Positions 1 through 64,000 of a DNA stretch of 64,000 nucleotides are shown here, piece after piece. Within the stretch, counting starts at the first letter, position 1, and the number at the start of each line of letters is the position of its first letter. The translations under genes and the position numbers were made by a program. The notes under the pieces were generated by a model. The model worked only from the letters and a program-made list of their open reading frames with translations, had not been told where the DNA came from and ran no database searches. Source of the stretch: Deltaproteobacteria bacterium (GTDB lineage Bacteria; Desulfobacterota; Syntrophia; Syntrophales; Smithellaceae); contig JAAYDW010000056.1 in assembly GCA_012729055.1 (NCBI GenBank), forward strand, positions 69,691 to 133,690. The letters are read 5' to 3'.

Positions 1-324
1 AATCCCGATCTCACCCGCTATATGGGTTACGGCGAACTGTGGGTGACCTGGATCTGGGAAAAGCAGCGCTTTGCCCTCATGCTGCGCAACAACTTAAGGC
101 AAAACAACCTGGGCGCCGTGCAGGTGGACTGGAGCATTCCGCCGCTTGCGCTGGGGCGCCTGCTTTTCGGTTCTTTCGTGCCGAAGGAAACACTCGAGAA
201 ATACCTGACGGACAAGGTCAGTTTTTACCTTCAGTATTTCAACGGCTACGGCGAAGGGCTGATGGATTACAATAAAAGCGTCAACCGCATCAGCGCCGGT
301 TTGATGCTGGCGGAATGGAACTGA
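1..324 (+). CDS. pldA: Outer-membrane phospholipase A1 (PldA), C-terminal part
   Basis: The reading frame is already open at base 1, so only the last 107 residues are present. The end carries the signature of outer-membrane phospholipase A: a beta-strand ending GYGEGLMDYN, followed by a final strand ISAGLMLAEWN, very like the E. coli PldA C-terminus (GYGESLIDYN). PldA is a 12-stranded outer-membrane barrel that hydrolyses phospholipids which reach the outer leaflet. The catalytic His/Ser region lies upstream of the window and cannot be checked. The gene is followed 27 bases later by a small unknown gene on the same strand. Confidence 0.85.
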   Translation, partial: NPDLTRYMGYGELWVTWIWEKQRFALMLRNNLRQNNLGAVQVDWSIPPLALGRLLFGSFVPKETLEKYLTDKVSFYLQYFNGYGEGLMDYNKSVNRISAGLMLAEWN

Positions 325-351
325 CGGCGGCGAGGATCAGGGAAAACAGAC

Positions 352-648
352 ATGAAAGAAGTCCTGCAAACCACCGGTTCCCGGTGCGTGGAAAGCTCCG
401 CGGGCTGGAAAGTCGATATTTTGTCCAGCGATGCCCTGGTCTACGCGGAAGAGGGCAAAAGTATCCGTCTCGAACTGGAAGACCGGCCGGATGCGCAAGA
501 CGAGCTGGAATGGATTCTCTATACGCCGGAGCGCTGGTCCTGGCGGGAAGAGGACGAACCGCTCACGCAGGAAAAGATTTCCGATATTTTAAACCGGATC
601 GAGCTTGCCTTCTGGAAGCTCGATTTGAAAATGAAAGAAATCGTCTGA
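352..648 (+). CDS. Small conserved-looking protein of unknown function
   Basis: 98 residues, acidic, with no signal peptide or membrane segment. The N-terminal half (to about residue 50) looks like short beta-strands. The C-terminal 35 residues, from LTQEKISDILNRIELAF on, look like an amphipathic helix. It starts 27 bases after pldA on the same strand and is probably co-transcribed with it. I do not recognise the family. It ends just before an inverted repeat at 661-686. The start has a modest purine-rich site (AGGG about 12 bases upstream). Confidence 0.6.
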   Translation: MKEVLQTTGSRCVESSAGWKVDILSSDALVYAEEGKSIRLELEDRPDAQDELEWILYTPERWSWREEDEPLTQEKISDILNRIELAFWKLDLKMKEIV

Positions 649-651
649 AAG

Positions 652-686
652 AAAAACGGGGAACGGCCGGCGCGTGCCGGCCGTTC
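652..686 (-). terminator. Rho-independent terminator of the ilv operon
   Basis: A perfect 11-bp stem (661-671 with 676-686, arm GAACGGCCGGC, loop of 4) lies 15 bases past the ilvD stop codon. Read on the minus strand it is followed by CCCGTTTTTC, so it suits the end of ilvBNCD. The plus-strand side has no T-run, but the hairpin also lies just after the small gene that ends at 648. Confidence 0.7.
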
Positions 687-700
687 CATCCGCTGTGCCG

Positions 701-2362
701 CTAATCCTTGAAGACCGCCCCTGTGGAAGCGGAAGTAACCATTTTCGCGTAGCGCGCCAGATACCCCGTGGTGATGGCCGGCGTCCAGGGCTTGAGCGCC
801 TTGCGGCGTTTCTCCAATTCCGCTTCGTCCACCTTCAGCGTCAGCTTCTTGGCCGGAATGTCGACGGCGATAATGTCGCCTTCCTTCACCAGCGCAATCG
901 GACCGCCTTCCGCCGCTTCCGGGGAAATATGGCCGATGGCCGCGCCCTGCGTGCCGCCGCTGAAGCGCCCGTCGGTTAAAAGCGCCACGGACTTGTCGAG
1001 CCCCATGCCGACGATCGCCGACGTAGGGGAGAGCATTTCGCGCATGCCGGGACCGCCTTTCGGCCCTTCGTAGCGGATGACGACGATGTCGCCCGATTTG
1101 ATCCTTCCGCCCATAATAGCGGCGATGGCCTTGTCTTCGGAGTCGAAGACGCGGGCCTTGCCTTCGTTCACCTGCATGGCGGCGGCGACCGCGGACTGTT
1201 TCACCACCGCTCCGTCCGGTGCGAGGTTGCCGCGCAAAACGGCGATTCCGCCCTGCGGCGAATAGGGGCGGTCAAGCGGCCGGATAACATCCTCGTTTAG
1301 AACCCGGGCGGTTTTAAGATTGGCGCCCACGTTCTTTCCGGTTACCGTCAGGCACTTCTCGTTGATGACGCCCAGTTTGGCGATCGTTTTCATGACGGCC
1401 TGGATGCCGCCGGCCGCGTCGAGATCCTCGATGTGATGCGCTCCGGCGGGGCTGAGCTTGCAGATGTTGGCCGTCTTTTCGCTGATTTTGTTGAACAGAT
1501 TCAGATCCAGCGTGATGCCTGCCTCGTGGGCGACGGCCGGAATGTGCAAAACGGTGTTTGTGGAGCAGCCCAGCGCCATGTCGACGGCGATGGCGTTTTG
1601 AAAAGCGGGCAGAGTCGCGATGTCGCGCGGTTTCACATTCTTTTTGAGCAGTTCCATAATTTTCATGCCCGCCTGTTTGGCCAGGCGGTGCCGCGCGGCG
1701 AATACCGCGGGAATCGTGCCGTTCCCGGGCAGTCCCAGCCCCAGCGCCTCCGTGACGCAGTTCATGGAATTGGCCGTGTACATGCCGGAGCAGGACCCGC
1801 AGCCGGGGCAGGCGCAGTCTTCCAGTTGCTGCAATTCCGCGGCGGTCATTTTTTTGGCCTTTACCGCGCCGACGCCTTCAAACACGGTGATGAGATCCGC
1901 CGGCCGGTTTTGAAACCGGCCGGCCAGCATCGGTCCGCCGCTGATGAAAATGGCGGGAACATTGAGCCGGAGCGCCGCCATGAGCATGCCGGGAACGATC
2001 TTGTCGCAGTTGGGAATGAAGACGAGCGCGTCGAAGGGATGGGCCGTCGCCATGATTTCGATGGAATCGGCGATCAGCTCGCGGCTGGCCAGCGAATATT
2101 TCATTCCGGCGTGGTTCATGGCGATGCCGTCGCAGACGCCGATGACGGGAAATTCCACCGGCGTCCCGCCCGCCAGCCGGATGCCCGCTTTGACATCCTG
2201 GGCGATGAGATCCAGGTAGATGTGGCCGGGAATGATTTCGTTGGCCGAGTTGACGACGCCGATAAGCGGGCGCTCCAGTTCTTCATCGGTATAGCCCATC
2301 GCCTTGAAGAGGGAACGGTGCGGCGCCCGCTCCAGTCCTTTTTTCATAAGATCGCTTCGCAT
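701..2362 (-). CDS. ilvD: Dihydroxy-acid dehydratase
   Basis: 553 residues, normal length. It dehydrates 2,3-dihydroxy-isovalerate and 2,3-dihydroxy-3-methylvalerate to the 2-keto acids, the third common step of Val/Ile/Leu synthesis. The Fe-S region shows NCDK (Cys119) and a Cys cluster at 183-191 leading into [11 protein letters not shown]. The early motif reads PGH where [2Fe-2S] homologues have a Cys, so an oxygen-sensitive E. coli-like [4Fe-4S] form is likely (inference). It is the last gene of the ilv operon, with start ATG at 2362 preceded by AGGAG. A perfect palindrome separates it from ilvC. Confidence 0.96.
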
Positions 2363-2382
2363 GTTGGTTCTCCTGTATTGTG

Positions 2383-2408
2383 CAGGGAACGGCCGCGGCC
2401 GTTCCCTG
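2383..2408. repeat. Perfect 26-bp palindrome between ilvC and ilvD
   Basis: Each half is CAGGGAACGGCCG and its exact complement. It lies in the 55-base gap between ilvC and ilvD inside the operon. No T-run follows on the minus strand, so it is unlikely to stop transcription fully. It may stabilise the upstream mRNA or cause partial termination. The core GAACGGCC recurs in the terminator at 661-686. Confidence 0.7.
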
Positions 2409-2417
2409 GCGGATGGA

Positions 2418-3473
2418 TTACTTCTTTCTCTTCTCCGGTCGCAGGGCCCTCACGGCCGCGCCGGCCTGCCACATTTCGGAATTGCGCATTTCCGTAAGTT
2501 CCGCGTTGAGTTTCTCCTTGTAATCCGGAGCGCTGTTGACGCGCAGAACGACTTCCGTTTCCTTGCCGGCGGCTACGGAATTGTAAAGCTCCGCAAAAAC
2601 CGGTTCCACCGCCTTGCGGAATTTATGCCGCCAGTCGAGCGCGCCGCGCTGGGCCGTCGCCGAGCAGTTGGCGTACATCCAGTCCATGCCGTTTTCACCG
2701 ACCAGGCGGATCAGGCTCTGCGTGAGCTCCTCCACCGTTTCGTTGAAGGCCTCGCTCGGCGTATGGCCGTGGCGGCGCAGTTCGGCGTACTGTGCTTCCA
2801 TGATGCCCGCCAGCGCGCCCATCAGCACGCCGCGTTCGCCGGTGAGGTCGCTGTAGACTTCCATCTGGAACGTCGTCGGAAAGAGGAAGCCCGATCCGAT
2901 GGCGATGCCGAGCGCCAGAGTGCGCTCCATCGCGCGGCCGGTTGCATCCTGGTGCACGGCAAAACTGGAGTTGATGCCGCTGCCGTCGAGGAAATTCCGC
3001 CGGACGGACGTTCCGGAGCCTTTCGGCGCGACCATGATCACGTCGACGAAGTCCGGCGGGACAACGCCCGTCTGATCCTTGTAAACAATGGAAAAACCGT
3101 GCGAAAAGTAAAGCGCGTCTCCTTTTTTCAGATGCGGTTTGACTTTGGGCCACAGGATCATCTGCGCCGCGTCCGAAACCAGATACTGAATGATGGTGGC
3201 TTTCTCCACCGCTTCTTCGATCGGGAAGAGCGTCCGGCCGGGAACCCAGCCGTCGGCGATGGCCTTGTCCCAGTAAGGCTTGTCTTCGGGAGACTGACCG
3301 ATGATGACGCTGACCCCGTTGTCTTTCATGTTAAAGGCCTGTGCGGGACCCTGCACGCCGTATCCCAGAACGGCGATCACTTCGTTTTTAAGCACCTCCT
3401 GCGCTTTTTTCACCGGAAATTCTTCCGAGGTCACCACGTCTTCGACTGTGCCGCCAAAATTGATTTTTGCCAT
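2418..3473 (-). CDS. ilvC: Ketol-acid reductoisomerase, Bacteroidetes/eukaryote-like type
   Basis: 351 residues. It isomerises and reduces 2-acetolactate or 2-aceto-2-hydroxybutyrate with NADPH and Mg2+. The nucleotide-binding turn GYGVQG is at 37-42, His125 lies in FSHGF, Mg ligands are expected in DLTGERG (Asp209, Glu213), and the knotted C-terminal domain contains [10 protein letters not shown]. Phrases such as [22 protein letters not shown] and [11 protein letters not shown] resemble the form found in Bacteroidetes and fungi more than the common class I bacterial enzyme. This is a recalled comparison, not an alignment. Gene order B-N-C-D is intact, and the start has AGGGGG upstream. Confidence 0.94.
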
Positions 3474-3519
3474 AAAACCCCCTGTTATAAAATTTTAGAA
3501 TTGTTGTTTCGTGTTGCTG

Positions 3520-4005
3520 TTAGTCTTCAAGTTTCAAGGCCACCAGACCCGTCCGGGTAATGTCGGCCATGCCGAACGGTTCCAGACGCGCCAGGGCAAA
3601 GTCGATCTGCGTTTTGTCGCCCGTGATTTCAATGATCACAAACGTGTCTCCCGACAAAATGACTTTCCATTTGTTGGCGTCGATGGCGTCTTTAACGGCC
3701 TCGGTATTCTGCGCCGTCCGGTTCAGCCGCACCAGCACCATCTCGCGATGGAGGGATTCGACGTTGGTCAGGTCGTCGACGGATATGACGTCGACGAGCC
3801 GCTGGAGTTGATTTTCAATCCGGGTGACGGTGGCCTGCGACCCGCTGGTGGTCATCACGATTTTCGAGATGTCCTTTTGCGTGGTCGTGTTCACGCAAAG
3901 GCTGTCGATGTTATAGCCCTTGCCGCCCAGTGTTCCGGCAATCCTGGCCAGCACATCAGGTTTATTGTACACCAGGATCGAAATAATATGGTCTTTTTTT
4001 TCCAT
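3520..4005 (-). CDS. ilvN: Acetolactate synthase small (regulatory) subunit
   Basis: 161 residues, typical for the long IlvN/IlvH form. An N-terminal ACT domain (about 5-80) begins HIISILVYNKPDVLARIAG, and the C-terminal domain that activates the catalytic subunit follows. The ACT domain normally binds valine and mediates feedback inhibition of IlvB. It lies 43 bases downstream of ilvB and 46 bases upstream of ilvC, all on the minus strand, so co-transcription is very likely. The ATG at 4005 has a GAGAGGG site about 10 bases upstream. Confidence 0.95.
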   Translation of the reverse strand: MEKKDHIISILVYNKPDVLARIAGTLGGKGYNIDSLCVNTTTQKDISKIVMTTSGSQATVTRIENQLQRLVDVISVDDLTNVESLHREMVLVRLNRTAQNTEAVKDAIDANKWKVILSGDTFVIIEITGDKTQIDFALARLEPFGMADITRTGLVALKLED

Positions 4006-4048
4006 TTTTTGTTGCCCTCTCCGTTATCGGTATTTTAAAACTGACGGC

Positions 4049-5752
4049 TCAGTTGATCATTTCCCGGGTGCCCAGGGCCATCTGGCTGATCGATTCGCCC
4101 GGATGGACCATGGGATAAACGCATTCCTCGCGCGACACGCGGAAATCCATCAGCACGGGTTTATCCATGGCCAGCCCCTGCCGCAAAACGTCTTCCACTT
4201 CGCCCGGCTTTGTCGCGCGCAGGCCGGCGACGCCGAACGCCTCCGCGAGCTTCACGAAATCCGGCGCATAGGTCATGTCGGTATGCGAATAGCGTTTCTC
4301 GTAAAAGAGCTCCTGCCATTGGCGCACCATGCCCAGGTAGCCGTTGTTGAGCAAAACCACCTTGACGGCGATGTTGTACTGGGCGGCGGTGGCGAGCTCC
4401 TGGATGTTCATCTGGATGCTGCCGTCGCCGGCGATGTCGACGACCTGCCGGTCGGGGAAGGCGCTTTTGACGCCGATGGCCGCCGGCAGTCCAAACCCCA
4501 TCGTGCCCAGGCCGCCGGAGGTAATGAAGGAGTTGGGCCGGTCGAATCCGAAGAACTGCGCTGTCCACATCTGGTTCTGGCCGACCTCGGTCGTGATGAG
4601 AGCGTCGCCCCCGGTGAGATTGGACAAGGTTTGTATGACGAACTGCGGTTTGATGATTTCGCCGTTCTGGCAGTAGGTCAGCGGCGCCTTTTCCCGCCAT
4701 TCGTCGATTTCGGCAAGCCAGTCCCGGCGCGCCGCACTTTCCGGTTCGTAGTGGTGCTCTTCCAGGAAGCGCAGCAGATCCGCAAGAGCGGCTTTGGTGT
4801 CGCCGATGATCGGCAGATCGACGGTCACGTTCTTGTTGATGGAAGACGGATCGATGTCGATATGGACGATTTTCGCGTTGGCCGCGAATGTGTCGATCGT
4901 GCCGGTCACACGGTCGTCGAAGCGAACCCCTACCGCCAGCAGCAGGTCGCATGTGCTGACAGCCATGTTGGCGTAGTAGGTGCCGTGCATGCCCAGCATG
5001 CCCAGCCACAGCGAATCGCTCGCCGGAAAGGATCCCAGCCCCATGAGCGTGCCGGTGACGGGAATCCGGTAGCGTCGCGCCAGACGGGTCAGCTCCTCTG
5101 CGGCCCGGCCGAGGATGACGCCGCCGCCCGTCATGATCAGGGGCTTTTGCGCCCGGGCGAGCATTTCCAGGACGTTGGCCATTTTCTTGGGCGCCGGCTT
5201 GTAGACGGCTTCGTGGTTGCGAATCCGGACGGCCGCCGGATCGTAATCGATTTGCGCGGCCATGATGTTCTTGGGCAGATCCACCAGCACTGGCCCCGGC
5301 CGGCCGGAGCGGGCGATATGAAAGGCTTCCTTGATCGTCGCCGCCAGTTCCTCGATGGTACGCACCAGGAAATTATGCTTGGTACAGGGGCGCGTGATGC
5401 CGGTGATGTCGCATTCCTGGAAGGCGTCGTTGCCGATCAGTCCCGTGGGCACCTGCCCGGTGAAAACCACGAGCGGAATGGAGTCCATGTTGGCCGTGGC
5501 AATGCCGGTGACGGTATTGGTGGCGCCGGGACCGGAGGTGACCAGACACACGCCGACCTTGCCGGTGGCGCGGGCGTAGCCGTCGGCGGCATGGACCGCG
5601 CCCTGCTCGTGCCGGACCAGAATATGCCGGAAATCGCTTTTATAGAGCTCGTCGTAAATATCGAGAACCGCTCCGCCCGGATACCCGAAAATAATTTCCA
5701 CTTTTTCTTCTTTGAGCACTTCCAAGAGAACCTGTGTGCCTTTGAGTTTCAT
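4049..5752 (-). CDS. ilvB: Acetolactate synthase large (catalytic) subunit
   Basis: 567 residues. This thiamine-diphosphate enzyme condenses two pyruvates, or pyruvate and 2-ketobutyrate, in the first committed step of branched-chain amino acid synthesis. The N-terminal pyrimidine-binding domain carries the catalytic Glu49 in RHEQGA. The FAD/central domain follows, and the C-terminal cofactor domain has the GDGS...NN motif. I chose the ATG at 5752 because GGAGG lies six bases upstream. An open frame extends to 5782, but those codons run into the leader region. It is the first structural gene after the attenuator. Confidence 0.96.
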   Translation of the reverse strand: MKLKGTQVLLEVLKEEKVEIIFGYPGGAVLDIYDELYKSDFRHILVRHEQGAVHAADGYARATGKVGVCLVTSGPGATNTVTGIATANMDSIPLVVFTGQVPTGLIGNDAFQECDITGITRPCTKHNFLVRTIEELAATIKEAFHIARSGRPGPVLVDLPKNIMAAQIDYDPAAVRIRNHEAVYKPAPKKMANVLEMLARAQKPLIMTGGGVILGRAAEELTRLARRYRIPVTGTLMGLGSFPASDSLWLGMLGMHGTYYANMAVSTCDLLLAVGVRFDDRVTGTIDTFAANAKIVHIDIDPSSINKNVTVDLPIIGDTKAALADLLRFLEEHHYEPESAARRDWLAEIDEWREKAPLTYCQNGEIIKPQFVIQTLSNLTGGDALITTEVGQNQMWTAQFFGFDRPNSFITSGGLGTMGFGLPAAIGVKSAFPDRQVVDIAGDGSIQMNIQELATAAQYNIAVKVVLLNNGYLGMVRQWQELFYEKRYSHTDMTYAPDFVKLAEAFGVAGLRATKPGEVEDVLRQGLAMDKPVLMDFRVSREECVYPMVHPGESISQMALGTREMIN

Positions 5753-5799
5753 GTGACGCCTCCATCTTTTAGCAAGATCCAAATACCTTCAAAAACAGG

Positions 5800-5879
5800 A
5801 AAGCCGCGATTTCTTTTTTCAGGGAAAAGGCGGCTTTGCGTTTCAAAAACAAAGCCGCGGGTTTTCGGGGCCCGCGGCT
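5800..5879 (-). promoter_or_regulatory. Transcription attenuator of the ilv operon
   Basis: On the minus strand four short segments can pair in alternative ways. Segment 1 (5879-5871) pairs with segment 2 (5861-5853), a 9-bp GC-rich stem followed by TTTGTTTTTG. Segment 2 (5858-5850) pairs with segment 3 (5838-5830) over 9 bp. Segment 3 pairs with segment 4 (5807-5800) over 8 bp, followed by TTTCCTGTTTTTG. The 1:2 hairpin is the best terminator, and 2:3 would be the antiterminator. A GGGGCC in the leader-peptide codons (5923-5918) could also pair with GGCCCC at 5872-5867. It lies between the Val-rich leader peptide and ilvB. Confidence 0.75.
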
Positions 5880-5907
5880 GTCATCTTTTTATGTTTTCTG
5901 GAAAGAC

Positions 5908-6003
5908 TTAACCGGCAGGCCCCCTGCGTACGACTACTACGCCGAGCAATCTTACGATGGCCGGGTTAAGAATTCTGCCGATGTCCAAATTTTTCCGAAG
6001 CAT
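5908..6003 (-). CDS. ilv operon leader peptide (attenuation)
   Basis: A 31-codon frame with a good ribosome site (AAGGAAG, five bases from ATG). Its second half reads RLLGVVVVRRGPAG, with four consecutive Val codons at 5929-5940, Leu-Leu just before them, and Ile and Val elsewhere. This is the composition expected of a branched-chain leader peptide like E. coli IvbL or IlvL. It sits between a strong promoter and a run of alternative hairpins ahead of ilvBNCD. By analogy, ribosome stalling at Val/Leu codons when charged tRNA is scarce would favour readthrough into the operon. Confidence 0.85.
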   Translation of the reverse strand: MLRKNLDIGRILNPAIVRLLGVVVVRRGPAG

Positions 6004-6028
6004 AGTAACTTCCTTATCAGTTGATGCT

Positions 6029-6057
6029 CTTTTAGCGAAAAAGAAACCGCTTGTCAA
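6029..6057 (-). promoter_or_regulatory. Sigma-70-type promoter of the ilv operon
   Basis: On the minus strand a perfect -35 box TTGACA (6057-6052) is separated by 17 bases from TAAAAG (6034-6029). The predicted start near 6022 would give a short untranslated stretch before the leader peptide ATG at 6003. Confidence 0.8.
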
Positions 6058-6082
6058 GAGCGATTCTCGGCGCGGCTGGTTT

Positions 6083-8113
6083 TTACCGAAACAGCTCTGC
6101 GGCTGAATCCCCCGCCTCCTGGGGCGCGTCGGACGGCAGGGCGTTATCGAGAAAACATTCAAAAAGAGTACCCGGCCCCGCGCCCGACGCCGGCAGTCCG
6201 GTTCTGGAATCGACCTTGACGAAGACGATGCCTTCCGGGACGGGGAAACTTTCCACCGGCTTGCCCTGCAGCGCCTTTTCCATGAAGTACAACCAGATGG
6301 GGGCGGCGGCCCGCCCGCCGACTTCCTGCCGTCCCAGCGATTTTTCCTGGTCGAAGCCGACCCAGACGCCGGTGATGAGCGAAGGCGTGAAACCGAGAAA
6401 CCACGCATCCCGGATGTCGTTGGTCGTCCCCGTTTTCCCGGCGACCGGGCGGCCGATGCTCTTGACCCGGCGGCCCGTGCCGCTTTCGACGACGTCCTGC
6501 ATGACGTAGGTGGTCATAAAGGCGATGCGGGGATCGATGACCTGCTCCGCCTGCGGCTTGGTCTCTTCAAAAACATTACCCGTCCGGTCGACGATCTTGC
6601 GGATGAAGTAAGGAGCGACCTTTTTCCCGCCGTTGGCCAGCACGCCGTAGGCGCGAACCAGCTCCTGCAGCGTCACGCCCGATGATCCCAGCGCCAGGGA
6701 CAGGTTTCTTGACAGGGGCGATTCGATGCCCATGTTGGCGGCGTAGGAGGTAGCGTAATCGATGCCGATGTCCTGGAGGATCTTCACGGTGACGACGTTG
6801 CGCGACTGGACCAGGGCGGTTCGCATGGTGATCGGTCCTAAAAATTTTTCGTCAAAATTTTTCGGTTTCCACAGGCCGTCCTCCTGCGACGGATCTTCGA
6901 ACACAATCGGCGAGTCCACGAACCGGGTGGAGGGATTCAGGCCTTTGTCAAAGGCCGCCGTGTAAATGAGCGGCTTGAAGGCCGATCCGGGCTGACGGCG
7001 CGACTGGATGGCCCGGTTGAATTCGCTTTTCGCGAAATCGCGGCCGCCGACGAGCGCGCGGATGGCGCCGGTCCCGGTGTCCATGCAGTACAGGGCGCCC
7101 TGCACCAGGCCCGCTTCGTACTTGTTGCGCGTTTCCACTTCCGTAAGTCCCTTGACCACGGCGTCGCGCGCGGCTTTCTGCAGCGAAAGGTTGAGGGTGG
7201 TGTAAATGGTCAATCCTTCCTTGTAAAGGATGTCCCCGCCGTATTTTTCCTGGACGTAACGGCGGACATGTTCCACAAAATAGGCCGCGACCTTGTCCTT
7301 GGGCTTCATGGGCCGCAGGTTGAGCGGCTCGGCGGCGGCCTGCTGCATCTGTTCGGGCGTGATGAAGCCCTCCTCCATCATCCGCGTTAAGACATAAATC
7401 TGCCTTTGCTTGGCGCGGTCGAAGTAGAGAAACGGCGAATAGGTGGTGGGCGCCTTCGGCAGCCCCGCCAAAAGCGCCGCTTCCGGCAGCGTCAGATCCT
7501 TGGCGCTTTTGCCGAAGTATCCGGTCGACGCCGATTCGATGCCGTATGTGCCGTGACCCAGGTAAATCTGGTTCAGATACAGGTTCAGGATTTCGTCTTT
7601 GGTCAGGTATTTGTCGATCCGGTAGGAGAGAATGGCCTCCTTGAACTTCCGGACATACTTCCGCTCCGGCGTGAGATACATCAGTTTAGCGACCTGCTGC
7701 GTGATGGTGCTGCCGCCCTGGACGATCTTTCCTGCTTCCACGTTTTTGAACATGGCGCGGAAAATGCTCTGGATATCGAAGCCCTTGTGCTGGTAAAAAC
7801 GGGAATCTTCCGCCGCGACGAACGCGTACTGCGCGATCTTCGGGACATCGGCGATTTTGATCATCTTCCGGTCTTCCAGGAAAAATTCGTCGATCAGTTC
7901 GTCGTTTTCATCGAGTACGCGCGAGGCAATGCTCGGCCGGTAGTCCTTGAGCGCGTCGATGCCCGGCAGATCCAGCGTGAGGATGTAATACACGGCGGTT
8001 CCGCCGACGGTGACGAGCAGAATGACAAAAAAAACGATGAAGAAAATTTTCAGGAGCCAAAAAAGCCGAACGGCTTCCCCCGGGGAGTCCTTCCTGTTTT
8101 TACGTTGCGCCAT
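6083..8113 (-). CDS. Class A penicillin-binding protein (PBP1A-type)
   Basis: 676 residues. A bifunctional peptidoglycan synthase anchored in the inner membrane. There is one N-terminal membrane segment (about 17-45). The GT51 glycosyltransferase domain has EDSRFYQHKG and GGSTITQQVAK. The transpeptidase domain has the SxxK motif in PGSAFKPL and KTGTTND near the C-terminus. The ATG at 8113 lies 10 bases after the tatC stop, with AGGA upstream; a TTG codon at 8143 in the same frame overlaps tatC and is less likely. It is the third gene of a tatA-tatC-PBP unit, and the ilv promoter begins just after it. Confidence 0.93.
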   Translation of the reverse strand: MAQRKNRKDSPGEAVRLFWLLKIFFIVFFVILLVTVGGTAVYYILTLDLPGIDALKDYRPSIASRVLDENDELIDEFFLEDRKMIKIADVPKIAQYAFVAAEDSRFYQHKGFDIQSIFRAMFKNVEAGKIVQGGSTITQQVAKLMYLTPERKYVRKFKEAILSYRIDKYLTKDEILNLYLNQIYLGHGTYGIESASTGYFGKSAKDLTLPEAALLAGLPKAPTTYSPFLYFDRAKQRQIYVLTRMMEEGFITPEQMQQAAAEPLNLRPMKPKDKVAAYFVEHVRRYVQEKYGGDILYKEGLTIYTTLNLSLQKAARDAVVKGLTEVETRNKYEAGLVQGALYCMDTGTGAIRALVGGRDFAKSEFNRAIQSRRQPGSAFKPLIYTAAFDKGLNPSTRFVDSPIVFEDPSQEDGLWKPKNFDEKFLGPITMRTALVQSRNVVTVKILQDIGIDYATSYAANMGIESPLSRNLSLALGSSGVTLQELVRAYGVLANGGKKVAPYFIRKIVDRTGNVFEETKPQAEQVIDPRIAFMTTYVMQDVVESGTGRRVKSIGRPVAGKTGTTNDIRDAWFLGFTPSLITGVWVGFDQEKSLGRQEVGGRAAAPIWLYFMEKALQGKPVESFPVPEGIVFVKVDSRTGLPASGAGPGTLFECFLDNALPSDAPQEAGDSAAELFR

Positions 8114-8123
8114 TGTGCGATTC

Positions 8124-8891
8124 CTATTCTTCCTGTTCTTCAACGGTGGGTCCCGGCGCCGTCTTTTTCTTTCCCGCGAACTTCGCCACGAAGATGCTTA
8201 CTTCGTAGAGAACGAGCAGCGGAACCGCCATGAGGACCTGGCTTAGCGCGTCCGGAGAAGGCGTGAGAATGGCGGCGGCGATAAACATCATCAGAATAGC
8301 GTACTTCCTGTACTTGGACAGCATTTTGTCGGTGACGATGCCCAGCTTGGCCAGAAAGAAAATGAGCACGGGCAGCTGGAAGGACAAACCGAATCCCAGC
8401 AGGAATTTGATGAAGAGGGAGAGGTATTCATTGAAGGTGATCATGGCTTGCAGGTACTGGTTGTTGAAGCTCACAAAAAACCGGAAAGCCGGCGGCAGCA
8501 CGACAAAATAGCCGAACAGAATGCCGCCTAGAAAAAGCAGCGTGGAAGACAGGACGAACGGCACCACATATTTTTTTTCCTGCGGCAGGAGCGCCGGCGA
8601 GATGAATTTCCACACCTGGTAAAAGATGAACGGGCTGGTGAGAATCAGTGAAGAAAAGAAAGCCACTTTCATGTAAGTGAAAAACGCCTGGGTCAGCCCG
8701 GTATAAATCAGATAACTGTTTTTCGGGAGGGCTTCGGTCAGGGGCTTGGTGATGAGGGCGAACAGCCAGTCCTTGAAATAATAACAGACGAAAAAGCCGA
8801 TTCCCACGGCGATGAGCGCCCGCGTCAGGCGATTGCGCAGTTCAATCAGATGTTCCGTCAAAGACATTTTGAGATCTTCGTTGTTTTCCAT
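8124..8891 (-). CDS. tatC: Sec-independent protein translocase TatC
   Basis: 255 residues with six hydrophobic segments, typical of TatC. The N-terminus reads MSLTEHLIELRNRL, the conserved cytoplasmic entry that recognises twin-arginine signals. A later region, SLFIKFLLGFGLSFQLPVL, matches the family's fourth-helix region with its conserved Phe and Gln. TatC is the core receptor of the twin-arginine translocase, which exports folded proteins. It follows tatA by 48 bases on the same strand and precedes the PBP gene by 10 bases. Confidence 0.95.
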   Translation of the reverse strand: MENNEDLKMSLTEHLIELRNRLTRALIAVGIGFFVCYYFKDWLFALITKPLTEALPKNSYLIYTGLTQAFFTYMKVAFFSSLILTSPFIFYQVWKFISPALLPQEKKYVVPFVLSSTLLFLGGILFGYFVVLPPAFRFFVSFNNQYLQAMITFNEYLSLFIKFLLGFGLSFQLPVLIFFLAKLGIVTDKMLSKYRKYAILMMFIAAAILTPSPDALSQVLMAVPLLVLYEVSIFVAKFAGKKKTAPGPTVEEQEE

Positions 8892-8939
8892 ATGTTTATG
8901 TCTTGCAGGTTTTGGATGTGGCGGATGTTGCAGGAGACT

Positions 8940-9218
8940 TTAGGGTTTTCCGGCTTCCCGGCCGGCCGCGTCGTTTTTCGCTTCTTCCGTTTCAGATTTT
9001 TTCAACAAAAGCGAATCCTTGAGGCCATCGTCCTTTTTCGGTTTCTCGTCCTCTTTCATGGCGTCTTTAAGATCTTCGGTCACTCCTTCGGTGGCGTTTT
9101 TAAAATCCCGGAAGCCCTTGCCGAGCGTTTTGGCCAGGTCGGGCAGCTTTTTCGGCCCGACGATTAAAAGCGCGATAATGGCAATGATGATCAACTCCTG
9201 AAACCCGATTCCAAACAT
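8940..9218 (-). CDS. tatA: Twin-arginine translocase subunit TatA/TatB
   Basis: 92 residues. One N-terminal membrane helix (FGIGFQELIIIAIIALLIV) is followed by the conserved GPKKLPDLAKTLGKG amphipathic helix and a charged, Lys/Glu-rich tail. TatA forms the translocation channel and TatB helps TatC. A single family member next to tatC here may do both jobs, but others may exist elsewhere in the genome. The start has AAAGGAG upstream, and a promoter (TTGACA, 16 bases, TATAGG) lies at 9254-9281. Confidence 0.9.
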   Translation of the reverse strand: MFGIGFQELIIIAIIALLIVGPKKLPDLAKTLGKGFRDFKNATEGVTEDLKDAMKEDEKPKKDDGLKDSLLLKKSETEEAKNDAAGREAGKP

Positions 9219-9253
9219 GCAAAAAAAAGCTCCTTTAAAGTGTTGCTCATTTA

Positions 9254-9281
9254 CCTATATATTGATTGCCGTTTTTGTCAA
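9254..9281 (-). promoter_or_regulatory. Promoter of tatA-tatC-PBP
   Basis: On the minus strand TTGACA (9281-9276), a 16-base spacer and TATAGG (9259-9254) lie 36 bases before the tatA start codon. Confidence 0.65.
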
Positions 9282-9357
9282 TGCTTTTCATGAACAGCCA
9301 AGCGTCCCGGAGGGATTCGTCATTGACGGGAGGCTTGCTCTTTTATACATTGATCCC

Positions 9358-9855
9358 ATGACCGTTGACGAACAAATTGCCGAACTGACCCGTCAGGTTT
9401 CAGGGCAAGGTCTCCGTGCGGTTTTCCCCGCGCTGGTCTTTGCCGTCGCCGGGCTGGTTGTCGCGGGGGCCTGGACGGAAAATCCCGTTTTGTATGCGGC
9501 GGCCGGCGTGGGGGCGGTGCTGACTTTTGCCGTCCGGCAGGTAGTCCCTCATCTCAGCAATGCCGCACTCGGCCTCCGGGAGGGATGGCGTCAGGAGGGA
9601 ACGGTGGAAATCGGGATCTCCCGGTGGAAGGATGCCGAATCCAATGAGTACGAAACCTACGAGGGACGGATTGCCGTCGCTGGTCAGCCCCTGTGGGAGA
9701 TGGAATTCGCGCAGCCCCGGAACTGGCAGCCGGTTCAGGGCCGGTTTGAAGCCCGACTGGTTTTCCTGCGCGGAGTAGCCTGGCCGGTGGCAGTCGTGAC
9801 CGCCGACGGGCTGCTCTATCCCCGGGTACGGCCCCGTCGCGCGGGCCGGACCTGA
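9358..9855 (+). CDS. Small membrane protein of unknown function
   Basis: 165 residues. Two hydrophobic segments at about 21-60 (AVFPALVFAVAGLVVAG and VLYAAAGVGAVLTFAV) are followed by a soluble C-terminal half with alternating strand-like patterns (GTVEIGIS, GRIAVAG, FEARLVFLRG). I do not recognise the family. The chosen ATG at 9358 lacks a clear ribosome site. A possible promoter (TTGACG at 9324, TATACA about 15 bases later) lies so close that the message may be nearly leaderless. The frame is open further upstream to 9217, but that part overlaps the tatA promoter region. The start is uncertain. Confidence 0.6.
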   Translation: MTVDEQIAELTRQVSGQGLRAVFPALVFAVAGLVVAGAWTENPVLYAAAGVGAVLTFAVRQVVPHLSNAALGLREGWRQEGTVEIGISRWKDAESNEYETYEGRIAVAGQPLWEMEFAQPRNWQPVQGRFEARLVFLRGVAWPVAVVTADGLLYPRVRPRRAGRT

Positions 9856-9867
9856 AGGGAGCTCTGC

Positions 9868-9918
9868 GGACCGTTTCCCGCCTTTTCCGGATGGCGGCCG
9901 GCCGGTCCCTTTCTTTTG
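9868..9918 (+). terminator. Probable terminator after the small membrane protein gene
   Basis: Outer arms GGACCG (9868-9873) and CGGTCC (9903-9908) enclose an inner CCGCC/GGCGG pair, and CTTTCTTTT follows. The stem is imperfect. Confidence 0.45.
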
Positions 9919-9946
9919 CCCTGCGGGTCGTTTGCGCTTTTTTGTC

Positions 9947-9974
9947 TTGACAATTCCTTGACCCCTAGTATAAC
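9947..9974 (+). promoter_or_regulatory. Upstream promoter of the 3-hydroxyacyl-CoA dehydrogenase gene
   Basis: TTGACA (9947-9952), 16 bases, TATAAC (9969-9974). The predicted start near 9981 would give an untranslated leader of about 165 bases before the ATG at 10148. Confidence 0.65.
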
Positions 9975-10092
9975 CAAACTTCGCCGCTCATTGAATTTTC
10001 ATCAATATCCGGCTTTAAATGCGGGGCCGGGGAAGGGCGTCCCGCAGGGAGCCGTAAAAAGACCTTGCTTGAGCATGGGGAATGAAAGAGCC

Positions 10093-10120
10093 TTGAGGAT
10101 AAAGAGGCTTATCGTATAAA
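10093..10120 (+). promoter_or_regulatory. Possible second promoter of the 3-hydroxyacyl-CoA dehydrogenase gene
   Basis: TTGAGG (10093-10098), 16 bases, TATAAA (10115-10120), close to the gene. It would start transcription about 20 bases before the ATG. Confidence 0.45.
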
Positions 10121-10147
10121 AAATTTAACCGAAAGTGAGGAAGAACC

Positions 10148-11017
10148 ATGAAGATTGAAGATGTGAAAAACGTATGTGTCGTCGGCGCCGGTAACATGGG
10201 CCATCAGATCGCGCTGCAGTGTGCTCTGTCCGGTTTCAAAACCGTCAGCACGGATGTTATTCCCGCCGTTTTGGAAAAAGCTGAAAAGTTTGTCGACAGT
10301 TACCTGGCCGGCCGGGTGCAGAAAGGCAAATTGACGGAAGAAGAGGCAAAAGCGACCCGCGCCAGAATCTCCTTCACGGGTGATTTGAAAGAAGCCGCCA
10401 AGGATGCAGACGTGGTCATTGAAGCGGTTCTGGAAAGAATCGACCTGAAGCGCAAGATATTCGCCGATCTGGACAAAATTGCGCCCCCCAACGCCATTCT
10501 GGCGACCAACAGCTCCTTTATCGTGAGCTCCCGAATTGCCAGCGCCACCAACCGTCCGGCGCAGGTCTGCAACCTTCATTTCTTCAATCCGGCCCTGGTC
10601 ATGAAGCTGGTCGAAGTGGTCCAGGGACCCCATGTTTCAGACGAAACGGCAAAATGCATGATGGATTTCTGCCTCAAAATCAACAAAGTTCCTATCCACA
10701 TCAAGAAGGAAGTCGACGGCTTCGTGCTCAACCGTATTTTCGCGGTGATTCAGAGGGAAGCCCTCTGGATGCTGGAAATGGGCGTGGCCTCCGTGGAAGA
10801 CATCGACAAAGCCTGCGTTTATGGCGCCGGCCATCCCATGGGTCCCTTCCGTCTTAACGACCTGACCGGCATCGACCTTACCTATGATATCTGCATGAGC
10901 CACTTCTACGAGTCCGGTAATCCGGCCGATCTGCCTTCTCCGAGCGTGGTGAAGCTCTACACGCAGGGTAAATACGGCCAGAAGACCGGCGAAGGCTGGT
11001 ACAGCTATAAGAAATAA
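10148..11017 (+). CDS. 3-hydroxyacyl-CoA (3-hydroxybutyryl-CoA) dehydrogenase, copy 1
   Basis: 289 residues. It interconverts 3-hydroxyacyl-CoA and 3-oxoacyl-CoA with NAD(H). The N-terminal Rossmann fold begins VVGAGNMG (12-18). The catalytic His lies in LHFFNP, and a C-terminal dimerisation domain ends GKYGQKTGEGWYSY. A strong ribosome site (GTGAGGAAG) precedes the ATG. It stands alone between its own promoters and an 11-bp terminator hairpin. A more canonical paralogue is at 51870. In a syntrophic fatty-acid degrader it could serve beta-oxidation or crotonyl-CoA metabolism (inference). Confidence 0.9.
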   Translation: MKIEDVKNVCVVGAGNMGHQIALQCALSGFKTVSTDVIPAVLEKAEKFVDSYLAGRVQKGKLTEEEAKATRARISFTGDLKEAAKDADVVIEAVLERIDLKRKIFADLDKIAPPNAILATNSSFIVSSRIASATNRPAQVCNLHFFNPALVMKLVEVVQGPHVSDETAKCMMDFCLKINKVPIHIKKEVDGFVLNRIFAVIQREALWMLEMGVASVEDIDKACVYGAGHPMGPFRLNDLTGIDLTYDICMSHFYESGNPADLPSPSVVKLYTQGKYGQKTGEGWYSYKK

Positions 11018-11061
11018 AGCGCACCGCCAAAGCGAATACCCGCTTCATAGGCGATTTTATG

Positions 11062-11100
11062 AGGACGCCCCGAAGTTCACTCCGAATTCCGGGGCGTCCT
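11062..11100 (+). terminator. Terminator after the first 3-hydroxyacyl-CoA dehydrogenase gene
   Basis: A perfect 11-bp stem AGGACGCCCCG (11062-11072) with CGGGGCGTCCT (11090-11100) and a 17-base loop, 45 bases after the stop codon. No T-run follows, so termination may be inefficient. Confidence 0.55.
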
Positions 11101-11154
11101 GCACTGAGACGGGCGGCGCGCGGCAAAACTGTTCCTGTGCGGATTTTTACAGGT

Positions 11155-12012
11155 ATGGACAACAACCGATCCGGATCGGCGCTCGTGGTGGAAGGCGGCG
11201 GGATGCGGGGCATCTATGCCGCGGGGGTGCTCCACGCCTTCGGCCGGGCCGGTTTCGATCCCTTTAATCTGTATATCGGCGTTTCCGCCGGCGCCTGCCA
11301 CCTGGCTTCGCATCTGGCCGGTCAGAACGACCGGAACTTCGACATCACGCTGCGCTATTCACTCGACCCCCGGTTCATCAGCCCCGGACGATTTCTGCGC
11401 GGCGGCCATCTGCTGGATCTGGACTGGATGTGGGACCAGACCATCACGCACTACCGCCTGAACCTCAGGCAGATCGATGAAAAACTCAAAACGCAGCAAA
11501 AAGACTTTCTGGTCGTTGCCACGTCGCTTAAGACCGGTCGTGCGCTTTATCTGCGTCCCGATCAAGAAACGCTGGAGCACTATCTGAAAGTATCCAGCGC
11601 CCTGCCGATCCTCTACCGCCGTATTCTCAGCGTTGCGGGAGAGGCAGCCGTCGACGGCGGCGTGGCGGATGCGCTGCCCGTGTGCGAGGCCCACCGGCGC
11701 GGCGCGGCGGACATTACGGTCATCCGGTCGCGTCCGGCGTCGTACGTCAAAAAGGACAGTCCGCTGGCCGTGGCTTTCTTTGCCTGGTATTTCAAAAAGT
11801 ATCCCGCGCTTGTCGCGGCATTCCGGCACCGCGCCGACCGCTACAACGAGTCCGTGAAATTTCTTTCCGAACCGCCGGCCGGCGTCCGGGTGACCCAGAT
11901 CGCACCGCCTGGCGATCTGGACATCGGCAGAACCACCCGCAACGAAGCTCACCTGCGCAGGGCTTATGAGGCCGGTGTCGCCTGCGGCGAAGACGCTCTG
12001 CGCAGACGGTAG
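11155..12012 (+). CDS. Patatin-like phospholipase, YjjU type
   Basis: 285 residues. A predicted serine lipid acyl hydrolase. The oxyanion motif EGGGMRG is at 13-19, the nucleophile Ser44 is in GVSAG, and the catalytic-dyad Asp167 is in VDGG. The phrase SHLAGQNDRNF recalls the E. coli YjjU branch of patatins. The ATG at 11155 is preferred because longer versions start inside the terminator hairpin at 11062-11100, though the ribosome site (ACAGG) is weak. The substrate is unknown. It is followed 63 bases later by the M48 protease gene on the same strand. Confidence 0.85.
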   Translation: MDNNRSGSALVVEGGGMRGIYAAGVLHAFGRAGFDPFNLYIGVSAGACHLASHLAGQNDRNFDITLRYSLDPRFISPGRFLRGGHLLDLDWMWDQTITHYRLNLRQIDEKLKTQQKDFLVVATSLKTGRALYLRPDQETLEHYLKVSSALPILYRRILSVAGEAAVDGGVADALPVCEAHRRGAADITVIRSRPASYVKKDSPLAVAFFAWYFKKYPALVAAFRHRADRYNESVKFLSEPPAGVRVTQIAPPGDLDIGRTTRNEAHLRRAYEAGVACGEDALRRR

Positions 12013-12075
12013 CGTTTTCCGTCCGCTTGGCCGGACGGGGCGGGAGGCGCGGCGTCAAAACGGGAGACAGCTTTT

Positions 12076-13329
12076 ATGGAAACGCTGCTCGTCATCATCT
12101 TTCTTGTGCTCTTTCTCGGAGAAAGCGGCGCGCGCTGGCTTCTGGAGCAGCTCAATATCCGCCATATGCTGCGGCACGGCCGGGACATCCCCCCGGTGTT
12201 TGCAGGCGCAGTCGATCCGGCAACCGTAACCCGGATGGCGGATTACACCGCCGATTGCTCGCGCCTGGACTTCCGGGAAAACCGGACGCGCGACCTCATC
12301 GAGCTGGCCGTTCTCTTCGGAGCGCTTCCGGTACTTACCGTCCGGCTTGGCCATTTGGCTTTTCCCCTGATTGCGCAGGCGCTGATCTTTTTTACCGTAC
12401 TGGCCCTTATCGGCTTTCTGGCCGGCCTGCCGTTTGATGTCTACCGCACGTTCGTCCTGGAAAAGAAATACGGCTTTTCCACCGTCACCTGGAGACTGTG
12501 GTTGATCGATCAAATAAAATCCCTCGTTCTGTCGGCCGTTCTGCTTGCGATTCTCGTGAGCGCGCTCATGGCGTTCATTCTTTGGCTGCCCGGCTGCTGG
12601 TGGTTCTGGGGCTGGGTGTTTTTTGCGGTTTTTCAGATCGTGCTTTTGTGGCTCTATCCCGTTTTGATCGCGCCGCTTTTCAATACCTTCGCGCCGATTG
12701 CGGACGATGTCCTCCGAAAAGAGATTACGGCTCTGCTCCAGCGGGCCGGTCTTACGGCCGGAGGCATTTACCAGGTGGACGAAGGCAAGCGTTCCCGGCA
12801 CACCAACGCCTATTTCACGGGATTTGGCAAAACCAAGCGCATCGTTCTTTACGATACCCTTCTGGCCTCGCACACGCCGGAGGAGATCGTTGCGGTTCTG
12901 GCCCATGAAATCGGCCACTGGAAAGGGAGGCATCTGCTCAAACAGCTGGCGCTTCTGATTCCGGCCGCGCTCGCCGTGTTTTACGGACTCGGCAGAGTTG
13001 TCGCCTGGCCGCCGCTTTACGCCGCATTCGGCATCAGCGGAACCCCTGTTTACGCGGGGCTGTTTGTAGCGTCTGTGTATCTGGCCGCCGCCGGTTTTTT
13101 CCTCAAACCGCTTGTCGCCGCCGTCACGCGCCGTTTCGAACGTGAAGCCGACGCGCTGGCGGTGGAACTCACCGGCACGGCCCGGCCGCTGATCGGCGCG
13201 CTGCGACGCCTGGCAAAGGACAATTTGCGCAACCTGCATCCGCATCCCTGGTATGTCCTGTTTTTTTATACGCACCCGCCGCTTGTCGAGCGTCTTGAAT
13301 ATTTGCAGGCGATGGATTATAAAAAATAA
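12076..13329 (+). CDS. M48 family membrane zinc protease (Ste24/CAAX-protease-like)
   Basis: 417 residues, with several membrane segments (start to about 15, 78-118, 148-200, 290-345). The zinc site is HEIGH at 277-281, with the third ligand Glu355 in FEREADALA. The N-terminal M48 domain has the phrase FVLEKKYGFS typical of Ste24 homologues. Bacteria do not prenylate CAAX proteins, so the likely role is membrane-protein quality control. Length and layout match the Ste24 branch rather than the shorter HtpX. The next gene, an FmdB-type zinc ribbon, begins 24 bases later. Confidence 0.9.
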   Translation: METLLVIIFLVLFLGESGARWLLEQLNIRHMLRHGRDIPPVFAGAVDPATVTRMADYTADCSRLDFRENRTRDLIELAVLFGALPVLTVRLGHLAFPLIAQALIFFTVLALIGFLAGLPFDVYRTFVLEKKYGFSTVTWRLWLIDQIKSLVLSAVLLAILVSALMAFILWLPGCWWFWGWVFFAVFQIVLLWLYPVLIAPLFNTFAPIADDVLRKEITALLQRAGLTAGGIYQVDEGKRSRHTNAYFTGFGKTKRIVLYDTLLASHTPEEIVAVLAHEIGHWKGRHLLKQLALLIPAALAVFYGLGRVVAWPPLYAAFGISGTPVYAGLFVASVYLAAAGFFLKPLVAAVTRRFEREADALAVELTGTARPLIGALRRLAKDNLRNLHPHPWYVLFFYTHPPLVERLEYLQAMDYKK

Positions 13330-13353
13330 AAAACATCGGGAGTTCAACTTCTC

Positions 13354-13848
13354 ATGCCGATTTATGAATTTTATTGCCGAAAGTGCAACACGATCTACAA
13401 TTTTTTTTCCAAATCGGTCAACACCGGCAAGATTCCCCTGTGCCCGACGTGCAAAGACGCGCCGCTTGCGCGGCAGATGTCCGTTTTTACGGCGATTACG
13501 GGCGGCGGCGCCCGGGAAGATGCGGACGGGGATTTCTTAAGCGGCGTCGATGAGGGCAAAATGGAAAAAGCCCTGATGCAGCTCGCGACCGAGGCGGAAA
13601 CGCTCAAAGAAGATGATCCGCGCGCTGCGGCGCAACTGATGCGGAGATTGTCCGACACCACGGGGATGAAGCTGGGAGACGGTTTCGAGGAAGCGCTGCA
13701 CCGCCTGGAGAAAGGCGAAGATCCGGACCGGATCGAGGCGGAACTGGGCGATCTGCTGGCGGAGGAGAATCCCTTTGCCCCGAAAAAGAAGGAGGGAAAA
13801 TCCGCCGGCCGGCGCCCCCGCAGGGACGAAACGCTCTATGATCTTTGA
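13354..13848 (+). CDS. FmdB-type zinc-ribbon protein
   Basis: 164 residues. The N-terminal zinc ribbon (1-40) starts MPIYEFYCRKC with Cys8/Cys11 and Cys30/Cys33, the hallmark of the putative regulatory FmdB family. The rest is a charged helical extension with acidic and basic patches that I do not recognise. The molecular role of this family is not settled. It sits between the M48 protease gene (24 bases upstream) and the flavin oxidoreductase gene (33 bases downstream), so the three may share a transcript. Confidence 0.85.
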   Translation: MPIYEFYCRKCNTIYNFFSKSVNTGKIPLCPTCKDAPLARQMSVFTAITGGGAREDADGDFLSGVDEGKMEKALMQLATEAETLKEDDPRAAAQLMRRLSDTTGMKLGDGFEEALHRLEKGEDPDRIEAELGDLLAEENPFAPKKKEGKSAGRRPRRDETLYDL

Positions 13849-13881
13849 GCCGCCGGCCGGACCGCACGGAAGCGAAACGAC

Positions 13882-14988
13882 ATGAAAGTTTTTCAACCGG
13901 CACATTTGGGCGCAATGGCTCTGGCCAATTGCTTTGTCCGCTCCGCCACCGCGGAGGGGCTGGCCAGTGGGACGGGCCGCTGTTCGCCGCAATTGATCGG
14001 GCTTCTGGCCGAACTGGCCCGCGGCGGCGTCGGCCTGATCATCACGGGCCGGACGGCGGTGAGCCCGGAAGGCCGCGAGGATGCCCGGCAGTTATGCCTG
14101 TGGCATGAAGATCATCTGCCGGCGCTGCTGGAATTGACCCAACGGATTCGGGATGAAGGCGGGAAAATGCTGATGCAGCTCGGCCACGCGGGGTTTTTCG
14201 CAGACGCGGCGACCAACGGCGCGGCCGCCTTCGGTCCGACGGCCGGCCGGAGACAAAACGGTTCCTTCTGCCGCGAAATGACGCGGGTCGATATCCGAAA
14301 AACGACGGATGCGTTTGCCCGCGCGGCATTACTTGCCCGGGAAGCCGGCTTTGACGGTGTCCAGATCGACGCCGCGCGCGGCCGCCTCATGAGCGCCTTT
14401 CTTGCCAAACACGCCAATCGCCGGCGCGACGAGTACGGCGGGACGGCCGAGAACCGGGCGCGTTTTCTGCTGGAGGTTCTGGACGCCGTCCGCCGGGCGG
14501 TCGGCCGCGATTATCCGGCGGCGGTGAAAATAGACGCCGGTGATTTTCCGCCGGAAGGTCCGGGCACCGAAGATCTATCCGGGATCGCCGCCCGTTTGGA
14601 AGCCTTTGGCGCAACGGCCGTCGAGCTTACCGGCGGCACGGATCCGTCGATTGCCCGGATTCCGGCCTGTCCGGACGATACGCGTCCGGAAAGCGAAGGC
14701 TGCTTCAGGCGCGAGGCCCAAGCAATCAAAAAGGCAATCGCTCTGCCCCTGATTTTGAACGGCGGTTGTCGGGCGCTGGAAAGCGCCGAGCGTTTTCTTG
14801 AGGAGAAAATTTGCGATTTTGTGGCTTTATCCCGTCCCCTGATCTGTGAACCGGATCTGATTCACAGATGGCAAAAAAAGGATCGGGCGCCTTCCCGGTG
14901 CCGATCGGATAATCAATGCTGCCGGACCGTACGCGCCGGCAAGGGGCTCTACTGCCTTACCCGCCGGCGGGAAAATCAATCGGAATGA
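13882..14988 (+). CDS. Old-yellow-enzyme family NADH:flavin oxidoreductase, atypical active site
   Basis: 368 residues forming the TIM-barrel part only, with no C-terminal FAD/NAD domain as in 2,4-dienoyl-CoA reductase. Recognisable motifs are the N-terminal NCFVRSATAEG, the MQLGHAG strand, and NRRRDEYGG at 179-187. The substrate-anion-binding pair usually written HxAH is D163-A-A-R166 here, in QIDAARGRLMSAF. A C-terminal Cys group (CRSDNQCC...GLYC) resembles the Fe-S motif of larger family members. The substrate is unknown and chemistry may differ from classical ene reduction. Confidence 0.85.
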   Translation: MKVFQPAHLGAMALANCFVRSATAEGLASGTGRCSPQLIGLLAELARGGVGLIITGRTAVSPEGREDARQLCLWHEDHLPALLELTQRIRDEGGKMLMQLGHAGFFADAATNGAAAFGPTAGRRQNGSFCREMTRVDIRKTTDAFARAALLAREAGFDGVQIDAARGRLMSAFLAKHANRRRDEYGGTAENRARFLLEVLDAVRRAVGRDYPAAVKIDAGDFPPEGPGTEDLSGIAARLEAFGATAVELTGGTDPSIARIPACPDDTRPESEGCFRREAQAIKKAIALPLILNGGCRALESAERFLEEKICDFVALSRPLICEPDLIHRWQKKDRAPSRCRSDNQCCRTVRAGKGLYCLTRRRENQSE

Positions 14989-15036
14989 ATCCTGGCGGTC
15001 GGAAAGCTTCATCCGGAAAAGGCGAAGCAGCGGCCG

Positions 15037-15318
15037 CTATTTTTTGAACAGGGCTTCGAGCTTCGCCTTGGCGTCGGAGGCGGGCGCTGCGGATTTCGGC
15101 GGACCGGACGAAAAAAGAAAGAAGTCGCAGAAATTGGATCGGGTCTTGTCCACCACCCGTTCGGCTTCGGATTCCCGGCAGTCGTTCGCGGCGCCAGGCT
15201 CGTAAAACGCGCAGTTGCTGCAGACGTGCAGATATGCCCCGCAGGACGGGCAGAGGGTCTGCCGGCCGACGAACAGGTCGCCGGAGATTTCTGTTTTGCA
15301 CGCAAAGCAAATTTTCAT
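15037..15318 (-). CDS. Small zinc-ribbon-like protein of unknown function
   Basis: 93 residues. CxxC pairs at 4/7 and 23/26 (CPSC), then CSNC at 33/36 and further Cys at about 47 and 64, suggest one or two bound metals. The C-terminal 25 residues are Ala/Lys-rich. It converges with the flavin oxidoreductase gene (49-base gap) and diverges from the MaoC pair. A possible promoter on the minus strand (TTGACA at 15355-15350, TATTTT at 15331-15326) would put the RNA start almost at the ATG. I do not recognise a named family. Confidence 0.7.
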   Translation of the reverse strand: MKICFACKTEISGDLFVGRQTLCPSCGAYLHVCSNCAFYEPGAANDCRESEAERVVDKTRSNFCDFFLFSSGPPKSAAPASDAKAKLEALFKK

Positions 15319-15457
15319 GGTATGAAAAATACAGGCGACGCCCGGTCCGTGTCAAGCCGCATTTCAGGGAAGTCCGGCATCCGGCGGCCTGTCATATTCG
15401 CGTGAAATTCTGTCCGGGATGTGGTATGGCTCGGCATCACCATTTTGGAGGAGCGTT

Positions 15458-15934
15458 TTGGCTGACAAATCGAAGCTCGGCTTTGAATTTCCCCCCTATT
15501 CCATCCGGGTCGAGCAAAACAAAATAGCCGAATTCGCCGCGGCGGTTGCCCAGAAGGATGACACGGATTCCATCCGGGAAATCTACCGCGACGTCGAAGC
15601 GGCGAAAGCCGCCGGTTTTGAAAACATTCCTGTGCCGCCGACGTTTCCCACCAGTTTCGTCTTCTGGACGGGCGGCGGTTTGCTGGGCACGGTGAAAGGC
15701 GTTGGCGCAGACGTCAGCAAGCTGTTGCACAGCGAGGAAGACTACGAATTTTTTGCGCCCATCTGCGCCGGCGACGTCATCACCCGTAATATGAAAGTTG
15801 TGGACATGTACGACCGGGGCAGGAAAGAAAGAAAAGGCTGGTTCGTCCAGGTGACGGTTCTGGAAACGGAAATCACCAATCAAAGAGGCGAACTGGTGAT
15901 GCGGGCGCGCACCACCTTCATGGAAAGGGAGTGA
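15458..15934 (+). CDS. MaoC-like hydratase, N-terminal-type (FAS1 dehydratase-like) subunit
   Basis: 158 residues, single hot-dog fold of the MaoC_dehydrat_N type, with phrases such as IPVPPTFPTSFVFW and EDYEFFAPICAGDVITRN. This subunit normally lacks the catalytic Asp/His pair and pairs with a catalytic MaoC partner. That partner begins five bases downstream. The TTG at 15458 is chosen as start because GGAGG lies six bases before it; the frame is open upstream but has no better site. Together the two would form a heteromeric (R)-specific enoyl-CoA hydratase or 3-hydroxyacyl dehydratase (inference, as in HadAB). Confidence 0.85.
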   Translation: MADKSKLGFEFPPYSIRVEQNKIAEFAAAVAQKDDTDSIREIYRDVEAAKAAGFENIPVPPTFPTSFVFWTGGGLLGTVKGVGADVSKLLHSEEDYEFFAPICAGDVITRNMKVVDMYDRGRKERKGWFVQVTVLETEITNQRGELVMRARTTFMERE

Positions 15935-15938
15935 TCGC

Positions 15939-16388
15939 ATGACCCCGCGCTTTGATGATATTCAGGTCGGCGACGCCATTCCCCCCTACACGTCTTTGCC
16001 CATCACGCGGACGCAGCTGGTCCGCTATGCCGGAGCGTCCGGCGATTTCAATCCCCTGCACCACGATGAGACGTTTGCCCGGGCCATCGGCCTGGAAACG
16101 GTCATCGCCCACGGTATGTTTATCATGGGCATTGCCGGAGAAGCCGTCACGGCGTGGATCGACAACAAATGCCTGCGGCGGTTTTCCACCCACTTTCTTA
16201 GTATGACGCAGCCGGTCGATCTCCATGACGTCGAGAAGACTCAGGCCCGGGCCACCATCACCGTGACCGGCAAGGTCGTCGCAAAATACGAGGAAAACGG
16301 AGAAAAAAGAATCCGCTGCGAGATCCTTGCCCAGGACGGACAGGGCAGCCGGAAGCTGACAGGTTTTTTCGTGGCGGCTTTGCCTTGA
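15939..16388 (+). CDS. MaoC-like enoyl-CoA hydratase, catalytic subunit
   Basis: 149 residues, hot-dog fold. The hydratase-2 motif is present: YAGASGDFNPLHHDETFARAIG, with the catalytic Asp and His, then VIAHGM. It hydrates 2-enoyl-CoA or dehydrates (R)-3-hydroxyacyl-CoA, depending on the pathway. The start codon lies five bases after the partner gene, so translation is likely coupled. No fatty-acid gene cluster surrounds the pair, so the substrate cannot be read from context. Confidence 0.9.
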   Translation: MTPRFDDIQVGDAIPPYTSLPITRTQLVRYAGASGDFNPLHHDETFARAIGLETVIAHGMFIMGIAGEAVTAWIDNKCLRRFSTHFLSMTQPVDLHDVEKTQARATITVTGKVVAKYEENGEKRIRCEILAQDGQGSRKLTGFFVAALP

Positions 16389-16413
16389 AGGACGACGGAA
16401 GACTGGTGCCGCC

Positions 16414-17745
16414 ATGAAAGCCCGCATACTGGTCATTGATGACGATGCCGTGGCCTGCGAGTTCCTCCAGGAGGTTTTGCAGCGCGAGGGCTATGACGTG
16501 TCCGTTTATACCTCCGCCCTCGCCGCGCTTGCGCAAAATCTCTCCGCTTACGATCTGCTGATGTCGGATATCCGCATGCCGGGCATGGACGGTTTGCAGT
16601 TTCTGGGCGAAGTCCAGAAGAAGTGGCCGAATCTGCCCGTGATCCTGATGACCGCTTACGGATCGCTGGAAACCACGATGGAAGCGCTTGGCCTGGGCGC
16701 CTGGGATTACATCAGCAAACCTTTTTCGCCCGACGATTGCCGCGCCCTGGTTAAAAAAGTTCTCGAGGTGCGCGAGCTGCGGCAGCGGCGGATGAACGGG
16801 CCCGCGGAGACCGCGCAGGAGGCGAAGCTCATCGGATCGTCCGCCACGATGGTCGAGTTTTACAAACAGATCGCGCGTGTCGCCGATTCTCCGGCCAGCG
16901 TCCTCATTGAGGGGGAAAGCGGCACCGGCAAGGAGCTCACCGCCCGGTCGCTGCATTCCATGTCGTTGCGTCGCGCACAGCCTTTCGTTGTTGTCCACTG
17001 CGGCGCCATTCCCGACAGCCTGTTGGAGTCGGAGCTTTTCGGCTACGAGAAGGGCGCCTTTACCGGCGCCGACCATCAGCATCCGGGGCTTATCGAGTCC
17101 GCCGGGGGCGGAACCATCTTCCTCGATGAAATCACGGAAATGTCCACGGCGCTGCAAAGCAAGCTGCTGCGCTTCATGCAGGACGGCGAAGTGCGCCGGA
17201 TCGGCGGCCATGACGTGCGCCACGTCGCGGTGCGCGTGGTGGCGGCCGCCAACAAGAATATCGACCAGGAAGTCGCTGCGGGGCGGTTTCGCCTTGACCT
17301 TTTGTACCGCTTCATCGTGCGGCTGCGCATTCCGCCGCTGAGAGAGCGCCGGTCCGACATTCCCCTGCTCATCGAAGCCATGCTCAGGAAGCGGGGCTAT
17401 TCCGACGTGCGTGTATCCCCCCAAGCCATGGAACGGCTGATGGCCTACGACTGGCCGGGCAATGTGCGCGAACTGGAAAATGTCCTTCAGCAAACGCTGC
17501 TGCTTTCACCTTTTGTTGTCATCCTGCCGGAAAATCTGCCCGACCGCTTCCGGCCGCCGGAAGAAACGGCGCGGGGCCCGGAGACGGCGGACATGACGCC
17601 GCTGGATGAAGCGCAGCGCGACCAGATTCTGCAAACCTTGAAGAAAACGTCCTGGAACCAGTCCCGGGCCGCCGAAATTCTCGGCATCGACCGAAAAACG
17701 CTGCGCATGAAGATTCGCCGTTTCGGCCTGCAGGAAGAGAAGTAA
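16414..17745 (+). CDS. Sigma-54-dependent response regulator (NtrC family)
   Basis: 443 residues. Receiver domain 1-120 with acidic pocket Asp10/Asp11, phospho-acceptor Asp52 and Lys102. AAA+ domain about 138-370 with Walker A GESGTGKE (167-174) and the sigma-54 contact loop GAFTGA (214-219). A Fis-type helix-turn-helix (about 400-440) contains NQSRAAEILGIDRKTL. When phosphorylated it should activate sigma-54 promoters. The likely partner kinase lies tail to tail, with stop codons six bases apart. It starts 25 bases after the MaoC pair. Confidence 0.93.
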   Translation: MKARILVIDDDAVACEFLQEVLQREGYDVSVYTSALAALAQNLSAYDLLMSDIRMPGMDGLQFLGEVQKKWPNLPVILMTAYGSLETTMEALGLGAWDYISKPFSPDDCRALVKKVLEVRELRQRRMNGPAETAQEAKLIGSSATMVEFYKQIARVADSPASVLIEGESGTGKELTARSLHSMSLRRAQPFVVVHCGAIPDSLLESELFGYEKGAFTGADHQHPGLIESAGGGTIFLDEITEMSTALQSKLLRFMQDGEVRRIGGHDVRHVAVRVVAAANKNIDQEVAAGRFRLDLLYRFIVRLRIPPLRERRSDIPLLIEAMLRKRGYSDVRVSPQAMERLMAYDWPGNVRELENVLQQTLLLSPFVVILPENLPDRFRPPEETARGPETADMTPLDEAQRDQILQTLKKTSWNQSRAAEILGIDRKTLRMKIRRFGLQEEK

Positions 17746-17751
17746 TTTCCG

Positions 17752-19296
17752 TTAAGCCGGCCAGTCGTCGGCCATCCGCAGATGCAAAATCACGGACGTT
17801 CCCCGGCCCGGCGCGCTTTGCATTTCCATGCGCCCGCCATGCGCCTTGATGATGTCGCGGACGATGGCGAGCCCCAGACCGTGGATGCCCTCTTCCTTGC
17901 GGGAGCTGAAAAACGGTTCACAGACCTTGTCTATGAGATCGGCTGCAATGCCCGGACCGTTGTCGAAAATGGAAATTCTGACGAAGCGCGTCGCGCGGTT
18001 GTCCTGCGCGGCGATGGAAATTTTCCCGCCGGTGGGCATGGCGTCGATGGAGTTCTGGATGACATTCAGAAGCGCCGTCTGAATCCGGTAGCGGTCCACG
18101 TACAGGGAAGTCGCAGAGCCGTCGCTCGCCACATCGACGGTGATGGCGTTTTTCTGAATCAGCGGTTCGACCAGCGGCAGCGTTTCGCTCAGGATGGCCG
18201 AGACGGTCATCCGTTCAAAGTGCGGCTCCGGCAGACGGGTGGCCTTGCGGACATTCTGGATGACGTTGTCGAGCCGTTGCGTCTGTTCGACGATCAAATT
18301 CAGTTTATGCGCGACGTCCGGCGGCCAGCCTTCCCGTTCCAGCAAGAGCCTGGCCAGTCCCGCGATGGAATGCAGCGGCGTTCCCAGGTCGTGCGCCAGA
18401 TTGGCCGTCAAGTGTCCCAGCGCGGTCAGCTGCTTGAGGTTGTCCACCTGCTTTTGCAGCTCCACGACATTGAGCGTTTCCTCGCGGACGCGGTCCGCCA
18501 GATGACTGGTCAGATCGAGATTCCGGGCCATGACGTTTTGGATTTCGTCGGCCATACGGTTGAAATGCACCGCCAGCTGTCCCCATTCGTCCTCGCGGAC
18601 GATGGGAATGCGCTCCACGTACCGCCCCTTCTGAAAATCGTCGATGGTGGCGATAATCGTCTTGAGCGGCCGGCCGATGAGCCAGCCGTAGCTTGCGCCC
18701 AGGAACAAAAGGATGGCCAGCAGAAGGCCGGCGCTGCTGAAAAAAAGGAGCTGCCGGGCCCGGGTCATGATCTCCGCGTTGGCCCGCGAAAATGCGATGA
18801 TGCCGACGATGATGCGCGAATCCCTGGTTTCTCCGGATACGGGATAAAGAAGCCCCAGCGATGGGCCTCCTTCCGTCTGCAGCTTGACGTAGCGTGATTT
18901 GCCCCTGGCGCTCACGTCGGCGACGATGCTGTCCGGCCATTCGTACTGCACGCGGCTGGCGCCGGCAACATAATTGACCTGGTTGCGCCGCATGTCGAAA
19001 ATATCGATGCGCGCCAGGCGCACGTCCGTCTGGATATGGTCCTTCAGCGTGGAATCCAGCGTGGAAATGCCCTGCCGGGTCGGAAAGTGCTGATAAAAGG
19101 TGCTGACGGTTTCGGCGACGCCCTCCAGACGTTTCACCTGTTGATCGACCAGGATCCGGTCCAGGGCGGTGAGTTGAATATAGCCCCAGATGGCCATGGT
19201 TAAAGCCAGTCCCACCACCGCCAGCGCAACCAGGCGGACGCGGACGGTCAGATTGTTATAACGGGCGATGATCTTGGACAGGAGATGCTTCACCAT
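17752..19296 (-). CDS. Membrane sensor histidine kinase
   Basis: 514 residues. Membrane segments at about 20-42 and 183-208 flank a periplasmic sensor domain of about 140 residues. A HAMP linker (about 205-260), a coiled coil, the dimerisation/phospho-acceptor helix with His302 in AHDLGTPLHS, and the HATPase domain (NVIQNSID, DNGPGIA, GLGLAIV) follow. The H-box has Asp after His rather than the common Glu. Its convergent position against a sigma-54 response regulator suggests they form a two-component pair, though they are not in one operon. The signal is unknown. Confidence 0.92.
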   Translation of the reverse strand: MVKHLLSKIIARYNNLTVRVRLVALAVVGLALTMAIWGYIQLTALDRILVDQQVKRLEGVAETVSTFYQHFPTRQGISTLDSTLKDHIQTDVRLARIDIFDMRRNQVNYVAGASRVQYEWPDSIVADVSARGKSRYVKLQTEGGPSLGLLYPVSGETRDSRIIVGIIAFSRANAEIMTRARQLLFFSSAGLLLAILLFLGASYGWLIGRPLKTIIATIDDFQKGRYVERIPIVREDEWGQLAVHFNRMADEIQNVMARNLDLTSHLADRVREETLNVVELQKQVDNLKQLTALGHLTANLAHDLGTPLHSIAGLARLLLEREGWPPDVAHKLNLIVEQTQRLDNVIQNVRKATRLPEPHFERMTVSAILSETLPLVEPLIQKNAITVDVASDGSATSLYVDRYRIQTALLNVIQNSIDAMPTGGKISIAAQDNRATRFVRISIFDNGPGIAADLIDKVCEPFFSSRKEEGIHGLGLAIVRDIIKAHGGRMEMQSAPGRGTSVILHLRMADDWPA

Positions 19297-19364
19297 GGGG
19301 AAAGCATATAACAGAAAGAGAAATAATTAACCACGCCGGCGTTGTCCGCTCGGGCGGCGCTTTC

Positions 19365-19403
19365 CAAGAAAAAAAGGGGGTGGATTGTCCTTCACCCCCT
19401 TTT
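19365..19403 (-). terminator. Terminator of the small Ala/Lys-rich protein gene
   Basis: An 11-bp stem (19372-19382 with 19393-19403, arm AAAAGGGGGTG on the minus strand too) is followed on the minus strand by a T-rich run. It lies 24 bases after the stop codon at 19427. Confidence 0.8.
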
Positions 19404-19426
19404 AAGAAATAATAAGTTAAAAAAAC

Positions 19427-19675
19427 TTATTTTGCAGCCGGAGCGGCCGGAGCTTCTTCCTTCTTCACTTCGTCTTTCTTAGCTGCCTTCTTGGCCGATT
19501 TCTTGGCTACCTTCTTGGCCGGTTTCACGTCGGCTTTCTTGTCGGCATCCGGCGCCTTGTCGGCGGCGACGACTTTGTCGGCGGGGGCTGCGGGAGCGGC
19601 GGCCTTATCGGCGGCGACAACGGTCATGGACAGTGCGAAAACCAGGGCAACAACTAACAGAACTAAACGCTTCAT
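19427..19675 (-). CDS. Small exported Ala/Lys-rich protein
   Basis: 82 residues. A clear signal peptide (about 1-22, ending TVVAA) is followed by ADKAAAPAAPADK and then a strongly basic stretch of AKK repeats (KKVAKKSAKKAAKK), like the tail of histone H1 or bacterial HU-like proteins, and an AP-rich end. The basic tail with a signal peptide suggests binding to anionic surface polymers or DNA outside the cytoplasm, but this is inference. The mature N-terminus (AADKAAAP) resembles that of the neighbouring 131-residue protein. The start has a GGAGG site (AAGGAGG) nine bases upstream, and the gene ends in a strong terminator. Confidence 0.75.
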   Translation of the reverse strand: MKRLVLLVVALVFALSMTVVAADKAAAPAAPADKVVAADKAPDADKKADVKPAKKVAKKSAKKAAKKDEVKKEEAPAAPAAK

Positions 19676-19753
19676 TTCAAAATCCTCCTTAATTTAATAG
19701 TGTTTAAATCAACCCTTTTTGCAAGGGACTCCATCCGCTAAAAAAAAGCATCG

Positions 19754-20149
19754 TCATTGCGTGACGACTGTCGGTTTTTCTGCTGCGGGCTTTACCGTAC
19801 TTTTACCGGTTGCTTTCGGCGGGCCCAGTTTGGCGACGCGAACCGCCGTCAATTTTCCTTCCTGAACCGTATAATCGATCTTTACGAAATCATTGACGGC
19901 GACTGCCCGCGCCGGATATTCAAGCGCGAATTCCACGATCTCCGCGTTGCCTTTAATGATGCGTTCGATCTTGACCGCGGTCTCGGATATCTCGACGACT
20001 TTTCCGCGGGCGTTCATTTTGGCCGCTTTGACGCTGTTGGTTTTCAAAACGGGGCTCCGGCCAGCCGGTGCGGCGGGTTTGTCGGCGGCGAGGACAACGG
20101 CGGCTCCCAGGCAAAACACACCGACGATGCAAACCAGAACTTTTTTCAT
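19754..20149 (-). CDS. Small exported protein of unknown function
   Basis: 131 residues. A signal peptide (1-22, ending VVLAA) precedes a mature part that starts ADKPAAPAG, then a region of about 70 residues with beta-strand pattern (GKVVEISETAVKIE, VEFALEYPARAV, DFVKIDYTV), like a small OB or SH3-type barrel. The end is Lys/Pro-rich. The ATG at 20149 has GGAG upstream. It lies 78 bases before the Ala/Lys-rich gene on the same strand and shares the mature N-terminal pattern. No named family recognised. Confidence 0.7.
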   Translation of the reverse strand: MKKVLVCIVGVFCLGAAVVLAADKPAAPAGRSPVLKTNSVKAAKMNARGKVVEISETAVKIERIIKGNAEIVEFALEYPARAVAVNDFVKIDYTVQEGKLTAVRVAKLGPPKATGKSTVKPAAEKPTVVTQ

Positions 20150-20348
20150 GAACTCCGATCCCCCGATCATTCGGGATCGGGAATAGCAATGAGCATGCCA
20201 TTGTGCCGGCAAATCCTTTTTTTCATCAACCCGACGTTATTATGGATTTATTTTCAGGCTTATTTTCTGGCTGTCACCGGCGCCCGGCGCGTCAAAGGGG
20301 AATAACTCCTCAGGGGTTGGAGAAAAATGCATCAGAGCGGCGGGACAA

Positions 20349-21404
20349 TCAGGTCAACCGGCGGTACAACAAGCAGTGCAGATAAAAGAAGAAAGTTGCG
20401 AGGCCGCCCAGTCGCAGAAGTTTTCTGGAAATTTGCCCGACGTCCTTTTGCCGGGCCACCTTGTGGTCGGCCAGGTAGATGCTCAAAAGGCCGCGATTGA
20501 CAAGATGATGAAATCCGGCGTCGGGGAGCAGGGCGACACTGGCCTGGGCCTGCCGGTAAAAATGGCTGAGACGCGCCGTGATTTCATCGGAGTTTTCATA
20601 AAAGGAGCAGAAATTCAAATCCCGGCCGCCGCGGTCTTCCTCCTGGTCAATCAGATAATCCAGAAGGATGTGCAGCCCCTGAACCCACGGAAAATAGGCT
20701 TTCCTCACGGCGTCCACCTGCGCGGCGGAGGTCGCCGGATTGAAGAGCTGCGAGACGATGCAGAAGATGCCCAGCGTGGAACCGGAGCAGGCGGCGAATT
20801 CAAACCAGCTCATGGGCGGCAGCTGATCGCGATGCTCGTCGTACCAGGCCCGGAGGCGAGGAACCCGCTCGTCGAGGCGGACGTGCTTATGCACCTGCAG
20901 GTCGATGTACAAAGACGCGAGCTCGCGCACGGAGCCTGCGCCGCGGTCGTAGGCGGGCAGACGGGTGAGAGCGGTCCGGCATGCCGCAACGAGTCCGGCC
21001 AGGTAGCCGCCGTCGTCCTGCTCCCGACGGAAACGGTAATAGGCGGTCAGCGGCGCATCGGGGGAAAGCGCCTGCTCCATGGCTTCATGCAGCGCCCGGA
21101 AATCCTGCGGGTCCTGGGAGGTGCTGCGGTCGCAGAGATTGTCAAGATAGTCGCTGATCGTCTGGTACGCGACGATAAAGGCGATGGCCTCCTGGTAACG
21201 CGGCCCGGCGAGCAGTCCGTAGAGGGAGCCGCCTTCGCAGTGAAATGTTTTGGCGGCGATGCTTGCCAGGGCCTGACGGCGCAGTTCCGGATCCGGGATG
21301 CTTGCGGCGCGCTGTTTCCAGCGCCGCAGACAGGCGTGTGTCACCGGCTGCACCTGCAGGATCATCCGCGTGGTGAGCGATAGGAAATGGGTCGGTACGC
21401 GCAA
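20349..21404 (-). CDS. DUF2600 family protein (YtpB/tetraprenyl-beta-curcumene synthase-like)
   Basis: 351 residues, mostly helical. Two Asp-rich motifs stand out: ISDYLDNLCDR (Asp85, Asp88, Asp92) and LLDYLIDQEEDRGGRDLNFCSFY (Asp249, Asp253, Asp257). They match the DUF2600 family, whose Bacillus member YtpB cyclises C35 prenyl diphosphate. The Asp motifs suggest Mg-diphosphate chemistry. The bacterial context here is very different from Bacillus, so the product is unknown. The start is TTG at 21404, strongly supported by AAGGAG six bases before it. No prenyl-transferase gene is nearby. Confidence 0.8.
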   Translation of the reverse strand: MRVPTHFLSLTTRMILQVQPVTHACLRRWKQRAASIPDPELRRQALASIAAKTFHCEGGSLYGLLAGPRYQEAIAFIVAYQTISDYLDNLCDRSTSQDPQDFRALHEAMEQALSPDAPLTAYYRFRREQDDGGYLAGLVAACRTALTRLPAYDRGAGSVRELASLYIDLQVHKHVRLDERVPRLRAWYDEHRDQLPPMSWFEFAACSGSTLGIFCIVSQLFNPATSAAQVDAVRKAYFPWVQGLHILLDYLIDQEEDRGGRDLNFCSFYENSDEITARLSHFYRQAQASVALLPDAGFHHLVNRGLLSIYLADHKVARQKDVGQISRKLLRLGGLATFFFYLHCLLYRRLT

Positions 21405-21530
21405 GTGCCGCTCCTTGAAGTCAAAGAATTTGCCGTTTCTTTAGCACAGGCGAGCCTGTATCTCAAGGGCGGGCAAATCCGTTGACCGGTTCGGTTTGTC
21501 TGTGATAGCTGTATCCAGCGGAGAAACGGC

Positions 21531-22880
21531 ATGCAGGAAAAAGGACAGACAGACACAGAAATCCTGGTCATCGGCGGCGGCGCGTCCGGCCTCATGGCCG
21601 CGGGACGCGCCGCCGAAGAGGGAGCCCGCGTGGTGCTTCTGGAAAAAACCGACGCCCCCGGCAAGAAGATTCTGGTGAGCGGCAAGACGCGCTGCAATCT
21701 GACCAACGCCGCCGACCTGCCGTCATTCATTGCCATGTACGGTCCGAACGGCCGCTTTTTGCACGGGGCCTTTTCCCGTTTCTTCCGTCCTGAGCTTCTC
21801 GCCTTTTTCGAACGATACGGTCTGTTGACGAAAACGGAACGCGGCGGCCGGATTTTTCCCATTTCCGACAGCGCGGGCGACGTGGTGCGGGTTTTTGAGA
21901 GTTATCTGGCGGACCACCGGGTCCGGACGGTCTTTTCCGCGCCGGTGCGTTCGGTCGCGCCGGCCGGTTCGGGCCGCCTGGAGGTCCGGACCGCAAACGG
22001 CCGGTATCTTGCCTCTGCCGTTATTCTGGCGGCCGGCGGCGCATCCTGGCCCGCTACGGGATCGACAGGCGACGGTTATGCCCTGGCGGCGGCGCTCGGT
22101 CACACAATCGTTACCCCCAGGCCGGCGCTCGTGCCCCTGATTGTCCGGGAACAGAAACTGGTTCGGTCCCTGCAGGACGTTTCGCTGCGCAACGTCCGCG
22201 CCAGCGTTTTTCGCGGCGAAGCCGCGGCAGTGGACGCTTCCGCAATTCCCGCGCGCGATTACGGCCGGGGCGAAAAAAAGACGCCGCGTCCGCCGCTCAT
22301 CGAAAGCCGCTTCGGCGAAATGCTCTTCACGCATTTCGGCCTGGGCGGGCCGATTATTCTGCTTATGTCCCTGGCGGCGGTCGACGCTCTGGAAGAGGGA
22401 CCCGTGTCCGTCCTCATCGATTTGAAACCGGCCCTGACGAGAGACAGGCTGCGCCGGCGGCTGCAGGAGGATCTCCACCGCTTCGGCAAACGGCGGATCG
22501 CCGCGATCCTCAAGGACTACCTGCCGGGAAAAGTGATCGAGCCGCTGATCGGTCTGGCCGGCCTCGATCCCTCTGTTCCCGCGCATCAGATCGACGCCGG
22601 AAAGAGGGATAAAATCATTGACACGCTCAAGGTGCTGCGCTTCAACATTCGGGCGCCGCTGCCGCTTTCCAGAGCGATTGTCACGGCGGGCGGCGTAGCC
22701 CTTGGGGAAGTGGACCAGCGCACGCTGGCCTCGCGGAAAATTCCCGGTCTTTACTTTTGCGGCGAGGTGTTGGATATCGACGCGGACACGGGCGGCTTCA
22801 ATTTGCAGGCCGCCTTTTCCACGGGGTACGTGGCGGGCGAGTGCGCCGCGGCTTTTGTCCGAGGCCGCAAGTGCGCGTAA
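21531..22880 (+). CDS. HI0933/YhiN-type FAD-dependent oxidoreductase
   Basis: 449 residues. The FAD-binding fold starts VIGGGASGLMAAGRAAEEG (15-33), followed by GKKILVSGKTRCNLTN, the diagnostic phrase of the HI0933 (BaiN-like) family. The C-terminus has the family's GEVLDIDADTGGFNLQAAF. Members are flavoproteins of mostly unknown function; one gut homologue takes part in bile-acid reduction. The ATG has GGAG nearby. It diverges from the DUF2600 gene across a gap of 126 bases. Confidence 0.9.
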   Translation: MQEKGQTDTEILVIGGGASGLMAAGRAAEEGARVVLLEKTDAPGKKILVSGKTRCNLTNAADLPSFIAMYGPNGRFLHGAFSRFFRPELLAFFERYGLLTKTERGGRIFPISDSAGDVVRVFESYLADHRVRTVFSAPVRSVAPAGSGRLEVRTANGRYLASAVILAAGGASWPATGSTGDGYALAAALGHTIVTPRPALVPLIVREQKLVRSLQDVSLRNVRASVFRGEAAAVDASAIPARDYGRGEKKTPRPPLIESRFGEMLFTHFGLGGPIILLMSLAAVDALEEGPVSVLIDLKPALTRDRLRRRLQEDLHRFGKRRIAAILKDYLPGKVIEPLIGLAGLDPSVPAHQIDAGKRDKIIDTLKVLRFNIRAPLPLSRAIVTAGGVALGEVDQRTLASRKIPGLYFCGEVLDIDADTGGFNLQAAFSTGYVAGECAAAFVRGRKCA

Positions 22881-23026
22881 GGCAGGGGCCGAGTCGCGGG
22901 CCTGTTGCCTTCGGCGGGTGTTTCCGATAAAATGTCTGAGCCCGAACACAGGCGGGAGAAAAGGCGAAGCATGCCTTACGAGTGCGGAAAAATGCACCGC
23001 GAGGCTTGGGGCGCGAGGACTTGAAA

Positions 23027-24418
23027 ATGACGCAAGATCAAACGAATGAAAAGGACGAGGGAAAGCAGTCTTTTGTCGGGCGCCTGCGGGTGCGCTTGCA
23101 CACCGTGTCGGCGGCATTCGGACAGACGTTTGGTCTGGGGCCCGGCGCCACACTGTCTGCCCTGATTTTTACCACATTAGTTTTGCTGGCCGCCGTCTTT
23201 GGATTTTTTTACTTTGCTCCGCCCACGACCATCATTATCACGAGCGGCGACGCCGGCAGCCTCTTCCAGCGCAACGCCGAGAAATACGCGAAAATCCTGG
23301 CGCGCAAAGGTATAACGCTGAAAATCCTGCCTTCGGCGGGATCGTTCGAAAATCTGGAGCGGCTCGCGGATCCGAAGTTTAAAGTCGATGTCGGTTTTGT
23401 CCAGTCCGGCGTGGCCAAGGGACAAAACATTGACCGCCTGATGTCGCTGGGCAGCGTGTCCTACGAACCCTTGTACCTGTTTTACCGGGCCTCAAAGCCG
23501 TTTGCCCTGCTGTCGGATTTCACCGGAAAAAAGCTGGCGGTGGGCGAGAAAGGCACGGGGACCAATGTGCTGGCGCTGGCGCTTTTGGCGCTCAACGACA
23601 TTAAGCCCGGCGGTCCGACGACGCTTCTGGAAATCGACGACGAGGAGGCGGAAAAGCTTCTCGCACAGGACAAAATCGACGGCGTCTTTATGATGGGAGA
23701 TTCCGCCGCCTCCCGGACCATGCGCGATCTGATGCGAACGCCGGGGATCACCGCTTTCCACTTTAAACAGGCGGACGCCTATGCGCGCCGGACCCGGTAT
23801 CTCAACAAGCTGGTGCTTCTGGAAGGATCGGTCAACTTCGGCAAAAACATCCCCGATCACGATATCTATCTGCTGAGTCCCACGGTAGAGCTGGTTGCCA
23901 GAGAAAATCTGCATCCCGCCCTTTCCGATGTGCTGCTCGAGGCGGCCACGGAAGTCCACGGCCGCGCCGGCCGTTTCCAGCGCCAGGGGGAGTTTCCCGC
24001 GCCGCTGGAGCATGAATACCGCATCAGTCCCGACGCGCTGCGCTACTACAAATCCGGCAAGACTTTCTTTTACCGGTATCTGCCCTTCCGGATCGCGAGC
24101 TTCCTCAACCGGTTCCTGGTGGTTTTTGTGCCGCTGATTCTGGTGTTGATTCCCGGGCTCAAGCTGCTTCCGATCTTGTACCGCTGGCGGATACGGCTGC
24201 GCATTCTGCGCTGGTACCGCGCTCTGCTGGAGCTGGAAGGCGACATGAGCCGGGAAAGGACGCCCGAAAAGCACAAAGAGCTGATCGGCCGGCTCGATCA
24301 CATCGAGCAAAGCGTCAACCAGTTAAAGGTTCCCGCTTCCTTTGCCGACCAGTTCTATTTTCTGCGCAGCCACATCAGTCTTGTCCGCTCCCGTCTGCTG
24401 GGCGATACTTCCGCCTGA
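23027..24418 (+). CDS. Membrane-anchored TAXI-family solute-binding-domain protein
   Basis: 463 residues. A membrane helix at about 42-64 leads into a TAXI-type periplasmic binding domain (about 67-345; IIITSGDAGSLFQRNAEKYAKIL and the KKLAVGEKGTGTNVLA phrase). Another membrane segment (about 355-380) and a basic, coiled C-terminal part of about 80 residues follow. Ordinary TAXI proteins are free periplasmic receptors for TRAP transporters. No TRAP permease gene is near, and the two anchors suggest a sensing or scaffold role. The ATG at 23027 has GAGGA upstream. Confidence 0.85.
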   Translation: MTQDQTNEKDEGKQSFVGRLRVRLHTVSAAFGQTFGLGPGATLSALIFTTLVLLAAVFGFFYFAPPTTIIITSGDAGSLFQRNAEKYAKILARKGITLKILPSAGSFENLERLADPKFKVDVGFVQSGVAKGQNIDRLMSLGSVSYEPLYLFYRASKPFALLSDFTGKKLAVGEKGTGTNVLALALLALNDIKPGGPTTLLEIDDEEAEKLLAQDKIDGVFMMGDSAASRTMRDLMRTPGITAFHFKQADAYARRTRYLNKLVLLEGSVNFGKNIPDHDIYLLSPTVELVARENLHPALSDVLLEAATEVHGRAGRFQRQGEFPAPLEHEYRISPDALRYYKSGKTFFYRYLPFRIASFLNRFLVVFVPLILVLIPGLKLLPILYRWRIRLRILRWYRALLELEGDMSRERTPEKHKELIGRLDHIEQSVNQLKVPASFADQFYFLRSHISLVRSRLLGDTSA

Positions 24419-24461
24419 AATTTCCCTTTGCGTAAAATTCAAGGAAAGAGATTCTCCGGCG

Positions 24462-25751
24462 CTAAAGAACCGTCTTCGGCCCGGGTGTCTTCGGCGGCAG
24501 GGTTTCCCTGACCAGCGTGCTGCAGAAAAACGCCACGACCAGGGAAATCAGGCACATTTTAAACGCGCCCGAATAGGCTTCCACGGGATAGCGGCCGCCG
24601 ATGGCGCCTGCGGAATCCAGATACCAGCCGATGAGCGGCTGTCCCAGGGCGGCGCCGGCAAAGGGGAAGATGTTCAGGACGCCCGTGGCGGTGCCGGAGA
24701 TCTGCAGGGGAAAGGATTCCTTGATCGCCGAATAGCCGACCACCACCATGCTGCACATGGAGAAGTTGAAGAAAAAGCACCACAGATAGAGCTGGGGGAC
24801 GGAGAAACCGGCGGTAAAGAAAGCGAGCGGGGCAAAAAGGCAAAGGCCGGCAAACTGGCTGATGAGCAGGACTTTTTTGCGCGAGTACAGGACCTGGTGG
24901 GACATCCAGTTCCAGAACGGCGCGCCGAAGATCAGGCCCACGGCCATCATCGACAAGACGCCGCCGGCCTGGGTCCGCGAAAGCCCGTAGGCGTGCATGA
25001 GAAAAGGGCCGCCCCACAGACCGTTGAAACTCAGCGTCACGAGGGCCCCGAAAAAGTTGCAAAGCGCCATAGGCCAGAAGATCTTGTTTTTCACGACCAG
25101 AAAGATGCCGCCCAGAAGCCCGTATTTCACGCCGTCGCAGGTGTTGTCGACCGCACAGTTGTCGAGCGGCCGGTAGCCGGACTGTTCGGGAGTGTCGCGC
25201 ACCAGGCGCCAGATCAGTGCGGAGATGGCGAGCGTCGCGACGCCGATGACGATCATGCTGCCCCGCCACGTGATGGCGTCGCTTAAAAAGGCCAGCGGCG
25301 TGGAGGCTGTAAAGGCCCCCACGCCGCCCAGCGACATCAAAAGACCGGTCATCCGGGAAAACTCGTGAGCCTCAAACCAACGGGTGAGGATTTTCAACGT
25401 CGGAATGAAGACCATGGCCACTCCCAGACCGACCAGCACGCGCGCCGCGATGGCCAAGGGCACGTTCTCGGCGAAACCCAGGAGGATGGATCCGGCCGCC
25501 GCCACGGAAAAGAAAGCCACCACGGAGCGCCGGGGGCCCCACGTATCCGACAGGAGGCCGGCGGGAATCTGCATGAGGGCATAAGGGTAAAAATAAGCCG
25601 AGGCCAGAAGGCCCATCAGCGCGCCGCCGGTGTGGAGATCGGCCATCATATCGACGGCCACGACGGCTGGAGCCAGCCGGTGAAAAAAAACCAGGAGATA
25701 GGCGGTGCCGAGGAGAACAAAAATCAGGTAGCGGTATCTGCCAAAACTCAT
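24462..25751 (-). CDS. Major facilitator superfamily transporter
   Basis: 429 residues with about 12 membrane segments. The loop after helix 2 reads GLLSDTWGPRR, the classical MFS motif A region, and helix 4 has ARVLVGLGVAMVFIPTLKIL. The architecture resembles the sugar-phosphate/anion-transporter branch, but the substrate cannot be named. It is the last gene of a minus-strand run prfC-cupin-MFS, 66 bases after the cupin gene, and converges with the TAXI gene. Confidence 0.88.
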   Translation of the reverse strand: MSFGRYRYLIFVLLGTAYLLVFFHRLAPAVVAVDMMADLHTGGALMGLLASAYFYPYALMQIPAGLLSDTWGPRRSVVAFFSVAAAGSILLGFAENVPLAIAARVLVGLGVAMVFIPTLKILTRWFEAHEFSRMTGLLMSLGGVGAFTASTPLAFLSDAITWRGSMIVIGVATLAISALIWRLVRDTPEQSGYRPLDNCAVDNTCDGVKYGLLGGIFLVVKNKIFWPMALCNFFGALVTLSFNGLWGGPFLMHAYGLSRTQAGGVLSMMAVGLIFGAPFWNWMSHQVLYSRKKVLLISQFAGLCLFAPLAFFTAGFSVPQLYLWCFFFNFSMCSMVVVGYSAIKESFPLQISGTATGVLNIFPFAGAALGQPLIGWYLDSAGAIGGRYPVEAYSGAFKMCLISLVVAFFCSTLVRETLPPKTPGPKTVL

Positions 25752-25817
25752 GTCCGGAAGCCTTCGGGAAAATTCGTTTTCCGCCGGAGATGCAGCATCA
25801 GACGGCGTTTGCGGGAA

Positions 25818-26168
25818 TCACAGTTCGGGAGCGCCCGCCGGGATCAGACACACGAACACCAGCATCTCTTTTCCAATATTGCGGATCTGGTGCTCTTTTC
25901 CGGCCGGAATGAAGAGGACGGTGCCGGGGCCGAGGGGATGCCATTGCCCGTCGGTGAACGCTTCACCCGCGCCCGCGTGGACAAAAATTTCATGTTCCCA
26001 GGCATGGGCATGGGCGGGTGTGTGCCCTTCCGGGGCGAGCTCAAAGACGCGCATGCAGAAATGCTCTGCGCCGTCGTCTTTGCCGATGACCACGCGGCCG
26101 GCGACGCCCCGGGCCGGACCAATGTCAAAGCGGGTTGGCGCCAAAGTCGGATAAGAAACGATTTTCAT
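25818..26168 (-). CDS. Single-domain cupin protein
   Basis: 116 residues, one beta-barrel. Cupin motif 1 reads HTPAHAHAWEHEIFVHAG, with metal-ligand His residues and Glu, and motif 2 reads PAGKEHQIRN. Small cupins bind a metal and may be isomerases, dioxygenases or sensors, so no reaction can be assigned. The start has AAGGAG upstream. It lies 27 bases after prfC and 66 before the MFS gene, so it is probably co-transcribed with both. Confidence 0.85.
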   Translation of the reverse strand: MKIVSYPTLAPTRFDIGPARGVAGRVVIGKDDGAEHFCMRVFELAPEGHTPAHAHAWEHEIFVHAGAGEAFTDGQWHPLGPGTVLFIPAGKEHQIRNIGKEMLVFVCLIPAGAPEL

Positions 26169-26195
26169 GCCGGAGCTCCTTTAAAACCCTTTGGA

Positions 26196-27782
26196 TCAGC
26201 TTTTTTCCATCGTCTTATGGAACCGGATCAGCGGCCATTCCTCCATGACATGGGACAGCCGCCACTCGCTTGCCGCAAGATATACGAGATTGCCTTCCGT
26301 GTCCATGGCAAGGTTGATCTGGTTTTTCTTCTGAAAATCATCCATTTTTTTCACGTCGTCGCAGGTGACCCAGCGGGCGGCCGCGTAATCGACTTGCTCA
26401 TAATCGGCATAAACGCTGTATTCGTTTTTCAGGCGGGACATGGTGACTTCGAACTGCAGGACCCCGACGGCGCCCAGAATATTGTCCGATCCCCAGAGAG
26501 GGCGGAAAACCTGGATGGCGCCTTCTTCGGACAGCTGCATCAGCCCTTTCTGCAGATGCTTGAGGCGCAGGGGATCCTTGAGGCGGACCCGGCAGAAATG
26601 CTCCGGGGCGAAGTGGGGAACACCCGTGAATTTCAGAAGTTCTTTCTGGGAAAAGGTGTCGCCGACCTTGATGGTGCCGTGATTGTGAATGCCGATGATG
26701 TCGCCGGGGTAGGCCTCGTCGACGTGCGTGCGGTCCTGCGCCATGAAGATGGTGGCGTTGGACAGGGAAACTTCCTTTTCGAGGCGGTGATGCACGACGC
26801 GCATGCCCCGTTCGAATTTGCCCGAACAAATCCGCATAAACGCAATGCGGTCGCGGTGCGCCGGATCCATATTGGCTTGAATTTTGAAGACAAATCCGGA
26901 AAACTCCTCTTCCTCCGGGCTGACGGTCCGTGTAGTCGCGGGGCGGGCCGAAGGCGGCGGCGCGATTTCCACGAAAGCGTCGAGCAGTTCCTTGACGCCG
27001 AAGTTGTTGATGGCGCTGCCGAAGAAAACCGGTGTCTGTCCCGCTTTCAAATAGTCTCTGACGTCGAACGGATTGGCCGCGCCTTCCAGAAGCGCGATTT
27101 CTTCCCGCAGTTCGGCGGCCTGGCTGTCCAAGAGTTCGTCGAGGAGCGGGTCATGGAGATCGCTGATGACGAAGCCCTCGTCGGTGCGCCTGGCCTTGCC
27201 CGGCGTGAAAAGATGGAGTTTACGGCTGTAGAGGTTGTAGACCCCCCGAAAACGTTTGCCCATGCCGATCGGCCAGGACAGGGGAGAGCATTCAATCTGC
27301 AGCTTATCCTCGATGTCCGCGAGGATGTCCAGCGGCGCCAGGCAGTCCCGGTCGAACTTATTAATAAAGGTGATGATGGGGGTATTGCGCAGACGGCAGA
27401 CCTCCATGAGTTTCTGCGTCTGCGTCTCGACGCCCTTGGCGCCGTCAATCACCATCAGCGCGCTGTCTACCGCCGTCAGCACCCGGTAGGTGTCTTCGGA
27501 GAAGTCCTGATGGCCGGGCGTGTCGAGCAGATTGATTTCACAGTCCGCGTAATCGAACTTCATGACGGACGAGGTGACGGAAATGCCGCGCTCCTTTTCG
27601 ATGGACATCCAGTCGGACAGCGCGTGCCGGGAGGCCTTGCGCGCTTTTACCGCCCCGGCAAGCTGAATGGCCCCGCCGAACAGCAGCAGCTTTTCGGTAA
27701 GCGTCGTTTTGCCCGCGTCCGGGTGGCTGATGATTCCGAACGTCCGCCGACGTTCGATTTCTTTTAATAATTGCTTGCTCAA
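26196..27782 (-). CDS. prfC: Peptide chain release factor 3
   Basis: 528 residues, normal for RF3. This GTPase recycles RF1 and RF2 from the ribosome after termination. The G domain has [18 protein letters not shown] (P-loop), [12 protein letters not shown] and NKFD, followed by the EF-Tu-like beta-barrel and the RF3 C-terminal domain. The ATG at 27782 lies 164 bases from the oppositely oriented tRNA-Gly gene. A possible -35 box (TTGACA) lies at 27865-27860 on the minus strand, but its -10 is poor. Confidence 0.95.
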
Positions 27783-27905
27783 AATTGTTCCATACCCTGC
27801 CTTGAACCTCGAACTTGAACTTTCTCCGAAGGTCGCCTCTTAACCAATAATTCTTTGGCTGTCAACCGGCAAGAGAGGCCACCGACGGCTATCCGCAAAA
27901 AAACC

Positions 27906-27933
27906 TTGACAAAAATGCGCGGTTGAATAAAAG
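27906..27933 (+). promoter_or_regulatory. Promoter of tRNA-Gly(CCC)
   Basis: TTGACA (27906-27911), 16 bases, TAAAAG (27928-27933), 13 bases before the mature tRNA start. Confidence 0.7.
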
Positions 27934-27946
27934 TTCCACCCCGTGA

Positions 27947-28023
<77 letters not shown>

Positions 28024-28126
28024 ATACAGTCTGCCGGCATGCCCCTTCCGGGGCGGCAAATAATGCTTGCAATGCCTCCTGGTATGTGGTAGGTGCAACG
28101 CGACCATCACGGAAAGTAGTATGCTG

Positions 28127-28150
28127 AAGTGGGCTTTCGCCCACTTTTTT
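28127..28150 (+). terminator. Rho-independent terminator after tRNA-Gly
   Basis: A perfect 8-bp stem AAGTGGGC/GCCCACTT with loop TTTC, followed by a T-run. It separates the tRNA from rimP. The 105 bases between the tRNA and this hairpin contain only a small CCCC/GGGG hairpin near 28040. Confidence 0.85.
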
Positions 28151-28171
28151 ATTTTCTGAAGCGAATCGATT

Positions 28172-28657
28172 ATGTACGATGACTTAAGGGACAAGATATG
28201 GCGCCTGGCCGAGCCGGTGGCCGCCGCCGAAGGGATGGAGCTCATTTTCGTAGAGTGTCTGAAGATGCACTCCCGCTGGGTATTCCGTCTCTTTCTGGAT
28301 AAGGAAGGCGGCGTCACGCTGGACGATTGCACGACCGTCAGCAACCAGCTGGGCGACATTCTGGATGTCCATGATCTGTCCCACGGTCCCTACACCCTGG
28401 AGGTGTCTTCGCCCGGCCTCGACCGTCCGCTTTTCCGGGATATCGATTTTGAAAGATTTGTCGGGGCCAAGGTGAAACTCAAGACCAGCATAAAAATCGA
28501 CGGCGTAAAAAATTTTCAAGGGAAACTTGTGGATTATACGGAAGAAAACGGAGAAAAGGTTGTCCGTCTGGCCGTGGCGGATAAGGTGTTGAGCATACGG
28601 AAAAAAGATCTTGTCAAAGCCAATCTGGTGGATGAAACAGCCACGATTGCAGAATAA
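28172..28657 (+). CDS. rimP: Ribosome maturation factor RimP
   Basis: 161 residues, usual length. It helps late assembly of the 30S subunit. The N-terminal alpha/beta domain contains LRDKIWRLAEPVAAAEGMEL, then LDDCTTVSNQLGDILD and the conserved YTLEVSSPGLDRPL; a C-terminal SH3-like barrel follows. It is the first gene of the rimP-nusA-infB block, as in most bacteria, and starts 22 bases after the tRNA terminator. The ribosome site is weak (GAAGCG). Confidence 0.93.
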   Translation: MYDDLRDKIWRLAEPVAAAEGMELIFVECLKMHSRWVFRLFLDKEGGVTLDDCTTVSNQLGDILDVHDLSHGPYTLEVSSPGLDRPLFRDIDFERFVGAKVKLKTSIKIDGVKNFQGKLVDYTEENGEKVVRLAVADKVLSIRKKDLVKANLVDETATIAE

Positions 28658-28721
28658 TAAAAACGCCTGAAGGCTTTCTTTTGCATAAGCCCGACTGCTG
28701 AATAAAATGGAGGGAATTTAA

Positions 28722-29984
28722 ATGTTTCATGAACTTAAACGTCTGATCGAACAGATGGGTAAGGACAGGGGGATCGACAAGCAGATTATCACGGAAGCCC
28801 TCGAAGCCGCAATGTTGACGGCGGCGCGCAAGAAACTGGGGCAGAACGTGGATATCGAAGCCCACTACAATGACGACGCCGGGGAAATCGAGGTTTTCCA
28901 GTTCAAAACGGTCGTCGACAAGGTGCTCGATCCCGAAACACAGATTTCCAAAGATGAGGCGCGAAGCACGCTCGATGCGGGCGCCGAACCCGGCGATTCG
29001 CTGGGGATGAAAATCGAAACCAGTTCTTTCGGCCGGATCGCCGTGCAGATGGCCAAACAGATCATCATTCAGCGCGTCAAGGACGCGGAGCGCGACAATA
29101 TTTACGACGAGTACAAGGACCGCAAGGGCGAACTGATCAACGGTTTCGTGCAGCGGTTTGAAGGCGGCAACATCATTGTCAATCTGGGGCGCGCCGAAGG
29201 GGTTGTGCCCCCGGCCGAACAGATCCATCGCGAGACCTACAAGCGCGGCGAACGCATCCGGACGTATCTTTTCGATGTAAAAAAGAACACCAAGGGCGCG
29301 CAGATCATTTTATCCCGCACCCATCCCTCCTTTCTGAAGGCGCTTTTTGAAGTGGAGGTGCCGGAGATTTCCGAGGGGCTCATCGACATTGTGAGCGTCG
29401 CCCGCGAACCGGGCAAGCGCGGCAAAATCGCCGTTCGGGCCAAGGACAAGGATATCGACCCGGTGGGCGCCTGCGTGGGCATGCGCGGCACGCGCGTGCA
29501 GAGCGTCGTCCAGGAGTTGCGTGGTGAAAAAATTGATATTATTCCCTACACCGAGGACGCGGCCAAATACGTTTCGAGCGCCCTGTCGCCCGCCAAGGTC
29601 AACCGCGTTTTCGTCGACGAAGAAAACCGGGCGATGACCGTGATCGTTCCCGACGACCAGCTGTCGCTGGCGATCGGCAAAAACGGACAGAACGTCCGCC
29701 TGGCGGTCAAACTGACCGGCTGGAAAATCGACGTGAAGAGCGAAACCATGGCGGCTGAAAAGGATGAGAACACACACATGGCGCTGACCCGTATTCCCGG
29801 CATCGGGCCGGCCATGGCCGAAAAGTTGTCCGACCAAGGCATCAGGAGCATTGCGATGCTGGCGGCGATGGAGCCGGAAACGCTCTCTGCGATTCCCGGC
29901 GTGGGGGAAAAGACGGCGACGGAATGGATTGCGCAGGCCATCAAGTTGCTGGATGAAGAAACGAGCGAAAAAAATAAGGCGTAG
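28722..29984 (+). CDS. nusA: Transcription termination/antitermination factor NusA
   Basis: 420 residues. The N-terminal RNA-polymerase-binding domain is followed by an S1 domain (about 135-200, beginning KGELINGFVQRFEGGNIIV), two KH domains (PVGACVGMRGTRVQ and LSLAIGKNGQNVRLA), and a C-terminal helix-hairpin-helix region (RIPGIGPAMAEKL and AIPGVGEKTA). It binds nascent RNA and modulates pausing, termination and antitermination. The ribosome site GGAGGG is strong. It lies 64 bases after rimP and 44 before infB. Confidence 0.96.
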   Translation: MFHELKRLIEQMGKDRGIDKQIITEALEAAMLTAARKKLGQNVDIEAHYNDDAGEIEVFQFKTVVDKVLDPETQISKDEARSTLDAGAEPGDSLGMKIETSSFGRIAVQMAKQIIIQRVKDAERDNIYDEYKDRKGELINGFVQRFEGGNIIVNLGRAEGVVPPAEQIHRETYKRGERIRTYLFDVKKNTKGAQIILSRTHPSFLKALFEVEVPEISEGLIDIVSVAREPGKRGKIAVRAKDKDIDPVGACVGMRGTRVQSVVQELRGEKIDIIPYTEDAAKYVSSALSPAKVNRVFVDEENRAMTVIVPDDQLSLAIGKNGQNVRLAVKLTGWKIDVKSETMAAEKDENTHMALTRIPGIGPAMAEKLSDQGIRSIAMLAAMEPETLSAIPGVGEKTATEWIAQAIKLLDEETSEKNKA

Positions 29985-30028
29985 TTTTTTTTCAGGGATC
30001 CACTATTTGACTTGAGGGAGTTTCGGGA

Positions 30029-32683
30029 ATGGCGAAAAAGCGAGTTCACGAGTTGGCCAAGGAGCTTGGTCTGGAAAACAAGGATCTGATTGCCCATCTG
30101 GAGAGGCTGGGCATCACGGTCAAATCCCATGCCAGCACATTGGAAGAGCACGAGATCGAGAGGGTCAAAGAGGATCTCCAGGCCCCGTCGCCGCGGCAAA
30201 TTGTCGAGGAAAGAATCACGACCACCGTTATCCGCCGTCGGGCGGTGCGCGCGCCGGTTGAGGCTCCTCCCCCCGAAGAAGAGGCGGAGCAAAAAGAAGA
30301 AAAGCCGCCGGAAGAGGAGAGGACTGCGCCTCCGTCCGCGCTGAAAAAAGAAATTCCGACTGCCGCTCCGGAGGTTGCCGAAGGGGTTACGCCCGCGGGG
30401 GAGGCGCCGGCCGAACCGGCCGCACCCGCTGCTGAAGTCAAAATGGAAGCCCCGCCGTCTGAACAGGCCGCTTCCGACGCAGCCACGCCCGCTGGGGCGG
30501 TCCCGCCTGCCGAAACGGCCCAGGAGGCAAAACCTCTGCATCCGGCGCTGGCGCCGGAAAAGCCCCGGCAGCCGCCGGTGATTCTGCCGGTCCGTCCGCC
30601 GATGATGTCGCGGCACAAAATTTCCCGACCGGAGGAAAAGAAAGAGGCGCCGGCCAAACCGGCGTTGAAGCCGGGCGAAAAGGCCGCTGTGCCCCCGGCG
30701 GAAAAAATCATCAAGCGGGAATTCGAGAAGCCCAAGAAAAAAGGCAAGGCACCGGTTGAGGTTTTCATTGAGGAGGGAAAGGAAGCACCCCGCCGTAAGA
30801 CGCTGGACAAGAAAAATGAAAAGAAGCTGAAAAAGGTCGATGACGACCGGGAAGTGGTGTTCACGAAATGGCGCGAAGACAAGAAGGCCGCTCCCGTTAA
30901 AATGCGGAAAACCGAAATTACGGTGCCCAAGGCCATCAAGCGGCGCATCCGCGTTGGAGAAACGATCACGACCGGAGAACTGGCCAAGCGGATGGGCGTC
31001 AAGGTCGGCGACGTCATCAATAAACTGATGGGTATGGGCGTGATGGCCACCATCAACCAGTCCATCGATTTTGATATCGCCACGCTGGTTGCCTCCGAAT
31101 TCAGTTTTCAGGTGGAAAAAGCGGAACTCGAGTTTGACGAGACGCTGCTCAGGCCCCAGGTCGCGGAAGAAAACCTGAAGCCCCGAGCCCCGATTGTCAC
31201 CATCATGGGCCACGTCGACCACGGCAAAACGTCGCTTCTGGATGCGATCCGTCAGACGCATGTAATTGACGGCGAAGCGGGAGGCATTACGCAGGCAATC
31301 GGCGCCTATCATGTGCACATCAACGACCGCGACATCGTTTTCCTGGATACGCCCGGCCATGAAGCCTTTACAGCCATGCGTGCGCGCGGCGCCCAGGTTA
31401 CGGACATCGTGGTCCTGGTGGTGGCGGCGGACGACGGCGTCATGGATCAGACCGTTGAAGCCATCAACCATTCCAAGGTGGCGGGCGTGCCGATCATCGT
31501 GGCCGTGAACAAGATCGACAAGCCGGGGGCGGATCCCGAAAAGATCAAGCAGGCGCTGACCGAACACGGCCTCCTGTCCGAGCAGTGGGGCGGCGAGACG
31601 ATCTTCTGCGAAGTGTCGGCCAAAAAGAAAATCGGGATCGAAGAGCTTCTGGAAATGATCCTGCTGCAGGCGGACGTGCTGGAGCTCAAAGCGGATCCCA
31701 CGCTCTCGGCGCGCGGCGTCATCATCGAAGCGAAACTGGACCGCGGCCGCGGCCCGGTGGCGACCGTGCTGATTCAGCAGGGGACGCTGCGCGAGGGGGA
31801 CGCGTTTGTGTCCAAGACCGAGTTCGGCCGTGTCCGGGCCATGATCAACGACCAGGGGCGCCGCGTCAAGGAAGCCGGACCCGCCATGCCGGTGGAAGTC
31901 ATCGGATTTTCCAGCGTGCCGCAGACGGGCGGTGAATTCATCGGCGTGGAAGACGAAAAGAAGGCCCGCGGCATCGCCGAATACTGGATCCGCAAGACGC
32001 GCGAAAAAGAGCTTTCCGCGTCGTCCAAGATCACGCTCGAGCAGCTGTATGAAAAGATCAAGGAAGGCGTCAAGGATCTGAACGTGATCATCAAAGCCGA
32101 CGTTCAGGGATCCATTGAAGCGATTTCCGACGCGCTCAATAAGCTTTCGACTGAAGACGTGCAGATCAAGACGATCCACAGCTCGACAGGCGCGATCAGC
32201 GAAACGGACGTCATGCTGGCCTCCGCGTCCAACGCGATTATCATCGGCTTCAACGTCCGTCCGGACGCCCGCGTGAGTGAACTGGCCGCGCAGGAAGGCG
32301 TGGAAATCAAGCTCTATGATATTATCTACAATGTGATCGCGGATGTGCGGGCGGCGATGGAGGGCCTCCTGGAGCCGGAATACAGAGAAGTGGTGCAGGG
32401 ACGCGCCGAAGTCCGCGAGCTCTTCCGTGTGCCCAAGGTCGGCATCGTTGCCGGCTGCCATGTGCTGGATGGCAAAATCACGCGCGCGTCCTCGATCAAA
32501 CTGGTGCGGGACAGCGTGGTTGTCTTCGACGGCAAACTCCTGTCGCTGAAGCGGTTTAAAGACGACGCCCGGGAGGTGCTGGCCGGATTCGACTGCGGCA
32601 TCGGCATCGAGGGGTACAACGACATCCATGTGGGGGATGTGATCGAAGCCTATATCATGGAAACGCTGGAGAGAAAGCTTTAG
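30029..32683 (+). CDS. infB: Translation initiation factor IF-2
   Basis: 884 residues. A short N-terminal IF2N domain (1-50), then a long Pro/Glu/Ala/Lys-rich low-complexity linker (about 60-290), then a second IF2N region and the G domain with [23 protein letters not shown] and NKID. Domains II to IV end in the fMet-tRNA-binding barrel. IF-2 brings initiator tRNA to the 30S subunit. The linker is repetitive and probably disordered. The order nusA-infB-DUF503-rbfA is the standard arrangement. Confidence 0.96.
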
Positions 32684-32708
32684 GCGGACGGCCCACAAAA
32701 AGAAAAGT

Positions 32709-33047
32709 ATGGTTATCGGTTACGGCATCATAAGGCTGCGGATTCCGGAGTCCGGTTCCTTGAAGGAAAAAAGGAGCGTTTTGAACAAGATCATCAAACG
32801 CGCGCAAAATGCGTTCAACGTTTCCATTGCCCAGGTGGGCGATCTGGATCTTCACCGCTTTGCCGAAATCGGGTTTGCGCTTACCGGCAATGAGCCGCGC
32901 TACATCAGCGGCAAGGTCGATCATCTGCTGAAGTTCATCGAGGATTTACAGGTGGCCGAGGTGTTGAGCTCCAAAATTGAAGTAATGACGGTTTCCGATT
33001 TGTCGGAGACGCCGGACTGGGAAGCAGGTAAATACGATGAATTTTAA
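32709..33047 (+). CDS. DUF503 family protein (YlxP-like)
   Basis: 112 residues, normal for DUF503. It begins with a strand MVIGYGIIRLRIP, followed by SLKEKRSVLNKIIKRAQNAFNVSIAQV, the family signature. These small ferredoxin-like-fold proteins often sit between infB and rbfA and are thought to help ribosome assembly, though the role is not proven. The last 11 bases overlap the rbfA start, which implies translational coupling. Confidence 0.9.
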   Translation: MVIGYGIIRLRIPESGSLKEKRSVLNKIIKRAQNAFNVSIAQVGDLDLHRFAEIGFALTGNEPRYISGKVDHLLKFIEDLQVAEVLSSKIEVMTVSDLSETPDWEAGKYDEF

Positions 33048-33396
33048 AAGGGCGGACAGAGTCGGCGAGCTGATCCTGGCGGAAATGTCCGACATTTTGC
33101 TCAAAACGGTCAAGGATCCCCGTCTGCACGCCGTGACGATCACGGCGGTCAAGGTGACGGATGACCTCCGCAACGCCAGGATTTATTTTGTCGAGATGGG
33201 CAAGGATGAATTGAACGAAGAGGTTCAGGCGGGATTGACCCGGGCGCGGGGATTTGTGCGCCGGGAGCTGGGGCACCGCCTGCAGCTGCGTTTTGTGCCG
33301 GACATCGTGTTTGTTCACGACAAATCCTTCGGCTATGGCAACCGGATCGAAAAGCTTTTGGTTCAAATCGCGAAACAGGAAGAAAAGCATGATTAA
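33037..33396 (+). CDS. rbfA: 30S ribosome-binding factor RbfA
   Basis: 119 residues. A KH-like fold that binds the 30S subunit and assists 16S rRNA maturation. Typical phrases are RADRVGELILAEMSDIL, VKDPRLHAVTITAVKVT and RRELGHRLQLRFVPDIVFVHDKS. The start overlaps the DUF503 gene by 11 bases, and the end overlaps nrnA by 8. The tight packing indicates one operon. Confidence 0.94.
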   Translation: MNFKRADRVGELILAEMSDILLKTVKDPRLHAVTITAVKVTDDLRNARIYFVEMGKDELNEEVQAGLTRARGFVRRELGHRLQLRFVPDIVFVHDKSFGYGNRIEKLLVQIAKQEEKHD

Positions 33397-34339
33397 GGAG
33401 ATCATTTCAGCCATCTCTTCGGGAGAAAGATTTCTCATCACGGCGCATGTCCGGCTGGACGGCGACGCCCTGGGTTCGGAACTGGCGCTTTCCTGGATGT
33501 TGCGGGATCTGGGCAAGGAAGCGGTAATTTACAACCAGGACGCCACGCCCGGCCATTACCGGTTTTTGCCGGGCGCTGAAACCATCGTGTCGGAACTGGA
33601 CCATCTCGAGAGGTACGATGTCGGTTTCATTCTCGACTGCTCCGAACTGGAGCGGGTGGGGAAAATCGCCGCCGACGTGATGAAAATAAAGACGCTGATC
33701 AACATCGATCATCACGTGTCCAACGGCGGCTTCAGCAAACTGCGGCTTCTGGACCCGAAGGCCAGCTCCACAGGAGAGCTGCTTTACCGTCTGATGCGCA
33801 AGATGCACGTGAAGCTGACCGAAGAGATCTGCACGAATCTCTACGCGGCGATTCTTACGGATACGGGCGGATTCCGCTATTCGAGCACGCATCCCGATAC
33901 GCTTCGGGCGGCGGCCGATCTGGTGCAAGGCGGCGCGAGTCCGCAGTGGATTTCCGAAAATATTTACGAAAGCGATCCGCCGGCCAAACTGAAGCTTCTG
34001 TCCCGGGTGCTGGAGACGCTGGAGCTCGATCTGGAGCTGCAAACCGCTTCCCTCGTCGTGACCTTCGATCATCTGCGGCAGACGGGCGCGAGCATGGAAC
34101 ACACGGACGGCTTTATCGATATTCCCCGCACCGTGAAAGACGTCGCCATCGCCATGGTGTACTCGCAGATCGGCGACACCCAGTTCAAGCTGAGCCTGCG
34201 GTCCAAGGGCAAAGTGAACGTGGAAAAAATCGCCGCGCGCTTCGGTGGCGGCGGGCACATCAACGCCGCGGCCTGCCGGATCGAAGGTGATCTGGCTGAA
34301 ATCAAGGCCCGGGTGCGACAGGCCGTGAAAGAGTTATAG
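33389..34339 (+). CDS. nrnA: DHH-family oligoribonuclease / pAp phosphatase (NrnA-like)
   Basis: 316 residues. Motif I is HVRLDGDALGSE (His20, Asp24, Asp26), motif III includes NIDHHVSN, and the DHHA1 domain near the end has RFGGGGHINAAAC. NrnA degrades very short RNAs and dephosphorylates 3',5'-pAp. The ATG at 33389 overlaps the rbfA stop by 8 bases; longer in-frame versions would run deep into rbfA. It lies just before truB, as in many deltaproteobacteria and Firmicutes. Confidence 0.92.
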   Translation: MIKEIISAISSGERFLITAHVRLDGDALGSELALSWMLRDLGKEAVIYNQDATPGHYRFLPGAETIVSELDHLERYDVGFILDCSELERVGKIAADVMKIKTLINIDHHVSNGGFSKLRLLDPKASSTGELLYRLMRKMHVKLTEEICTNLYAAILTDTGGFRYSSTHPDTLRAAADLVQGGASPQWISENIYESDPPAKLKLLSRVLETLELDLELQTASLVVTFDHLRQTGASMEHTDGFIDIPRTVKDVAIAMVYSQIGDTQFKLSLRSKGKVNVEKIAARFGGGGHINAAACRIEGDLAEIKARVRQAVKEL

Positions 34340-34345
34340 GCGTTT

Positions 34346-35293
34346 ATGGACGGGATCGTGGTGATTGACAAGCCGGCCGGGTATTCGTCCCACGACGTCG
34401 TGAGCGAAGTGAAGAAGATACTGGGCGTCCGGAAGGCGGGACATACCGGAACGCTCGATCCGCTGGCAACCGGCGTGCTGCCGGTTTGCGTGGGCGAGGC
34501 GACCAAGCTGGCTCAGTTCTTGACCGCACAGCGCAAAACCTATCTGGCCACCATGCTGCTGGGAGTCGAGACCGATACGCAGGATACGGAAGGGCAGGTG
34601 ACCGAGACATCGGACCGGCAGGCGCCGGAAGAAGACATCCGGCAGGCGCTGGGACGGCTGGTGGGCCGGATCCGGCAGGTGCCGCCGGCCTATTCGGCGC
34701 TTAAATACAAAGGGAAACCTTTGTACCGGTACGCCCGGGCCGGAGAGTTTCCGGAAATTGCGGCGCGGGAGGTGGAAATTTTCGCGCTCGATGTGAAGAG
34801 CATCGTTTATCCGTACGTGACGTTTGAAATTTCCTGCTCGAAAGGCACGTACATCCGGACGGTCTGTTTGGATGCCGGCAGGATGCTGGGCTGCGGAGCG
34901 TGTCTGGCGGGACTGCGCCGTCTTAGGAGCGGTTCCTTTACGGAAGAGATGGCCGTGGCTTTGGAAAAGAAGCCGTCCACGGCGCAGAAAGAGGACCTTG
35001 TCGCCCGGCTGCTGCCGATGGCCCGGCTGCTGCCCGATATGCCGGCCATAGAAATCGATGAAGCACTGGCCGGCCGGATCCGGGCCGGCGTTCAGCCGGA
35101 TGCGGGAACGCTGCGGAAAAATGTTCTTCCTTTTCTTGCGGCGGGAGATGTGATAAAGTTTATTCTTCCTGATGGTGATCTGGTGGCTGTGGCAGAGATG
35201 CTGATGCCGGCCGACGCGCTGGCCGGTCAGGACGACAAAGCTCAGGCAGCCAGAATCCTGAGGGTATTAAAGAGAACGACACAGAATAACTGA
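34346..35293 (+). CDS. truB: tRNA pseudouridine-55 synthase
   Basis: 315 residues. The catalytic Asp38 is in HTGTLDPLATGVLPVC, preceded by the N-terminal MDGIVVIDKPAGYSSHDVV. Later motifs include QVPPAYSALKYKGKPLYRYAR and SCSKGTYIRTVC. It makes pseudouridine 55 in the T-loop of tRNAs. It starts six bases after nrnA and is followed 37 bases later by rpsO. A C-terminal PUA-like extension completes the usual bacterial length. Confidence 0.96.
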   Translation: MDGIVVIDKPAGYSSHDVVSEVKKILGVRKAGHTGTLDPLATGVLPVCVGEATKLAQFLTAQRKTYLATMLLGVETDTQDTEGQVTETSDRQAPEEDIRQALGRLVGRIRQVPPAYSALKYKGKPLYRYARAGEFPEIAAREVEIFALDVKSIVYPYVTFEISCSKGTYIRTVCLDAGRMLGCGACLAGLRRLRSGSFTEEMAVALEKKPSTAQKEDLVARLLPMARLLPDMPAIEIDEALAGRIRAGVQPDAGTLRKNVLPFLAAGDVIKFILPDGDLVAVAEMLMPADALAGQDDKAQAARILRVLKRTTQNN

Positions 35294-35330
35294 AAGTGAC
35301 AAGGAATTTTAAAAGAGGGAGGAAAGAAGC

Positions 35331-35597
35331 GTGTTAACTGTTGAAAAAAGAAAGGCATTAATCGAGGATTACCGGCTTCACGAAAAAGATACCGGATCCC
35401 CGGAGGTACAAATTGCTCTTTTGAGCGCCAGAATTGAATACCTGACGGAGCATTTCAAGGCGCATCAGAAAGACCATCATTCCCGGCGCGGTCTGTTGAA
35501 GCTCGTCGGGCAGAGGAGAAGGTTGCTCAATTACATCAAAGAAGACGATGTGGAGCGTTATCGTAACATAATCAAACGTCTGGGCCTCAGGAAATAA
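35331..35597 (+). CDS. rpsO: 30S ribosomal protein S15
   Basis: 88 residues, the exact family length. Phrases such as [16 protein letters not shown] and [21 protein letters not shown] identify S15, which binds 16S rRNA helices 20-22 early in 30S assembly. The start is GTG at 35331 with a strong GGGAGG site. In E. coli S15 represses its own translation and rpsO is co-transcribed with pnp; the same order is kept here with a long RNA duplex between the two. Confidence 0.97.
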
Positions 35598-35605
35598 CGA
35601 AAGCC

Positions 35606-35693
35606 ATTCAAGGGCGGAAGGCAAAAGGATTCCCGATTGGACACGTATTGATCGCTGCCTGCGTCAGTCGGCTTTTGCGTTTCGCCCTTGAAT
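35606..35693 (+). promoter_or_regulatory. Long RNA duplex between rpsO and pnp (probable RNase III site)
   Basis: Arms 35606-35627 and 35672-35693 pair over 22 positions: 20 Watson-Crick, one G-T and one G-G mismatch. After a five-base bulge, a second stem, 35633-35639 with 35665-35671, adds seven pairs. This dsRNA lies eight bases after the rpsO stop and 141 bases before pnp. In E. coli a duplex in the same place is cut by RNase III and lets PNPase repress its own synthesis. The strand after the stem (AATTTGTC) is not a strong T-run, so processing is likelier than termination. Confidence 0.75.
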
Positions 35694-35833
35694 TTGTCTG
35701 TGCGCCTGTTTTTTGCAAATACGGGCGCGCGCCGCAATGTTCCATGGAAGTTGAAGGGTTTCCGCAGCTTGCCGCGGGAGTCTTTCCTTTCCTGTTCCGG
35801 ACAACAACAACCTAACAAGGTGGAGGAAATTTA

Positions 35834-37954
35834 ATGAGTAATGTATTTAGTACAGATTTCGCTGGGCGAAATTTTACAATCAAAACCAATTACGTAGCCG
35901 CGCAGGCGGATGGGTCCACGCTGGTCTATTACGGGGACACCGTGGTGCTGGTGACGGCCGTTTCTTTGAAAAGCGTGAGAGAGGGCGTCGATTTTCTGCC
36001 GCTCACCGTGGATTATCAGGAAATGACTTTTGCCGCCGGCAAAATTCCCGGCGGTTTTTTCAAGCGGGAAGGGCGGCCCAACGAGCGTGAAATTTTAACG
36101 TCGCGCATCATCGACCGGGCGATTCGTCCCCTGTTCCCCAAAGGCTATTATTCGGAAACCCAGATGGTGGCGACGCTGCTGTCGATGGACAAGGAAAACG
36201 ACGCGGATGTCGCGGCCATGATCGGCGCGTCCGCCGCGCTCGGGATATCCGACATTCCGTTCAAGGGGCCGATCGCCGGCGTGCGCGTCGGCCGGATCAA
36301 CGGCGAACTGGTCGCCAATGCGTCCGCGGAAAAAATGCAGGAAAGCGAAATGAACCTCTTTTTGGTGGGACGCAAGGTCACACCGAGCCGGTCGGGCCGT
36401 CCCTATGACGTGGAACTGGTGATGATGGAAGGCGAAGCCAAGGAAGCGCCGGAAGACGTCATTGTCGATGCCATCAAATTCGGTCTGGAAGCCGTTCGTC
36501 CGGTGATCGATCTGCAGGATCAGGTGCGGAAGCAGGTCGGCAGGGCCAAGCGGTCGGTGGAAGAAGAAACGCCGGACGAGGCGTTCATCGCGCGCATCCG
36601 CGAGGCGGCTCTGCCGGGGCTCAAGGAAGGCTACGGCATGCCGCGCAAACTGGAGCGCTACGCCAAACTGGCCGAGGTGCGGGAATCGGTAATCAAGAGC
36701 ATCAGTGACGGAGACGCGGCTCTCGCCAAGAAAGTGGCGTCGGTCATCGAACATCTGGAATCGCGCATTCTGCGGGACATGATCCTGCTGGAAAAGAAGA
36801 GAATCGACGGCCGCTTGTCGACCGAGATCCGCCCGATCAGTTCGGAAGTCGGCGTGCTGCCGCGCGCCCACGGATCGGCTCTCTTCAACCGCGGAGAAAC
36901 GCAGGCGCTGACCGCGCTCACCCTGGGAACCTCCTCGGATGAACAGCGCATGGACTACGTCAGCGGCGAGGAACACCGCTCCTTCCTGCTGCATTATAAT
37001 TTTCCGCCTTACAGCGTGGGCGAAGCCAAGTCGCTTCGGTCGCCCGGTCGCAGGGAAATCGGCCACGGCGCGCTGGCGCGCAAGGCGCTGGTTCCCGTGC
37101 TTCCGCCGCCGGAGCAGTTTCCCTACACGATCCGGATCGTTTCCGAGATTCTCTCCTCCAACGGCTCGTCCTCAATGGCGACGGTGTGCGGCGGCATTCT
37201 GTGTCTGATGGACGGCGGCGTGCCGGTGCGGGATATCGTCGCGGGCATTGCCATGGGGCTGCTCAAGGAAGGCGACGACGTCGTCATTCTGTCCGACATT
37301 CTGGGCGATGAAGACCATGCCGGCGATATGGACTTCAAGGTCTGCGGAACGGAGAAAGGCGTCACCGCCATGCAGATGGATATCAAGATCGACGGCCTGA
37401 CGGAGGACATCCTGCGCAAGGCGTTGGCCCAGGCCCGTGACGGCCGCCTGTTCATCATCGGCAAGATTCGTGAAACCCTGTCCGCGCCGCGTTCGGATAT
37501 TTCGCTCTATGCGCCGCGCATCACCACCGTCAAGGTGAAGGAAGACCAGGTGCGCACCGTCATCGGCTCCGGCGGAAAGAACATCCGCCAGATCATCAGC
37601 GAGACCGGCGTCACCATCGACGTGGAAGACGACGGGACGGTGACGATTGCGTCCGCCGACGCCGAAGCGGCGGCCCGTGCCGTGGCGATGGTCAAGTGGC
37701 TTACCGAAGAAGCGGAAGTCGGCAAGATTTACCGCGGCACCGTCAAGAAAATCGTCGATTTCGGCGCGTTTGTCGAAATTCTTCCCGGAACGGAAGGCCT
37801 GCTGCACATTTCGCAGATCGCCAAGGAAAGAATCGCCAAGGTCACGGATGTTCTGCAGGAAGGCGACGAAGTCATGGTCAAAGTGTTGGAAGTGGACAAA
37901 CAGGGCAAAATCCGTCTCAGCCGGAAAGAAGCGCTGGGCGCGGAAATCAAGTAG
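35834..37954 (+). CDS. pnp: Polyribonucleotide nucleotidyltransferase (PNPase)
   Basis: 706 residues, normal length. Two RNase PH domains (about 10-230 and 315-545) flank the helical linker. A KH domain ([20 protein letters not shown]) and an S1 domain ([23 protein letters not shown]) complete it. It degrades RNA 3'-to-5' by phosphorolysis and is part of the RNA degradosome in many bacteria. The start has a perfect GGAGG seven to eight bases upstream. An imperfect-tail hairpin follows the stop. Confidence 0.97.
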
Positions 37955-37975
37955 CTGCTCATCGGCGAGAGACCT

Positions 37976-38010
37976 TCATTCCGCGCCGGGCGTCTGCCGG
38001 CGCGGAATGA
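37976..38010 (+). terminator. Hairpin after pnp, possible terminator
   Basis: A perfect 12-bp stem TCATTCCGCGCC (37976-37987) with its complement (37999-38010) and an 11-base loop, 21 bases after the pnp stop. Only ATTTCC follows, so it may be a weak terminator or an mRNA-protecting stem; it ends 14 bases before dut. Confidence 0.5.
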
Positions 38011-38024
38011 ATTTCCAGTGTTTC

Positions 38025-38468
38025 ATGAAAACCATAAAAGTTCATATTCAGAGAATTGCCGGCAGCGAGGATCTCCCGCTGCCCCGCTATATGACCGACC
38101 AGGCGGCGGGAATGGACCTCGTTGCGGCTGTCGCCGCGGACGAAACGATTCCGCCCGGCGGGCGCAGAAAAATTCCGACCGGCATCGCCGTAGCCCTGCC
38201 GGAAGGCTATGAGGCGCAGATTCGTCCGCGCAGCGGCCTGGCGCTGCATCAGGGGGTGACGCTTTTAAACGCTCCCGGAACGATCGACGCAGATTACCGC
38301 GGTGAGATCGCGCTCATCGTCATCAACCACGGCGCCGCCCCGTTCGTTGTAACAAGGGGTCTGCGCCTCGCGCAAATGGTTGTCGCCCGCGTCTGCCGGG
38401 CCGAGTGGATCGAGTCGACCGTCCTGGAGGAAACCGCCCGGGGGCAGGGCGGCTTCGGACACACCTGA
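38025..38468 (+). CDS. dut: dUTP diphosphatase (dUTPase)
   Basis: 147 residues, trimeric all-beta dUTPase. Motif 1 AAGMDLVA, motif 2 [10 protein letters not shown], motif 3 [11 protein letters not shown], motif 4 RLAQMVV and the Gly-rich motif 5 at the C-terminus ([10 protein letters not shown]) are all present. It hydrolyses dUTP to dUMP and PPi, keeping uracil out of DNA. The ATG at 38025 gives the normal family length; the frame is open upstream into pnp but that part is not related. Confidence 0.95.
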
Positions 38469-38549
38469 AACGCGGCCGGGACGTGTTTTGCATTTGCGCC
38501 AAAACAGTGATATGCAATCATCAAAATAAAGTGCGGCAAGTAAACGTTC

Positions 38550-39725
38550 ATGAAAAAATTCAAAGTTAAAAAGACTTTTCAGGAAATCAACGAAAAGATC
38601 AAAAAAGGGTGCGCGGTGGTCGTCACCGCCGAGGAAATGATCGATGTGGTGGAACGTCACGGAGAGGTCGAGGCGGCCCGCCGCATCGATGTCGTCACGA
38701 CCGGAACCTTCGGCGCGATGTGCTCCTCGGGCGCCTTTCTGAATTTCGGCCATACGGCGCCGCGCATTCGGGCGTCCCGCGTCTGGCTCAACGACGTGCC
38801 CGCCTACGGCGGCATTGCGGCGGTCGACTGCTATCTGGGCGCGACGGAAGTCGTCGAGGGCGACCCGCAAAACAGCGTGTATCCCGGCGAATTCAATTAC
38901 GGCGGCGGTCACGTGATCGAAGATCTGGTGTCCGGCAACGTCGTCAAATTGCGTGCCGAGGGATACGGGACGGATTGTTATCCGGCGCGCAAATTCGAGA
39001 AAAACATCACCATCAACGACTTGCGGGACGCCTTCCTGTTCAATCCGCGCAACGCCTATCAAAACTATAATTGCGCCGTGAACCTCTCCGACACGACGAT
39101 TTACACTTACATGGGCATTCTGCGTCCGCGCATGGCCAACGCATCTTACGCGACGTCAGGCCAGCTCAGTCCCCTGTTCAACGATCCCTACTACCGGACG
39201 ATCGGCGTCGGAACGCGGATCTTCCTGGGCGGCGCCCAGGGCTTTGTCGCCTGGCCGGGCACACAGCACAATCCCCACGCGGCCAGGTCCGCGAACGGCG
39301 TTCCCAAGGAAGGGGCGGGCACTCTGGCGGTGATCGGCAACCTGAAGGAGATGAGCCCCGAGTGGCTCACAGGCGCCAGCATCTTAGGATACGGTGTTTC
39401 TTTGTTTGTCGGCATCGGCATTCCCATTCCCATTCTCGATGAAGAAATGGCCCGCTACACCGCCGTCCGGGATGCGGATATCTACGCCCAAGTGTACGAT
39501 TACAGCATGGACTATCCCAAGGGCAATCCCAAGCCCGTCGCGGAAGTGAGTTACGGGGATTTACGCAGCGGTTCGGTGATGATCGACAATAAAAAAGTGA
39601 TTACTGCGCCCTTATCCAGTTATTACAAGGCCGGCCAGATTGCCAATCTGCTGAAGGACTGGATTGAAGGCGGCAAATTTCTCCTCGGCGAACCGCAGCA
39701 GAATCTTCCTTCCATCCCTTTTTGA
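38550..39725 (+). CDS. DUF39 homocysteine-biosynthesis / sulfur-transfer protein
   Basis: 391 residues of the DUF39 (COG1900) family. The archaeal member MA1821 converts aspartate semialdehyde to homocysteine using sulfide, with a ferredoxin-type partner. Conserved-looking Cys are at 58 (MCSSGAF), 94, 143 (GTDCYPARKF) and 174; Cys58 and Cys143 are the likeliest catalytic pair. No CBS domain is attached and no partner ferredoxin gene is adjacent. The ribosome site is weak. It suits an anaerobe that assimilates sulfide directly (inference). Confidence 0.85.
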   Translation: MKKFKVKKTFQEINEKIKKGCAVVVTAEEMIDVVERHGEVEAARRIDVVTTGTFGAMCSSGAFLNFGHTAPRIRASRVWLNDVPAYGGIAAVDCYLGATEVVEGDPQNSVYPGEFNYGGGHVIEDLVSGNVVKLRAEGYGTDCYPARKFEKNITINDLRDAFLFNPRNAYQNYNCAVNLSDTTIYTYMGILRPRMANASYATSGQLSPLFNDPYYRTIGVGTRIFLGGAQGFVAWPGTQHNPHAARSANGVPKEGAGTLAVIGNLKEMSPEWLTGASILGYGVSLFVGIGIPIPILDEEMARYTAVRDADIYAQVYDYSMDYPKGNPKPVAEVSYGDLRSGSVMIDNKKVITAPLSSYYKAGQIANLLKDWIEGGKFLLGEPQQNLPSIPF

Positions 39726-39758
39726 TCCACCGCAGGAACAACAGCGGATAAACCCGCG

Positions 39759-39783
39759 CCTCTTCCCCATGGGGAGAGGTTTT
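39759..39783 (+). terminator. Terminator after the DUF39 gene
   Basis: CCTCTTCCCC pairs with GGGGAGAGG (one bulged T) across a two-base AT turn, followed by TTTT. It lies 34 bases after the stop codon. Confidence 0.65.
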
Positions 39784-39815
39784 GCGGCGGTTGTCCGGCT
39801 GCGGCGGTGACGAAT

Positions 39816-40004
39816 ATCACATAAATATCCTTTTTGCTTAATGTTTTGAAAAAAGAGATCGACAAATTTTTTGTGACGGCATATTATCACAGCGTAGATT
39901 AATTAATATTAATTAATCTTAATAATTGTTAATATTTTTCTTGACAATTTCCATTACTTGTAGTTTTTTGGAGCCAAACAGTAAAGGAATTGCTTTAAGT
40001 CTTT
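39816..40004 (+). promoter_or_regulatory. AT-rich control region ahead of the XRE regulator gene
   Basis: A stretch far richer in A+T than its surroundings. It contains TGTGA (39872-39876) and TCACA (39887-39891) as an inverted repeat with a 10-base spacer, a perfect 24-bp AT palindrome (39896-39919, half-site AGATTAATTAAT), and a TTGACA box at 39941-39946 with only a poor -10 candidate. No gene is seen here. It probably holds the promoter and operators of the downstream regulator gene. Confidence 0.6.
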
Positions 40005-40202
40005 ATGGAAAATATCAAGAAAAATAGAGTAAAAAAGTATCGAGAGTCCATTCCGCTCAGCATTTCCGAGCTGGCCCGTAAGGCGGGATTAACGCCGCAG
40101 ACAGTGGCCAAAATGGAAAAAGGATTGCCCACGAGAAAAAACTCTGAGTTAAAGGTAGCCAAGGCCCTGCAAAAATCACACGAAGACGTCTTCCCGCAAT
40201 AG
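40005..40202 (+). CDS. Small XRE-family helix-turn-helix regulator
   Basis: 65 residues, essentially one DNA-binding domain. The helix-turn-helix is in SISELARKAGLTPQTVAKMEKG (about 19-40), followed by a helix LKVAKALQKSHEDVF. No effector or dimerisation domain is attached. It sits directly downstream of the AT-rich palindromic region and 46 bases before the FtsB-like gene on the same strand. It could autoregulate through the palindrome or control the pil genes that follow (inference). Confidence 0.85.
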   Translation: MENIKKNRVKKYRESIPLSISELARKAGLTPQTVAKMEKGLPTRKNSELKVAKALQKSHEDVFPQ

Positions 40203-40248
40203 GGGGCGCGCGGGTGGATCGCCTTGTGTCGGGAGGATTTGATTATCA

Positions 40249-40515
40249 ATGAAGATAGGCAGGTATTTAGTAGCCTTTTTATTTCTCATGGCGCTCTTAA
40301 TTACCTTCGGGAACCGGGGGATCGTTGATAATTACTTAATGAATAACAGACTGGCCCAGCTCAAGGCGGAAAACGATCATCTGACGGTCCTCAACAAGGA
40401 CCTGGAAAAAAAGATCCATTTATTGAGAAGTGATCCGGCATACATTGAAACCATTGCCCGCAATGAACTGGGCATGGTGAAAAAAGGAGATATTGTATAC
40501 AGGATGGCAAAATGA
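40249..40515 (+). CDS. FtsB/DivIC-like septum formation initiator protein
   Basis: 88 residues. A single N-terminal membrane helix (about 5-22) is followed by a coiled coil (about 32-62, RLAQLKAENDHLTVLNKDLEK) and the conserved short C-terminal part with YIETIARNELGMVKKGDIVYR. This is the DivIC/FtsB layout, a periplasmic coiled coil that links FtsL and FtsQ in the divisome. The ribosome site GGGAGG is good. It lies 45 bases before pilM, an unusual neighbour. Confidence 0.88.
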   Translation: MKIGRYLVAFLFLMALLITFGNRGIVDNYLMNNRLAQLKAENDHLTVLNKDLEKKIHLLRSDPAYIETIARNELGMVKKGDIVYRMAK

Positions 40516-40560
40516 GGGACAGGTTGTTCATAAGGTAGAAACGACTTATTCGGTGCTTTG

Positions 40561-41637
40561 ATGGATATAAAAGAATTATTTACCGGAACGAAGAAACTGG
40601 TCGGCTTGGACATCGGTTCTAATTCTCTGAAGCTTGCGGAGATCATCAGCACGTCCCATGGCTATGTTCTCAACCGGTTCCGACAGATTCCCGTAACGCC
40701 GGGAATCATCGTGGACGGCGTTTTGGAGGACGCAGCGGCCCTGTCGGCGAGTATCAAGGAACTTTTCCATAATTCCGGATGCAAGGGAAAAGGAATCGTC
40801 ACCTCACTTTCCGGAAGTTCCGTCATTGTCAAGAAAGTCACCCTGGCGCAAATGGAAGAGGCCGACCTGCGGGAGCTCATCCGCGACGAAGCGGGGAAAT
40901 ACCTTCCCTTCGACAATATGGATGACGTCAATTTTGATTTTCAGATTCTCGGGGACAACGAGTACAACCCCAATCAAATGGATGTCATCATCGTCGCAGC
41001 CAAAAAAACGGACGTCAACAGTTATCTGGATGCGATTACGGCGGCCGGCCTCACGGTGCTGATCATGGACGTGGATTCCTTTGCGCTGGAGACGATGTAT
41101 GAAGCCAACTACGACTTCGAAGAAAATGAAATCGTGGTGATCGTCAACATCGGCGCGGGATTGACCAACATCAATGTGATCAAGGGCGGCATGTCCATCT
41201 TTACCCGGGATTTTACGATCGCGGGAAATGCCATCACCGAAGGACTGCAGGACAGATACGGCGTGTCGCCGGAAGAAGCGGAACGGATGAAAATTGAAGG
41301 CGTTCCCGGCGGCGAGCAGGAGAACCTCGATCTGAGAAACGCTATTCTGGAATGCGCCGAACCGATCTGCGCGGAAATCGAAAGATCCGTCGATTATTTC
41401 CGTTCAACCTTCGGCGGCGACTACATCAAGCGCGTGTATCTCTCGGGCGGATCTTCAAGAATTGCGGGGCTGAGCGGCCATATGTCCCAGCGGCTGAACA
41501 TCGAGACGGATGTCATCAATCCTCTTTTAAAAATCGGATACAACAAAAAGAATATTGATGCGGGGAAGATCGAAAGCATCAAGACTCTCGGTGCCGTGGC
41601 CATCGGGCTGGGTTTGAGAAAAATAGGTGATAAATGA
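40561..41637 (+). CDS. pilM: Type IV pilus assembly protein PilM
   Basis: 358 residues, actin/FtsA-like ATPase fold. The phosphate-binding loop LVGLDIGSNSLKLAEI is near the N-terminus, and the later VVIVNIGAGLTNINV and VYLSGGSSRIAGL complete the nucleotide site. PilM is cytoplasmic, binds the PilN N-terminus and links the inner-membrane alignment complex to the pilus motor. The ATG at 40561 is chosen; an overlapping TTG three bases earlier is also possible. The stop overlaps the pilN start by four bases. Confidence 0.94.
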   Translation: MDIKELFTGTKKLVGLDIGSNSLKLAEIISTSHGYVLNRFRQIPVTPGIIVDGVLEDAAALSASIKELFHNSGCKGKGIVTSLSGSSVIVKKVTLAQMEEADLRELIRDEAGKYLPFDNMDDVNFDFQILGDNEYNPNQMDVIIVAAKKTDVNSYLDAITAAGLTVLIMDVDSFALETMYEANYDFEENEIVVIVNIGAGLTNINVIKGGMSIFTRDFTIAGNAITEGLQDRYGVSPEEAERMKIEGVPGGEQENLDLRNAILECAEPICAEIERSVDYFRSTFGGDYIKRVYLSGGSSRIAGLSGHMSQRLNIETDVINPLLKIGYNKKNIDAGKIESIKTLGAVAIGLGLRKIGDK

Positions 41638-42182
41638 TTAAGATTAATCTTTTACCTTACCGAGAAAAAGAAAAGAAAGAAAATCTGTCCCGGCAGATCA
41701 CCATTATCGTGGGGGTTTTCATCCTCTTTATCCTTTGTCTGGTCTGGCTGCAGATTTATATGGTGTCCCAGGTTCGAGACCTGGAAGCAAAAATGGCGGA
41801 ATCCCAGCGGACGTTGAAGATTTTAAATGAAAAAGTCGGCGATCTGGAAAAATTCAAGCTTAAAAAGGCGGAACTGCAGCTGAAGCTCGCTGTGATCGCC
41901 AAACTGGAAGAGAACCGCCTGTTGCCGGTGAAAACACTGGATGATCTGGCCATGCTGGTGCCGCAAAAAGATATCTGGCTGGTGAAGATAACGCAGAGTA
42001 AAAACAGTCTGACCATCGAGGGCATCGGCCGGGACAATATCGCCGCCGCAAATTTTATGAAAACCATAGAAGGTTTTTCTCCCATTCAGTCGGTTGATCT
42101 GGTTTCCTCCAAGAAAACGGATGTGGCCGGCGTCACCCTGCAACGTTTTATTTTTTCCTGTAAAATGAAAAAGGGGTTTTAA
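41634..42182 (+). CDS. pilN: Type IV pilus assembly protein PilN
   Basis: 182 residues. The cytoplasmic N-terminus IKINLLPYREKEK is the conserved PilM-binding motif. A single membrane helix (about 20-42) and a periplasmic coiled coil plus ferredoxin-like domain follow. It partners PilO in the inner-membrane alignment complex of type IV pili. The start overlaps the pilM stop (ATGA), so translation is coupled, and pilO begins three bases after the stop. Confidence 0.93.
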   Translation: MIKINLLPYREKEKKENLSRQITIIVGVFILFILCLVWLQIYMVSQVRDLEAKMAESQRTLKILNEKVGDLEKFKLKKAELQLKLAVIAKLEENRLLPVKTLDDLAMLVPQKDIWLVKITQSKNSLTIEGIGRDNIAAANFMKTIEGFSPIQSVDLVSSKKTDVAGVTLQRFIFSCKMKKGF

Positions 42183-42185
42183 CGT

Positions 42186-42920
42186 ATGGCCATTACAATC
42201 AATGATCTCAAAAAATTGTCCCCCCAGGCCAAAGCCCTGATCGTCATTCTGGTGGTTTTCATCATCGGCTACTTGTATTACTTTTACTTTTTATCGGATG
42301 TCCTGACGAAAAAAGCGACGCTGGAAAAGGATTTGCAGGACATCCAGTCGCAGATCACGCAGAAGGAAAAAATCGTCCTGCAGTACGACAAGTACAAAGC
42401 CGAAGTTGCAGCGCTTGAGGAAAATTACAAAGTGGCCCTGTTAAAACTTCCCGATCAGCGGGAAATCCCCGGCCTTTTTCATTCCGTTGCCCTGGCGGGC
42501 CGGGAAGCGGATGTTGAGTTTGTGTTGTTTGAACCGCAGGTCGCCGTGGCCAAAACCCTGGATCAGGCGGAGCTCGATACACCGGCGGTTTCGGCGCTGC
42601 TGAAACCGTCCGACCAGAAAACGGAAGCGCCCAAGAAGCAGGCGGCGAAAGGAGACGGCAAGAAACCGGCGGAACCGGAGCCGTTCTACCAGGAGATTCC
42701 GGTGAAAGTCACGGTGACGGGGCATTTCCAAAATACGCTGCATTTTTTTGAAAAGGTAGCCAAACTGCCGCGGATTGTCAATGTGTCCGAAATTTCCATG
42801 GGCGACCGCAAGGACGTCAAGGGACGGGGACATCTTCTTACGACCTCCTGTACGATCAGGACGTATATGTTTGTGGATAAACAAGAGCAGACTCATGAGA
42901 AGAAAAATGAAAAAAAATAA
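42186..42920 (+). CDS. pilO: Type IV pilus assembly protein PilO
   Basis: 244 residues. One membrane helix (about 14-38) precedes a coiled coil (about 40-90) and a periplasmic domain, with a Pro/Lys-rich insertion at about 140-160 (KQAAKGDGKKPAEPE). PilO forms a dimer with PilN and contacts PilP, connecting the inner membrane to the secretin. It begins three bases after pilN, and its end overlaps the pilP start by 26 bases, consistent with a single operon. Confidence 0.92.
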   Translation: MAITINDLKKLSPQAKALIVILVVFIIGYLYYFYFLSDVLTKKATLEKDLQDIQSQITQKEKIVLQYDKYKAEVAALEENYKVALLKLPDQREIPGLFHSVALAGREADVEFVLFEPQVAVAKTLDQAELDTPAVSALLKPSDQKTEAPKKQAAKGDGKKPAEPEPFYQEIPVKVTVTGHFQNTLHFFEKVAKLPRIVNVSEISMGDRKDVKGRGHLLTTSCTIRTYMFVDKQEQTHEKKNEKK

Positions 42921-43407
42921 AATCATTGTCTGGGGCGTTCTGCTGATTTTTTTTGCGGCGGCTTCTGGCGCCGTCGGCGCCGAGGTTCCCAAGCCTTCCG
43001 GACAGGCTCCGCCGCCGGTTTCGGCGCTTGTCGCCCCAGCGGGTTCACCGGCCCCGGACAGCTCCTACAGCTATAATCCGCTGGGCAAACCCGACCCGTT
43101 CAAACCGTTTATGGACGTTGAGGTGAAGGCCGTTAAGAAGGAAAAGCAGACGAAGGCGGAGTCCATTTTCCCGTTGCAGAGAGCGGAAGTGGAGAGCTTC
43201 CGGCTTGTCGGCATCATCGGGGATGACGTGCGGCGAATCGCGGTCGTCGAAGATTCGGCCAAGCGATTTTACCCGCTTTTCGTCGGAACGCGCATCGGTC
43301 TTCGCAACGGTAAAGTGACGGATATTCTGGCGGACCGGTTGACGGTGGATGAGGAAGACGGGAAGAAAACGAAGAGAATTATTTTGAAGCTGCGTAAAAA
43401 TATTTAA
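42895..43407 (+). CDS. pilP: Type IV pilus assembly protein PilP
   Basis: 170 residues. A hydrophobic N-terminal segment (about 8-28) ends in ASGAVGA, followed by a Pro-rich linker and a C-terminal beta domain (about 90-170) with VESFRLVGIIGDDVRRIAVV, as in PilP. PilP usually bridges PilN/PilO to the secretin PilQ and is usually a lipoprotein. This protein contains no cysteine, so it cannot be lipidated at a lipobox. The start could also be the ATG at 42907. It overlaps pilO by 26 bases. Confidence 0.88.
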   Translation: MRRKMKKNKIIVWGVLLIFFAAASGAVGAEVPKPSGQAPPPVSALVAPAGSPAPDSSYSYNPLGKPDPFKPFMDVEVKAVKKEKQTKAESIFPLQRAEVESFRLVGIIGDDVRRIAVVEDSAKRFYPLFVGTRIGLRNGKVTDILADRLTVDEEDGKKTKRIILKLRKNI

Positions 43408-43419
43408 CGAGGTACTGTC

Positions 43420-45201
43420 ATGAAAAAAACATTATCCAAAATCATCCCCGCTTTTATATTTCTCGGGATTTTCTTATTCGTATCCTCCGGAGTCGTCGCA
43501 GGGGCGGGCGCAGATTCAAATAAAGCTGCCGCGGTTACAAACGAAACCGCCAGCGTGGGATATCTGGAAAACGTGTTGTTTGAAAAATTGCCGGGGCGGG
43601 AGCGCGTCAGCCTGGTGGTTTCCCGGCAGCCGGCCCTGTCTCCTCCCTCTCTGCAACCGGACAGCAGCCTGCTCGTCCGCCTGGAGAATCTCTTCGCGCC
43701 CGACGACATGCGGGAACCCCTCGGCGTCGGACGTCTGCTTAACGTAACGGCCGTGCGGGCCCAGCAGCAGACGGCGGCGGGCAAGCAGTGGGTGAATGTG
43801 AAAATCAACCTCAAGGAAAGCGTACCCTATTCGATCCGGCAGGAAGGAAAGCTTATCATCATCGACTTTAACATTTCCGGCATCGAAGCAAAGCTGAGCG
43901 CCGCCCGCGAGAAACAGTCCGCCGTATCCGGGCAAGGCGTCAATGAGGATCAGGAAAGCAAGCGATCCGCGCGGCGCGACTTCGCAAAGCGATATACGGA
44001 CCGGATCATTTCCCTCGATTTTCAGGAGGCGGACATTAAAAGCGTTCTGCGCCTGATGGCTGAATACGGCAACGTGAGCATCATTTCCGGCGATGACGTC
44101 AAGGGAAATGTTACCCTGTCCATGAAAAATGTGCCGTGGGATCAGGCTCTCAACGCCATTTTACGGGTTCACGGGCTGACCAAGCAGGAAACCGGGGAAG
44201 TTCTCACGGTCATGACTTTGGAAAGACAGAGGAAGGACATACAGGTTAAGAAAGCGGCGGACGAGGAAATCCGCAAGGCGGAAGAAGACCGGAAGGCCAA
44301 GGAAATACAGGATCTGGCGGAAAGAGGCAAACTGCGCCAGATCCTCATTGAAGCCAAAATCGTGGAAGCGTCGGAAGATTTTGTCCGGAATCTCGGCATT
44401 CAGTGGGGATTCGGCAACCACTCCTCCATCGGATCTTACGGCCTGGGATTGTCCGCCGGCACAAATCCGCTCACGCAGACCAACGCGCAGAAGCTGACGT
44501 ATCCCGCCGAAATCCCTTTTGTGAAAGCGGGAACAGTCGATCCGCTGACCATGGCCGCGGTGAACTTTCCCACCAGCTTGCTTGGACCGACACTGGGCAT
44601 TGTTTTCGGCGGCGCGCGCACGTTTATCGAGACGCAGCTCTCGGCGCTGGAAGCGACCACGCAGGGGAGGGTGATTTCCTCGCCGAAAGTCGTGACGATG
44701 GACAACGTGAAAGCCGTCATCAAACAGGGTGATGAAGTTCCCTATGTGACGCCCGCGTCCGGCACGTCGCCTGCGACTGTGACATTTAAGGAAGCGGTTC
44801 TGCGGCTGGAAGTGAAACCCAAAATCACCGACGAAGGCCGGATTTCCATGGAAATCAAGGCGACAAACGATACACCCGACTATGCGCAGGGCGAAAAGCT
44901 GCAGGGGAATCCGCCGATCCGCAAAAACGAAGTGGAATCCAAAATTGTCGTTCAGGACGGCGACACGGTGGTCATCGGCGGCGTTTTTCGCACGCAGGAG
45001 AACCAAATCGTGAGCGGCGTCCCCTGGTTCTACAAAGTTCCCGTCCTGGGGTGGCTGTTTAAAACGGAAAATATCTCGCGGCAAAAACGTCAGCTGATGA
45101 TATTTATCACACCGAAGGTATTGTCCGACACCGGTTATGTTGAAGATGAATGCGACACAGTGAATCTCAATAAACCGGATCGCTGCCGCAACCGCAAATA
45201 G
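43420..45201 (+). CDS. pilQ: Type IV pilus secretin PilQ
   Basis: 593 residues. A signal peptide (about 1-28), an AMIN-like region (about 45-150), a STN/N0 domain (about 195-270, SLDFQEADIKSVLRLMAEYG), and the secretin domain to the end. The end includes RVISSPKVVTMDNVKAVIKQG, the VIGGVFRTQ motif and KRQLMIFITPKVL. It forms the gated outer-membrane pore for the pilus. It begins 12 bases after pilP. A strong terminator follows. Confidence 0.95.
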   Translation: MKKTLSKIIPAFIFLGIFLFVSSGVVAGAGADSNKAAAVTNETASVGYLENVLFEKLPGRERVSLVVSRQPALSPPSLQPDSSLLVRLENLFAPDDMREPLGVGRLLNVTAVRAQQQTAAGKQWVNVKINLKESVPYSIRQEGKLIIIDFNISGIEAKLSAAREKQSAVSGQGVNEDQESKRSARRDFAKRYTDRIISLDFQEADIKSVLRLMAEYGNVSIISGDDVKGNVTLSMKNVPWDQALNAILRVHGLTKQETGEVLTVMTLERQRKDIQVKKAADEEIRKAEEDRKAKEIQDLAERGKLRQILIEAKIVEASEDFVRNLGIQWGFGNHSSIGSYGLGLSAGTNPLTQTNAQKLTYPAEIPFVKAGTVDPLTMAAVNFPTSLLGPTLGIVFGGARTFIETQLSALEATTQGRVISSPKVVTMDNVKAVIKQGDEVPYVTPASGTSPATVTFKEAVLRLEVKPKITDEGRISMEIKATNDTPDYAQGEKLQGNPPIRKNEVESKIVVQDGDTVVIGGVFRTQENQIVSGVPWFYKVPVLGWLFKTENISRQKRQLMIFITPKVLSDTGYVEDECDTVNLNKPDRCRNRK

Positions 45202-45222
45202 TCATTACACGGGTTTCATTAT

Positions 45223-45262
45223 AAAAACCCCTCTGCATGCGTCCACGCAGAAGGGGGTTTTT
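45223..45262 (+). terminator. Terminator after pilQ
   Basis: AAAAACCCCTCTGC (45223-45236) pairs with GCAGAAGGGGGTTTTT (45247-45262), with a bulged A and G, about 20 bases after the stop. The A-run and T-run flank the stem symmetrically, so it may work in both directions. Confidence 0.8.
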
Positions 45263-45315
45263 ATGCCGGGACCTGCGGGAAAGAAACTACAAACGCCATT
45301 GAGGATGATGACATC

Positions 45316-46077
45316 ATGAAGCTGAAAATCCCGGTGATCCTCTTCTTAGCCCTTCTGCAGTGTTTTGCGCTTTCCTGCACCAGTACGCCCTGGCACCGGG
45401 AGCAGGCGGATATCTACCTTAAAAAAGGCATGTCCCTGATTGAAGCCGGACAATACATCGGCGCGCTCAAAGAGCTGATGGAAGCGGATAAAAATGCGCC
45501 CAACGATCCGACCATCAACTACTATCTGGGTGTGGCTTATCACGGCCGGGGATTGAGGGATCTGGCCATGGACCATTTCCAGAAGGCCGTCGACCTGAAG
45601 CCCGATTATTCGGAGGCGCATAATTACATCGGGGCGATTTACATGGATATGGGCCAGTGGGGAAAGGCTCTTAAGTCTTTCGACCGGGCGTTGAAAAATT
45701 ATCTTTACGCCACGCCCGCGCTGGCCCTGTACAATTCGGGTTGGGCGTATTACAATCTTCAAGAATACGATATGGCGCTGTCCCGTTATCAGCAGGCCCT
45801 GCAGCAGGACAGAATGGGCGTGCTGCAGGCGCAAATCGAAAAAAATATCGGACTGATCTATATAAAAAAATCGAATCTGGTCCAGGCCAGGGAACATCTG
45901 GAAAAATCCGTCGCGCTGGATCCGTCGCTCTATGACGCCCATTTCATTCTGGGAGAAACGTATTTGAAAATCCGGGACACGGCGAACGCGCGAAAGTCCT
46001 TTGCGCAGGTGATCAGGCTCGCGCCGCAGTCGCCTTTCGCGCAGAAGTCCCGGGAGTATTTGCAGCTCTTGCAGTGA
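45316..46077 (+). CDS. TPR-repeat lipoprotein (PilF/PilW-like)
   Basis: 253 residues. A lipoprotein signal peptide with lipobox FALSC (Cys21) is followed by about six TPR repeats, e.g. NDPTINYYLGVAYHGRGLRDLA and YSEAHNYIGAIYMDMGQWGKA. Its position right after pilQ matches the PilF/PilW pilotin role, where an outer-membrane TPR lipoprotein helps PilQ reach and assemble in the outer membrane (inference from position). A terminator lies between pilQ and this gene, so it may be partly separately expressed. Confidence 0.85.
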   Translation: MKLKIPVILFLALLQCFALSCTSTPWHREQADIYLKKGMSLIEAGQYIGALKELMEADKNAPNDPTINYYLGVAYHGRGLRDLAMDHFQKAVDLKPDYSEAHNYIGAIYMDMGQWGKALKSFDRALKNYLYATPALALYNSGWAYYNLQEYDMALSRYQQALQQDRMGVLQAQIEKNIGLIYIKKSNLVQAREHLEKSVALDPSLYDAHFILGETYLKIRDTANARKSFAQVIRLAPQSPFAQKSREYLQLLQ

Positions 46078-46149
46078 ACCGGACCGCCGGAATTTTTTAT
46101 CCGGACATGCCGCGCCCGATTCCCTTCGGGGGCATTTCCGGCTCCGTGA

Positions 46150-46178
46150 TTGTCATGGAACATCCGATATTTCATAAA
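46150..46178 (+). promoter_or_regulatory. Possible promoter of the M24 peptidase gene
   Basis: TTGTCA (46150-46155), 17 bases, CATAAA (46173-46178), 73 bases upstream of the start codon. Confidence 0.45.
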
Positions 46179-46250
46179 CAGAATCACAGACGTTGTGAGC
46201 GGAACCGGCGTGCGTTCCCGAACGCCGGATAATCTATAGGATTGAGATTC

Positions 46251-47339
46251 ATGCCAAATGCCCTCCATCATTTCGTGCAAGCCAGAAGAGAAAACGTTCG
46301 GAAAAAACTGTTCGGAAACCGCCTCGACGGCATCATCTTTTCTACGATGAGCAACATCCGCTATCTGTCCGGTTTTACGGGCAGCGCCGGCGTGTTCCTT
46401 TTGGGTGCAAAAGACGCCCGGCTGCTGGTGGACGGCCGCTACACGGCGCAGGCCGCGTCCGAAGCCGCAGGAATTCAGGTCCTGCAGTACCAGAATCAGA
46501 ACCAGGGCATCGCCGAGGCGGTCAAGGCGCTGAACCTTGAGACGGTCGGTTTCGAAGCGGCGGCGGTCAGCGTGGCGATGCACAGCGACCTGAGAAAAAA
46601 AATGAAAGGCGTCACGCTGGTTCCGCTGGGCGATGAGCTGTCGGGGCTTCGCGCCGTCAAGGACCGGCGGGAAAAGGCGCTGATGAAAAAAGCGGCGGCC
46701 ATCGCCTCGGAGGCGATGGCCCGGCTTGCCCGCGAAATGCGGCCCGGCTGGACGGAGCGGGAAACGGCGCTGCAGCTGGAGTGGATCGCGCGCCGGGCGG
46801 GCGCCGAGCAGGTTTCGTTTGAAACGATCGTCGGCTCCGGGGAACACGGCGCGCTGCCGCATGCGAAACCGACAAACCGCCGGCTGCGCCACGGGGATTT
46901 TGTGGTGATCGACTTCGGCGTCAAGTACCGGGGATACTGCTCCGATGAAACCTGTACGTTCACAATTGGGGAATTGACAGCCGCAAAAAAAAATGCTTAT
47001 CGTGCGGTGCTGCGCGCGCATGATGAGGCGATCGCGTTTGTTCGGGCGGGGAAAACCGCGGCCGACGTGGACGCTCTGGTTCGCAGCACGCTGGGTGAAA
47101 AGTACGGACGCTATTTTGTTCACGGCACGGGTCACGGTGTCGGTCTGGAGGTTCATGAGGCGCCGCGTCTGGCGCCGAATTCCCGGGATGTTCTGCTGGC
47201 CGGAATGGTTGTCACGGTCGAACCCGGTATCTACTATCCCGGTCGTTGGGGCATCCGGATTGAAGACACGGTTTTTGTAAAAGAAAACGGCTGCGAGCTC
47301 CTGACCGGAATGAGCAAGAAACTCATCGTCATTGAATGA
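46251..47339 (+). CDS. M24 family aminopeptidase (Xaa-Pro peptidase)
   Basis: 362 residues. An N-terminal creatinase-like domain (about 1-130) and a C-terminal pita-bread domain. The metal ligands are visible in order: Asp in VVIDFGVKYRG, Asp in YCSDETCTF, His in HGTGHGVGLEVHE, Glu in VTVEPGIY and Glu in GIRIEDTVFV. It removes N-terminal residues from Xaa-Pro peptides. The ATG at 46251 is preferred over a TTG at 46242. gcvH follows 19 bases later on the same strand. Confidence 0.92.
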   Translation: MPNALHHFVQARRENVRKKLFGNRLDGIIFSTMSNIRYLSGFTGSAGVFLLGAKDARLLVDGRYTAQAASEAAGIQVLQYQNQNQGIAEAVKALNLETVGFEAAAVSVAMHSDLRKKMKGVTLVPLGDELSGLRAVKDRREKALMKKAAAIASEAMARLAREMRPGWTERETALQLEWIARRAGAEQVSFETIVGSGEHGALPHAKPTNRRLRHGDFVVIDFGVKYRGYCSDETCTFTIGELTAAKKNAYRAVLRAHDEAIAFVRAGKTAADVDALVRSTLGEKYGRYFVHGTGHGVGLEVHEAPRLAPNSRDVLLAGMVVTVEPGIYYPGRWGIRIEDTVFVKENGCELLTGMSKKLIVIE

Positions 47340-47358
47340 ATATTGAGGTTATGCTGTT

Positions 47359-47754
47359 ATGAAGGTGTTTCCAGAAGACCTACTTTACAGTCGCGAACAC
47401 ATCTGGGTGAGGGTTGACGGAGATATGGCCACGCTGGGGATTACGGATTACGCCCAGGAAAGTCTGGGAGAAATCCTGTCCATCGAATTCCCTGAAATCG
47501 ACACCTATGTGGAGCGTGATGAAGCCTTCGGTTCCATTGAATCCACCAAGGCGGTCGTGGATTTGATTGCTTCGGTCAGCGGAACGATCGTGAGCGTCAA
47601 CGAGGACATCAACGACGACATCGGCATCATCAACAGCGATCCTCACGATACCGGCTGGCTGGTCGTTATTGAGATGGACGATATGGAACAGCTTGATGAT
47701 CTTCTGGATGCGGCGGGGTACCATGATTACATTATGCAGCAGGAAGCGGACTGA
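47359..47754 (+). CDS. gcvH: Glycine cleavage system H protein (lipoyl carrier)
   Basis: 131 residues, typical length. The lipoyl-lysine Lys64 is in FGSIESTKAVVDL, with the N-terminal motif FPEDLLYSREHIWVRV. The carrier shuttles the aminomethyl intermediate in glycine cleavage. No gcvT or gcvP lies nearby, but a lipoate ligase gene follows after nine bases. In bacteria lacking other glycine cleavage genes, GcvH can act as a lipoyl carrier for other complexes (inference). Confidence 0.95.
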   Translation: MKVFPEDLLYSREHIWVRVDGDMATLGITDYAQESLGEILSIEFPEIDTYVERDEAFGSIESTKAVVDLIASVSGTIVSVNEDINDDIGIINSDPHDTGWLVVIEMDDMEQLDDLLDAAGYHDYIMQQEAD

Positions 47755-47763
47755 CGTCCTCCC

Positions 47764-48603
47764 ATGATCTGGCGGCTGCTCCATTACCGTTCCGGCGACG
47801 CTTTTGAAAACATGGCGCTTGACGAAGCCGTCTTTCGGGAGACCGTCAGGAACAACCGTCCGCCTACCCTGCGTTTTTACGGCTGGCGGAGTCCGGCCGT
47901 GTCCATCGGGTATTTTCAAAAGCTGGAAAACGAAATTCATGCCGATCGGTGCCGCGCTTCCGGAGTCGACATCGTGCGCCGGATCACCGGCGGAAAGGCC
48001 GTTTATCATCGCGATGAAGTTACCTACGCGCTTACAGCCGGCCGATCCGCAAGCCTCTTTCCCGACGATATTTCCCGGACCTATGAAATCATCAGCCGAT
48101 GCCTGGCGCGCGGCTTGTCTTTTCTGGGGATCAACGCGCGACTGGCAAAAGCCGATCCCGGGGCGGCGCTTCATACACGGCGGGAATCCTGCTGTTTTTC
48201 CGTGCCTTTCGGCAGTGAACTGCTGGTGGAGGGACGAAAAATCTGCGGCAGCGCGCAGACACGGACCCAGGGCGGATTTTTACAGCACGGATCATTGCTC
48301 ATGCGCTTCGATCCGGTGGAGACTGCCGCCCTGATGGGACCGTTGCAGGATACGGATGCCGCTGCGACGCTTCGGTCCCGGGTAGCGGCGGTCAACCAGG
48401 TCCTTTCCGCTCCCGTCAGCGCCGAGGCGCTCTGCAAGGCCCTGCAAAGGGGATTTGTCGAAGAACTGGGCGTGCGCCTGGCGCCGGAACCGCTGACGCC
48501 CGCGGAAGAGGCGCTCGCCGGGCGACTGGTCAAAAAATATGTCAGCCACGACTGGAACTGGGAGCGGAAAAAGGGAACGTTGGCGCAGGCCCGGCCGATC
48601 TGA
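47764..48603 (+). CDS. Lipoate-protein ligase A family protein
   Basis: 279 residues. The substrate-binding motif is RRITGGKAVYH (72-82), and the conserved Lys159 is in GRKICGSAQTRTQGGFLQHGSLL. A Cys-Cys pair at 143-144 (ESCCFS) is a variant of the usual single Cys in this branch. The family includes lipoate ligases and octanoyltransferases; the precise activity is not clear. It follows gcvH by nine bases, which suggests GcvH is its substrate. Confidence 0.87.
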   Translation: MIWRLLHYRSGDAFENMALDEAVFRETVRNNRPPTLRFYGWRSPAVSIGYFQKLENEIHADRCRASGVDIVRRITGGKAVYHRDEVTYALTAGRSASLFPDDISRTYEIISRCLARGLSFLGINARLAKADPGAALHTRRESCCFSVPFGSELLVEGRKICGSAQTRTQGGFLQHGSLLMRFDPVETAALMGPLQDTDAAATLRSRVAAVNQVLSAPVSAEALCKALQRGFVEELGVRLAPEPLTPAEEALAGRLVKKYVSHDWNWERKKGTLAQARPI

Positions 48604-48908
48604 CGAATTTATTTATTTTAGTTGCAATTTTGACGGAGATCGCATATAGGCAAGCCTAACTGCGCGACGGGACCGGAAACAAATTCAGAGACGATCCGCC
48701 GCGGGAAAAAGTTTTCTGCGGGCAACCGCCGGAAATCACCCGATTGGGGAATGCTTTCCGGACAAGGAGCGTGATTTAAACTTTATTGGAAATTTCAGGG
48801 TGGTTGACGGCGCGGGGGTAGATTCTCCCCTGTGGCGTGCTGCCCTTTTTTTGTATGTAAAAGTCAACGGCAATCAACCAGGTTAAAAAACAAATTAGGA
48901 GGAAACCC
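48604..48908 (+). promoter_or_regulatory. Non-coding stretch ahead of rpsU
   Basis: 305 bases with no gene. It holds a candidate promoter, TTGCAA (48622-48627), 17 bases, TATAGG (48645-48650), which would give an untranslated leader of about 250 bases. An imperfect hairpin (about 48699-48721) and a GGGG/CCCC hairpin near 48816-48832 lie in that leader. A long structured 5' leader suggests post-transcriptional control, perhaps by S21 itself, but this is only inference. Confidence 0.45.
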
Positions 48909-49100
48909 TTGGAAGTAAAAGTGATTGACAACGATGTCGAAAAAGCGCTTAAGATTCTGAAAAACAAACTGTCGAAAAGTGGATTATTCAAGGAACTGAA
49001 AGTCCGCCGGGCTTATGAAAAGCCTTCGGTGAAAAAGAAGAGAAAAACCATTGAAGCGCGCCGCAGACTGGCTAAGGTTCAACGCCGGCGCAGCAATTAA
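48909..49100 (+). CDS. rpsU: 30S ribosomal protein S21
   Basis: 63 residues, very basic. The N-terminus VKVIDNDVEKALKILKNKL and the conserved KKPSVKKKRK-like region (KPSVKKKRKTIEARRR) identify S21. It sits near the anti-Shine-Dalgarno end of 16S rRNA and helps initiation. The start is TTG at 48909 with a perfect AGGAGG six bases before it. Use of a TTG start with a strong site is unusual for a ribosomal protein and may limit its expression. Confidence 0.92.
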   Translation: MEVKVIDNDVEKALKILKNKLSKSGLFKELKVRRAYEKPSVKKKRKTIEARRRLAKVQRRRSN

Positions 49101-49171
49101 CGGATGACTTTCGGCCGCTCATCGGCGGGCTGATCGTGCCGATCGGCGGCCGGATCAAGAAAAAAGGTCGT

Positions 49172-49822
49172 ATGGAAAAGCAATACCTGGTCGATGCATT
49201 GTCGAAAGAAGAGTCCTGGCGGATCTTCCGCATCATGGCGGAGTTTGTAGAATCCATCGAAGTGCTTTCCTCCATCAAAAACGCCGTGACGATTTTCGGC
49301 TCGGCCCGTGTCAAACCCGGCGATCAATACTACGCGACGGCGGAAGAGTTGGGGCGGCTCCTGGCCCAGAGCGGTTTTTCCGTCATCACCGGCGGCGGTC
49401 CCGGGATCATGGAAGCGGCCAACAAGGGCGCGGCGGAAGCGGGAGGCCAGTCCGTGGGGATGAACATCAAACTTCCCTTTGAACAGAAGCCCAATCCTTA
49501 CGCTACGCTTCAGCTCGATTATAAATATTTTTTCATCCGCAAGGTCATGTTCGTCAAGTATGCCGTTGCCTACGTGATCATGCCGGGCGGATACGGGACC
49601 ATGGACGAGTTTTTCGAAGCCCTCACGCTGATTCAGACCAGGCGCGTCCGGAGTTTTCCGGTCGTCCTGATGGGCCGGGACTACTGGCAGGGGCTGCTCG
49701 ACTGGCTGCAAAACAGCATGCTGCAAAAAGACATGATCCTGCCCTTCGACATCGAAATGATCCAGATTATCGATGAACCTGAAGACGTCGTCAAACACAT
49801 CAAGAAGTACGTCATTATTTAA
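49172..49822 (+). CDS. LOG family protein (putative nucleotide 5'-monophosphate phosphoribohydrolase)
   Basis: 216 residues. The family motifs are GGGPGIMEAANKGA (74-87) and PGGYGTMDE (138-146). Proteins of this type remove the base from cytokinin riboside monophosphates or other nucleotides; in bacteria the real substrate is usually unknown. The ATG at 49172 is preferred, with AAGG upstream; the frame is open to 49136. It lies between rpsU and holA on the same strand. Confidence 0.9.
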   Translation: MEKQYLVDALSKEESWRIFRIMAEFVESIEVLSSIKNAVTIFGSARVKPGDQYYATAEELGRLLAQSGFSVITGGGPGIMEAANKGAAEAGGQSVGMNIKLPFEQKPNPYATLQLDYKYFFIRKVMFVKYAVAYVIMPGGYGTMDEFFEALTLIQTRRVRSFPVVLMGRDYWQGLLDWLQNSMLQKDMILPFDIEMIQIIDEPEDVVKHIKKYVII

Positions 49823-49849
49823 ATTACAATCATTCCGCGGACGTCAGAC

Positions 49850-51208
49850 ATGACTTTGGAAAAAGCGATCGGCGATTTGAAGAAGGGTAAAGTTGCGCCC
49901 TGTTACCTTCTGTACGGGGAGGAGGAGTACCTGATCGGCGACGCCCTGGAGCGGATCCTGGACCTGCTCGTTGCTCCGGCCGACCGCGACTTCGGCCTTT
50001 TTTTCATCGACGGCGACAGCGCCGATTTTGATCTCTTGCAGGACCATCTGCTGGCGCCTTCGCTTCTGGGCGGGCCCAAGGCGGTGGTGGTCAAAAACAC
50101 AACGATTTTTCAATCCCGGGAAAATCTCGGCGATTTGATCCGGAAAATCCGCGACACGCTCGACGGGCATCCCGACAAAGCCGCCCGGTATTTCCAAGCG
50201 TTTTTGAAACTGTCGGGGTTTGCCTGGGAAGACCTGCAGGGCGCCGGCTGGCGGAAGATTACCGACGACCAGTGGCGTCGGGCCGTGGAGGACGACTCCG
50301 GGGACGACCGGCACAAGTGGCTGCCGCGGATCGTTGAAATCTGCGCCGCCCGGGGCATGACGTCCGGCGGCGATGCCGATCTCTCCGATCAGTACGAGAA
50401 GCTTCTTACCGGCGGACTTCCCGCGGGGAATTGCCTGATTCTCACCGCCGAGGCGGTGGACAAGCGAAAAAAGATCTTCAAAGTCATCGATAAAACAGGC
50501 GTGATCCTGCATTTCGGCGCCCTCAAGGGGGAAGCAGCCACCCGGGAGACACTCAAAAGCGAAGCGCAGAAGCTGCTCGGCCGCTGCGGCAAGACCCTTT
50601 CTCCCGCGGCATGGATTGCGCTGGGGAAGAAGACCGGCTTCCAGCTGCGCTTGTCTCTCAACGAACTGGAAAAACTGATTGCGTTTGCAGGGGAGCGGCC
50701 GGTCATTGGGGATAAAGACGTTGAAGCCGTCGTCGGCAAAACCCGCGAAGATTCCATTTTCGATTTAACCGCAGCGCTCTCCGAGAAAAACACCCGGGCG
50801 GCCCTTGCAGCGCTTTGCGCCCTTTTGGACCAGGGGGAGCACCATCTGATGATTCTCACGATGATCGGCCGCGAAATCCGCCTGCTGTTGCAGGCATCGC
50901 TGCTGGCGGGCTCGGGGCGCCTGCCCGGACTGGCGCCGAACATGGACTACGGCGCCTTTCAGAAGACGGTTTATCCGGCCGTGGCCCGTCTGGCGGCGGA
51001 AGCCGCGCGCAAGGAGGATACGCTGCTTTCCAAACATCCGTTTGTGGTGTACAACGCCCTGCGCAACTGCCGCCGGTTTTCCCAGCCGGTGTTGCTGGAG
51101 TATCTCGATGATCTCGTGGAAATGGACCGGGCCATGAAATCGTCGGCCACCGATCCGCAGATCCTGCTGGAGCGTTTTTTAATTCAGGCCTGCGCTAAAG
51201 CTTCCTGA
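49850..51208 (+). CDS. holA: DNA polymerase III delta subunit, with a large insertion
   Basis: 452 residues, about 100 longer than the E. coli protein. N-terminal phrases GKVAPCYLLYGEEEYLIGDAL and LLGGPKAVVV, and the C-terminal domain with RLSLNELEKLIAFAG, TREDSIFDLTAALSEKN and HHLMILTMIGREIRLLLQA identify HolA. It opens the sliding clamp in the clamp-loader complex. The extra segment lies roughly at 90-190 (DGHPDKAARYFQAFLKLSGF onward) and is helix-rich. The 3' end overlaps the convergent NYN gene by 14 bases. Confidence 0.88.
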   Translation: MTLEKAIGDLKKGKVAPCYLLYGEEEYLIGDALERILDLLVAPADRDFGLFFIDGDSADFDLLQDHLLAPSLLGGPKAVVVKNTTIFQSRENLGDLIRKIRDTLDGHPDKAARYFQAFLKLSGFAWEDLQGAGWRKITDDQWRRAVEDDSGDDRHKWLPRIVEICAARGMTSGGDADLSDQYEKLLTGGLPAGNCLILTAEAVDKRKKIFKVIDKTGVILHFGALKGEAATRETLKSEAQKLLGRCGKTLSPAAWIALGKKTGFQLRLSLNELEKLIAFAGERPVIGDKDVEAVVGKTREDSIFDLTAALSEKNTRAALAALCALLDQGEHHLMILTMIGREIRLLLQASLLAGSGRLPGLAPNMDYGAFQKTVYPAVARLAAEAARKEDTLLSKHPFVVYNALRNCRRFSQPVLLEYLDDLVEMDRAMKSSATDPQILLERFLIQACAKAS

Positions 51209-51719
51209 TTTTGGCCCGGGCCTGTTTCTCTGCCCGGGACAGTCGCCGGGACGGACCCTTTTTGGAAATCGGGCGGCTTGCCTCGTCATCCTCTTCATCT
51301 TTCTCATCCACAAATTCGTTTCCGGACGCCATGAGCAGTCTTTCCACGATGGATTCAAACTCCGGAGAGGACAGGGTTGCCTTGCCCCGGCGGACGGCAA
51401 AGGAGGCGATTTCACGGTCGGAAGAAATCACCAGGATTTCCTCGTCCGAAGATGCGATGATCCTTTTGAGCACTTCATCGGCCTTCACGCCTTTGGGTGA
51501 GTAAATGATAAAAATGCCGGCGCTGAAATCGCGTTCTTCCCGGGCGGAGCCGCCCACCCAGCCGTCAAAAACCACGGTGATCCGGTGATCTTTCCGGCGT
51601 CTGTAGCGGGCCAGCCATTCAACGAGTGCGTGGCGGCCGGCTTCAAGGCTCTGGCGCTCGAAACGCCGCAGGCGGATGGACTGCCGGATCAGATTGTAGC
51701 CGTCGATGTAAATGTGCAT
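51195..51719 (-). CDS. NYN-domain protein (YacP-like putative RNase)
   Basis: 174 residues. The PIN-like NYN fold starts HIYIDGYNLI, with further acidic motifs VVFDGW, KADEVL and VISSDREI, giving the Asp cluster expected for a metal-dependent nuclease. Its end has an acidic then basic tail (DEKDEEDDEAS, SRAEKQARAKIRK). Bacillus YacP (Rae1) cuts mRNA at the ribosome. The ATG at 51719 is chosen; a GTG lies 15 bases upstream. It converges with holA. Confidence 0.85.
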   Translation of the reverse strand: MHIYIDGYNLIRQSIRLRRFERQSLEAGRHALVEWLARYRRRKDHRITVVFDGWVGGSAREERDFSAGIFIIYSPKGVKADEVLKRIIASSDEEILVISSDREIASFAVRRGKATLSSPEFESIVERLLMASGNEFVDEKDEEDDEASRPISKKGPSRRLSRAEKQARAKIRKL

Positions 51720-51869
51720 AACCGATTTTGGCACAGGGACGCCCCGGATTTCAATGAAAAAAAGCCGGTATTTTTCTTGACGGGAGGCTCGCCGGTCTGT
51801 TACCGTCGCCTAGCTTCGGGAACTTCGAGCGGGAAAACCCGCTGACAATAAATCGTGCGGAGGTTTTTT

Positions 51870-52727
51870 ATGGACATTAAAAGAATATGTGTGTTGGGCG
51901 CGGGACTCATGGGCAACGGAATTGCGCAGGTATGCGCAGCGGCCGGATTCGACGTGACGCTGCGGGATATCGAGCAGCGGTTCATCGACAACGGCATGAA
52001 CACGATCCGGAAGAATCTGAACCGTGACGTGGAGAAAGGCAAAATTTCCAAGGAGCAGATGGATGCCGTCCTGGGGCGGATTCGTCCGACGCTGGATTTG
52101 AAGGAAGCGGCCGGCGACGCGGACGTGGTGGTGGAAGTGGTGATTGAACTCATGGATTTGAAGAAAAAAGTGTACGCGGAGCTGGAAGCCGTCGTACCGC
52201 CTCACTGCCTGTTTTTCACCAACACCTCGGGTTTGAGCATCACGGAAATGGCCGCCATCACCAAACGGCCGGAGCGCTTTATCGGCACGCATTTCTTCAA
52301 TCCCGTTCCCGTCATGCGCCTGCTGGAAGTCATCCGCGGCCAGCAGACCTCCGAAGAGACGGTGGAAGTTGCCCGGGCCTGGGGCAAGAAAATCGGCAAG
52401 GAAGTCGTCATGGTCAAGGAAGCGCCCGCCTTTGTCGTGAACCGCATTTTGTGCTCGATGATCAACGAAGCCTTCTTTGTCCTGGATGAAGGGCTGGCCA
52501 CGCCGGAAGACATTGATAAAGCCATGCAACTGGGTTGCAACCATCCGATCGGTCCGCTGGCGCTGGGCGACCTGATCGGCCTCGACACGCAGCTGCGGAT
52601 CTGCGAAGGCATGCACCGGGAGCTGGGCGACAAGTACCGTCCGTCGCCGCTTTTGCGCAAGCTGGTGCGCGCCGGAAACCTGGGGCGCAAGTCCGGTCGC
52701 GGCGTTTACGACTACGGCAAAAAATAA
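51870..52727 (+). CDS. 3-hydroxyacyl-CoA (3-hydroxybutyryl-CoA) dehydrogenase, copy 2
   Basis: 285 residues. The Rossmann motif is VLGAGLMGNG (7-16), the catalytic His is in GTHFFNPVPVM, and the C-terminal domain ends LGRKSGRGVYDYGKK, the usual form for 3-hydroxybutyryl-CoA dehydrogenase. The ATG at 51870 has GCGGAGG six bases upstream. It is closer to the standard family than the copy at 10148, which suggests different substrates. A bidirectional terminator follows. Confidence 0.93.
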   Translation: MDIKRICVLGAGLMGNGIAQVCAAAGFDVTLRDIEQRFIDNGMNTIRKNLNRDVEKGKISKEQMDAVLGRIRPTLDLKEAAGDADVVVEVVIELMDLKKKVYAELEAVVPPHCLFFTNTSGLSITEMAAITKRPERFIGTHFFNPVPVMRLLEVIRGQQTSEETVEVARAWGKKIGKEVVMVKEAPAFVVNRILCSMINEAFFVLDEGLATPEDIDKAMQLGCNHPIGPLALGDLIGLDTQLRICEGMHRELGDKYRPSPLLRKLVRAGNLGRKSGRGVYDYGKK

Positions 52728-52735
52728 GCGCGCTT

Positions 52736-52781
52736 AAAAAAATTGCGGCGGCCTTCGTTCGAACACGAAGGCCGCCGTTTT
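52736..52781. terminator. Bidirectional terminator between the dehydrogenase gene and rpe
   Basis: A perfect 13-bp stem CGGCGGCCTTCGT (52746-52758) with its complement (52765-52777) and a six-base loop. TTTT follows on the plus strand and a run of seven T on the minus strand, so it can end both convergent genes. Confidence 0.88.
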
Positions 52782-52825
52782 CATTGTAGGTTAAAATCGG
52801 GCAGGCGCTCTCCGGGCAGCGCGGA

Positions 52826-53485
52826 TCATGTCCCGTTGGCCGCCGCTTTCAGGGATGCGATGGTCTTGGCATAGTCGCCGGTTCCAAAGACCGCCGCGCC
52901 CGCCACCAGCACATCCGCGCCCGTCTTTGCGATGGAAGCGATGTTTTGCAGCTGGACGCCCCCGTCCACTTCCAGGAGGGGTTTTTGCGGCATCCTGGCG
53001 ATCATCTCGGACGCCCGTTTGATCTTGGACAGCGACCCGGCAATGAACTGCTGTCCCCCGAACCCGGGATTGACCGACATGATCAAAAGCAGGTCGATGT
53101 CGGAAAGAATCTCCTCGACCGCAACCAGCGGCGTTGCCGGATTCAGCGAAACGCCGGCCTTTTTTCCGGTTTTCCTGATCATCTCCAGCGTGCGATGCAG
53201 ATGATCGGCCGCCTCCACGTGGACGGTGATGTAGTCGGCGCCCGCGGCGGCGAAGGAGTCGATATACCGGTCCGGATTCGAAATCATCAGGTGGACATCG
53301 AAAGGCAGCCCGGTGGTTTTGCGCAGCGCGGCGATGAGGGCCGGACCCATCGTGATGTTGGGAACAAAGTGTCCGTCCATGACGTCCAGATGAATCCAGT
53401 CTGCGCCGGCTTTTTCCACGGCGGCGATTTCCGCGCCCAGCCTGGCGCCGTCGGCGGAAAGAATCGAAGGGGCAAGCAATTTCAT
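52826..53485 (-). CDS. rpe: Ribulose-phosphate 3-epimerase
   Basis: 219 residues, TIM barrel. It interconverts ribulose-5-phosphate and xylulose-5-phosphate. Typical phrases are [33 protein letters not shown] (catalytic Asp and metal ligands), [12 protein letters not shown] and VDGGV. The ATG at 53485 has AAAGGAG upstream. A possible promoter on the minus strand (TTGACA at 53537-53532, TATATT at 53516-53511) precedes it. Confidence 0.95.
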
Positions 53486-53510
53486 GGGGTCTCCTTTTGC
53501 GTAGCTTCCA

Positions 53511-53537
53511 AATATACCAAAGCCGGGCGCCTGTCAA
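53511..53537 (-). promoter_or_regulatory. Probable promoter of rpe
   Basis: On the minus strand TTGACA (53537-53532) and TATATT (53516-53511), with a short 15-base spacer, 25 bases before the start codon. Confidence 0.5.
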
Positions 53538-53577
53538 CCCGGATAGGCTGACAGCCTACAGCCTATCAGTCTTTTAC

Positions 53578-53604
53578 TTGACAGCAAAGGCGAAAAAATA
53601 AAAG
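53578..53604 (+). promoter_or_regulatory. Possible promoter of waaA
   Basis: TTGACA (53578-53583) and TAAAAG (53599-53604), with a 15-base spacer. The predicted RNA start falls at or next to the ATG at 53613, so the message may be leaderless. Confidence 0.45.
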
Positions 53605-53612
53605 ATGCGCGC

Positions 53613-54905
53613 ATGAGAATTCTTTATAACATGCTCCTCTGGATCGTTGCGGTTCCGGGACTTTTGTTTTTCCTCGTCAAGATGCTTCTTACGGGAAAAT
53701 ACCGTCACAGCTTTTTTCAGAGGCTCGGCGCCCGTCAAAAGCATCTGTTGGCAGACATTGGACCGGGGCCGCGAATATGGATTCATGCGGTTTCGGTGGG
53801 CGAGGTGACGGCCGCCCAGCCGGTGGTCGCCGCGCTGAAAAAGCTGCGGCCGGAGGCGCGGATCATCTTTTCCACCTCCACCGAGACCGGCCAGGGAATG
53901 GCGCAGAAGCTCGTTTCCGGCGTGGAGGCCTTCATTTATTTCCCCCTCGATTTTTCCTTTGCCGTAAACCGGATGCTGTCCTTGGTCCGGCCGGATGTCT
54001 TCGTGCTCGTGGAGACAGAGCTGTGGCCCAATTTCCTGGCCGCCTGCCGCGCGCGCGGCGTGCGCGCCGTCATGGCGAACGGCCGGATTTCCCCCCGCTC
54101 CTTTGACAAGTACCGCCGGACCCGCTTTTTCTGGAAGCGGGCGCTTTCCGACCTCCAGGAAGCCGGCATGATTTCGCAGGTTGACGCCGAACGTATCCGG
54201 GAGATCGGCTTGTCCGGAGACAAAATCCGTGTACTGGGCAACGCCAAGTACGACGGGCTCGCGGCCCTGGTCTCGCCGGAACTGCGCGAAGAGACCGTTC
54301 GCCGTTTTGACGCGCGTCCGGAGGAAAGATTTTTCGTCGCCGGCAGCACGCATCCAGGCGAAGAAGAAATTGTGATCCGGGTGTACCGGGAGCTTGCCGA
54401 CGCCGACCCGGCCCTCAAGCTCATTTTAGTGCCGCGCCACGTGGAGCGTGCCGGAGACGTAGCGGCTGTTTTGTCGCAGGCGGGATTCACGGATCTCATC
54501 CGTGTTTCGGAGATGAGAGCCGGCCGCCGGCGGGCGGCGGAGCGGGTGATCCTGGTCGATGTGATCGGCGAACTCTTTAAAGTCTATGCGCTGGCTGAGA
54601 TCGTTTATTGCGGCGGCTCGCTCGTCCCGAAGGGGGGACAGAATATTCTGGAAGCGGCGGCGTGGGGGAAGGTGATTTTTTACGGTCCCTCCATGGAAGA
54701 CTTCAGCCAGGAGGCGGCGCTTCTGGAAGCGGCGGGCGCGGGCGTGCGCATTACCTGCGAGAAGGAACTGCTGGCGGGAATGCAGAAGCTGCTGGCCGCT
54801 CCGGATGAACTGTGCGTTCGCGGAGAGAGAGGCCGGGCGGTGGTTCATGCCAACAGGGGCGCGGCCCGGCGGTATGCCGAAATGATTACCGGCTATCTGG
54901 CCTGA
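53613..54905 (+). CDS. waaA: 3-deoxy-D-manno-octulosonic acid (Kdo) transferase
   Basis: 430 residues. An N-terminal membrane anchor (about 5-25) leads into a GT30 glycosyltransferase. Phrases such as GPRIWIHAVSVGEVTAAQPVV, IFSTSTETGQGMAQ, LVETELWPNFL and GGSLVPKGGQNILEAA are characteristic. It adds Kdo to lipid A precursor, evidence for LPS and an outer membrane. There is no clear ribosome site before the ATG; a promoter overlaps the start region, so leaderless translation is possible. It diverges from rpe. Confidence 0.94.
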   Translation: MRILYNMLLWIVAVPGLLFFLVKMLLTGKYRHSFFQRLGARQKHLLADIGPGPRIWIHAVSVGEVTAAQPVVAALKKLRPEARIIFSTSTETGQGMAQKLVSGVEAFIYFPLDFSFAVNRMLSLVRPDVFVLVETELWPNFLAACRARGVRAVMANGRISPRSFDKYRRTRFFWKRALSDLQEAGMISQVDAERIREIGLSGDKIRVLGNAKYDGLAALVSPELREETVRRFDARPEERFFVAGSTHPGEEEIVIRVYRELADADPALKLILVPRHVERAGDVAAVLSQAGFTDLIRVSEMRAGRRRAAERVILVDVIGELFKVYALAEIVYCGGSLVPKGGQNILEAAAWGKVIFYGPSMEDFSQEAALLEAAGAGVRITCEKELLAGMQKLLAAPDELCVRGERGRAVVHANRGAARRYAEMITGYLA

Positions 54906-54972
54906 CGACCCCGGCGCTCCGGCTTTGCCGCCATCCGCACGGAGCCCCGGGCACAAGGCCGCGCTTGTTGTC

Positions 54973-55000
54973 TTGACAGCCGGTGAAAAGGTGGTAAAAA
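54973..55000 (+). promoter_or_regulatory. Promoter of the threonine-dehydratase-like gene
   Basis: TTGACA (54973-54978), 16 bases, TAAAAA (54995-55000), 33 bases before the ATG at 55034. Confidence 0.6.
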
Positions 55001-55033
55001 GAAACGGGCTCAATCCAGACGGGAGGTTTTGTT

Positions 55034-56017
55034 ATGCTGAAAAAATATGAAGCGGCCAGCGAACAGGTCAATCTGAACCGGACGCTCATGGCCCGGGCGC
55101 TGATCAACAAGTACCTGAACCGGACCAACCTGATCTGCTATTCGGAACTTTCCCGCCTGATCGGCTGCGAGGCTTTCGTCAAGCATGAAAATCATAATCC
55201 GACCGGATCGTTCAAAATCCGGGGCGCGCTGAATTTCTTCCATCACATGTCCAAGGAAGAGCTGGAAACCGGCATTCTCGTGGCGACCCGCGGCAACCAC
55301 GGCCTGGCGATGGCCTGGGCGGGGCAGTGGTTTCACGTGCCCTGCACCGTGGTCGTTCCGGAAAACAACAATCCGGAACTCAACCGCATCATCGAAAGCT
55401 ACGGCGCGGAGCTGATCGTGCACGGAGAAGATTTTTACGACGCCCAGTCCTACTGCGACGAACTGGTGGACAGCGCGGGCTATTACTACGTCCAGCAGGG
55501 CAACGAGCCGGAAATCCTCAACGGCATCGCCACCATGGGGCTCGAAATTCTGGAGGATCTGCCGGATGTCGATACGATCATCTGCCCCATCGGCGGCGGC
55601 GCCGGCTGCGCCTCGCTTTTGAAAACCGCGCGCGCAATCAAACCCTCGATTGAAATCATCGGCGTGGAGCCGGCCAACGCGCCGTCTTTCTACACGTCGT
55701 GGCAGAGAAAGGAAATCGTCACGCTCGATGAAGCGCACACGATCGCCGACGGGCTGGCCGCCCGGACCGTCTTTCATCTGCCGTACGTGATTCTCCGGGA
55801 CGCGATCAACGACGTCGTGCTGCTTTCCGAAGACGAAATTCTCGAAGGCGTGCGCATGGCGCTCACCGCGACGCACAACCTGGCGGAAGCCGCCGGCGCC
55901 GTTTCCCTGATAGCCGCCTGGAAAATCAGAGACCGGCTGGCGGGCAAGAAAGTGGTGATGATCATGTCCGGCGGCAATCTCAACATGGATCATCTGAAAA
56001 AAGCCATCGGCTGCTGA
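55034..56017 (+). CDS. Threonine dehydratase-like PLP enzyme
   Basis: 327 residues, fold type II PLP enzyme without a regulatory ACT domain, like catabolic threonine dehydratases. The PLP-binding Lys61 is in NPTGSFKIRGA, the phosphate loop is GGGAGCASL, and the C-terminal MSGGNLN contacts the cofactor. It would deaminate threonine (or serine) to 2-ketobutyrate, which could feed IlvB for isoleucine. Homologues include serine/threonine racemases, so the reaction is not certain. A strong GGGAGG site precedes the ATG. Confidence 0.85.
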   Translation: MLKKYEAASEQVNLNRTLMARALINKYLNRTNLICYSELSRLIGCEAFVKHENHNPTGSFKIRGALNFFHHMSKEELETGILVATRGNHGLAMAWAGQWFHVPCTVVVPENNNPELNRIIESYGAELIVHGEDFYDAQSYCDELVDSAGYYYVQQGNEPEILNGIATMGLEILEDLPDVDTIICPIGGGAGCASLLKTARAIKPSIEIIGVEPANAPSFYTSWQRKEIVTLDEAHTIADGLAARTVFHLPYVILRDAINDVVLLSEDEILEGVRMALTATHNLAEAAGAVSLIAAWKIRDRLAGKKVVMIMSGGNLNMDHLKKAIGC

Positions 56018-56051
56018 CGAGCCGGATAGCACGCCAGACGACCCCACAGGC

Positions 56052-56079
56052 AAGGCCTTTCTCTTTGCGGAAGGGCCTT
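56052..56079 (+). terminator. Weak terminator-like hairpin after the threonine-dehydratase-like gene
   Basis: AAGGCCTTTC (56052-56061) pairs with GAAGGGCCTT (56070-56079), with one wobble pair. No T-run follows, so termination is uncertain. It is 38 bases before glnS. Confidence 0.35.
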
Positions 56080-56116
56080 CCTTGAAGAATATGAAGCTAA
56101 AGGAGTTTTTTGTATT

Positions 56117-57802
56117 ATGACCGACCCCACCCCCCCCGCCGCAACCGATTTTATCCGCGACATCATTGACGAAGATCTGCGCGCCGGCCGGCACGCAGGA
56201 CGCGTGGCCACCCGTTTTCCGCCGGAGCCCAACGGCTACATCCATATCGGTCACGCCAAGTCCGTATGCCTCAACTTCGGTCTGGCGCGCCAGTACGGGG
56301 GAACCTGCAATCTCCGCCTCGACGATACGGATCCGGCGGGCGAGTCCATGGAGTTCGTGGAGTCCATCATCCGCGATATTCACTGGCTGGGCTTTGACTG
56401 GGAAGACCGTCTTTTTTACGCATCGGACTATTTCGAAAAACTTTTCGCCTTCGCCGTGGAGCTCATCAAAAAGGGGGACGCCTACGTCTGCAGCCTGAGC
56501 CCCGATGAAATCCGCGAACGCCGCGGCTCGTTTACCGAGCCGGGCCGGGAAAGTCCCTACCGCAACCGGTCGGTGGAAGAGAACCTCGACCTGTTCGAAC
56601 GGATGCGCGCCGGCGAATTTGCAGACGGCGCGCACGTCCTGCGCGCCAGGATCGACATGGCCGCGCCGAATATCGTTCTGCGCGATCCCATCCTCTACCG
56701 TATCAAGCGCGAACCCCACTACCGTACGGGAACGCAGTGGGTCATTTATCCGATGTATGATTTTGCCCACTGCCTCTCGGACGCGCTGGAAGGCATCACC
56801 CACTCCATCTGCACGCTGGAGTTTGAAAACAACCGCCCCCTCTACGACTGGATCGTGGAGCGGCTGATTGCCGCCAACCGCCCCAAGCAGATTGAATTCG
56901 CCCGTCTGAGTGTCAGCTACACGGTGCTCAGCAAACGCAGGCTGATCCAGCTGGTGCAGGAAGGCCATGTCCGCGGCTGGGACGATCCGCGCATGCCCAC
57001 CGTTTCCGGCATGCGGCGCCGCGGCTTTCCGGCGGAGGCGATCCGGAACTTCTGCGCCGAAATCGGCGTCGCCAAAAACGACAACCTCGTCGACATGGCC
57101 CTGCTCGAACACTGCGTCCGCGACGGCCTCAACGAGCGGGCGCCCCGTGCGATGTGCGTTTTGCGGCCGCTCAAAGTCGTGATCGACAATTATCCGGAAG
57201 GCCAAACGGAAGAATTCGACTGCGCCAATCATCCCCAGCGCCCCGAGATGGGAATGCGGAAGGTCCCCTTCTCCCGCGTGCTGTATATCGAGCGCGAGGA
57301 CTTCATGGAGGCGCCGCCCAGGAAATACAACCGCCTGGGGCCCGGACGGGAAGTCCGGCTGCGCAATGCCTACATCATCAAATTCGCAAGTCTGGTCAAG
57401 GACGAAAAGACGGGGGAGGTGACGGAGCTTCACTGCACCTACGATCCGGCGACCCGCAACGCCCCGCCCGCGGACGGCCGCAAGGTGCCGGGCGTGATTC
57501 ACTGGGTTTCGGCGGCGCATGCCGTGCCCGCCGAAGTGCGTCTCTACGACCGCCTGTTCACCATTGAAGATCCGGGCAGCGAGGAGGACTTTCTCCAATA
57601 CCTGAATCCGCAGTCCCTGGAAAGCCTGCCGGCCTGTTATGCGGAGCCCGGCCTGCAAAATGCCGAACCGGGAAGCGCTTACCAGTTTGAACGGGTGGGC
57701 TATTTTTGCGCCGACGAAAAGGAGTCGCAGTCCGGGCGCCCGGTGTTCAACCGGGTGGTGCCGCTGCGGGACAGCTGGACGAAAATTGCCGGGAAGGGAT
57801 AA
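56117..57802 (+). CDS. glnS: Glutaminyl-tRNA synthetase
   Basis: 561 residues, class I synthetase. The HIGH motif is at 43-46 (YIHIGHAKS), and the KMSKS equivalent is VLSKRRL. C-terminal beta-barrel anticodon-binding domains follow. It charges tRNA-Gln directly, so this organism can make Gln-tRNA without the amidotransferase route. The ATG at 56117 is preceded by AAAGGAG. A tRNA-Gln(CTG) gene lies immediately convergent, with its encoded CCA end only four bases from the glnS stop. Confidence 0.96.
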
Positions 57803-57806
57803 AAAA

Positions 57807-57880
57807 TGGCTGGGGAACAAGGATTCGAACCTTGATTGACGGAGTCAGAGTCCGGTGTCCTACCATTGAACGATTCCCCA
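57807..57880 (-). tRNA. tRNA-Gln, anticodon CTG
   Basis: On the minus strand the acceptor TGGGGAA pairs with TTCCCCA, followed by discriminator G and encoded CCA. The anticodon loop CTCTGAC gives CTG (57848-57846). The anticodon stem has a likely mismatch at its first pair (C-T); the T-loop GTTCGAA is standard. It reads CAG codons. Its 3' end lies four bases from the glnS stop. Confidence 0.94.
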
Positions 57881-57923
57881 GCAGGAGCGCCTGCCGAGCT
57901 TATCCGGCCTGCAAGCGGGGGGA

Positions 57924-57952
57924 ACTATAATGCGATTGATTTTATATGTCAA
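57924..57952 (-). promoter_or_regulatory. Promoter of tRNA-Gln
   Basis: On the minus strand a perfect TTGACA (57952-57947), exactly 17 bases, TATAGT (57929-57924). It is the best match to the sigma-70 consensus in the window. The RNA would start about 35 bases before the mature tRNA. Confidence 0.85.
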
Positions 57953-58099
57953 CAAAATTTCTGTGCGAAAAATTCAGTTTTTGCAAAGAGGTGTTCCGTC
58001 TTTGCGAGAATGGATTTTTCCGCGCGCGTCCTGCGTTTGACGACACACAGCAGGGAGTCAGGGGGAACCTGCCGGCAGACATCTGATGGAAATTCTTTT

Positions 58100-58135
58100 C
58101 CGGCCGCGCGCTGTGGAGTTCAAGCGCGCGGCCGG
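58100..58135 (+). promoter_or_regulatory. Long GC-rich hairpin in the plsC upstream region
   Basis: A perfect 13-bp stem CCGGCCGCGCGCT (58100-58112) with its complement (58123-58135) and a ten-base loop. It ends 30 bases before the plsC start codon. No T-run follows on either strand, so it is more likely a leader-RNA structure than a terminator. Nothing else is seen between the tRNA-Gln promoter and plsC. Confidence 0.5.
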
Positions 58136-58165
58136 TCGGAAAAAACTTCAGGAGGGCGTTGGAAG

Positions 58166-58903
58166 ATGAGATCATTGCGGGCGGCCGTGTGTCTGGCCTG
58201 GCTGGCATTCTGGTCGGCCGTTGCAACCTTGGTTCTGGCTATTCCCATCATTGCCGCCGGACTTTTGGGCCGCACCGGAAATCTGGCCTTTTCTCTCACC
58301 AAAATCTGGGCCTACATCATGCTGGCCGTCTCCTTTGTCCGCACGGAAATCGTGAACCGGGAAAAGATCGCGCCCGGAACATCCTACATCATCATGTCCA
58401 ACCACCAGTCTCTGTACGACATTCTGGCGCTGGTCACCACGCTGGGCATTCAGTACCGCTGGTTCATCAAAAAGGAGGTGCTCAAGGTTCCTCTTTTCGG
58501 ATACGGGCTTTACGCCTCGCGCAACATTTTCATCGACCGCTCCAACACCGCCCGGGCCATTGAAAGCATCAACCGGGGCATCGACCGCCTGCCCGCGGGC
58601 GTGAGCATTCTGGTGTTTCCCGAAGGCACCCGGTCGGCCGACGGACAAATTCACCCGTTTAAAAAAGGCGGCTTCATTCCGGCCGTCGAGCGCAAAATCC
58701 CCGTCTTGCCCGTGACCGTGAACGGCAGCCGCCGCGTTCTGCCCAAGGGCAGCCTCGCGCTTCGGCCGGGGAAAATCCAGGTTGTGATCGGCGACCCCAT
58801 CGAAACCGGCGCCTGCACCCACGCCGACGTTCCGGACCTGATCGACCGGACACGGCAGGCGGTGCTGGCCAACTTCCATCCGGAATATCCGGCCCGCAGC
58901 TGA
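58166..58903 (+). CDS. plsC: 1-acyl-sn-glycerol-3-phosphate acyltransferase
   Basis: 245 residues. Hydrophobic N-terminal segments (about 8-33 and 42-58) precede the acyltransferase domain with NHQSLYD (His80, Asp85) and FPEGTRS (151-157), the two family motifs. It adds the second acyl chain to lysophosphatidic acid to make phosphatidic acid at the inner membrane. The ATG at 58166 has a GGAAG site; longer frames cross the tRNA-Gln gene and are not credible. It converges with glgB. Confidence 0.93.
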   Translation: MRSLRAAVCLAWLAFWSAVATLVLAIPIIAAGLLGRTGNLAFSLTKIWAYIMLAVSFVRTEIVNREKIAPGTSYIIMSNHQSLYDILALVTTLGIQYRWFIKKEVLKVPLFGYGLYASRNIFIDRSNTARAIESINRGIDRLPAGVSILVFPEGTRSADGQIHPFKKGGFIPAVERKIPVLPVTVNGSRRVLPKGSLALRPGKIQVVIGDPIETGACTHADVPDLIDRTRQAVLANFHPEYPARS

Positions 58904-58917
58904 TCCGCTGTTCTCCG

Positions 58918-60981
58918 TTAACTTTGCAGTTCCAGAACCAGCGCGGTGCGCGTGGGAAGGTAAAGCCTCAATTCATGGCGCACGGTCTGGCCCGCGAGCA
59001 CGGGCAGCGTGCAATGGACCTGGCCGGCGAACAGACGCGCGTGGCCGCCGTAGGCCGCGTCATCCGAATCGAGAACCATCCGCCAGGCGCCGGGCGGCGC
59101 GGCGACGGGGTAGTCCGGATAAGACGCGGTCGGGTGAAAATTGAAGGCGAAGATCAGCCGACCCCGCTGAAAGACGAGCACCTTGTGGTCGTCGCGCTCG
59201 TGCAAAAGGTTGGGCCGGGGATCGGCAGGAAAGTTGCTGCGCCGCGCAAGCGCGATCATGTCCCGGTCGAAGCGGCCGAGGAGCGCATATTTCAAATCCG
59301 GGTCGTCCGCCAGATGCCACTGGCGCCTGGCGTAGGCATAGGACCAGCCGTTTCCCTCCCGCGGAAAATCGATCCATTCGGGATGTCCGAATTCGTTGCC
59401 CATGAAATTCTGATAGCCGTGGCCGGCGGCGGCCAGAGTAATCAGCCGGATCATTTTATGCAGAGCCACGGCCCGGTCGATGGTCGGGTCCGGATCGTGG
59501 AGGCTCATGTGGCCGTACATCGCCGCGTCGGCCATCCGGAAGATCAGCGTCTTGTCGCCGACCAGCGCCTGATCGTGAGATTCAACGTAGCTTGCGGTTT
59601 TTTCTTCGCCGCGCCGGTTGGTAAGCTCGTACCACAGGTGTCCCATCGGCCAGTCTTCATCGCGAAAGTTCCTGACAAGCCCAATCCAGAAATCCGCAAT
59701 GCCCATCGCCAGGCGGTAGTCGAAGCCGATGCCGCCTTTTGCCGCCGGCAGGGCCAGCGCCGGCATGCCGCTCACGTCTTCGGCGAGCGTGACGGCGCGC
59801 GGCCGTACGCTGTGGACAACACGGTTGGCGAGCGCCAGGTACACCAGGGCGTCTTCATCGACGTCGGGATTGAAGTAGTCGTCGTAGGACGTGAAGGTTT
59901 TGCCCAGACCGTGGTCGCGGTAAAGCATGGAGGTGATGCCGTCAAAGCGGAAGCCGTCAAGCCGGTATTCGGAAAGCCAGAAGCGGCAATTCGACAGCAG
60001 AAACCGCAAAACCTCCGTTTTGCCGTAGTCGAAGCAACGCGATCCCCAGGCCTCGTGAACGCCGCGGCGGCCGGCGTGGAAATATAAATCGGAGGTTCCG
60101 TCAAAACGGCTGAGGCCTTCCACGTCGTTGCCGACGGCATGCGAATGGATGAGATCCATGATCACGCAGAGCCGTGCGCCGTGGGCCGCGTCGATCAGTT
60201 CTTTCAGTTCTTCCGGCGTTCCGAAGCGCGACGAGGCGGCAAAAAAGCTGGACACGTGGTAGCCGAAGGAGGCGTAGTACGGATGTTCCTGAATGCCCAT
60301 CAGTTGCAGCGCGTTGTAGCCGGACCGGACGATGCGCGGCAAAATACGCTCGGTGAATTCGCGATAGGTCCCGATCCGGCCTTCCTCCTGGGCCATGCCG
60401 ATGTGGGCTTCGTAAATCAGGAGAGGCGCGGGCGGCGGCGGAGGAGCGTACCGCCAGGCATAGGCCTGCGGCGTCCAGACCTGGGCGTTGAAAATCAGGC
60501 TTACCGGATCCTGAACGACGCGCCGGGCGTAAGCGGGGATGCGGTCACCGCTGCCGCCGGGCCATTCGAGAAAGAGGCGGTAAAGGTCGCCGTGCGCGAG
60601 GCGCTCGGCCGGCAGGCGGATTTCCCAGACGCCGTCTGCCGCGGGCGCGAGCGCCCAGTCGCTGTGCGGCTTCCAGCCTGTCCGGTCGCCGATCAGGTGC
60701 ACGGCGTCGGCATAGGGAGCCCATTCCCGGAAAATCCACTCATTTCCTTTTTTATGCAGGCCGAAATAGTCGTGCGCCATGGTCAGAGCCGTCCGTTCGC
60801 GCCGGAGGTATTTTTCCCGCGCGGCAATGCGCGAAAAAAGATTTTTCAGCCACTCCGCGTATGGTCGCAGATAGGGATCTCCTGCAAGCAGACCTTCGAT
60901 CTGCGCTGTGGGACCGGGCCGTTCAGCTGGGGCAGGACGGGCGCGGGGGCGGCGCTTTCGGGTGTGAGGGATTTTCGCCAT
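58918..60981 (-). CDS. glgB: 1,4-alpha-glucan branching enzyme, eukaryote/Bacteroidetes-like type
   Basis: 687 residues, GH13 enzyme. A basic Pro/Arg tail (1-25) and a CBM48-like N-terminal domain precede the catalytic barrel with DLIHSHA (276-282), nucleophile Asp347 in DGFRFDG, acid/base Glu401 in LAEDVSGMP, and Asp470 in ESHDQ. Phrases like GITSMLYRDHG and GNEFGHPEWIDFPREGNGWSY recall the animal/plant-type branching enzyme rather than E. coli GlgB. It is the last gene of the glgP-glgA-glgB operon, 31 bases after glgA. Confidence 0.93.
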   Translation of the reverse strand: MAKIPHTRKRRPRARPAPAERPGPTAQIEGLLAGDPYLRPYAEWLKNLFSRIAAREKYLRRERTALTMAHDYFGLHKKGNEWIFREWAPYADAVHLIGDRTGWKPHSDWALAPAADGVWEIRLPAERLAHGDLYRLFLEWPGGSGDRIPAYARRVVQDPVSLIFNAQVWTPQAYAWRYAPPPPPAPLLIYEAHIGMAQEEGRIGTYREFTERILPRIVRSGYNALQLMGIQEHPYYASFGYHVSSFFAASSRFGTPEELKELIDAAHGARLCVIMDLIHSHAVGNDVEGLSRFDGTSDLYFHAGRRGVHEAWGSRCFDYGKTEVLRFLLSNCRFWLSEYRLDGFRFDGITSMLYRDHGLGKTFTSYDDYFNPDVDEDALVYLALANRVVHSVRPRAVTLAEDVSGMPALALPAAKGGIGFDYRLAMGIADFWIGLVRNFRDEDWPMGHLWYELTNRRGEEKTASYVESHDQALVGDKTLIFRMADAAMYGHMSLHDPDPTIDRAVALHKMIRLITLAAAGHGYQNFMGNEFGHPEWIDFPREGNGWSYAYARRQWHLADDPDLKYALLGRFDRDMIALARRSNFPADPRPNLLHERDDHKVLVFQRGRLIFAFNFHPTASYPDYPVAAPPGAWRMVLDSDDAAYGGHARLFAGQVHCTLPVLAGQTVRHELRLYLPTRTALVLELQS

Positions 60982-61012
60982 ACGGGTTTGGCCTCCGGAA
61001 TGGTCTGGATGA

Positions 61013-62533
61013 TTACGGTTGCAGAAAAGGACGGTTCAGCATCTTTTCATAAAGGTCAATGTAGCGGGCGGCCGTTACGGCGTGATTGAAGCAGGTCAGA
61101 GACTCGGACATGATGCGGGTGGTTTGTTCGTTCCGAACCTCGGAGGGCAGCCCGTAATAGGCAACCGCCTGGTCGATGGCCCACAGAAGTCCCTGCGGAT
61201 CGTACGTTTCGAAGACGATGCCGTTGCCCGCGCCGGCCGCGGCGTTTAACGGGCGGATCGTATCATGGAGGCCTCCCGTATTCCGGACGACCGGCACGGA
61301 TCCGTAAAGGGGCGCGATCATCTGGGGCAGCCCGCAGGGCTCGAAGGCGGACGGCATGAGCACGAAGTCCGACGCAGCGTAGGCGAGCCGGGCCAGGTCC
61401 TCGTCGAAGTCGCACACGGCCACCCGTCCGGCCAAATGAAACTGTTGTGCAATCTGGCGGAGATAGGGCTGAAATTCGCCGTTGGCCACAAAGACGATCT
61501 CGAGCGGCATTTGCCAGTAGCGCGAGACCACGTCGTAAAGAATATGCGTCATGAGCGGGCTGCCCTTCTGGATGCGGTCGAGCCGCGAGGGCCAGAAAAA
61601 CAGCGGCGCGCGCTCCTCCTCGAGAAGCCCGAGCCGTTTTTGCAGGTGCCGCTTGTTGGCGGCCTTGCCCGTCGCCCAGTCGGAGGGTCCGTAGGGGCGC
61701 GGGAGGCTTGCGTCCGTCGCCGGATTGAATGACGCGTCGGGACTGTTTAAGATGCCGGTTGCGCAACCGGCCTGCCACTTGCAAGCCAGTTCTCTTCTCA
61801 GCGGCTCTTCGATAAACGGATGTTTGCCTTCGACGATTTCAATGAGAAACGTGGGACTCACGGTATTGATGAAGTGCGCTGCAAAAACGCCGCTCGTCAG
61901 AAAATCGACGGGATTGACGGCGCGCGTTTCCTCGTAGCAGACGGGGGCCCGCTGGAAGTAGAGATGTTTCCAGAACAGGGCCGCGTCGATGCCCTGGTCT
62001 TCAATTTCCGCGAGGGTCATCTTGACGGTGAAAATATTGTGAATCGTGAAGAGGCAGGGAATGCCCAGCTCGCGGGCCTTGGCCGGCAAAAGCCCCGTCA
62101 TCCAGTCGTTGCAGTGGATCAGGTCCGGCTTGACGGATGGAATGATGTTGTTGATCACTTCCCGCTGAAACGCGAGGGAGACTTTGATGTTTTCCCAGCC
62201 GTAGCTGGAGTAAATCGCGTCCCGGTAAAAGAAAGCCCGGTCCTCGGCCAGGTGGATGCGGTTCGGCGGCATTCTTTTGTGGATGGTTTTGTATTCGGTG
62301 CAAAAGACCTTTCCCGCTTCGTGGAAAAAGATGCTGCGGTAATCGGGCAGGGCGACGTGGACATCCCCGCCGTGCTCGAACAGGGCGGCAATCAGCGCCG
62401 CGGAAACATCCGCGAGCCCGCCGGCCTTGGCCTTGAGGCCGTTGGCCATCCGGCCCATGCCTTCCGGCAGGTAGGTGACTTCCGGCGTGACGATGAGCAC
62501 GCGGGGTTTTTTTCTGCGGCGCAGGAATTTCAT
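61013..62533 (-). CDS. glgA: Glycogen synthase (GT5)
   Basis: 506 residues. The N-terminal ADP-glucose motif KAGGLADV is at 36-43, and the C-terminal region has SRLDRIQKG, VLMPSAFEPCGLPQ and the TGGLHDTI phrase. It extends alpha-1,4-glucan chains from ADP-glucose (or another NDP-glucose). The ATG at 62533 has a good AAGGAA site; the frame is open to 62551 but those codons lack support. It lies 29 bases after glgP, on the same strand. Confidence 0.93.
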   Translation of the reverse strand: MKFLRRRKKPRVLIVTPEVTYLPEGMGRMANGLKAKAGGLADVSAALIAALFEHGGDVHVALPDYRSIFFHEAGKVFCTEYKTIHKRMPPNRIHLAEDRAFFYRDAIYSSYGWENIKVSLAFQREVINNIIPSVKPDLIHCNDWMTGLLPAKARELGIPCLFTIHNIFTVKMTLAEIEDQGIDAALFWKHLYFQRAPVCYEETRAVNPVDFLTSGVFAAHFINTVSPTFLIEIVEGKHPFIEEPLRRELACKWQAGCATGILNSPDASFNPATDASLPRPYGPSDWATGKAANKRHLQKRLGLLEEERAPLFFWPSRLDRIQKGSPLMTHILYDVVSRYWQMPLEIVFVANGEFQPYLRQIAQQFHLAGRVAVCDFDEDLARLAYAASDFVLMPSAFEPCGLPQMIAPLYGSVPVVRNTGGLHDTIRPLNAAAGAGNGIVFETYDPQGLLWAIDQAVAYYGLPSEVRNEQTTRIMSESLTCFNHAVTAARYIDLYEKMLNRPFLQP

Positions 62534-62562
62534 GTTCCTTCCCCTGTACAACTTCTCCTGTT

Positions 62563-63999
62563 TCAGGCCCAGGTCATCAACCCGGGTGTATATTTAATGA
62601 AAGAATCCGCCCGGGGCGTTACCCGGGCCGTGAATCCGAACCGGCCGGCCGCCCGGCAGGGCAGGGAACATTCGTAGCGGTAAACGCCGCTGCTCAACGT
62701 TTCTTTCATGATCATGGGCTGGGTCTGCGCGTCGGTCAGGCTGTCCACCGTTTTGACGCGGCCATAATAAATTTCCACGTCCACTTCGTCGGGGGCGATT
62801 TCGCCCAGGTGGACGATCGTGGACACGGTCAGGTCTTCCCCCACCCGCAGCGGCGCGCCGCCCGTTCCGACGGGCGGTTCAATCGAGACGGCGCACCATT
62901 TTCTCTTCAGACGGTCGTGAATGTTTTTCAGCCGGACGGCCGCGGCGCCGTTGTTTCGTGTGAGCGCGTCGTATTGCGCCATCGCGGGATTGTAAAATGT
63001 CTGCTGATAATTGAATACCATCTTCTGCGCGCAGAAGTTTCCCAGCGCCATCTGCATGGACGCTTTCATCATGGCCAGCCAGCGCAGGGGAAGTCCGCCG
63101 TTTTCCCGGCCGTAAAAACAGGGGATGATGTCGTTTTCCAGAACGTTGTACAGGGCGTGGCTTTCCACGGCGTCCTGATAAAAAGGATCGGCAAATTCCT
63201 CTCCCGTTCCGATGGCCCAGCCGGTTTTGGGCGTGTAGCCTTCGCACCACCAGCCGTCGAGAATGCTCAGATTGAGCGCGCCGTTGGCTGCGGCCTTCAT
63301 GCCCGACGTGCCGCAGGCTTCCAGGGGGCGGCGGGGCGTGTTGAGCCACACGTCGGCGCCCTGAATCAGATGCCTGGCGATGTCGATATCGTAGTCCTCG
63401 ATGAAGAGAATCTTATGGCGATAGTCGGGATTGCGCGCCAGGTGAACGATTTGCTGGATGAGTCTTTTCCCCTCGTCGTCCATCGGATGGGCCTTGCCGG
63501 CGAAAATAAGCTGAACGGGAAACTGTTCATTATGCAAAATGGCTTCGAAGCGCTCCATGTCGCACAGCAACAGGTGCGAGCGTTTGTAGGCGGCAAAGCG
63601 CCGGGCGAAGGCGATGGTGAGGACGTTGTCGTCCAGCACGGATTCCGCTTCCTTCATGATGTTTTTCGGCGCGTTGCGCCGGCCGTACTGCTTGACCATT
63701 CTTTTCCGGCAATGCCGGATCAGGCGCGTTCTGCTCATTTCATGGGACCGCCACAGTTCTTCGTCGTAGATGTCTTCAATGCGCCGGGCGAGATCCGTGT
63801 TCCAGGTCTTGAGCCACCAGTCCCGTCCGAGATAGCGATCGAAGAGACGGGAGTTTTCAATCGAGATCCAGGAGGGAATGTGTACGCCGTTGGTGATGGA
63901 GGCGATGGGAATTTCCTCTTCGGGAACGTCCGGCCAGACAAAAGACCACATGCGCCTGGCCACCTTGCCGTGCAGGCGGCTCACGCCGTTGCGGTACTG
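62563..63999 (-). CDS. glgP: Alpha-glucan (glycogen) phosphorylase, C-terminal part
   Basis: The frame is open at the window edge, so the N-terminus is missing; about 478 residues remain. The visible start reads NGVSRLHGKVARRMW and ITNGVHIPSW, typical of the bacterial/archaeal-type phosphorylase. The PLP-binding Lys is in ACGTSGMKAAANGALN. It releases glucose-1-phosphate from alpha-1,4 glucans. A C-terminal beta domain (last about 110 residues) resembles that of the DUF3417 phosphorylase branch. First gene seen of the glg operon. Confidence 0.92.
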   Translation of the reverse strand, partial: QYRNGVSRLHGKVARRMWSFVWPDVPEEEIPIASITNGVHIPSWISIENSRLFDRYLGRDWWLKTWNTDLARRIEDIYDEELWRSHEMSRTRLIRHCRKRMVKQYGRRNAPKNIMKEAESVLDDNVLTIAFARRFAAYKRSHLLLCDMERFEAILHNEQFPVQLIFAGKAHPMDDEGKRLIQQIVHLARNPDYRHKILFIEDYDIDIARHLIQGADVWLNTPRRPLEACGTSGMKAAANGALNLSILDGWWCEGYTPKTGWAIGTGEEFADPFYQDAVESHALYNVLENDIIPCFYGRENGGLPLRWLAMMKASMQMALGNFCAQKMVFNYQQTFYNPAMAQYDALTRNNGAAAVRLKNIHDRLKRKWCAVSIEPPVGTGGAPLRVGEDLTVSTIVHLGEIAPDEVDVEIYYGRVKTVDSLTDAQTQPMIMKETLSSGVYRYECSLPCRAAGRFGFTARVTPRADSFIKYTPGLMTWA

Positions 64000-64000
64000 T

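Follow-up and report, generated by a model that had tools for sequence, protein, structure and literature searches.

The 64,000-nucleotide stretch of DNA analyzed here (the window) almost certainly carries, judging by its anatomy, a ribosome-mediated transcription attenuator of the ilvBNCD operon that is composed of six pairing segments and contains two terminators. Energetics and logic incline us slightly to the view that the two terminators are linked by a relay, in which a helix formed by segments 4 and 5 (4:5) acts as the antiterminator of the second terminator. All the parts named in the first-pass annotation of this locus, which described a complete ilvBNCD attenuation system with a Val-rich leader, are indeed present on the minus strand. 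The host genome (G000) is Smithella-like and belongs to the order Syntrophales, with the closest named ilvB matches coming from Smithella and Syntrophaceae (84% identity). The features of the locus, with the genes identified using NCBIfam profiles, are as follows.

6029..6057, minus strand: promoter read from the sequence, TTGACA (6057-6052), a 17-nt spacer and TAAAAG (6034-6029)
5908..6003, minus strand: leader peptide ORF MLRKNLDIGRILNPAIVRLLGVVVVRRGPAG, 31 codons, with the SD sequence AAGGAAG at 6015-6009
5975..5982, minus strand: segment 1 (AUCGGCAG), which pairs with the leader end CUGCCGGU in the 1:2 hairpin
5929..5940, minus strand: regulatory run GUA GUA GUC GUA (Val22-Val25), read from the sequence and kept in place in relatives
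5915..5923, minus strand: segment 2 (GGGGCCUGC), antiterminator 5' arm in the last leader codons, which pairs with 5875-5867
5867..5878, minus strand: segment 3 (GCCGCGGGCCCC), terminator 1 5' arm and antiterminator 3' arm
5844..5879, minus strand: terminator 1 (T1, 3:4), AGCCGCGGG...CCCGCGGCU followed by UUGUUUUUG, with the hairpin AGCCGCGGGCCCCGAAAACCCGCGGCU at 5879-5853
5850..5861, minus strand: segment 4 (CCCGCGGCUUUG), T1 3' arm, which can pair with segment 5 as the putative relay helix X
5829..5838, minus strand: segment 5 (CAAAGCCGCC), 5' arm of terminator 2 and a 9-pair complement of segment 4
5791..5837, minus strand: terminator 2 (T2, 5:6), AAAGCCGC...GCGGCUUU followed by CCUGUUUUU, with the hairpin at 5837-5800
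4049..5752, minus strand: ilvB, acetolactate synthase large subunit (TIGR00118, E 7e-251), with ATG at 5752 and GGAGG at 5763-5759
3520..4005, minus strand: ilvN, acetolactate synthase small subunit (TIGR00119)
2418..3473, minus strand: ilvC, ketol-acid reductoisomerase (TIGR00465)
701..2362, minus strand: ilvD, dihydroxy-acid dehydratase (TIGR00110)

The promoter has a perfect -35 hexamer and a -10 hexamer that matches the consensus at four of the six positions; a strict consensus promoter scanner did not call the ilvB leader promoter because the scanner demands a final T and this -10 hexamer ends in G. At the gathering score, the Rfam search yielded only tRNAs and no leader family in the window, and at relaxed thresholds, the below-threshold matches in the attenuator region all belonged to unrelated families. 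The leader ORF is translatable, with a ribosome site of its own, and its codon run (VVVV) specifies a product of ilvBNCD, i.e., the operon makes the amino acid that the leader would sense. A matching leader was detected at 119 of the 121 loci collected, with the Val/Ile/Leu run ending just before segment 2; in these 119 loci, the distance from the start of that segment to the leader stop codon is 16-34 nt, most often 25. In two lineages (L036/L120/L123 and L040), the leader-end bases are kept despite being read in a different frame, indicating that what is conserved there is the RNA pairing rather than the peptide sequence.

The sequence GGGGCCUGC at the leader end is complementary, over 9 pairs, to GCGGGCCCC within the T1 5' arm, and it is positioned such that it is accessible during a stall but covered once the ribosome has reached the stop codon. 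The whole antiterminator stem has an energy of about -28 kcal/mol in the window, compared with -18 for T1, and is the stabler of the two in 121 of 121 loci (mean -30.0 versus -18.7 kcal/mol). Standard pairs make up 95.8% of the alignment cells of the antiterminator helix, one position of which is U-G in most genera, U-A in one group and C-G in others, and the score of the 2:3 helix plus its enclosed hairpin was reached by 0 of 500 column shuffles. Between its two arms, the antiterminator encloses a small hairpin (GUAUCUU:AAGAUAC in relatives), of which the window (5907-5880) has a reduced form. The 1:2 hairpin, with a folding probability of 0.94-0.95 in the window, behaves there as a protector and by this calculation would favor termination when the leader is untranslated; its counterpart in relatives is AGCGGCAG:CUGCCGCU, from which the window differs on both sides, and support among the relatives is moderate (mean z -1.6 to -1.9). 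Because both the antiterminator arm GGGGCCUGC and the upstream 1:2 arm are present, the layout is that of a standard 1:2, 2:3, 3:4 attenuator to which a second terminator, 5:6, is added, giving six segments in total. The first-pass annotation regarded the layout as non-standard, with the stronger terminator placed first, but it had overlooked the standard antiterminator (5923-5915 with 5875-5867); the four segments that it recognized are real, but those it numbered 1-4 are actually segments 3-6 of the six.

T1 and T2 both have the form of intrinsic terminators located in the interval between the leader and the first gene, which bears out the earlier proposal of two stop points in series. Their order is conserved, T2 following T1 at 119 of 121 ilv loci; L254 and L259 contain no terminator 2 and represent natural single-terminator variants. 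The lower stem of T2, AAGCCGC:GCGGCUU, is nearly invariant, with the upper stem and loop free to vary between families. The T2 U-run is interrupted in the window (5804-5791) and uninterrupted in most relatives, so that the earlier description of T2 as the weaker terminator captures in part a peculiarity of the window. With this U-run and the reduced inter-arm hairpin, the window copy is among the lowest scoring of its family. The alternative hairpin 4:5 joins GCGGCUUUG (5858-5850) with CAAAGCCGC (5838-5830) over 9 pairs and, among the 121 loci, is mismatched at L240, L211 and L249.

Attenuation through Val codons of a leader peptide had been proposed to operate in this deltaproteobacterium, together with a search of related genomes for loss of the peptide or of the pairing. 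Both are conserved in the relatives: the leader end, T1 and T2 were found in the same order, using a simple motif, in 42 of the 44 ilvB upstream regions of the window's family. L033 also carries all three elements, differing by a single base, and only L119 is without them in the 600 bases upstream of ilvB. The window was one of the 48 loci used to build a covariance model, which recovers it at E 1e-32. Among 155 Syntrophales genomes, 142 yield matches to this model with E <= 0.001, mostly with E < 1e-19; the weaker matches that were inspected, which are counted within the 142, are mostly the trpE relative discussed below. With a single exception, the 105 loci with enough sequence have an acetolactate synthase gene downstream, and about half of these downstream genes encode a second acetolactate synthase paralogue that is 44-54% identical to the window's IlvB.

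The Val-type two-terminator leader is found before this second paralogue at L192, L199, L214, L220 and about 50 other loci from many Syntrophales families. At least in G061, G063 and G077, it coexists with an Ile-type leader located before the main ilvB. Attenuators of this second Syntrophales ilvB type (L140, L142, L143, L145-L148, L150-L152, L155 and L156) have a mostly Ile-rich leader ending in ..GAG* and a single terminator, AAACCGTTACC..GGTAACGGTTT.

Under the mechanism that we propose, when charged tRNA is ample, the ribosome would reach the leader stop codon and cover segment 2, and 3:4 would form terminator 1; polymerase slipping past it would meet terminator 2 (5:6), which would form in this state with segment 4 tied up in terminator 1. 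When the leader is not translated, 1:2 would hide segment 2, with the same outcome, namely formation of both terminators. When Val (also Leu or Ile) tRNA is short, the ribosome would stall before segment 2, allowing 2:3 to form and block terminator 1, and the freed segment 4 would take segment 5 before segment 6 is made, such that terminator 2 would be blocked as well and ilvBNCD would be transcribed.

Switching with ribosome position is purely a calculated result, for which the RNA was masked to 12 nt past the A-site codon and the window was folded. With the A-site at codons 8-22, the predicted probabilities are 0.88-0.94 for the antiterminator, at most 0.06 for T1 and 0.02-0.23 for T2 (0.94, 0.00 and 0.10, respectively, at Val22); at Val23, they are 0.77, 0.06 and 0.46; from Val24 through the stop codon, T1 is at 1.0 and T2 at 0.98. 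With no ribosome, T1 is at 1.0 and the 1:2 hairpin at 0.94. Imposing the antiterminator on the window gives P(4:5) of 0.93 and P(T2) of 0.06, compared with P(T2) of 0.93 when T1 is imposed, and an in silico swap of the T2 core pairs that keeps T2 but breaks 4:5 brings T2 during the stall to 0.97, versus 0.08 in the native window. Across 119 loci, P(4:5) averages 0.97 when the antiterminator has formed and synthesis has not yet reached the T2 3' arm. In the folding calculations, 82 of 117 loci show T1 absent at the best stall codon but formed at the stop codon; with the stall point fixed at the codon that opens the Val run, the equilibrium switch is seen in only 69 of the 117. Among the 83 loci with T1 off, 4:5 forms ahead of the T2 3' arm in all 83, compared with 7 at the stop codon. 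The mean equilibrium probability of T2 in relatives is 0.64 during the stall versus 0.94 at the stop codon and, because T2 thus persists at equilibrium during the stall in many relatives, the relay needs co-transcriptional order.

This persistence would be expected if T2 were an uncoupled fail-safe, with starvation readthrough achieved by leakiness or by polymerase/ribosome traffic, an alternative that takes attenuation as given and competes with the relay only; we consider it a serious possibility, at somewhat less than an even chance. The interrupted T2 U-run of the window also fits such a fail-safe, as does the lack of specificity of the T1/T2 resemblance to the 4:5 pair. On logical grounds, the relay is favored mainly by the proximity of T2 to the gene: in several relatives, T2 lies just 12-30 nt upstream of the gene, with no room for another promoter, so that expression requires T2 to be relieved. 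An uncoupled T2 that adjoins the gene and, in most relatives, has a strong U-run would cap expression, and a plain terminator does not need a near-invariant lower stem next to a freely varying upper one. The trpE leaders speak against uncoupling as well: stem position 5 of 4:5 is A-U in 65, G-U in 16, G-C in 7 and A.C in 0 (n=88; Fisher p 4e-5, a value that ignores shared ancestry), and 4:5 is mismatched in 0 of these 88 leaders versus 9 for the control pair T1-5':T2-3', with T1 mismatched once (L305) and T2 once (L363). When T1 and T2 were permuted between 90 representative loci, the pooled match of 4:5 gave z -5.3; the control pair was significant as well (Wilcoxon p 0.15 against 4:5), with p 0.001 for 4:5 versus 0.014 for the control in the mixed set and no extra signal for 4:5 within ilv (p 0.50) or within trp (p 0.17). 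The ilv 4:5 core hardly varies, so covariation cannot prove 4:5, and GCGGC terminator bases are frequent (14% in a small sample from these genomes), so that the likeness between T1 and T2 alone is weak evidence. Since the control pair carries a signal as strong as that of 4:5, we do not claim the relay as shown; for this helix, the covariation is suggestive and not decisive.

Two further explanations bear on the attenuator as a whole. The layout envisaged in the first-pass annotation, in which T1 is the primary stop, 4:5 its antiterminator and T2 a weaker second stop, correctly includes three hairpins that exist and are mutually exclusive; it is nevertheless extremely improbable, because the leader end supplies an arm of the true antiterminator, which is stabler, and because 4:5 uses the T1 3' arm and needs a complete T1, and so cannot prevent T1. 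It is also very improbable that the leader and hairpins arose by coincidence or work at the post-transcriptional level (e.g., through reinitiation or an sRNA), a caution raised by Streptomyces coelicolor ilvB, in which changes to the candidate codons are reported to have been without effect (PMC1262725). Against this reading, the geometry of antiterminator and terminator relative to the Val codons and the stop codon is kept in 119 loci, and trpE, leuA and aromatic genes are preceded by the same design, each with the matching amino acid.

In the window's genome, the trpE leader MKNISVTLNLNNWWWWSLAGRCVRR is followed by two tandem terminators (L268 / L301, G000:C43:25407-25582, minus strand), and the two-terminator order recurs in the 90 Syntrophales trp leaders that were read out. 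Outside the Syntrophales, the weak matches to the model are leaders located before ilvB, leuA, trpE and aromatic-pathway-like synthases, nearly all with two terminators, a frequency that is partly ascertainment and cannot be read as such because these loci were found with a two-terminator model. The aromatic-pathway-like genes (3-deoxy-7-phosphoheptulonate synthase and relatives) are named from sequence only. Other families within the phylum have Tyr/Phe- and Trp-rich leaders, nearly all with two terminators, upstream of such synthases (L371, L372, L374, L379, L380, L382-L384, L386 and L388). At L262 (match 1501-1651), a Phe-rich leader, MTDIFIFFFGFFRGVCPLSS, with two terminators precedes a periplasmic amino-acid-binding-protein-like gene, a layout that suggests attenuation of an amino acid transporter. 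There is a slight balance of probability in favor of a design that spans the Desulfobacterota, with ilv, trp, leu and aromatic attenuators that would have two terminators serially wired by a relay helix.

The E. coli ilvBN (ivbL) and ilvGMEDA (ilvL) operons have Val/Leu/Ile-rich leader peptides, 1:2, 2:3 and 3:4 pairing and one terminator. The Smithella-like locus shares with them the short leader, the alternative pairing and an operon for the same amino acids, but adds a second terminator and the 4:5 pairing. The nearest wiring is that of the enteric his attenuator, in which six segments, A-F, likewise alternate between hairpins in domino fashion (A:B, C:D and E:F against B:C and D:E); only the last his hairpin terminates, whereas in the Smithella-like locus, the second and third hairpins both end in U-runs. 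In Actinobacteria, attenuators before ilvB, including the ilvB-II motif and that of C. glutamicum ilvBNC, have been described (PMC1262725, PMC10272879, PMC11857589). These likewise combine a leader ORF containing branched-chain amino acid codons with a terminator before ilvB, but they belong to another phylum and, within the parts of these sources covered, the two-terminator design was not found. Segments with several partners remain conserved over long distances, according to PMC1262725, and the invariant GCCGC observed here fits this pattern. The rimP leader has a second terminator in tandem (PMC2965389) and resembles the present system in that a single 5' leader contains both terminators and can also form an antiterminator, but it lacks an amino acid leader peptide and differs in gene and sequence.

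The Smithella-like attenuator, which is conserved throughout the order, is ordinary in principle and stands out for its two stops, which appear to be linked; the open-access literature searched yielded no account of leader-peptide attenuators with double terminators in Desulfobacterota. The present observations extend classical attenuation to this phylum, for which that literature gave no description, and add candidate RNA families, ilv and trp, with some hundred examples each, that are absent from Rfam. If the phylum-wide design holds, one ribosome position would set both terminators, and shut-off would be tighter than with a single attenuator while inducibility is kept. The system also offers a testable wiring rule by which an operon could acquire a second terminator and still be switched on. 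For syntrophs that are very hard to grow, these findings predict how the synthesis of branched-chain and aromatic amino acids may be regulated.

Follow-up and report, generated by a model that had tools for sequence, protein, structure and literature searches.

In Escherichia coli, RNase III cuts the rpsO-pnp intergenic gap and thereby destabilises the pnp message, and loss of rnc raises PNPase, as described in three reports (PMC9032294, PMC8708148, PMC5371410). The same gap contains the rpsO terminator and the pnp promoter, according to PMC5872136. An intergenic hairpin is also cut by RNase III in Streptomyces coelicolor, where loss of rnc lifts PNPase 2–4 fold; the cut falls in an internal loop in that species and just below one in E. 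coli (PMC10126417). RNase III sites of E. coli share no strong consensus, according to PMC8708148 (citing Altuvia et al. 2018) and PMC5371410. Among catalogued structures, Actino-pnp (RF01688), a motif named after pnp, was reported from Actinomycetales in 2010 and is marked as cis-regulatory (PMC2864571).

The hairpin considered here lies in the rpsO-pnp gap of a Smithellaceae genome, inside a 64-kb window (the whole stretch of DNA that was analysed) in which infB, rbfA, a DHH-type gene, truB, rpsO, and pnp follow one another in one direction. NCBIfam identified rbfA, the upstream, co-directional truB (34346..35293, + strand; TIGR00431), rpsO (ribosomal protein S15, 88 aa, GTG start; 35331..35597, + strand; TIGR00952, 134.4 bits, cut-off 63.65), and pnp (polynucleotide phosphorylase, 706 aa; 35834..37954, + strand; NF008805, 980.1 bits); the names infB and DHH-type are presumed from the translations. 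The encoded PNPase is full-length, with two RNase PH domains, a KH domain, and an S1 domain (Pfam), and the Shine-Dalgarno region of its gene was read from the sequence as GGAGGAAA (35822..35829, + strand). The gene identities on both flanks confirmed where the first-pass annotation had placed the hairpin, and rnc, which that annotation had left to be looked up, is encoded in the genome (TIGR02191, 253.7 bits). A csrA match was also detected (73.4 bits, cut-off 70.1), with one stop in the matched stretch.

The lower stem of the hairpin is formed by two 22-nt arms on the + strand, a 5' arm at 35606..35627 (ATTCAAGGGCGGAAGGCAAAAG, with the nearly frozen core AAGGGCGGAAGGCA) and a 3' arm at 35672..35693 (CTTTTGCGTTTCGCCCTTGAAT, with the nearly frozen core TGCGTTTCGCCCTT), the cores being defined in a 36-sequence alignment (A3). 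The arms make 20 Watson-Crick pairs, and two conserved irregularities lie at 35617..35620 (+ strand), where G35617 wobbles with U35682 and G35620 faces G35679 as a mismatch. Above a five-base bulge on the 5' side (35628..35632, + strand), the sequence of which varies within the genus, folding predicts an upper stem of seven pairs, including a single U·G, between CCGATTG (35633..35639, + strand) and CAGTCGG (35665..35671, + strand), and this is capped by an apical part (35640..35664, + strand) that varies in sequence and length among relatives. The whole hairpin comprises 28 pairs and one mismatch, so that the earlier description of a 29-bp interrupted duplex is a fair one if the mismatch is counted; the arm length, the single mismatch (G·G), the single wobble (G·U), and the seven further pairs over the bulge all stood as first described.

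Spacing on the upstream side was constant, with 4–9 nt between the rpsO stop and the stem in all 36 aligned sequences. On the downstream side, the stem was followed by the pnp start after 37–45 nt in 30 of the 36 and after 140–166 nt in the other six. In the window this extra sequence (~95 nt; 35694..35788, + strand) runs from the hairpin to the ribosome-binding region, contains two weaker hairpins, and includes a terminator-like site at 35753–35786. Extra sequence of ~95–125 nt directly after the stem was shared by six of the 36 distinct hairpins (the window, L007, L009, L017, L020, and L042); those of L007, L009, and L017 resemble each other, and the remainder show no clear resemblance. Masking of the pnp Shine-Dalgarno sequence by bases after the stem was seen in several folds from one genus (g1) but was absent in another (g6; L037, L054, L055), and was rejected as a general feature (throughout, genera carry g-numbers and families of the order f-numbers, with f1 denoting Smithellaceae, a name taken from record titles).

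A list of inverted repeats in the 64-kb window contained three with 22-nt arms (within 120 nt), and the rpsO-pnp hairpin was among the two at 91% complementarity. The fold of 141 nt around it had a z-score of -2.95 (2 of 200 shuffles were equally good), and that of the whole gap a z-score of -3.1; when the 236-nt gap was shuffled 100 times, 12 of the shuffled sequences equalled or exceeded its helix in length by a lax measure, which counts against a non-chance origin. Conservation decides the matter: the hairpin is judged from sequence comparison not to be a chance fold, because it was held in 19 of 19 readable gaps of the same genus (rpsO was located in 19 of 20 genomes) and in 41 of 46 readable gaps of the family. 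An rpsO match was found in 47 of 51 Smithellaceae genomes, one of them a fragment (G050), and the hairpin motif was called from anchors with at most two substitutions each. The five Smithellaceae gaps that lacked the motif (L033, L048, L050, L051, L057) all belong to genus g7, and one of them (L033, genome G048) gave weak covariance-model matches at the same place (23.7 and 28.2 bits).

The hairpin appeared to be confined to this family and to a single genomic position. A covariance model built from the hairpin sequences (R2), run with strict filters over 155 genomes of the class, matched 41 of 51 Smithellaceae genomes (E <= 3.6e-15) at one place each, beside rpsO, as is expected by construction, and under the same filters gave no second hairpin locus in these 41 genomes. 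Both strands matched at each place because the element is nearly palindromic. Outside Smithellaceae the model gave only weak matches (E >= 2e-6; G061, G062, G087–G091, G114, G116, G139), none of them at rpsO by coordinates. An exact strict pattern, searched in one genome per species (84,980 species), returned 37 loci, of which 36 were rpsO-pnp gaps in records named Smithella, Smithellaceae, Syntrophaceae, or delta(proteo)bacterium; the 37th was from Hongsoonwoonella (L149), with rpsO absent from its 8 kb. The pattern loci come largely from the same assemblies as the family survey and added no new hairpin, so the two counts are not independent. Pattern and model searches both placed the element once per genome, at pnp. 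A dispersed repeat or mobile palindrome was rejected as an explanation, since elsewhere in its own genome the hairpin gave only short, chance-like matches and each of the 41 Smithellaceae genomes matched by the model, under its strict filters, carried it at one place.

Alignment A3 holds 36 distinct hairpin sequences of 86 to 91 nt in 92 columns (L008, L011, L015, L035, and L136 were omitted as identical to others, and L006 was merged with L005). Across the 21 lower pairs, 96.8% of cells were paired, compared with 93.7% after shuffling, and pairing fell to 56.0% or less when one arm was slid along the other. Compensatory changes, for which the first-pass annotation had proposed to look in relatives, were present: 5 of the 21 pairs had changed on both sides (8 of 500 shuffles were as high), and 19 cells were doubly changed (0 of 500 as high, with shuffles that ignore relatedness). 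They sit at the stem base (columns 1, 3, and 4) and in the upper part of the lower stem, where A-U to U-A swaps occurred between columns 19 and 74 in 10 sequences and between columns 20 and 73 in 5. Given these changes at the stem base and upper pairs, we take selection to act on the RNA pairing of the hairpin.

Our preferred reading, to which we assign a probability of roughly 0.58, is that RNase III would process the message at this hairpin as part of a feedback by PNPase on pnp, with both the cutting and the feedback suggested by analogy. It is considered likeliest because of the position of the hairpin, the length of the helix, its internal irregularities, the presence of rnc, and the KH and S1 domains of the PNPase; the position and gene order also match those of E. 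coli. Transcription would read through into pnp from the upstream genes, as suggested by the gene order and by a consensus scan that found no promoter-like site on either strand between 35200 and 35900 (0.7 expected by chance). The RNA would fold into a long helix, as the compensatory changes support, and RNase III would cut it, likeliest within the stretch of seven pairs that separates the bulge from the G·purine mismatch if E. coli is a guide. Such a cut would part the rpsO message from the pnp message and leave the pnp 5' leader still paired, via the lower stem, to the upstream 3' tail. PNPase would then strip this tail, exposing its own leader and making its own message shorter-lived, a negative feedback. 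Work by Jarrige et al. from 2001 is said to have found that PNPase degrades the double-stranded structure in its leader, and the pnp message of E. coli, once processed, is reportedly a target of CsrA (attributed to Park et al., 2015).

The proposal in the first-pass annotation that the E. coli control scheme is kept here despite unrelated sequence gained from the position of the hairpin, the presence of rnc, the compensatory changes, and the single place at pnp. The element belongs to Smithellaceae and not to Syntrophales as a whole; the other sampled families have unrelated long hairpins or no strong one. We compared 106 readable gaps, 46 from Smithellaceae and 60 from 20 other families, the latter hand-picked (1–9 per family) from 97 genomes outside Smithellaceae with an rpsO match. 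A strong hairpin, defined as a helix of at least 16 pairs with z <= -2.4 (limits set after the values were known), was present in 58 of the 106: f1 41/46, f2 1/2, f3 2/2, f6 1/2, f11 1/2, f12 3/3, and f19 9/9. It was absent from 14 of the 21 families, each represented by 1–7 gaps. The hairpins outside Smithellaceae were, by eye, unlike the Smithellaceae hairpin in sequence. Twelve gaps stood outside the count; six of these, from f19 (L210, L212, L213, L219–L221), fold long hairpins, and the further uncounted gaps L214–L217 (24–43 nt) have none. A long duplex in the rpsO-pnp gap is common yet dispensable across the order. Since the long hairpins found at this spot elsewhere in the order are unlike that of Smithellaceae, such a duplex may have arisen there more than once; those of f12 (3/3) and f19 (9/9) also lend support to the RNase III reading.

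Several of the hairpins in other families had features of their own. Those in the f19 gaps (L100–L108, L210, L212, L213, L219–L221) and in L067 and L060 are apparently composed, by eye, of seven-base units, for example AGTAGGA/AGTAAGG and GTTCARA. The two f3 gaps (L061, L062) carry long hairpins of unlike sequence; the helix of L062 has 29 pairs and perhaps resembles a mobile palindrome.

The lack of association between hairpin and rnc across the order counts against the RNase III reading. Among the 106 gaps, 53 had both, 43 rnc only, 5 the hairpin only, and 5 neither (Fisher p 0.75, with apparent absence of rnc blurred by fragmented MAGs), and in a 20-row tree the rnc-less label did not cluster (252 of 500 shuffles were as low). 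Three further f19 genomes (G128, G134, G137) likewise fold long hairpins but gave no rnc match, and in G005 (68% complete) and G043 (92%) the hairpin was present and an rnc match absent; G049 showed the reverse. Within g7, four genomes (G045, G046, G047, G050; MAGs 84–95% complete) had no rnc match, and all three of their readable gaps were without the hairpin. Neither era (E 1e-40) nor der (E 1e-60) was found in these four, whereas rnc, era, and der lie together in G044, G048, and G049. Because era and der are missing alongside rnc, a shared MAG assembly gap is indistinguishable here from loss of a usually essential gene block, and the absence could be either. Elsewhere, the G051 (f2) contig with radical-SAM and era genes carries no rnc and this genome lacks the hairpin, its congener G052 has rnc and a 17-bp hairpin, and in G068 a contig end cuts the place where rnc would be sought.

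Pairing does not exhaust the conservation of the stem. As judged from the aligned letters, the lower-stem core is nearly invariant beyond the need for pairing, which the first-pass annotation had not foreseen. Scarcely any variation occurred in columns 5–14 with 79–88, and 25 of the 92 columns were invariant over the aligned sequences. Between genera (428 sequence pairs), the core (columns 5–18 and 75–88) was 96.6% identical, a value somewhat inflated by motif-picked sequences (at most two substitutions per anchor) and by the omission of five g7 gaps. By comparison, identity between genera was 88.5% for the whole lower stem, 38.3% for columns 23–70 (bulge, upper stem, and apex), 43.4% at fourfold sites of rpsO, and 40.0% at those of pnp (up to its first 200 codons). 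The two irregularities were also conserved, with the wobble G·U in 35 of 36 sequences (A-U in one) and the mismatch G·purine in all 36 (30 with G·G, 6 with G·A). The upper part differed by genus: a five-base bulge with seven to eight pairs was found in g1, g3, g5, and one g7 sequence (A4), and a different arrangement with a two-base bulge in g6 (A5).

This freezing exceeds what the RNase III reading needs, given that RNase III sites are without a strong consensus, and it is the ground for a sequence-specific RNA operator, in which a protein would recognise the frozen core, including the G·U and G·purine positions, and control pnp (or rpsO), RNase III cutting being secondary or absent. We consider this doubtful as a replacement for the RNase III reading. 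In addition to the excess of core identity over fourfold sites, it is favoured by the retention of a G·U that a single mutation would turn into a Watson-Crick pair, by the invariably G·purine mismatch, and by the much lesser fixation of the f19 gaps, the only other family measured, where identity over 66 pairs from 12 gaps was 66.0% against a fourfold-site value of 56.7% (a whole-gap measure that differs from the core measure used for Smithellaceae). However, a reader protein has to be postulated, and core identity was raised by motif picking and by leaving out 5 of the 46 gaps. Candidate readers are an RNase III with unusual specificity, PNPase, S15, or another factor. Mimicry of the S15 site in 16S rRNA was tried and rejected, as neither arm beat 60 shuffled arms on partial 16S sequences (L157, L158; 16S was found, incomplete, in two of six genomes), and control by S15 through mimicry gains no support from this comparison. 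A narrower version, which we consider less likely than not, is that the lower stem may be an operator of ~14 columns in which G·U and G·purine are obligatory, recognised either by a dedicated protein or by a sequence-specific RNase III of this family; if true, a loosely specified RNase III site would have become a letter-exact RNA switch for PNPase in one bacterial family. Core freezing may also be less unusual for pnp hairpins than it looks. Under the RNase III reading, the frozen core, wobble and mismatch included, would probably set the cut site and strand, or alternatively the stability or recognition of the duplex left for PNPase.

That the stem begins within 4–9 nt of the rpsO stop, and that at least five T occur within 8 nt after it in 15 of 36 sequences, could also be expected if it were the 3' end or stabiliser of the truB-rpsO message, formed by partial termination or a nearby cut and having no feedback role. 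We regard this as improbable: the longest T run of the tail is only 2 (13 sequences), 3 (20), or 4 (3) of the 36, the frozen sequence is needless for an ordinary terminator, and the 37–45 nt before the pnp start in 30 of 36 sequences leave so little promoter room that pnp must in large part be transcribed by readthrough. The terminator scan made no call at the stem, but its loops are limited to 3–8 nt and it could hardly have called it. The T counts also weigh against the RNase III reading, since some termination may occur at the stem. The nearly frozen arm letters would likewise suit a DNA element in which the arms are the palindromic operator of a DNA-binding protein, which is nonetheless very improbable in light of the compensatory changes, of arm centres ~66 nt apart (a broad spacing for a single dimer site), and of helical phasing that is not kept, because hairpin lengths range between 86 and 91 nt. 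An antisense RNA from the opposite strand, modelled on SraG in the E. coli rpsO-pnp gap, earns very little credence, as neither strand has a promoter-like site in the scan reported above (consensus only, 0.7 expected by chance) and a SraG match is absent from the window stretch and eight related loci.

Two further observations concern the window downstream of pnp. A second pair of 22-nt arms (39933–39954 and 40005–40026) is 91% complementary and 50 nt apart; its 3' arm begins with the start codon (ATG) for an HTH_3 protein of 65 aa (40005–40199, stop excluded), and its 5' arm contains TTGACA. Because of these two placements, the arms may form an operator or a start-codon-masking hairpin. The window also encodes a homocysteine biosynthesis enzyme family protein (38550–39725; HcyBio, Pfam 523.3 bits), which has an NCBIfam match to methanogenesis marker 16 below the cut-off.

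We compared the Smithellaceae hairpin with catalogued RNA families. Rfam families gave no match in the window stretch, and eight related Smithellaceae loci scored far below gathering thresholds; a mir-30 match on the L047 hairpin (22.7 bits, gathering 50.2) was taken as chance. The Actino-pnp covariance model (RF01688) had no match in these nine stretches at E up to 1, and SraG (RF00082), which lies in the same gap on the opposite strand in E. coli, was found only in the E. coli locus (L156), where the same search returned SraG and the S15 leader. Open-licence literature yielded nothing on Smithella with PNPase or on Syntrophus with polynucleotide phosphorylase, and the hairpin was undescribed in the excerpts of the matches listed for open-licence work on rpsO, pnp, and RNase III structure.

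Among described systems, the E. coli site is alike in occupying the same gap with a long interrupted hairpin (gap fold z -6.0) in a genome with rnc, PNPase, and csrA, of which matches exist here too, but its sequence is unlike that of the Smithellaceae hairpin. The E. coli arrangement of an rpsO terminator and a pnp promoter ahead of the hairpin, inessential to the mechanism, was not found here; with 4–9 nt from stop to stem, a comparable pnp promoter would lie inside rpsO or further up. The S. coelicolor hairpin, from another phylum, differs in its [4/4] internal loop and four promoters, in place of which the Smithellaceae hairpin has a bulge on one side together with a G·purine mismatch. On the assumption that the Streptomyces rpsO-pnp hairpin is the Actino-pnp motif, we note that Actino-pnp is similarly a pnp-named structure found in one taxon. 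Smithellaceae would be a further lineage, beside gammaproteobacteria and actinomycetes, with a conserved structure just upstream of pnp, and its frozen core, in which wobble and mismatch are fixed, could be used to ask if bacterial RNase III or PNPase recognises sequence besides shape. Most likely, the hairpin represents a known kind of pnp control in a form that we did not find catalogued, with Actino-pnp as the closest catalogued kind.
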